Shown here in pieces: positions 1 to 24,998 of a DNA stretch of 24,998 bases. How positions within the stretch are numbered: position 1 is the first letter of the stretch; every line of letters starts with the position of its first letter. The notes under the pieces are model-generated. The model saw only the letters and a list, made by a program, of their open reading frames with translations. It had not been told where the DNA came from and searched no databases. This stretch comes from Monosiga brevicollis MX1 (Eukaryota > Opisthokonta > Choanoflagellata > Craspedida > Salpingoecidae): positions 2,386,381 through 2,411,378 of the forward strand of contig NW_001865040.1 in NCBI RefSeq assembly GCF_000002865.3. The letters run 5' to 3'. The position numbers and the translations under genes were made by a program.

Positions 1-560
1 CGCGGAACGCATCTGCATGTCTTTTGAGTGTGTGTGTGGTTTGATGTCCTCATATGAGGGCACACAACCGCACCTTGGAACTGCACCTGGGCACTGCACC
101 TGGACACTTGGCATGACCATCTCGAGGGCTTGTGGACATTGCCCTGCTTTGCTGGGTAAAAGAGGGGAGCTACTGTGTTCGTGAGTGTGCCACCGTTGTT
201 TGTGGGCATGAGGTTCGGGAATTAGATGCCGGAGCCTTTTCGGTTCGCGATGGGGTTAATATGGGCGCTGAGATGTGAATTATCCAAAGAGACGCCGAGT
301 AGATCTGTGGCGTCGAAAAAGGCTTGCATTTGGTTATGATTAAGGGTTCGATTGAATGATGCTCGTTGAGATCTCACGGTCACATGACTACTCGATGAGA
401 ACGACCGTGCCCGACACTCAGTGTCGGTTTCTTTCAAAAGCCAACGAAGATAACATGATAGCTCACACAAGAGCTCACTTAGAGATGGGCGGCAAAACAC
501 GGATGCGGCCTGATCATCCAGACCAACCCCAGTCTTGCCAAGTGCATGACGAGAGGCGAT
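1..560. other. Left edge, no confident gene
   Basis: I see no supportable gene here. A TG-rich stretch lies near 29-40, and the 10-mer CTGCACCTGG occurs twice around 80-103. On the minus strand an open stretch ending near 222 could be a last exon of a gene running leftwards from about 803, but its protein resembles no family I know and no splice junction is decisive. Confidence 0.4.
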
Positions 561-803
561 TCAGACAACGTTGATGGAGACCACTCGGGAGCCGCGCGGT
601 GGCAATCTCCAGTGAGGCGTAATTTCAACGTCCACGGGGTCAACCCTTGCCACGACAACAGGAGCCGCCTCCAAAGCGCCAGCAGCATTCTGCGAGTCAG
701 TTTCGATAGCTGAATCATTGGGCTGCGCCCTGTTGTCGCCATCCTCGCTGTCCCCCGCAGTCTCGGGGGCGGTCTGGATCGTGTGTTGGGCAAAATGCGA
801 CAT
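561..803 (-). CDS. Possible first exon or small protein, unknown
   Basis: A minus-strand open frame starts at an ATG at 803 and stops at 561, giving about 80 residues beginning MSHFAQHTIQTAPETAGDSE. The first half is acidic and rich in Asp, Glu, Asn and Ala; the second half has Val- and Pro-rich segments. No family is recognised. It lies about 410 bp downstream of the stop codon of the PP2A B56 gene and on the same strand, so it could be a separate gene or the first exon of one continuing to the left. Amino-acid composition is reasonable for coding sequence, but there is no independent support. A plus-strand basic frame overlaps the adjacent region at 930-1310 and is considered less likely. 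Confidence 0.25.
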   Translation of the reverse strand: MSHFAQHTIQTAPETAGDSEDGDNRAQPNDSAIETDSQNAAGALEAAPVVVARVDPVDVEITPHWRLPPRGSRVVSINVV

Positions 804-1211
804 GGCCTCCTGGATAGCACTACCAAAGTTACCAGAAGTTAGATGATGTACTGTCGTGCATACAACAAGCTCGCATTCTTGCACACGAATTGAAAAGAAA
901 AGAAAAGCATCAAGGGCGCCCCAGCAAGCATGCGCCTCTTTCCAACGTACGGGTCCATGGGCAAGAACGAGCGACGACGAATAAAGGCCGATCGTCTGTC
1001 TGCCTCCACTTGGTCCGTGCTTCCTCGTCCAAGACGCTCCAGCACACCACGGCGCCACCGCAAAGAGGATCGACGTCGGGCCAATGCCTTGCTCGGCTCT
1101 GACGCTAAACCAAGCCGCCAGTCCAATGACGTTAATGCAATCCCAAGGCCTCATCCTCACATTCACCCGCCCGCAAACACGCAGCAGCGCGCGGTTCTCA
1201 AATTCACCAAT

Positions 1212-4072
1212 CTACTCCCTCAACGTACCAGAGGAGACGCAGGCAGCATTGGCCGTAATTGGTTCGGCTGGACTTGTCGGTGCTGGTTGCAGTCCCAATT
1301 GCGATGCTAGCGGATATCTACGCGCAGCCATCTCCAGCGATTGCCACATGGCAGCACGAGCAGCCTCATCTCGTGGTCGCTAGGGTCCACAGAACATGGA
1401 ATAAGAAGTTCATCAGGTCTCATGGCCAGGCGTGTATGCCGTGCAGCGCTTAGCATCACCAACCTGGGCTGCTTTGTCCATGGCTGCGGCAGAGAGCTGG
1501 TGAAAGGCTGGCGGGTCGACCCGACGCAAATCAGCCAGGACGCGGTTCGCCAACAGTGAGACACCAGTATGCCAGTGCCGGGTTGCCTACACCACAACAT
1601 GCCGCGCGGTTCAAGGTGAGGCGTTGAAAAACCAGACCAGAGAGAGCATCAAGGAAGCCCGACGAACAAGGGACAAGGCGCCAACCTCGAGAAGAGGATT
1701 CAAGAGAACGCCCATGCTATCTACAAAGCTATCCATAATCATGTACATGCTAAAGCTTGACTGCATGATCAGCAACGCTCGCTCTGCCACTTGAAAATGT
1801 TTGCTGCGCAGCGCATATTGCAACATTTTTAAAAGTATGGGCAAAACCTGTTGACATGGCCAAAAGGCAATGAGGCGCGTGCCCGACCAATATTCAGCCG
1901 GCTTGTCCCACCTCACGTATCGCAGAAGCGCGGACAAACCTCCTGAAAAGCATAGTCCGTGCACTCAATGAGGAGGTCGTTGACCTCGTTCAGGAAGAAC
2001 AACTGCTTCACCGAGTTTGTTTTGGGCCAGTATCGCAATAACACTGCATTGAGGAATGAGGGAAAGGGAGGTAGTGACGTCAGGGTCATTGACATGATGA
2101 GCCGATACGTGTAGCATGGACAAGTTGAGAGATAAAAAAAAAAAGCGCCGAGAGATAAAAAAGAACCGCTGACACGTGCTTGCAGGTGGGGATCAGCTCA
2201 TGAGCCAGTTGAACTGACCTTCAAGAGCGGGAACCAGGCTCTCTGGATCTTTCTCAGACAAGTACACCACAACGCAAAAGCTGAGCTATTGGGAGGTAAA
2301 AGCGAATGGGATGCAAAAAGCTGTAAGTATCGAGCAGGTGCTGCGACCGGAACCAAGGCAACCAACGTATCAACCTGTGATGCAAAGGGATTAATTGACT
2401 TGGCCGCATGCAAAGGCAGGATGACGTCAAAAAAAGCACGACGGTGCTCCGCGCGGATTGGCGTTGCGAAACCTTTGATGATGCTACCGACAACCTCAAT
2501 GATTTCCTCGATGCCGTTGTGGGATTGTGACTCGTAGATAAAGCTGCAAGGCGTCATTGACCAAATCGCCAGCGTATTGCATTGACGCTGGTGAGCATTC
2601 AAGACAGACCAAGCGATGTCAGCTGCCAACCAGAGAAGCAGCAGACATACTGAAGCAACTCGTCACGAATGCATTTTCGTATGGTAGCACGCAAGCTCGG
2701 CAAGATGCCGTATACGCGATGCAGGATGGATTTCATCCAATCACGTTCTCGAAAATCCTCTGCAGAGCGAAGTCGTTGCAACACCTTGGGACAAAGACAA
2801 ACGGTTGACGTGCAGGCCATGTTGGCGTCAGAATTACAAACAGAGTTGAGGAAACCTATGGCAAAGGGGGCACGGGAGCAATGGGTATGTGCTCCTTCTG
2901 ACCTTGAGTACAAAGGGCTGCCGAAGGTATAGCCGTCCCACGTGAGAGTCAAAGAGCGGATTGGAGATGTAGGCAAAGAAAGCATTGAGTGCCAACTACG
3001 AGCACGCCAGCCAAGAAATGATATACGGCGCACGGTGGGGACAGCAGCCCGACAGGAATCACCCTGCAGGATAGCATTGGCAATGGCTCAAGCAAGCAGG
3101 ACATGGTGCGCGCACCATTAAATGAGGCCAAGAAGGGTCAAGCACGCAATCGTCCTCTTCTAGATCAAAGTCGGCCCCGCCGAAGCTGGTGGGTGGTCGC
3201 GGTCGGGTCAAGCAGTTAATCTCAAACATGTTGACCATGTCGCCCACGAGGGTCATGGAGAAGGCCAACTGCGTGCATTGAAATTGTGGGGCACCAGTAA
3301 CCGGATCCAACTCGAAGAGCTGCACCAGCTCTCGCAATGCGGTGCGCTTCATCTCTCGCGCTTTGAGGCTCGATAACTCGGCCCCAGGGCTAAAGTCGAA
3401 CATGTAGTTGCAGTTTTGAATTTTCTGGCGCATGAGGGCCACATCCTCGAGAGTTGAACATCCTGTCAGCGCACATGTAACATGGGTAAGTTTTGACGGC
3501 GCCAAGAGAAAAAGGGCCGAGGGCTGATCGTGTTCGACTAGGCTCGACACCTTGTACCTCGCAAGGGTGGCAGGCGCACGGGTTTTGGAGAGGCTTTACT
3601 TGAAGAAAGGGCGGGCTTGGGTGGGCTCTGAGACGAGCGCCTCTGAGCCTGCATCAATTCAAAAGCAGAAAGCGATGAGTGCGCTAGACGCCATCCCTCT
3701 GCGGCGCTGACCGAGGGGCATGGCTACCAAGGAAGGCCAGCAGGCCATGGCAACCCAAACAAGCCAGAAGCGCACCTTGCTCAAGTTGTGGTTATTGAGT
3801 CCCGATCCAGGAGATGTAATCTTTTGGAAACCAGGCAAAGCGTGAAGGGGACTGCGGATCCCCAGCTCGCCGCGTCAGCCGCCTGGGCGTCAAGTCAAAA
3901 AGAGGAAAAAAAAACATACCTCGACATCGGCCTTGGAGACTGAGGCTTGCTCCTGCAACATGGTATGGCTACTCGAGTTGAGCATCACTTACTCACGGCG
4001 GGAAGGGCGGCGAGCAACTCCAGCAGCAGCAGGAGCAGGTCCGGCCGCTCCTTCAATGTTGCCCGTCACCAT
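1212..4072 (-). CDS. PP2A regulatory subunit B56 (PPP2R5 family), multi-exon
   Basis: Regulatory B' (B56) subunit of protein phosphatase 2A, which joins the scaffold and catalytic subunits and recruits substrates carrying LxxIxE motifs. The chosen start at 4072 gives MVTGNIEGAAGPAPAAAGV followed by a basic Ser/Pro stretch. Exon 1 ends at 3993 (GTAAGT donor), exon 2 is 3952-3920, and exon 3 begins at 3557. HEAT-like repeat landmarks in order are FDLEEDDCVLDPSWPHLM, ISNPLFDSHVGRLYLRQPFV, FRERDWMKSILHRVYG with LRATIRK, SHNGIEEIIEVVGSIIKGF, PLHAAKSINPF, LLRYWPKTNSVKQLFFLNEV, KHFQVAERAL, then HWHTGVSLL. The last exon, RDEAARAAMWQSLEMAARRY, stops at 1212. HRVYG and LRATIRK lie in the segment that forms the LxxIxE-binding groove in animal B56, so peptide binding is probably kept. 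About ten exons; the conserved core looks complete. Which animal isoform it corresponds to cannot be told. Confidence 0.93.
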
Positions 4073-5277
4073 GGATCGAGACAACAACACGACAGGAGGT
4101 GGGGGAAGCAGTTGGGGCAACGGCAGCGTCGCAGGCTGCAAGTTTGGGTACGGAGGTGATCAGCTGTTCAAGCAGAGGATAAAGCGCCACAAACGGCAGC
4201 CCCAGCCCAGGAGATGCCTCTTCAGACTCGACCGTCTCAGCAATGACGGTACAAAGTAAGGAGAATGGCATCCAGTACAGAGAAAACACAACTTCACTCA
4301 CTCCCAAACCAAACAACAAACAGCAACAGCTCGCGCGCGCGCGCGCTGGCCAAGTATCTGTCCTGCTTGTCCTTTGTGACGTACCAACCCAGGGTATGGT
4401 GATGAAGGTGATGATGATGAAGCGGGGGCTTCCGATGTGCTCGTCACAAGCGAAGGGAGCGTGAGGTATGGAACCTTGCTGGGCGGTCGCTGATGTCACT
4501 GCTGAAGAACAGACGCAATGCACGAGATCAATGAGTCTTGATGGTGCTGGTGTCATGTGCAGCAGGTGTGCTCTGAAGGAGAAAGGGTGGGCCATGGACC
4601 ATCAAAGGGGGCACGAAGTTGCTTGGGGCTGGTGAAAGATGGGGGTTTATTGTGGGTGGTTGGGCGTGGTTGGGTCCGATGGTCCAGACTGCCCAAGCTT
4701 TTCTAGTTATGTGGTGGCTTTACCCTTCACCTCATCACCCACAGAGGCAGGCGTGGTGTTGGACACACACAGTCATGGGTAAGGAACCCTTGATCGAGGA
4801 GGGCCCTTTGGTTTTGCGCTTTACTAATAATGAGTTCATCCACTCACGTCTATCAAGTACAAAAATGGGATGGCTGGTGGGTGTTTTATTAAAACGATGA
4901 TGGGGGTGACAAGTCGAACTCACCGTCGTGCCCGGCAAAGTCTGCCCCGGCGCCCCAAACCAGTTGGCACTTTGAAAGCTGATCACAAGGGCTTGGGGTT
5001 TCATCGTTGCAAGTTGCCGCCGTCAACTCGTCGCTGCGCCATAGAACCAAACACCCATGTGAAAAGAAGGGGCTCTGAAAATAAAATAAATTACTTTCCG
5101 TAAACACGCTTGTGTGGCTGCGAAAGTGCGGTTTGAGTTGAATTGGCGCACGGGGGAGAAGTCTTGTTCAAGGCTCTTAGCAGCCTCCATCACCCAGAAA
5201 CGTGCGTGCCCACCCAGCCACCCCCCGGCCTGCCTTCCTCCCAACCCCACTACGCCAAAGTTGCAACTCATCATCAT
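4073..5277. other. Region upstream of B56, no confident gene
   Basis: This is the 5' side of the minus-strand B56 gene up to the left end of the transposon. It probably holds the B56 promoter and 5' UTR. A long open frame on the minus strand (4595-4053) runs into the B56 start but shows no family resemblance and is probably fortuitous or UTR. A pure CG alternation sits at 4332-4346 and GATGATGAAG-type triplet runs near 4400-4420. Open frames at 4735-5107 look non-coding. No RNA gene was recognised. Confidence 0.5.
4332..4346. repeat. Short (CG)n alternation
   Basis: Fifteen bases of uninterrupted alternating C and G lie about 260 bp upstream of the B56 start codon. Such tracts can adopt Z-DNA; no function is shown here. 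Confidence 0.6.
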
Positions 5278-5307
5278 CACTACCAAAATATTCAAAGCCA
5301 AAAAAAT
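5278..5307 (+). repeat. Left terminal inverted repeat of the CACTA element
   Basis: Thirty bases starting CACTACCAAAATA, then T, then TCAAAGCCAAAAAAAT. Inverted partner at 10659-10688, with one mismatch (position 14, T here and C there). The preceding AT at 5276-5277 may be the target duplication. Confidence 0.93.
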
Positions 5308-5520
5308 AAAGTTTTAAATTCGATTTAATGATGTTCAAAAGTTTTATAAAATTGTTTGGACAAGGAAAGACCCCAAAAATATTCCGGAGTTTTTAAAAAA
5401 CAGGGGTTATTTTATTTTGCTCATTTTCATTTAATTATTCTGTTTTCGGGTACATGTGCAGTAATTAGATTTAAAATTTAATTTTTTATCGATTTTTATT
5501 TCTTTTGTTCTTTTTTTGGC
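5308..5520. repeat. AT-rich left subterminal region with one inverted ACAAAAGA box
   Basis: This stretch is strikingly AT-rich compared with the GC-balanced genes around it, with many T- and A-runs. It holds a single TCTTTTGT at 5501-5508, the reverse complement of the ACAAAAGA box that is repeated eleven times at the other end. It is the expected position for transposase binding in a CACTA element. No coding potential was seen. Confidence 0.6.
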
Positions 5521-5700
5521 ACGGGCGGGGTGGTGGCGGGGAGCAGCTCGTTGGGGCTCATTCAGGATGGATGCGTGCAGTGAAAGCTCCTAGAGGCTTC
5601 TATCCTTGAGAAGGCCCACTGCGCTGTCATAAATGTAAATTAGACCAGTGTGTTGGAAGCGCATGTGGTACCTTCCGTTGTGCACTGTTTGGGAGGGAGA

Positions 5701-6750
5701 TCAAGCCTCCTTCTCCTGCTCTTGATGGCCGGCATCTTCGTGCGCGAGTGTGTGAGAGCGGTGTAAGGAATGGTGCTGGTCATGTCGGTTCTGGGGATTG
5801 ATGTTGTTGATGAAGAGATGTAGCGCTTGTGAAAGGTTGCCGTCTCGTAGAGCCAAAACAATCTCATCTTTTTCCTGTACAGCAGACAATCGCAAGAGAA
5901 GTGCCAAGTCGTTCATGTCACGCAAGCTCGGAGAACGTCTCGCAAAGAGCATGAACAACCCATCTGGCTTGCTGCATAAACTGAGAATTTGAGATGGTGA
6001 GAGCTGGAGACAGGAGATCGACTGGTGAGGACGAGTAGGGCATGATCTTACCTCTGCACAGCTTTGACCAGCGTCGCCGATTTAAACTCCTTCACACCTG
6101 GGATAATTTCGCAGGGGCCTCTGTGTTGGCAAGAGGTCGGCTTCTCTCCCCCTGGTGTAACAAAACGGCAAAACCTTCGCAGCAAAGCATAGATTCTTGC
6201 GGATATAATCAGCACTGAGGTGGCCACTTGTGAATGGGTTCCAAGGATAGACTCGGTCAAGCCAAAGGTCTTGTAAGCAAGCAGAGAAGCACATTCAAAA
6301 AAATGGTCGCAGGTACAAGCCGCCGAATACAGTGTGGGAATGTTTGTCTGGCTGAGCCAACCAGCTCCTCTTATCACCGTTGTCGCCTCTCACGTCGCCA
6401 GCTAGACGACCGGAGCGGGAGATTCGTGCCACATGGACAATGTACGACGCTAGTGGATGCAGGTCACCGTTCTCCCTTGACCACCTTGCAAATTCAGCCG
6501 CCCCCATCAGTGTTTTCAAAATATCCTCTCGCATTAGCCTCATACCTGACGTGCGGTCGACGCGGAGAACATTTGAAGTTTCGAGTGGCGCCAGGCCGTT
6601 GAGAACGAGCAGAGAACTGGCGAACGCCTTCATCTCAAATTTTGCCTTTGAACATCCTCGAGGCGGGCGGCATGCGTATCGGCCTGGACTCTTCCGCCTG
6701 GCTGTCCCTTGTGGTTCTCTGAACCCGTGTGGCGTCCTGTGCAGCTCCAT
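5701..6750 (-). CDS. Unrecognised multi-exon gene inside the transposon
   Basis: Start chosen at ATG 6750 (MELHRTPHGFREPQGTARRK), giving about 300 residues. Exon 1 can end at 6393 before GTGAGA; exon 2 then reads TNIPTLYSAACTCDHFFECA and continues through FGLTESILG and VATSVLIISARIYALLRR. A clear intron (GTAAGA donor near 6050, TCTCAG acceptor near 5986) joins KSATLVKAVQ to SLCSKPDGLFMLFARR. The last exon has a helical segment LLLRLSAVQEKDEIVLALRD and a His/Gln/Glu-rich tail. An optional 54-bp in-frame intron may lie near 6171-6118. It is divergent from the transposase gene with 187 bp between start codons. It could be the second protein of the element (the role of TnpA in plant CACTA elements) or a captured host gene. 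The block FGLTESILG...SARIYALLRR faintly recalls the NEPRO/DUF4477 family of rRNA-processing proteins, which I hold only as a weak guess. Confidence 0.6.
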
Positions 6751-6936
6751 GACGTGAGAGTCTGCGACTGGTGCCACAGTTGGTATCGTCGACGCGAGAA
6801 GAGAAGAAAAAAATAGCAAGTGTGTGACGCGGTCGTTACAAACCAAACTCAACGGCCACGCCGTTGCAACAGTCACTTTTGCTGACAACGACTTGCTCGC
6901 TCGATCATCAGTTTGCCAAGTTTGCCAGGTAACGTC
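6751..6936. promoter_or_regulatory. Probable shared promoter of the two transposon genes
   Basis: These 186 bp separate the divergent start codons at 6750 (minus) and 6937 (plus), so both promoters must lie here or in overlapping 5' UTRs. No TATA box or other defined element was recognised. The assignment rests on geometry alone. Confidence 0.4.
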
Positions 6937-9900
6937 ATGGCGGCAGGAACGGATCAAACACGTACTGATGCCGCTTCGCCGGCACAGTCTTCAGAGCCTC
7001 TGCAGCTGCCTGCTATGAATACCTGGCCAGATCTCTTCTCTTTTGACCCTGAATGGGAGCAAGAGGTGTGCCGCGTAGTATCACAATCAGGAAAACCTTA
7101 TTACCGTCAGCGACCGCGCCGGCCGCGCCAATCAGACGTGGGCTTCCTCGGGCCAAAGCGGCCCGTAGGCCGGCCAAAAAGCGCCTCAAAGAAAGCAAAG
7201 AAGTCCAAAAAAAGCCGGAAGCAGCGCATGATGCCCAGTGGAGCTGTGGGGGCTCACAGACCGAACACGGATCTCCTACCGGTCTGACCAGCGCTCCTTC
7301 ATCGCCAGCCCATGAACTCCCAGCGGGAGGACAGCTGCAGACTGAACACGGAGACTGAAGATTTGCACACAGCGTCGCACTCAGCAGCTATTGAAGATGA
7401 GTCGGAAGCTGATAGCGATTGTTCCGATAACAGATCAGAGCTAGGATTTGGAAGTGACGCCATCGCCGACGATCCTGCGTTCGGCTTCAGTGACGACATG
7501 CCTTCCGCCTCTGACCCTGGATCGGACGATGACGCCACCTCTGTCTCCAGCTCCAGCTCTGAGGAATGCAGGGCGAGTGAAGACGATGGCTTGGATGCCT
7601 TCCTTGACGGGCTGGATGGGGAAGACGCAGCTTTGGAATGTGAAACCGCCCCAGGAACTCTAGCATACACGACAGCTTGTCTTGTGTGGCTAACATTTTC
7701 CTTCTTGCAGAGCAGATCGTGAAAGAGCACGGAAAGTTGGTCGAGGTATTTGATCCAGAGACTGACAAACATAACAAGGTATGATGTGCCACGATGCATT
7801 CAACTCAATGTTGTGTTTTCCCAGTGATTGCCGCCATTGCTGTGCCAGAAAATCCATGCCATCTTACATGTGTATGCGTGCATGTGCGTGTGTGTGGGTG
7901 CGTCGACAACACTCGCATTCTCGCGTAGCTTAAAATTGTCATAACACGACTACTGGTCGATACTCCCCGGCGGTCCGACTGTGCAAGCCATGCGGGCAGC
8001 TCAAATTTTCCGTGCTGCTATTGTGAACAAGAAAAGAACAAAGACCTCGCCGACGCTATCATTCAGATGAAACCGCCCAGCAACAAGAGCAACGAATATT
8101 ATGGCCCAGGGGTCAACCGCGAGTTAACTCTTGAAGAAGAACCATTCGAGCTGCCGTGGATGAAGACCACTGACCCAGACGAGTCCAAGGCTCTCCAGAA
8201 AGCAGAAGACCTTGGCTATGGAGTAGCCCAGGAACCAAGCTTAGCGCCTCTCCGGACGCATGCATCCGCCACGGCCAACCACGAGTCGTTGGGTTACAAG
8301 GACAAGCGCAGCCCCTGGCCCGCCGTCATCGACGTGTATGACACGTTCCAAAACCCACCCGAGAGCCTTCATTTATGGGCATTGGGCATACTCAAGGTCA
8401 ATCCCACCTCTTGGCATGCAGATGTATTATGCCCTCAAAACAATGTCTCATTCCTGCAAATGTTGTTGCCCTTCTCAGTATGTTGTGCAGAATATCCGCG
8501 ACCTCAGCGCGCGTGGGTTGTCAAAGACCGTGAGAATCAGAATGTCCCGGGAAATGAAGACTTTGATCCAAGATTATGAGTATGTCTGGCCTGCCGTCGG
8601 GACACTCGAGCGATGTCTAACAGCTGTTGTGCCAATAGGCGCTTGCATCCCCGTGAAGGTCACAAGCCTCGCTTGAATGAGATGGGGTCGTGGAACGGTG
8701 CTTCATATCGATGGCAGTTGAACGAGAAGGTGTTTTGGATTGCACACGCTCCAGGTAAGAGCACCGAGTTTGAGTACTCCTGTGGATTGACCGTGCTCAC
8801 TTCCGCACAGGCCACACTAGGCCTAAAAATACCCGCCGAGGACTGTCTGTGACTAGGATGATGCGAGTCGTGGCCTTGTGCTTTCGATGTGCCGAGGTCG
8901 GATCACGGCGCACCGGTGCTAGCGCAATTATCGTTTGTGTCGTGTGCCTTTTATAATTTTTCGCCATGACACGTCTCATACCATGAACTCATCGTGTCAG
9001 ATTGCCCTTGGCCCCAGCACGACAGCTGAGGAGCGGCAGGAACTCGACTTGATCGTTGGACCAAGAGTCTTAGAGCTAGCCTGGCCAAACTCTCTAAAGG
9101 CCCATCACGTGGTAAGCCATGCCGAGCACGTTTACGACCCGACCCACCTCACAGCATAATATATTTTTTTTTAGACGTGGCACCTTACTCATGCCCTGAA
9201 ACAATGCGGACCAAGGTTTCTGTCAAACGAAAGGTCGGAGACCATGAACAAGTACACAAAGGCGGCTGCAAAAAAATCCAACAGGAGGCATCTCGCGCGT
9301 GATATCGGACGCGCCCACCTCATGCAGGTAAATTAGTCGGCCGTTGTACCACAAACAAGACACAAAGCTTACGATGTGCTTCAAATAGACGAAACTGCTG
9401 TTCAGCCTGCATGGTGCACCCACAACACCACCACGCGGCATCGATAAGAGCGTATGGCAAGCCACATTGGTTCGCCATGCTCCAATGCTATTCCAGCTAC
9501 TAACAGCAGAAGCCGACGCCCAAGGCCAAGCGCATCGTCACCTGAGACTGAGCAAGACAATGGCCAGGTGTGACATGACTAGTCACAGGCAACACATGAT
9601 ACATTGAAAAGTTTATGCCAGGCAAAACTGATTATCGCTTCCTGCCATGCGTGTCTGCTGTGTTTACAGAACGCCGGGCAAGAGGGCCCTGGCCCAACCC
9701 CTCTCCGAGTGGATACAGTTGATTGGTTTCGACGCGACAATGCCCGTTCATGGCGTGAGTGCTTTCGAGGACAACACGTTCACCGGGTGGAATCGCTTGT
9801 CTTGGGGTACCAAATGGACCATTCGCGGTCTATCAACCTGGTCAGAAGAGGCACCACGCCCGCGCCCGTGGACACGGCTACGTTATGAATACATTCTTCG

Positions 9901-10322
9901 CACCCGCGATGGATTGGACGGTATGCACTGGTGTGCGCATTTCGACCGGTTCAACAATAACACTCACTCAATGGGCCCACTTCACAGGCGTTTTTCTGAT
10001 GGGATTGAAGAACACTGGCGGACCAGAGTCTTTGATGCTGTTGGCCATCCTCGATCGAGACACAGACATGCTTTCGAACGGCTGTCCAACGCATCCACTA
10101 ACATATTGGTGCCACCTCCCCGGCTACAAACACGAGTCGGCCCAAGCACGATTGGCTTTAGTACAAGTCTCTGACGTTGTAGAAGTTGCAAGCATGAACC
10201 ACGACTGTGCAACGAAGCGAGCATGCCGTTTCGGAGACGGCAAAGGCTGTCGAATCGCAGAACATCCCTTGTGGATCCGCACCAGAGTCATATGGGACGT
10301 AGAACGACAACTGTTTGCGTAG
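6937..10322 (+). CDS. Tnp2-like CACTA transposase, multi-exon, with AT-hook N-terminus
   Basis: The start at 6937 gives MAAGTDQTRTDAASP; an AT-hook-like KRPVGRPK and a Lys-rich run follow near residues 75-100, then an Asp/Ser-rich acidic region (7340-7640). The join between them is unclear, with a stop at 7285, and the join to the next exon is also unsettled. Family sequence begins at 7711: QIVKEHGKLVEVFDPETDKH, then exon 7929-8396 with LLVDTPRRSDCASHAGSS and PCCYCE, which fit the second catalytic Asp and the C(2)C motif of CMC transposases. It continues with PPESLHLWALGILK; exons 8491-8579 and 8639-8754; 9175-9327 with CGPRFLSNERSETMNKYTKA and SNRRHLARDIGR; 9389-9567; 9670-9920; and 9988-10322 with VVEVASMNHDCATKRAC. 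Fungal Tnp2-like proteins have the same order, including the C-terminal NxxHxC-type motif. The region expected to carry the first catalytic Asp (several hundred residues) is not recognisable. The 6937-7640 part may be a separate gene. Confidence 0.75.
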
Positions 10323-10336
10323 AATTTGAACTGACG

Positions 10337-10357
10337 ACATGTGAATTGACATGTGAA
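10337..10357. repeat. Short direct repeat after the transposase stop
   Basis: ACATGTGAA occurs at 10337-10345 and again at 10349-10357, just downstream of the transposase stop codon and just before the ACAAAAGA array. It may be part of the subterminal region; no role is shown. Confidence 0.5.
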
Positions 10358-10365
10358 GTTGCAAA

Positions 10366-10620
10366 ACAAAAGATCCATTCGACCAAACAAAAGAAACAAT
10401 TCAGAGAACGGAAGAGAACAAAAGAACAAAAACAGACAACAAAAGAGACAACGAAATTGTGAACTAAAGACAAAAGAACAAGATCAGAAAACAAAAGAAC
10501 TCGAATAAGAACAAAAGAATCATTTTAAGCAAACAAAAGAAACGAAAGAACAAAATCAGAAAACAAAAGAATTTCGCTCTCGCACGTTCGGAGAACAAAA
10601 GAATAACGGCAAACAAAAGA
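10366..10620 (+). repeat. Array of eleven ACAAAAGA boxes, right subterminal region
   Basis: The exact octamer ACAAAAGA starts at 10366, 10387, 10418, 10439, 10470, 10491, 10511, 10533, 10563, 10595 and 10613, all in the same orientation. Most copies extend to AACAAAAGAA. Start-to-start distances are 21, 31, 21, 31, 21, 20, 22, 30, 32 and 18 bp, almost all close to two or three turns of B-DNA. The bases between boxes are not conserved, so this is not a simple tandem repeat. Subterminal motif clusters are the binding sites of element-encoded protein in plant CACTA transposons, and the position here fits that role. Confidence 0.85.
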
Positions 10621-10658
10621 ATTGGCCAGTAATGTCATAAGCTTAACCTCGATTTCCA

Positions 10659-10688
10659 ATTTTTTTGGCTTTGAGTATTTTGGTAGTG
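10659..10688 (-). repeat. Right terminal inverted repeat of the CACTA element
   Basis: The reverse complement reads CACTACCAAAATA, then C, then TCAAAGCCAAAAAAAT, matching 5278-5307 at 29 of 30 positions. It is followed by AT at 10689-10690, the same dinucleotide that precedes the left end. Confidence 0.93.
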
Positions 10689-10743
10689 ATCAAACAACAT
10701 TTGTCAGCAAAAGTCAACTTTGGGCTGACATCCGCGATCCGCA

Positions 10744-10750
10744 TATAAAG
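10744..10750 (+). promoter_or_regulatory. TATA-like box upstream of symplekin
   Basis: TATAAAG lies 107 bp before the symplekin start codon and 56 bp after the transposon's right end, with no other gene between. Position and sequence fit a core promoter, but this is a single motif match and the transcription start is unknown. Confidence 0.3.
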
Positions 10751-10856
10751 TAAAATACTTCAGCCGGTGGTCTCAGCTCGGGAACAAAAGATTTTTGCTT
10801 TTGACTTTTTTTTCCTTTTTTTGCTTTTTTTGCTTTTTTTTAAGTGACGGCGCAGG

Positions 10857-13800
10857 ATGGCAGCCAGTGAGGCGGATGCCACTGCGGTAAGTGGACCCAT
10901 ACGTGGGTGATGTGTGCCATTGTTACATTCATGATGGGCTCGAGACCACTGTTGTTGCTATTTGATGGGGCTCATGTACCTGCCTGACCGGTTTGATAGG
11001 TGGCGGATCTACTCAACAATGCGCAGCTCGAGTCAGACAAGGCTGAACGCGTGCTCGCGCTGCAACAGGTAAGCCGCGGCAAACTTGGGGCAACGATCCC
11101 ATGCCCCAATCTGGTGCCGCTTGTCAGTGCTGCTTTGAATAATTTCACAATCCCACACGTGCTAGATCGAGGAGCTCCTGCTCAAGAAGTCACCCGAGCT
11201 GCTCGACAACTTTTTTGAGGAGATTCTGAACTTTCAGCTCGATTCGGCGCCTGACGTGCGAAAGCAGCTGGTGGACTTTGTGGAACGAGCAGCGTATGTC
11301 ATTCCATTCTCACCTTGTTTGCAATTCCCCAGCTTCCTTGGACGGGCACCAAGACGCCCTTGCTCTCATCGAGCAACCTGAACGCCTCGCGTCGTCACTC
11401 ACACGTGTCATGCTTGGGCCGCCATGGCACAGATTGATTGATGCGGGTTTGATTCCGCGCATGGTGGATAGCCTCACCTACTTGTATAATGACACCAACA
11501 GTGGCGTACGTTTTGAAGTCCATACACGCCGAGCCACGAATCATGTTGCCTGCCCCTCCCTGACTGGTCTCGCTAAGCTCACAACATGCCATGGATTCGG
11601 ACCACCTTCCTTCAGGTGGTCAAGCGGGCTTTACAGGCGGCCGCGTGCTTGGTTAAGCACTGCTTGCAAGAAGCTTGCGATCACAGCCGAGGTGGTGGTC
11701 GCGTCACGCAGGTAAAGCTCTCTTGCTTGGCACGGACGCCGTCACGTCTGGCCACTCGCCTACCCTCACGCCCGAGTGCCATCGATACAGGATACCTGGG
11801 AGAGCACGATGCGCATCGTGGATGCAGGACTGCAACAGCGTGCTGCAGCCAATGAGGGCGTCAAAGCCGCCTGCATGAAGCTGATGGAAACTTGCGTCTT
11901 GCTTTTCTCGAACCGTACTCAAGACACTCAAAAGAAGTCACAGGATGACCCCTCCCTCGACCTTGTCTCCGGAGCCCACCACTACCTCGACGTGCGACTT
12001 GCGACCGTTCGGGTCCCGACCAGTTTTTGACTTTATCATCTGCAGTCATGCTCACCGCTGTCTCTCTGGTCGCGCTTTCCTGCTCATTTTCACCACGCAG
12101 CCTCAAGTACTGCAGGAGAAGGGCCGTACCCTGTTTTCTACCCTGGTTGCGCTAGGCCAGAGCCATGACATCAAGAATACCAGTATGACGGTTGTCATCA
12201 GTACCCTTGTCAGCATCATGCGTCAAGTAAGCAAGATTTTTCGGTCTCTTGGCGCCAAGTGCAGAGCACCATCATCTCACTGCGTGTGCGTGCAACTTTA
12301 CATAACTTGCCAGCGGCCACAATTCATGCACCAAGGCATTCCTTTCTTGCAAGAGTTGGCCAAACAGCCGCCCAAGCACTTTAAAGTAGGTCATCGTGAA
12401 GGAGGTCGTGGCCGAAGCCGGCCTTTGAAATTGGTTGCTCTCGGTTCCCCTCAGCCTCAGCCAACCGTATCATGATTTGCAGGAGAGCACGGTGAAGAGT
12501 TTAAACAGAACGCTCAAGACTCAGCTTCTGATTATTTTGAAGCACGATGCGTCACTTGCCTTCCATGAGCAGGTCAGACAACCCGTCTTGCGATCAATGC
12601 CCCCGAGATGCTCCCACACCCTGCTTGCCGTTCTTTGATCGTAAGGCTTGAACCTAACATTGCTGAACGGCGTCTCAATAGCTTATTCCCTTACTCAAAG
12701 GGCTCGGCGCCCAATCACACGAGTACCGCAAATTCGACCGTCGTGCCGAAGCACGGGAGCAGGGTCTACAGGCTACGGCTGTGCCCGTGGCCCAGGACCC
12801 CGCCAGGTAGATGCAAAGCTTAGCCCGCGGGCCAGCCTTTTTCGCCGTCGCCTCACCCCACATGTTACTTTACAATAGTGAAACAGGCACCGCAACCGGT
12901 GAACCCCCGGCCAAATTGGCTGTATGTTCATTCCAACTAGTGCCTCTGGTTCTCGTCGGACGTTTGATCACTCAAAAGTCTGCTCGTTTTGTTGCCCTCT
13001 GTGCCCTTGATAGAAACACACGTCGCCGTATTTGGAGGAGAGCTATCTGATCAAGCATTTGCGTCCTGAACAACTAGCCGAGTTGATTTTGCAAAGGTAT
13101 GAAGTCCATACAAGTTCTCCACAGCCATTTGTCTGATGAAGGAGGCGGAACCTGGTTACATTTGCGTGTGCTTTGAGGGCAACACTCACCCCCTCCCTCC
13201 TCCTTCTTTCTGCTTTGGTGCTGTGACCGAATGTGACTGGTGCTCAGCTTGGCTCTGGCAGACATGCCCCAGCAAATGCCGGCCTGGCTCGAGGACGATG
13301 GACAAGCCACAACTGGCATCTCGGCTCGCGCTCAACGAGGTAGATGATTTGAGTGTCGACGATATCGGCCAAACGCTTTTGCCCCAGCTCTTTTCGACAT
13401 GTCGTCACTTAATTTTTTTTTCTCGTAGTGGCTGGCCGAGGCGGCGATGCTGAAGCTCAAATGTCCAGTTTGCATGCCGCACCGGCGTTGCCCGACGTCA
13501 AGCCGAGCGAAGTGCCAACGCCACAGCCAAGCACTCGAACCAAATCGCGCAGGTCTCGACTCGATCGATTCAAGGTCAAGGCTGAACCCATCAATGCGGG
13601 TCGAGCCCGAACGTTGATCACACAGTGTTTTGAGCGATTGCTAGCTGCAGAGCCCCAAATGAAGACAAGCGAGTCTCGCCAAGCATACCATCATGCACTC
13701 TGCGCCATGGTCATCGCTGACTACTACAACGCCACAGAAGAGGTTCTGGGACAACTCAAGGCCAATGTCGACGCCAGCGACAGTCCGAGTATCAAGACGG

Positions 13801-14437
13801 AAGCCATGGATACAGCAACCGATGAACCAGAGGCCGTCAGCGCCACGCCACGCAAGCCCCTGCGGTTATCGCCATTTCAAGAGCTGTTTCTGGAGCACGT
13901 GGCTGAGGAGCCTCTGGCGCGCATGGATCTGTCAATAACCCTTATGTATCGACTCTGGGCGAACAGCGCATCCTCAAGCGTGGAGGATGCCGAAGATCAT
14001 TTGGCGCAGTACGATTTCTTGGCTGCCAAAATTCTTGTCTCCATCATCCCAGGACTCGAGGTCAAAGATCACAACCTTATTAAACTCTTCCTTGAAACGC
14101 CCTGTCTGAGCCCAACAGTGGTTGAGGTGAGTCACGATAATGGTTGGCTGTTTCTGGCCCTTTTTGGTTTGATTCATGCGCATGGTGTCGCTGTATGTCA
14201 GATTTTGGGTTCCTGCTGCAAGGACGTGAATCGGACTGAGGTGGCCATGGTGGGCCTGCGACAGTTGCTTCAACTTCGACCAGGGGCGCGTCCTGCCTTG
14301 TTTGCTTTGCTGCGGGTGAGTACATTCGCATGGACCTCAGCTGGTGTCGTAAAAGCAAAGGGTTCTCGTCCCTCCCCACACACACCTCTTTCATTCTCTC
14401 TCTTTCTCTGCCCCGCCCTTTTCCATGTCTTTTCATG

Positions 14438-14519
<82 letters not shown>

Positions 14520-14576
14520 GTGTCTGTGTGTCTGTCTGTCTGTCTGTCTGTCTGTGTGTGTGTCTGTGTGTCTGTG

Positions 14577-14619
<43 letters not shown>

Positions 14620-14640
14620 GTGTGTGTCTGTGTGTCTGTG

Positions 14641-14675
<35 letters not shown>

Positions 14676-15926
14676 GTATTGTGTGTTGTGTGTTGTGTGT
14701 TGTGTGTTGTGTGTTGTTTTGTTCTTGATCACCACCATCGCAATCAAATTGGCAGGAATTGGTCTCCAGTGAGCACGAGGCCGTGCAAATTGCGGCTATT
14801 CAAGCCTGTCAGAAACTCATCAAGGTCAGTGACAAGAGTTTTCCCTGCTTCGTTGGCCTCTTATCAGGTCATATGATTGTCGCTTTCGCCTGTCACATCA
14901 AACAAGGTCACGCCGAAGCAACGATTGCCGATGAATTCACATCTCACGTCGACCCTCTGTACAGCTGGAATTTGCACAGGAGACGCTGGTGCAGATTGCT
15001 GGTGATCTCTTCAATGCTGGGCTGAAAGCAGGTGTGCGGTCATGACAGCTGCGGCCACCTTGATCTCAGACCAGACTTGTCATTGCCTGCTCACTCGCCC
15101 ATGTCTTCTTGTGGCGGCTTCTAACAGTCGAAGAGCAGGCCACGGAAACCGACTCGAGCCTGGCCATCATGACCAGCCATGGCCGATTGCTCCTTGCGTT
15201 GCTCCCGCACCATCCAAAACTGCTCCGTGTGCTTGTCTCTGCCTGGGAAGATGCTGCCAGCCCCGTCAAGAAAGTCATGATGAATCTTCTTGAGGAACCG
15301 GTGCGTTTGATTGGGAGGGGAGCCCGGCTGTAAAACAGCCACGGGTCATCCAGCACTATGCTGCGCCTGATAGTTGGCGCGCCCGTGGTTGTGGAACAGC
15401 CTCACATGCCTGTGGATGGAATGTGGGGTGTAGCTGCAAACAATTGGCTCAGGTCACGAGGAACTCTTGCGGGAAGTCCAAGTTATTGCCGAAGAAGGTC
15501 ACAAAACCATTGCCCTCCTGTGCCTACGCTTCATGTGCCACTTTGGCGTTGGGTTGTCTGCCATCGAAATTGCCGTCAAGCTTGCGCTGGTACAAGATGG
15601 CGAGCGCCGAGCGCAAGCTGAATACTTGATTCCCGTTTTGCGAGGTCTCAATCAGGCAGGTCCAACGCCATTTCCTTGACTCACCACCATTGACCTGCAG
15701 TTGCGATTTCGCGTCTCACCCTTGACCACACGTGATGCCTCTTGGGGGTTTGATCTTTTTATTTTATTTCTATTTATTGATTTGTTTTCGCATGTAGCCT
15801 CGTCTTGAGGAGCTGCTGCCAGTCTTGCTGACCTTGCCACCCGCTGCCCTCCGCGATGCCATTCTGCGCATGACACAAGCTGGGCCGAGTCAGTGTTTTC
15901 GACCCGTGAACCAGATGTTCACAATG

Positions 15927-15987
<61 letters not shown>

Positions 15988-17322
15988 ACGCCTGTCTTTG
16001 CAAATTCGCATGCACTGGAATCTCATGCCATGCACTCGGGCGTTTCTTGCGCGGTGCTTTTTGCAGAGCAATCCCTCCCTGTATTTACGCCAGAAAACTT
16101 TTTGATGGCCTTGCACCGCCTAGCACATCGCGAATCACGCCTACTTCCCGTGCGTGGCCTCGTATCCAAGTCTAGTCGTATTAGCTTTAGCCCAGTGCGC
16201 TCATGTCAGGCGCTCGCACTCTGGTGACCCGATGCAGATTGTGCAAGTGGCAGTTGATATCTGCTTGAGCAACGGCGAGGACGGTTATCATAGCATGACC
16301 GGCATCTATACCATGGAGGTGCTGGTGACGGCGTTGCAGCGAATCTGTAACATGTCACCCATCCCCCTGCTGCTCTTCCACACCGCCTCGCGCACTTTGC
16401 GCAATTATCCCAATCTCACAGGTAAGGTGCATATGCTGGTGCATGCGCAAACTGTGGTGTAGCGCTCACGCTGCCACGACGCTGATCTAGATTTTATTGT
16501 TGACAACGTCTTGGCCAAGCTCTTGCACAAGCAGGTATGTCTGCGTCTACGCGTTTGATGGGCGTTTCAGCCCTGCCGCTCTATGCTGACCTTTACTGGT
16601 TATCTTTCTTCGATGATCTTTCTTCTGCTTCAGGTGTGGAAGACGAATGGCATGTGGGCGCCGCTCAAGAATCTGATACACACGTGCCAACCCAAATCGT
16701 TTGAGTTGCTGCGCCTCCTGCCTTTGGCACAACTTGACCGACTCCTGAAGGTATGGTCTCTACCATCACACATGCGTGTGCTTTTCTCGCTCTTTTTTTT
16801 TTTTTTCTTTTTTTTTTTTGGAAGGCGCTTTCTGTTCGCTTTTCGACTGCCATCTGGGCCAGCAGCAGCCAATGCTCAAGAACTGTCCGCTCTTTTTGGT
16901 CCATCATGTGTGTGTGTGTGTGTGTGTGTGTCGATTTTGAGCAGGAATTGCCGGAGCTGCGCGGGGCTTTTTTTGTCTTTGCGCGCGCCATGCCCACGGC
17001 CGTGGCTAATGCTTATCCTCGCAAGCACAAACAATGGCTGTCCTTGCAACTCAAGAACGCCGATGCAGCCGGTGCGACCGCGGGGGCAGACTCGAACGCG
17101 CCAGAGTCACAGCCAGAAACCGATCCAATGGAGGATTTGACTGCACCGCCCCCAGATTTGGATTTGGACAGCGACGAAGACTTTGAAGCCCCACCCGAGT
17201 CTGGTCGGGATTCAAGGCTTCTCTTGGAAGGCGATGCCGCTGCTCCCAACGAGTCACCTAAGGAGACTGAGCAGGACGACGACGATGACGACGATGGTGA
17301 CGCACCGTACATGCCGTCATAG
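10857..17322 (+). CDS. Symplekin (Pta1-like scaffold of mRNA 3'-end processing), multi-exon
   Basis: Symplekin is the nuclear HEAT-repeat scaffold that binds the CPSF/CstF cleavage and polyadenylation machinery and the histone mRNA 3'-processing complex. Exon 1 is 10857-10886 ([10 protein letters not shown]), exon 2 is 11000-11068, and exon 3 from 11166 reads [20 protein letters not shown]. The N-terminal HEAT domain continues with [62 protein letters not shown] and [20 protein letters not shown]. The middle part includes [16 protein letters not shown]. The C-terminal symplekin domain shows [56 protein letters not shown] and [16 protein letters not shown]. The last exon ends in an acidic tail with an Asp run. 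More than fifteen exons; phases agree where checked. Two introns hold long microsatellites. The transposon ends 168 bp upstream. Confidence 0.93.
14438..14722. repeat. TG/TCTG compound microsatellite in a symplekin intron
   Basis: About 285 bp of alternating (TG)n and (TCTG)n blocks, ending in TTGTGTG repeats. It lies in an intron that opens at GTGAGT near 14315 and closes at GGCAG near 14755. The long Cys/Val/Ser open frames across it are artefacts of the repeat. The multi-block pattern suggests repeated slippage and interruption. Confidence 0.95.
15929..15985. repeat. 57-base poly-T tract in a symplekin intron
   Basis: An uninterrupted run of 57 T lies between the exon ending MTQAGPS and the next symplekin exon. 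It could serve as a very long polypyrimidine tract for the acceptor downstream, or be an expanded homopolymer. Its assembled length may be unreliable. Confidence 0.9.
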
Positions 17323-18293
<971 letters not shown>

Positions 18294-21023
18294 ATGGCGA
18301 ATCTCGGCGTGATGGCTCGAGCACAGCCTTGGCTATCCAATGTCATGACGGCTGTCTCAGTCATGAGGCGGAATATGGCTCATCGTGCTCTACCGACCTA
18401 TCAAGCGCCTTCCTCCACCACCGGCGCGCCTTCTCAGGACGTGCCTTCGCATGTCGGATATCCCGAGAGCAACTACGCCTACCTAACTCGCCCGGGCCCC
18501 TACATGCCCCCGCTGGAGGAAGAGCATGATGCTTGTGGTGCCGTGTACGTAGTTTCCGCCAGAGAACGCTTTCCCCCCGCTTGCGGCGCCAACGCCTGGT
18601 GGTCTTGCGTGATCAGACGTGGCACGCTTGTTGTGTGCTCATGGTGGTGGTCAATCAACGCTGGTCTGTCGTTGATAGCCTCTCAAACATTGCACAGCAA
18701 GTACCAGAGCCGACGTACGTCACCGTCAACAAGGGGTACAACGTGTTCACCTCTGAAGAACCGTTCCAGTGCGACATCACCCACAATCCCAATGGTGGTA
18801 CGCCTAAAACACCACCGCTCGCCACGCTGGTGGGCAGTATCTCATTTCGCATCCCTGCTCGCTCGTCAGGTCTCCTCTCGGGTCTGCAAATCGCCTATGA
18901 AACATGGGGTGAGCTCAACGCCAAACGAGACAACGCTATTCTTCTGCACACTGGCCTTTCAGCCTCGAGCCACGCTGCGGCCCATCCCGTACGTAGCTCA
19001 GCCCCTGAAGTACTTCGCAAACAGACATGAACACCACTCCCCCTTGCCAAGTCATGCCGCTATGTTCCTATCCCTCGCGCATAGAATCATGATGCCCCAG
19101 GTTGGTGGGAAAAGTTTATTGGTCCAGGCAAGGCACTAGACACGGACAAGTTTTTCATTATTTGCTCCAACAACCTTGGGGGCTGCTATGGAACAACGTG
19201 AGCTTGCTTGCATGACCACCGCTTTGGGGCTAAAAGCTCTGCTTACACCCCGTGCCCCGTGTGGCCTCTCATTTGTTTATTGCGTGCTCCCATTCGTGTC
19301 CCACTTCCTGTAATGATTTCGCCTCCGCCAGCGGGCCCGCCCACATCAACCCAGCGGATGGCGAGGTAAATCCCGACAGATTTAATTTCATCGGGTCAAT
19401 GGCCTTGGCTCTGCGTCACAAAGCTCATTGCCAGTTGGCATCCTGTGACTCACCTGTGTTTGCCCATCGCAGCGCTATGCGATGCGATTTCCGCTTGTCA
19501 CCGTCCAGGACATGGTTCGCGCCCAGTTCCGCCTTCTGGACCACCTGGGCATCCATCGTCTCCACGCATCTGTCGGCTCTTCCCTCGGAGGCATGCAGGT
19601 GCGGAACGCTTTGGCCCATTGCTATATGATTGCCGCTGCTCGCGTTACCTTATTTTTGCAGCCATGTCTTACTCACCAGGCTGCCTGCCTCTGATCCGCT
19701 GACTGGCTGATCTTTGAACAGAGTCTTACAGCTGCCGCCCTCTTCCCCGAGCGCGTCAATAGCTGTGTGAGCATCAGCGCCGCTCACCGCGCTCATCCCA
19801 CGGCCATTGCACTTCGGTTCGTGGCGCCCAAATCCAACTGGTCGAGTCTCAGTCAACCTGACTGCAACAACTTCTTACCATGAATCTACGCACTGTCTTC
19901 TTGTCATGGCGCCAACAGCTACATGCAACGTCGCATCATCATGTCTGACCCGCATTGGGCTGGTGGCAATTACTATGACAACACTTTTCCTGTCGTGGGC
20001 ATGAAGCATGCACGGTCTGCCCAAAATGCCCAGCTCTACACCTCTCAACTCGAGTGTTTCAGCAGACCAGCATGTTGTGTCTGATTCTCACGCGACGCGT
20101 GTGTCCTGCTCTACATGATTTGTAAAATGCAGCGAGGTGGCTACCATTAGCTATCGGTCTGGCCCCGAGTGGTCGGATCGCTTTGACAGGTGCGCTGCGT
20201 GTCAGCCATAAGGCCTCGTCCGCTGTCCCGGTTACCTGTGCAATAAGATGCCCGTGCTCACGTTGAATGGGCAACCGCAGGCAGCGCATTGAAGGCGCCA
20301 AACACTCCTTTCAACCCGAGTTTTTGATTGAAACCTACTTGGACCATCAAGGCACACAAGCCTGCTTGCGCTATGACCCAAACTCACTTCTTTACATTTC
20401 CAAGGTAAGAAGGCCACGGGTGTCCGGGGTGCCGCTCGGCTTTTGGACTCGTCTTCCTATGTTCAATTTTCCTGCCATCTCACCCCTTGTCCTTTTTTTT
20501 TTTTTTTTTTTTTTTTTTGTTTTTATTTTATTTTTTTTTTTCTCTCCTCTCATTCTTTTTGGGTCATCGCTTCGACAGGCCATGGATCTCTTCGATCTCA
20601 CGGAAGGCTTTGCTACACCTGAAGAGGCACTCGAACGCATCGGCTGCCCGACGCTGGTACATTGTTCTGCGTCCTGCCTGACCGTCCCCGTTTCAAATCC
20701 TTGGGCCCCAGTTCAAATCGGCTGTGGCTTGTGCTGTATCATAGGTGATTGGCGTCCAGTCTGACTTGCTCTTCCCTGTATCTCAGCAACAAGAGCTAGT
20801 GCGCCTACTCAGGTAACACTCGCTCAAGGAGATCGTATTGGGCCATTCAAGTATTTTTCTCATGCATGTTTGCTGGCAACTTGACAGGAGAAGTGGCAAT
20901 CGTCGCGTGACGTACTTTGAGTTGGATGCACTCTACGGTCATGACACGTTTTTGATCGATGTTCAGACCGTGGGTGCGGCTGTTAAGGGACACATTGAAC
21001 ACAGTGCCGTGACCGATATTTAA
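18294..21023 (+). CDS. Homoserine O-acetyltransferase-like enzyme (MetX family), multi-exon
   Basis: MetX-type alpha/beta-hydrolase-fold acyltransferase that acetylates homoserine from acetyl-CoA in methionine synthesis; some relatives act on serine, so the substrate is inferred. Start at ATG 18294 ([20 protein letters not shown]). The Arg-rich, mostly uncharged N-terminus could be a mitochondrial targeting peptide (inference). Landmarks in order: [20 protein letters not shown] and [37 protein letters not shown] and [52 protein letters not shown] with the nucleophile Ser in [74 protein letters not shown] with the catalytic Asp; and [14 protein letters not shown] with the catalytic His. It ends at SAVTDI. 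All three catalytic residues and the oxyanion segment are present, so an active enzyme is likely. At least ten exons. It is convergent with the P2X gene. Confidence 0.92.
20493..20518. repeat. Poly-T tract in an acetyltransferase intron
   Basis: Twenty-six T followed by further T-rich sequence up to about 20545, inside the intron between exons [13 protein letters not shown] and [10 protein letters not shown]. It probably forms part of the polypyrimidine tract of the acceptor before 20580. Confidence 0.85.
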
Positions 21024-21455
21024 ACTCTCCGGCAGTGCCGATCGCCCAAGCTTGTTTCTTTCTCTTTCTTGTTCACATCTGAATGAACGAGTCGAGGCCC
21101 ACTGCTCCATTCGCTTGCGTTATGATCATCAGGGACTTTGTTCTTCTTCTTCTTCTTTTTTTTTTTTAACATGTATGTCAACTTCAGGACCGTGTTGTCT
21201 TTGCGACATGTGCCATTTGCTGCCTGGGTCCGTTAGCTCATGAACTGATCGCAAATGTGAAGGGCATTCTCTGGACGAAACAAAGGTCAATTGATAAACT
21301 AGTAGGATTGAGACAATGGACGGTTGAACCCCCGCCAAGGTGTCTCCTGCCATTTTTACACGAGGCGTGGCGACACAAATTACCACAGCCACACAGCTTA
21401 TGGCAAAAGAGGCTGGCGCTCCAGCTACACAGCAAAGCAGTCGGTGAAACCGCAG
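21024..21455. other. Space between two convergent genes
   Basis: About 430 bp that must hold the 3' ends of both the plus-strand acetyltransferase and the minus-strand P2X gene. It has a TTC/T-rich run at 21139-21168. No clear AATAAA signal for either gene was picked out, and no additional gene is supported. Confidence 0.5.
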
Positions 21456-24400
21456 TCATGAGCGAGACATGGACAATCGTTGTAAGCCAGGATCGAGTCC
21501 AGCAAGACAACCATCATCATCCTGCCAAACACAAACCTTCTGATCGCCAATCGGGATGTGATCAATACCAGCTGCATCATGAACGAGAGCAAGCGACGCC
21601 CATTGTTAAAGGCCCAAATCATCGGCTTGCCAAAACAAACACCAATTGGTCCCACATCCAGACTCACCACGATCAATATCCTCCTCATCCACGACCTGGT
21701 ACTTCAAGCCATAATACACGTTGGCATTACGACTAACACGAACAAGCAATCCGTCATGTTGAGACTGAAGCTGGAGGAGAGGGATCCGACCAGGAAGCAA
21801 GGCCTCGAAGAACACATTGAGACAAGCATTTGACTGCAACTTACATGCACTTTGTCACGAGAAGGTCGGCAATCACCGTAGCTAGACCCAATAGGCCAAG
21901 ACCTAGGAACGAGAACATTGCGTAAGCAAGGTAAGACGAACGGCTGAGTCGATGAGGCATCGAGGCACCTTTGTCACCTGACGACACGTACCAGAGCCAA
22001 GTGCCACCAATAGCGGCACCATGCTAAAGCGACCGGCCGTGCCCGACACCACGAACACAAAACGCAAGCCTGTATTTAAAATCAGGGCGTCGAAAGCGGG
22101 CGAGCACAAGCCACATGTGAGATGTCCGCTTTGGGTGGCAAGGAGGCTAGCGAATACAAACTTTGCAAACACAAAACATGCACTCTCCATACCGTAAACC
22201 TTGTAAAGGTCACGCGCCGGTGGGTCGATCTGATAGTTCGCAAAGCGAAAATTGTACCCAGCTGAAAGCTGCAAGGAGAGGTCGTGAGGACAAGTGCAAA
22301 AGAGGAAGAATAAACAAGCCAAGAAGAACCCTGCAAGGCACTGACATCAGACTTGGTGTCCAGACGCGTGAACTTGTAAGTGGGACTGCATGTGTGGGCA
22401 CTGCTGTCCAGGTTACAGTCGTAATTGACTTGGATCGTGATCAGAGCGCCGTTGCGCATGGCTTGATTCTCAAAGTCGGTGATGCCTAGAAATAAACAAC
22501 ATGGTCTTTCATGAGAGAGGTCGAGGGCTTGGACTGATACCGCTGCGCGACTACAATGGCGTTGCTATGAGCGGTGAAGCAGACACACCGGCTTCGTTGA
22601 GAATGGTATCAATCTTGAAGATGGGGCAGTGGCGTTCGAGCCCCGTTGGACTCCATGTGCATGTGTAGACGTCAACCTTGTCGCTCTCATCTGACAGCAA
22701 GAGATCAATGTTAGGCATCGCATCCGAGGGCCGTGGTAGCTGCTAGAGTTTGTGCTTAAGACGCGTACCCGTGCTGCCAAACTTGGCGCCAAAGCGCTGG
22801 AAGAAAACCGTGTTTTTAATGTAAACGGTAAACTGTGGGAAGAAACGGCCCGACATCACCATCACCATCAGGGATATGCATGATGCATCTTCTTTGCTTT
22901 CCCAGCTGGATGCAAAAAAGTGCGTCATGGAGGCTGTCGTGCGTTGCCGCGACTCAGCATATGAAACTTACGTTTTTGACTGCCGGCATGTGACGGGCAT
23001 AAAACAAGCCCTGCCAAAGTACAACCAAGTGTGCAGACCAATGATGTAGTTTAGGGGGATGGACGACCATGTTGCAGCAACTGAACTGGTTGGATCAAAA
23101 GGGTGGCAGGCGGATGATTGTAGGGAGCGTGGCTCGTACATCAGTAGTTGCACGGTCGTCTTCGTCCTTGCTCTCCACCGGGCCCCAGCCATAGATGCGG
23201 CATCGCTGTAATAGACCAGGTCAATAAGAGCACTAATTGTTGGACAACAAGAGGGCATCAAAAAATTCGGATTGAATGCGACATCTAGCCGTACCTCTGT
23301 GGTCGTGTTGCACTCGCCTGTCAGCGCGCCATTACGTGATGTCGCAAATCTGGGGCAGTCGGCGTCCGACCTAAACAAGGGTGACGTGCCAGCGCCGACA
23401 AGGCATAGAGGCGGTGCAAATGACTTCTCATCTGCTTGTACATGTGTGCGCCACAGGGGAAGCGTGCCGGCTGACGTACGTGCAGTTGAATGCACTGGCA
23501 CTGCCTGTCACGGGTGCTGCGGGGTCCTCATCCCTACGAAAGCGTAAACCAAGCAAATCAGACGCATCACACACACGTTGATGGGCAGTGTCTGATGAGT
23601 GGGAACCGCACCAGCCCTCGGCGCGCTGCGTCTGTTTGCTGGTTTGAATTGAGTTGCTGACAACGAAGAAGGCGTCGTTCTCCTGAGCCGGTTTGATGTA
23701 GTCAGGCGTGTCCCATCTACGAGAGAAAAGGCGTGCAAGAAAGGCCCATGTCGCGATGGGCGGTCACTACCACGTGCCTTCCTTCTGCGGTAGCATGGGG
23801 CAGCAAAAACGAACAGTGTGCCGACACGTACACGCGTAAATCGCCGGGCACACAGTCGTTCATACTGCTGATGTCGGTGTTGTCGCAGGTGATGGCGATG
23901 CCTTTGACTATTGGAGAGCCCAATTGGCCCCCCACCCCCCAGGCGCGTGATAGCAGGCTGTCAGCACGACCAGAAAGACTGGGCGAAAATCGAGAGGGTA
24001 AACGATGGCACGCGGGTGAGGTTCACCTTTGGTGAGGACGGTGCTCACGGCCGAATCAACCTCCTGGTACCCCTTCTGGTAGATGATGCCATAACCAACC
24101 ACGTAGGCAAGGATGGTGATTTGAAGCAGGCGGAAGATCAGGCCCACCTATTGGTCCCATTGGTTCCCGGAGAGTCACCAGTCCATGCAAGCATAACCGG
24201 ATGGAGACGGTGCCGCGTGGAATCGCAAGAGGCAGAGGATGGGAAGGATGAGGCGAGGCGCAAAGCAGCATCTGATGTCGTCTGACTCGAGGAGCGACGC
24301 AGAAACAGGCGCATGCGACAGCATGTACCTTCTTGGAGCGGATGTGCACGGTCTTGAGGGTGTCATCTACGATATGAGGAGGTGAGGTCAAAATAAGTGA

Positions 24401-24504
24401 GCTTGGATGGACGGCTCGTGGCAAGGATCCTGAGCTTGGCACTTACACTCGAGCATCGAGTATATGCCCTGTTGAATAGAGCCCCAAAAGCCCGAGGCCG
24501 CCAT
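21456..24504 (-). CDS. P2X purinoceptor (ATP-gated cation channel), multi-exon
   Basis: Trimeric ATP-gated cation channel subunit with two membrane segments. Start at 24504: MAASGFWGSIQQGIYSMLE, spliced (24447 to 24366) to YDTLKTVHIRSKK. TM1 is LLQITILAYVVGYGIIY, followed by the P2X signature GYQEVDSAVSTVLTK and, across a splice, VKGIAIT, which supplies the two ATP-contacting Lys (TKVKG). The ectodomain includes WDTPDYIKPAQENDAFFVVS and LTGECNTTTEVRLD. Near its end come ITIQVNYDCNLDSSAHTCSP, SAGYNFRFANYQ (the NFR ATP-binding motif) and RDLYKVYG (the last ATP-contacting Lys). TM2 is FSFLGLGLLGLATVIADLLV. A TAA at 21841 lies inside a GTAAGT donor; splicing onward gives CIRNANVYYGLKYQVVDEED with the YxxxK stabilisation motif (YYGLK), then AGIDHIPIGDQK and a tail ending RLSMSRS at 21456. 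All ATP-contact motifs are kept, so it is probably functional. About a dozen exons. Confidence 0.94.
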
Positions 24505-24840
24505 GATTGCAGAGTGCTGCCACAAATGCCAGGCCGAAAGGGCTGCTCGACACGAGACGATCGAGAACACACATGAACAAGCCCCATGTCAGGCTCAATG
24601 AAGTATTGATGGACGCTGCATTTGGGCATTACCCCACTACCTGCATCCCTCAGGCCCTTGTAGATCTATACTCGGAACCCTCTTCTAACAAGCCCCATCA
24701 CCGCCACCACCAGCCGATCCACCAGCCGCCGATCGCTCTACACACATCACATGCGCACCTGTTGAGAGTTGCAAGCCAGGGGATTTTTTTTTTTTTTCCA
24801 CAAAATGATGGAAGTTCAATTTTTGTGTGATGATTCCTTG

Positions 24841-24871
<31 letters not shown>

Positions 24872-24886
24872 TTGGGGTGGGCCAAG

Positions 24887-24968
<82 letters not shown>

Positions 24969-24998
24969 TGGGTGTGTGTGTGTGTGTGTGTGTGTGTC
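24505..24998. other. P2X upstream region
   Basis: This holds the presumed P2X 5' UTR and promoter (minus strand), CCACCA-type short repeats near 24700-24730, a T-run near 24784-24798, a 28-T run at 24841-24868 and a terminal TG tract. No gene is supported; the open frames here are short and repeat-driven. Confidence 0.5.
24891..24998. repeat. (TG)n microsatellite running off the window end
   Basis: A TG dinucleotide run of at least 108 bp, with one interruption (TCTGGG) near 24966-24971, continuing to the last base. A 28-T homopolymer precedes it at 24841-24868. Confidence 0.95.

Follow-up and report, generated by a model that had tools for sequence, protein, structure and literature searches.

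In maize, the plant CACTA element Spm/En combines CACTA ends with subterminal repeats and is accompanied by deletion derivatives. For the subterminal repeats of plant CACTA elements, binding of an element-encoded protein has been proposed (PMC2613891). In the CMCT clade, a group that includes Transib, the source of RAG1, target duplications range from 2 to 5 bp, and the motifs C(2)C and H(3-4)H are shared by several lineages, so that they do not single out EnSpm (PMC12730594). Motif I of the transposase was reported in most of the elements compared in an earlier study, with altered versions in three of the four fungal ones (PMC1636069).

For Monosiga brevicollis, an earlier survey gave only three transposable-element families, all of them LTR retrotransposons, and for Salpingoeca rosetta seven DNA-transposon families were given with no CACTA element, the word being missing from the main text of that survey (PMC6875170). 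DNA transposons as such are not new in M. brevicollis because Dada-1_MB, which belongs to another superfamily and is described as targeting small RNA genes, has been listed from the same host (PMC3706591). In the literature on CACTA/EnSpm together with choanoflagellates, as far as its accessible text goes, no choanoflagellate CACTA element was found described; a Repbase entry may exist. The family reported here is of a known kind and is probably new, 2-bp duplications in CACTA relatives being already on record.

The window, i.e., the whole stretch of 24,998 nucleotides that was analysed (G000:C55:2386381-2411378), belongs to a host assembly of 39,470,161 bases in 57 contigs. With a probability of roughly 0.85, the element in it belongs to a CACTA-like (CMCT-clade) cut-and-paste family of M. 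brevicollis with few copies and is a non-autonomous member that has suffered an internal deletion (Table 1). The longer form of the family, about 6.3 kb in length and present once in the assembly, carries two divergent genes. The host is identified as M. brevicollis on the strength of one Munc18 exon of the genome, for which 61 aligned residues of a 63-residue query were identical to chain A of PDB 2XHE, a M. brevicollis protein (PMC3693963).

Table 1. Features of the window copy and its immediate surroundings; positions refer to the window, and gene parts are models.
Feature	Position	Strand	Remarks
CACTA-like element, window copy	5278..10688	+	5,411 bp
Left terminal inverted repeat	5278..5307	+	starts CACTACCAAAATA
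Right terminal inverted repeat	10659..10688	-	29/30 matching left repeat
Left AT of 2-bp target duplication	5276..5277	.	TT/TT in copy 2
Right AT of 2-bp target duplication	10689..10690	.	flank comparison
Second, divergent gene (predicted)	5701..6750	-	310 aa; exons 6750-6394, 6347-6052, 5980-5701
5' part of putative transposase gene	6936..7687	+	candidate ATG, basic stretch, acidic stretch
Junction of 901-bp internal deletion vs copy 2	7687..7688	.	codons 158-363 of model, incl. D324
3' part of putative transposase gene	7688..10322	+	ten coding pieces, 629 aa open
Single inverted subterminal motif TTCTTTTGTT, near left end	5500..5509	-	also one in copy 2
Subterminal array, 11 ACAAAAGA (10 in copy 2)	10365..10620	+	18-32 bp apart, near-multiples of 10.4 bp
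Host TTTGTCAG, part of over-represented near-palindrome	10700..10707	+	12th base outside right end, as in copy 2

Among 16 inverted pairs given by repeat finding in the window, the arms 5276-5307 and 10659-10690 (32 nt, 97% complementary) ranked first; the runner-up in complementarity (91%) consists of A/T runs. When a 27-base end pattern was run against the 39.5-Mb genome with up to 3 mismatches, four matches were obtained (a lower bound, as are all repeat counts given here), corresponding to both ends of the window element and of a second element, copy 2, of 6,325 bp (G000:C42:772965-779289) with TT on both sides; the reversed control of the pattern gave 0 matches. Beyond these two elements, no further copy with both ends was seen in the genome.

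The borders read CATCAT/CACTACC...GGTAGTG/ATCAAAC in the window copy and CTTATT/CACTACC...GGTAGTG/TTCCTG in copy 2. From the window copy alone, AT (2 bp) or TCA (3 bp, with the element starting TCACTACC) would be equally possible; the 3-bp TCA duplication was ruled out by copy 2, where TT (2 bp) fits and 3 bp does not. Because copy 2 has the same ends with TT on both sides, the borders are set as CACTACC...GGTAGTG with a 2-bp target duplication. These ends, found in 2/2 bordered copies, are of the CAC(TA) type of CACTA/EnSpm elements (CMCT clade), and the duplicated dinucleotides, which differ between the copies, fall in both cases within the 2-3 bp of that group (2-5 bp in the clade). Each 2-bp duplication would match by chance about once in 12-16 by our estimate; two such matches alone are not strong evidence, the exact common ends are. 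A sequence-only reading of the window had already pointed out 30-bp inverted repeats with CACTACC starts, flanked by AT on each side, in a probable choanoflagellate, and repeat finding, the comparison of ends and flanks and the Munc18 exon agree with it on all these points. Its view of a 2-bp duplication as unusual is overstated, such duplications having been described for animal CACTA relatives (PMC1636069) and lengths of 2 to 5 bp for the CMCT clade as a whole (PMC12730594). It had also named, as support, other copies with the same ends and empty sites with a single AT; the former was encountered once, as copy 2, and the latter not at all. When the flanks were joined with one dinucleotide, no genome match spanned the junction at either of the two sites. 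The joined flanks of the window site retrieved their own two halves and two partial matches (47 and 45 bases), each inside one flank, and those of copy 2 their own two halves with no further partial match.

Searching the genome with the transposase model described below gave 32 exon matches, which lie in both copies, in a fragment on contig C50, in a fragment on contig C52 and in one weak C50 match. The C50 fragment (L014 5473-4322, G000:C50) is diverged and truncated, with 82-89% identity over two main pieces, and joins copy-2 position 2106 directly to 3023, a second case of internal deletion in this region of the gene. The C52 fragment (L015 5177-4573, G000:C52) is 73% identical over 670 columns of the 5' part; in the protein-model match, it reached 53%, with stops. 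The weak match (G000:C50:470436-470585; 34%, E 0.0015) concerns the C-terminal part of the transposase model and lies on the opposite strand, about 3 kb from the C50 fragment. In addition, L016 2406-2458 (G000:C50) matches the right subterminal region at 92% over 53 bases and lacks the terminal repeat.

On the plus strand of copy 2, removal of 13 GT-AG introns (56 to 150 bases each) gives an open frame of 992 aa; splice sites were chosen by hand, partly guided by the expected protein, and the exon edges of the transposase are provisional. The product of the modelled gene would be a DDE transposase carrying CMCT-type zinc motifs. In the window copy, 9/9 GT-AG introns are kept to the right of the deletion, and 629 aa are open to the stop of copy 2 over coding pieces 7688-7778, 7929-8396, 8479-8579, 8639-8754, 8811-8896, 9001-9111, 9175-9327, 9389-9567, 9670-9920 and 9988-10322. 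The frame starting at the candidate ATG breaks before the acidic frame in both copies, and the length of an A-run differs among copies; one or both copies may be disabled at this A-run, or an assembly error may be present there. The divergent gene, open in both copies, is predicted to encode a smaller protein of about 310 aa; its model with two introns is one of six open splice choices, with provisional edges. When this protein was searched against the genome at E≤0.1, all 6 matches were inside the two copies, and it had no match in Pfam. Our guess is that it is a DNA-binding partner of the transposase. As to the two genes of the sequence-only reading, the divergent arrangement of a transposase-like and a second gene with open, spliceable frames was confirmed, while the label 'Tnp2-like' found no profile support and depends on motif order; nor can the window copy be called complete or intact, as it lacks 901 bp of the transposase gene.

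In an alignment of the two copies, a single large gap is seen, at which the window copy is without 901 bases that copy 2 has. In a genome search with this stretch and its edges, copy 2 was recovered together with 323 bases at 93% identity at C50:466754-467076. The C50 fragment covers copy-2 positions 3023-3794 (88.7%) and thereby runs across the right breakpoint at 3334/3335. Because the C50 fragment holds part of the stretch and crosses the right breakpoint, the difference is most parsimoniously explained by a deletion in the window copy. The converse, an insertion of 901 bp into copy 2 that would leave the window copy intact, draws on the fact that a length difference by itself is symmetric, but it is rendered very improbable by the C50 fragment and by the extra stretch being coding in copy 2, where it contains four introns and continues the reading frame on either side. 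The deletion takes about 206 codons (158-363 of 992) from the 13-intron model, and the first catalytic aspartate was likely lost with it. The window copy would thus be a deletion derivative that has forfeited its autonomy.

Apart from the gap, 62 of the 5,398 aligned bases differ between the copies. The 40 coding differences comprise 11 synonymous, 29 non-synonymous and 0 stop changes, compared to 26, 70 and 4% expected without selection; this is the neutral ratio, and no purifying selection between the two copies was seen in these differences. The corresponding comparisons with the fragments are too weak to use: against the C50 fragment, 15/46 coding differences were synonymous in one stretch (24% expected) and 5/15 in the other (26% expected), and against the C52 fragment, 16 synonymous, 29 non-synonymous and 3 stop changes were counted among 48 (26% synonymous expected). 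The differences are unevenly spread, 44 of the 62 lying at copy-2 positions 1634-2385 (32) and 3398-3702 (12), on either side of the deletion, and 2 in the first 1,500 bases; six of the 44 adjoin a 22-base gap and possibly reflect alignment noise. This clustering to the left and right of the deletion raised the suspicion that the deleted copy is a mosaic, and it possibly arose by recombination or gap repair. At the informative positions, the C50 fragment agreed with copy 2 at 7 sites and with the window copy at 5 (n=12), and in its other stretch at 1 and 1 (n=2); the C52 fragment agreed with copy 2 at 6 sites and with the window copy at 1 (n=12). The two fragments do not decide the matter.

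For classification of the transposase, profile and sequence searches were combined with a comparison of motifs. No Pfam match was obtained with ten single frames at E≤1 or with the whole 992-aa model and its core at E≤10. A search of the genome with the profile PF02992 gave 0 matches, but it recovered 0/14 controls, which makes this result uninformative. The 530-aa core had 0 matches in a PDB sequence search at E≤10 and 5 pattern hits in viral contigs, none of which was confirmed; Rfam at the gathering threshold gave 0 matches, and no tRNA was found. The model protein does not contain motif I of Transposase_21 in its strict form (DG...WP). The residue order of the model, which is that of CACTA-type enzymes and was compared with the published CMCT signature (PMC12730594), is D324-80-D404-18-C422xxC425...H686xxxH690-19-E709, with H685xxxxH690 as well as D325 or D320 as first aspartate as alternatives, and a box-A-like motif, PESLHLWALG, is present at position 537, with E for D and P for L/V/I. 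Among 5,000 shuffles, the residue order was found in 154, the box-A-like motif in 19 and both together in 1, the motif limits having been set after the protein was seen and the box A pattern allowing E for D. The residue spacing may resemble that of RAG1. Because of its ends, the duplication and the motif order, and with no profile match, the element is classed as CACTA-like and as a putative member of the CMCT clade; a place inside EnSpm is not claimed.

Subterminal repeats, a further feature of CACTA/EnSpm elements of the CMCT clade, are present. Counted on the plus strand over the full 25 kb of the window, ACAAAAGA has 12 occurrences, 11 of them at 10366-10620, inside the right end, and one at 10784, outside the element. 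The spacings are 21, 31, 21, 31, 21, 20, 22, 30, 32 and 18; their phasing near 10.4 bp is 0.91, a value matched by a fraction of 0.0001 of 20,000 random placements, and part of it may stem from tandem duplication, a 31-bp unit being seen at 10386-10448. Elsewhere in the genome, L017 4100-4370 (G000:C55:2278100-2278370) is a dense AACAAAAGAAAG-like tract that resembles the subterminal motif of the element; no close copy of the terminal repeat was found in the 8 kb examined around it.

We propose that the transposase would recognise the 30-bp CACTACC ends and that a DNA-binding protein, bound to the phased ACAAAAGA repeats just within the right end, would assist it. The element would then be cut out and inserted elsewhere in cut-and-paste fashion, where a 2-bp staggered cut would lead to duplication of the target dinucleotide.

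The element lies between minus-strand frames of PP2A B56 (2602-3595) and, on the plus strand, a match to symplekin (16559-17137). At 10857, some 170 bp beyond the element, a candidate ATG is present at which the symplekin gene may start. At 18054-19136 of the window, frames are present that, by eye, presumably resemble homoserine O-acetyltransferase; a single frame from there had no Pfam match at E≤0.1. In both right flanks, TTTGTCAG(A)CAAA was noticed in the same orientation (window 10700-10707; copy 2, L003 7802-7814), the window site being short of one base of the palindrome. Genome-wide, TTTGTCAGNCAAA gave 67 matches compared to 3 for the reversed control, and in 58 of these matches the sequence is TTTGTCAGACAAA, which is palindromic except at its central base. 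Twenty of the 67 places were examined by eye and showed diverse contexts, three of them being one repeated sequence, and some places (L065, L066 and L067) hold several partial sites. In the 67.9 kb examined, which include both right flanks, there are 5 occurrences of TTTGTCAG and 3 of its complement. TTTGTCAGNCAAA looks like a regulatory site. It is conceivable, if doubtful, that the element picks its target by way of a host regulator, the transposase complex being tethered by a factor that binds TTTGTCAGNCAAA-type sites, in which case a unicellular organism closely related to animals would harbour an element that inserts near promoters. The shared right-flank site concerns two insertions, and the match, noticed after the fact, is suggestive only.

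Weighing against our main reading are the presence of only two bordered copies and the lack of a Pfam match, of the strict motif I, of purifying selection and of an empty site. Two bordered copies might also result from a segmental duplication of a host locus that involves no transposon. This is hardly credible and ranks below every other explanation considered, as the two copies cease to be alike at the inverted ends, the BLAST alignment extending past them by 1 base (left) and about 23 bases (right), as the ends are inverted repeats with different dinucleotides repeated on both sides, and as no other place with both flanks was found.

The nature of the transposon leaves more latitude. A CMCT-clade transposon other than EnSpm proper (Plavaka, Mirage, Chapaev, ESTA or an unnamed lineage), with ends that start CACTA, is the strongest competitor, though unlikely overall; it overlaps the main reading, which claims only the clade. 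It would fit the lack of a profile match, the occurrence of C(2)C and H(3-4)H in several CMCT lineages and the 2-3 bp duplications and CATCA...TGATG ends of PlavakaB, but CACTACC...GGTAGTG in both copies corresponds to the CAC...GTG type of fungal EnSpm (PMC12730594), and AT and TT duplications exclude a fixed TA target. A cut-and-paste transposon outside the CMCT clade, in which ends and motif order would be alike by chance, could likewise appeal to the missing Pfam and PDB sequence matches and to the residue order alone arising in 154/5000 shuffles. It is improbable, as ends, 2-bp duplication, subterminal array, residue order and box-A-like motif all agree. A CACTA-like member of the CMCT clade in deleted form is the reading we retain.

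On this reading, the CACTA-like family, of which one longer copy is well bordered, contributes a class of transposon absent from the S. rosetta survey in its main text, and the CMCT group would extend to a place close to the root of the animals. In the window copy, the familiar fate of CACTA elements, internal deletion with the ends left, would be seen to occur in a choanoflagellate too, here in an element that sits beside a housekeeping gene of M. brevicollis.

In comparison with described systems, the soybean Tgmt* has CACTA ends, subterminal repeats and deletion derivatives, as does the Monosiga family, but a 3-bp duplication and 13-bp ends, whereas 30-bp ends, a 2-bp duplication and an A-rich phased motif are found in Monosiga (PMC2613891). 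Fungal EnSpm elements share the CAC...GTG ends but make 3-bp duplications, and Plavaka, with duplications of 2-3 bp, includes the 2 bp of Monosiga; the C(2)C and H(3-4)H motifs of both resemble those of the Monosiga model, a likeness by description only (PMC12730594). SmTRC1 has a 2-bp duplication in 7 of 14 copies, like the Monosiga element, and together with animal and fungal TRC elements, it has two D about 80 residues apart and CxxC, as predicted for the Monosiga model; its motif [LVI]-D-x-[LM]-H-x3-L-G has a box-A-like counterpart in PESLHLWALG. In contrast, the terminal repeats of SmTRC1 and TRC begin with CCC, and their Transposase_21 domain is recognised, neither of which holds for the Monosiga element (PMC1636069). 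CoCACTA1 and CoCACTA2 of Capsaspora owczarzaki are likewise CACTA elements of a unicellular holozoan; they make 3-bp duplications and are present in 18 and 35 copies, whereas the Monosiga element duplicates 2 bp and has two bordered copies (PMC4007536).
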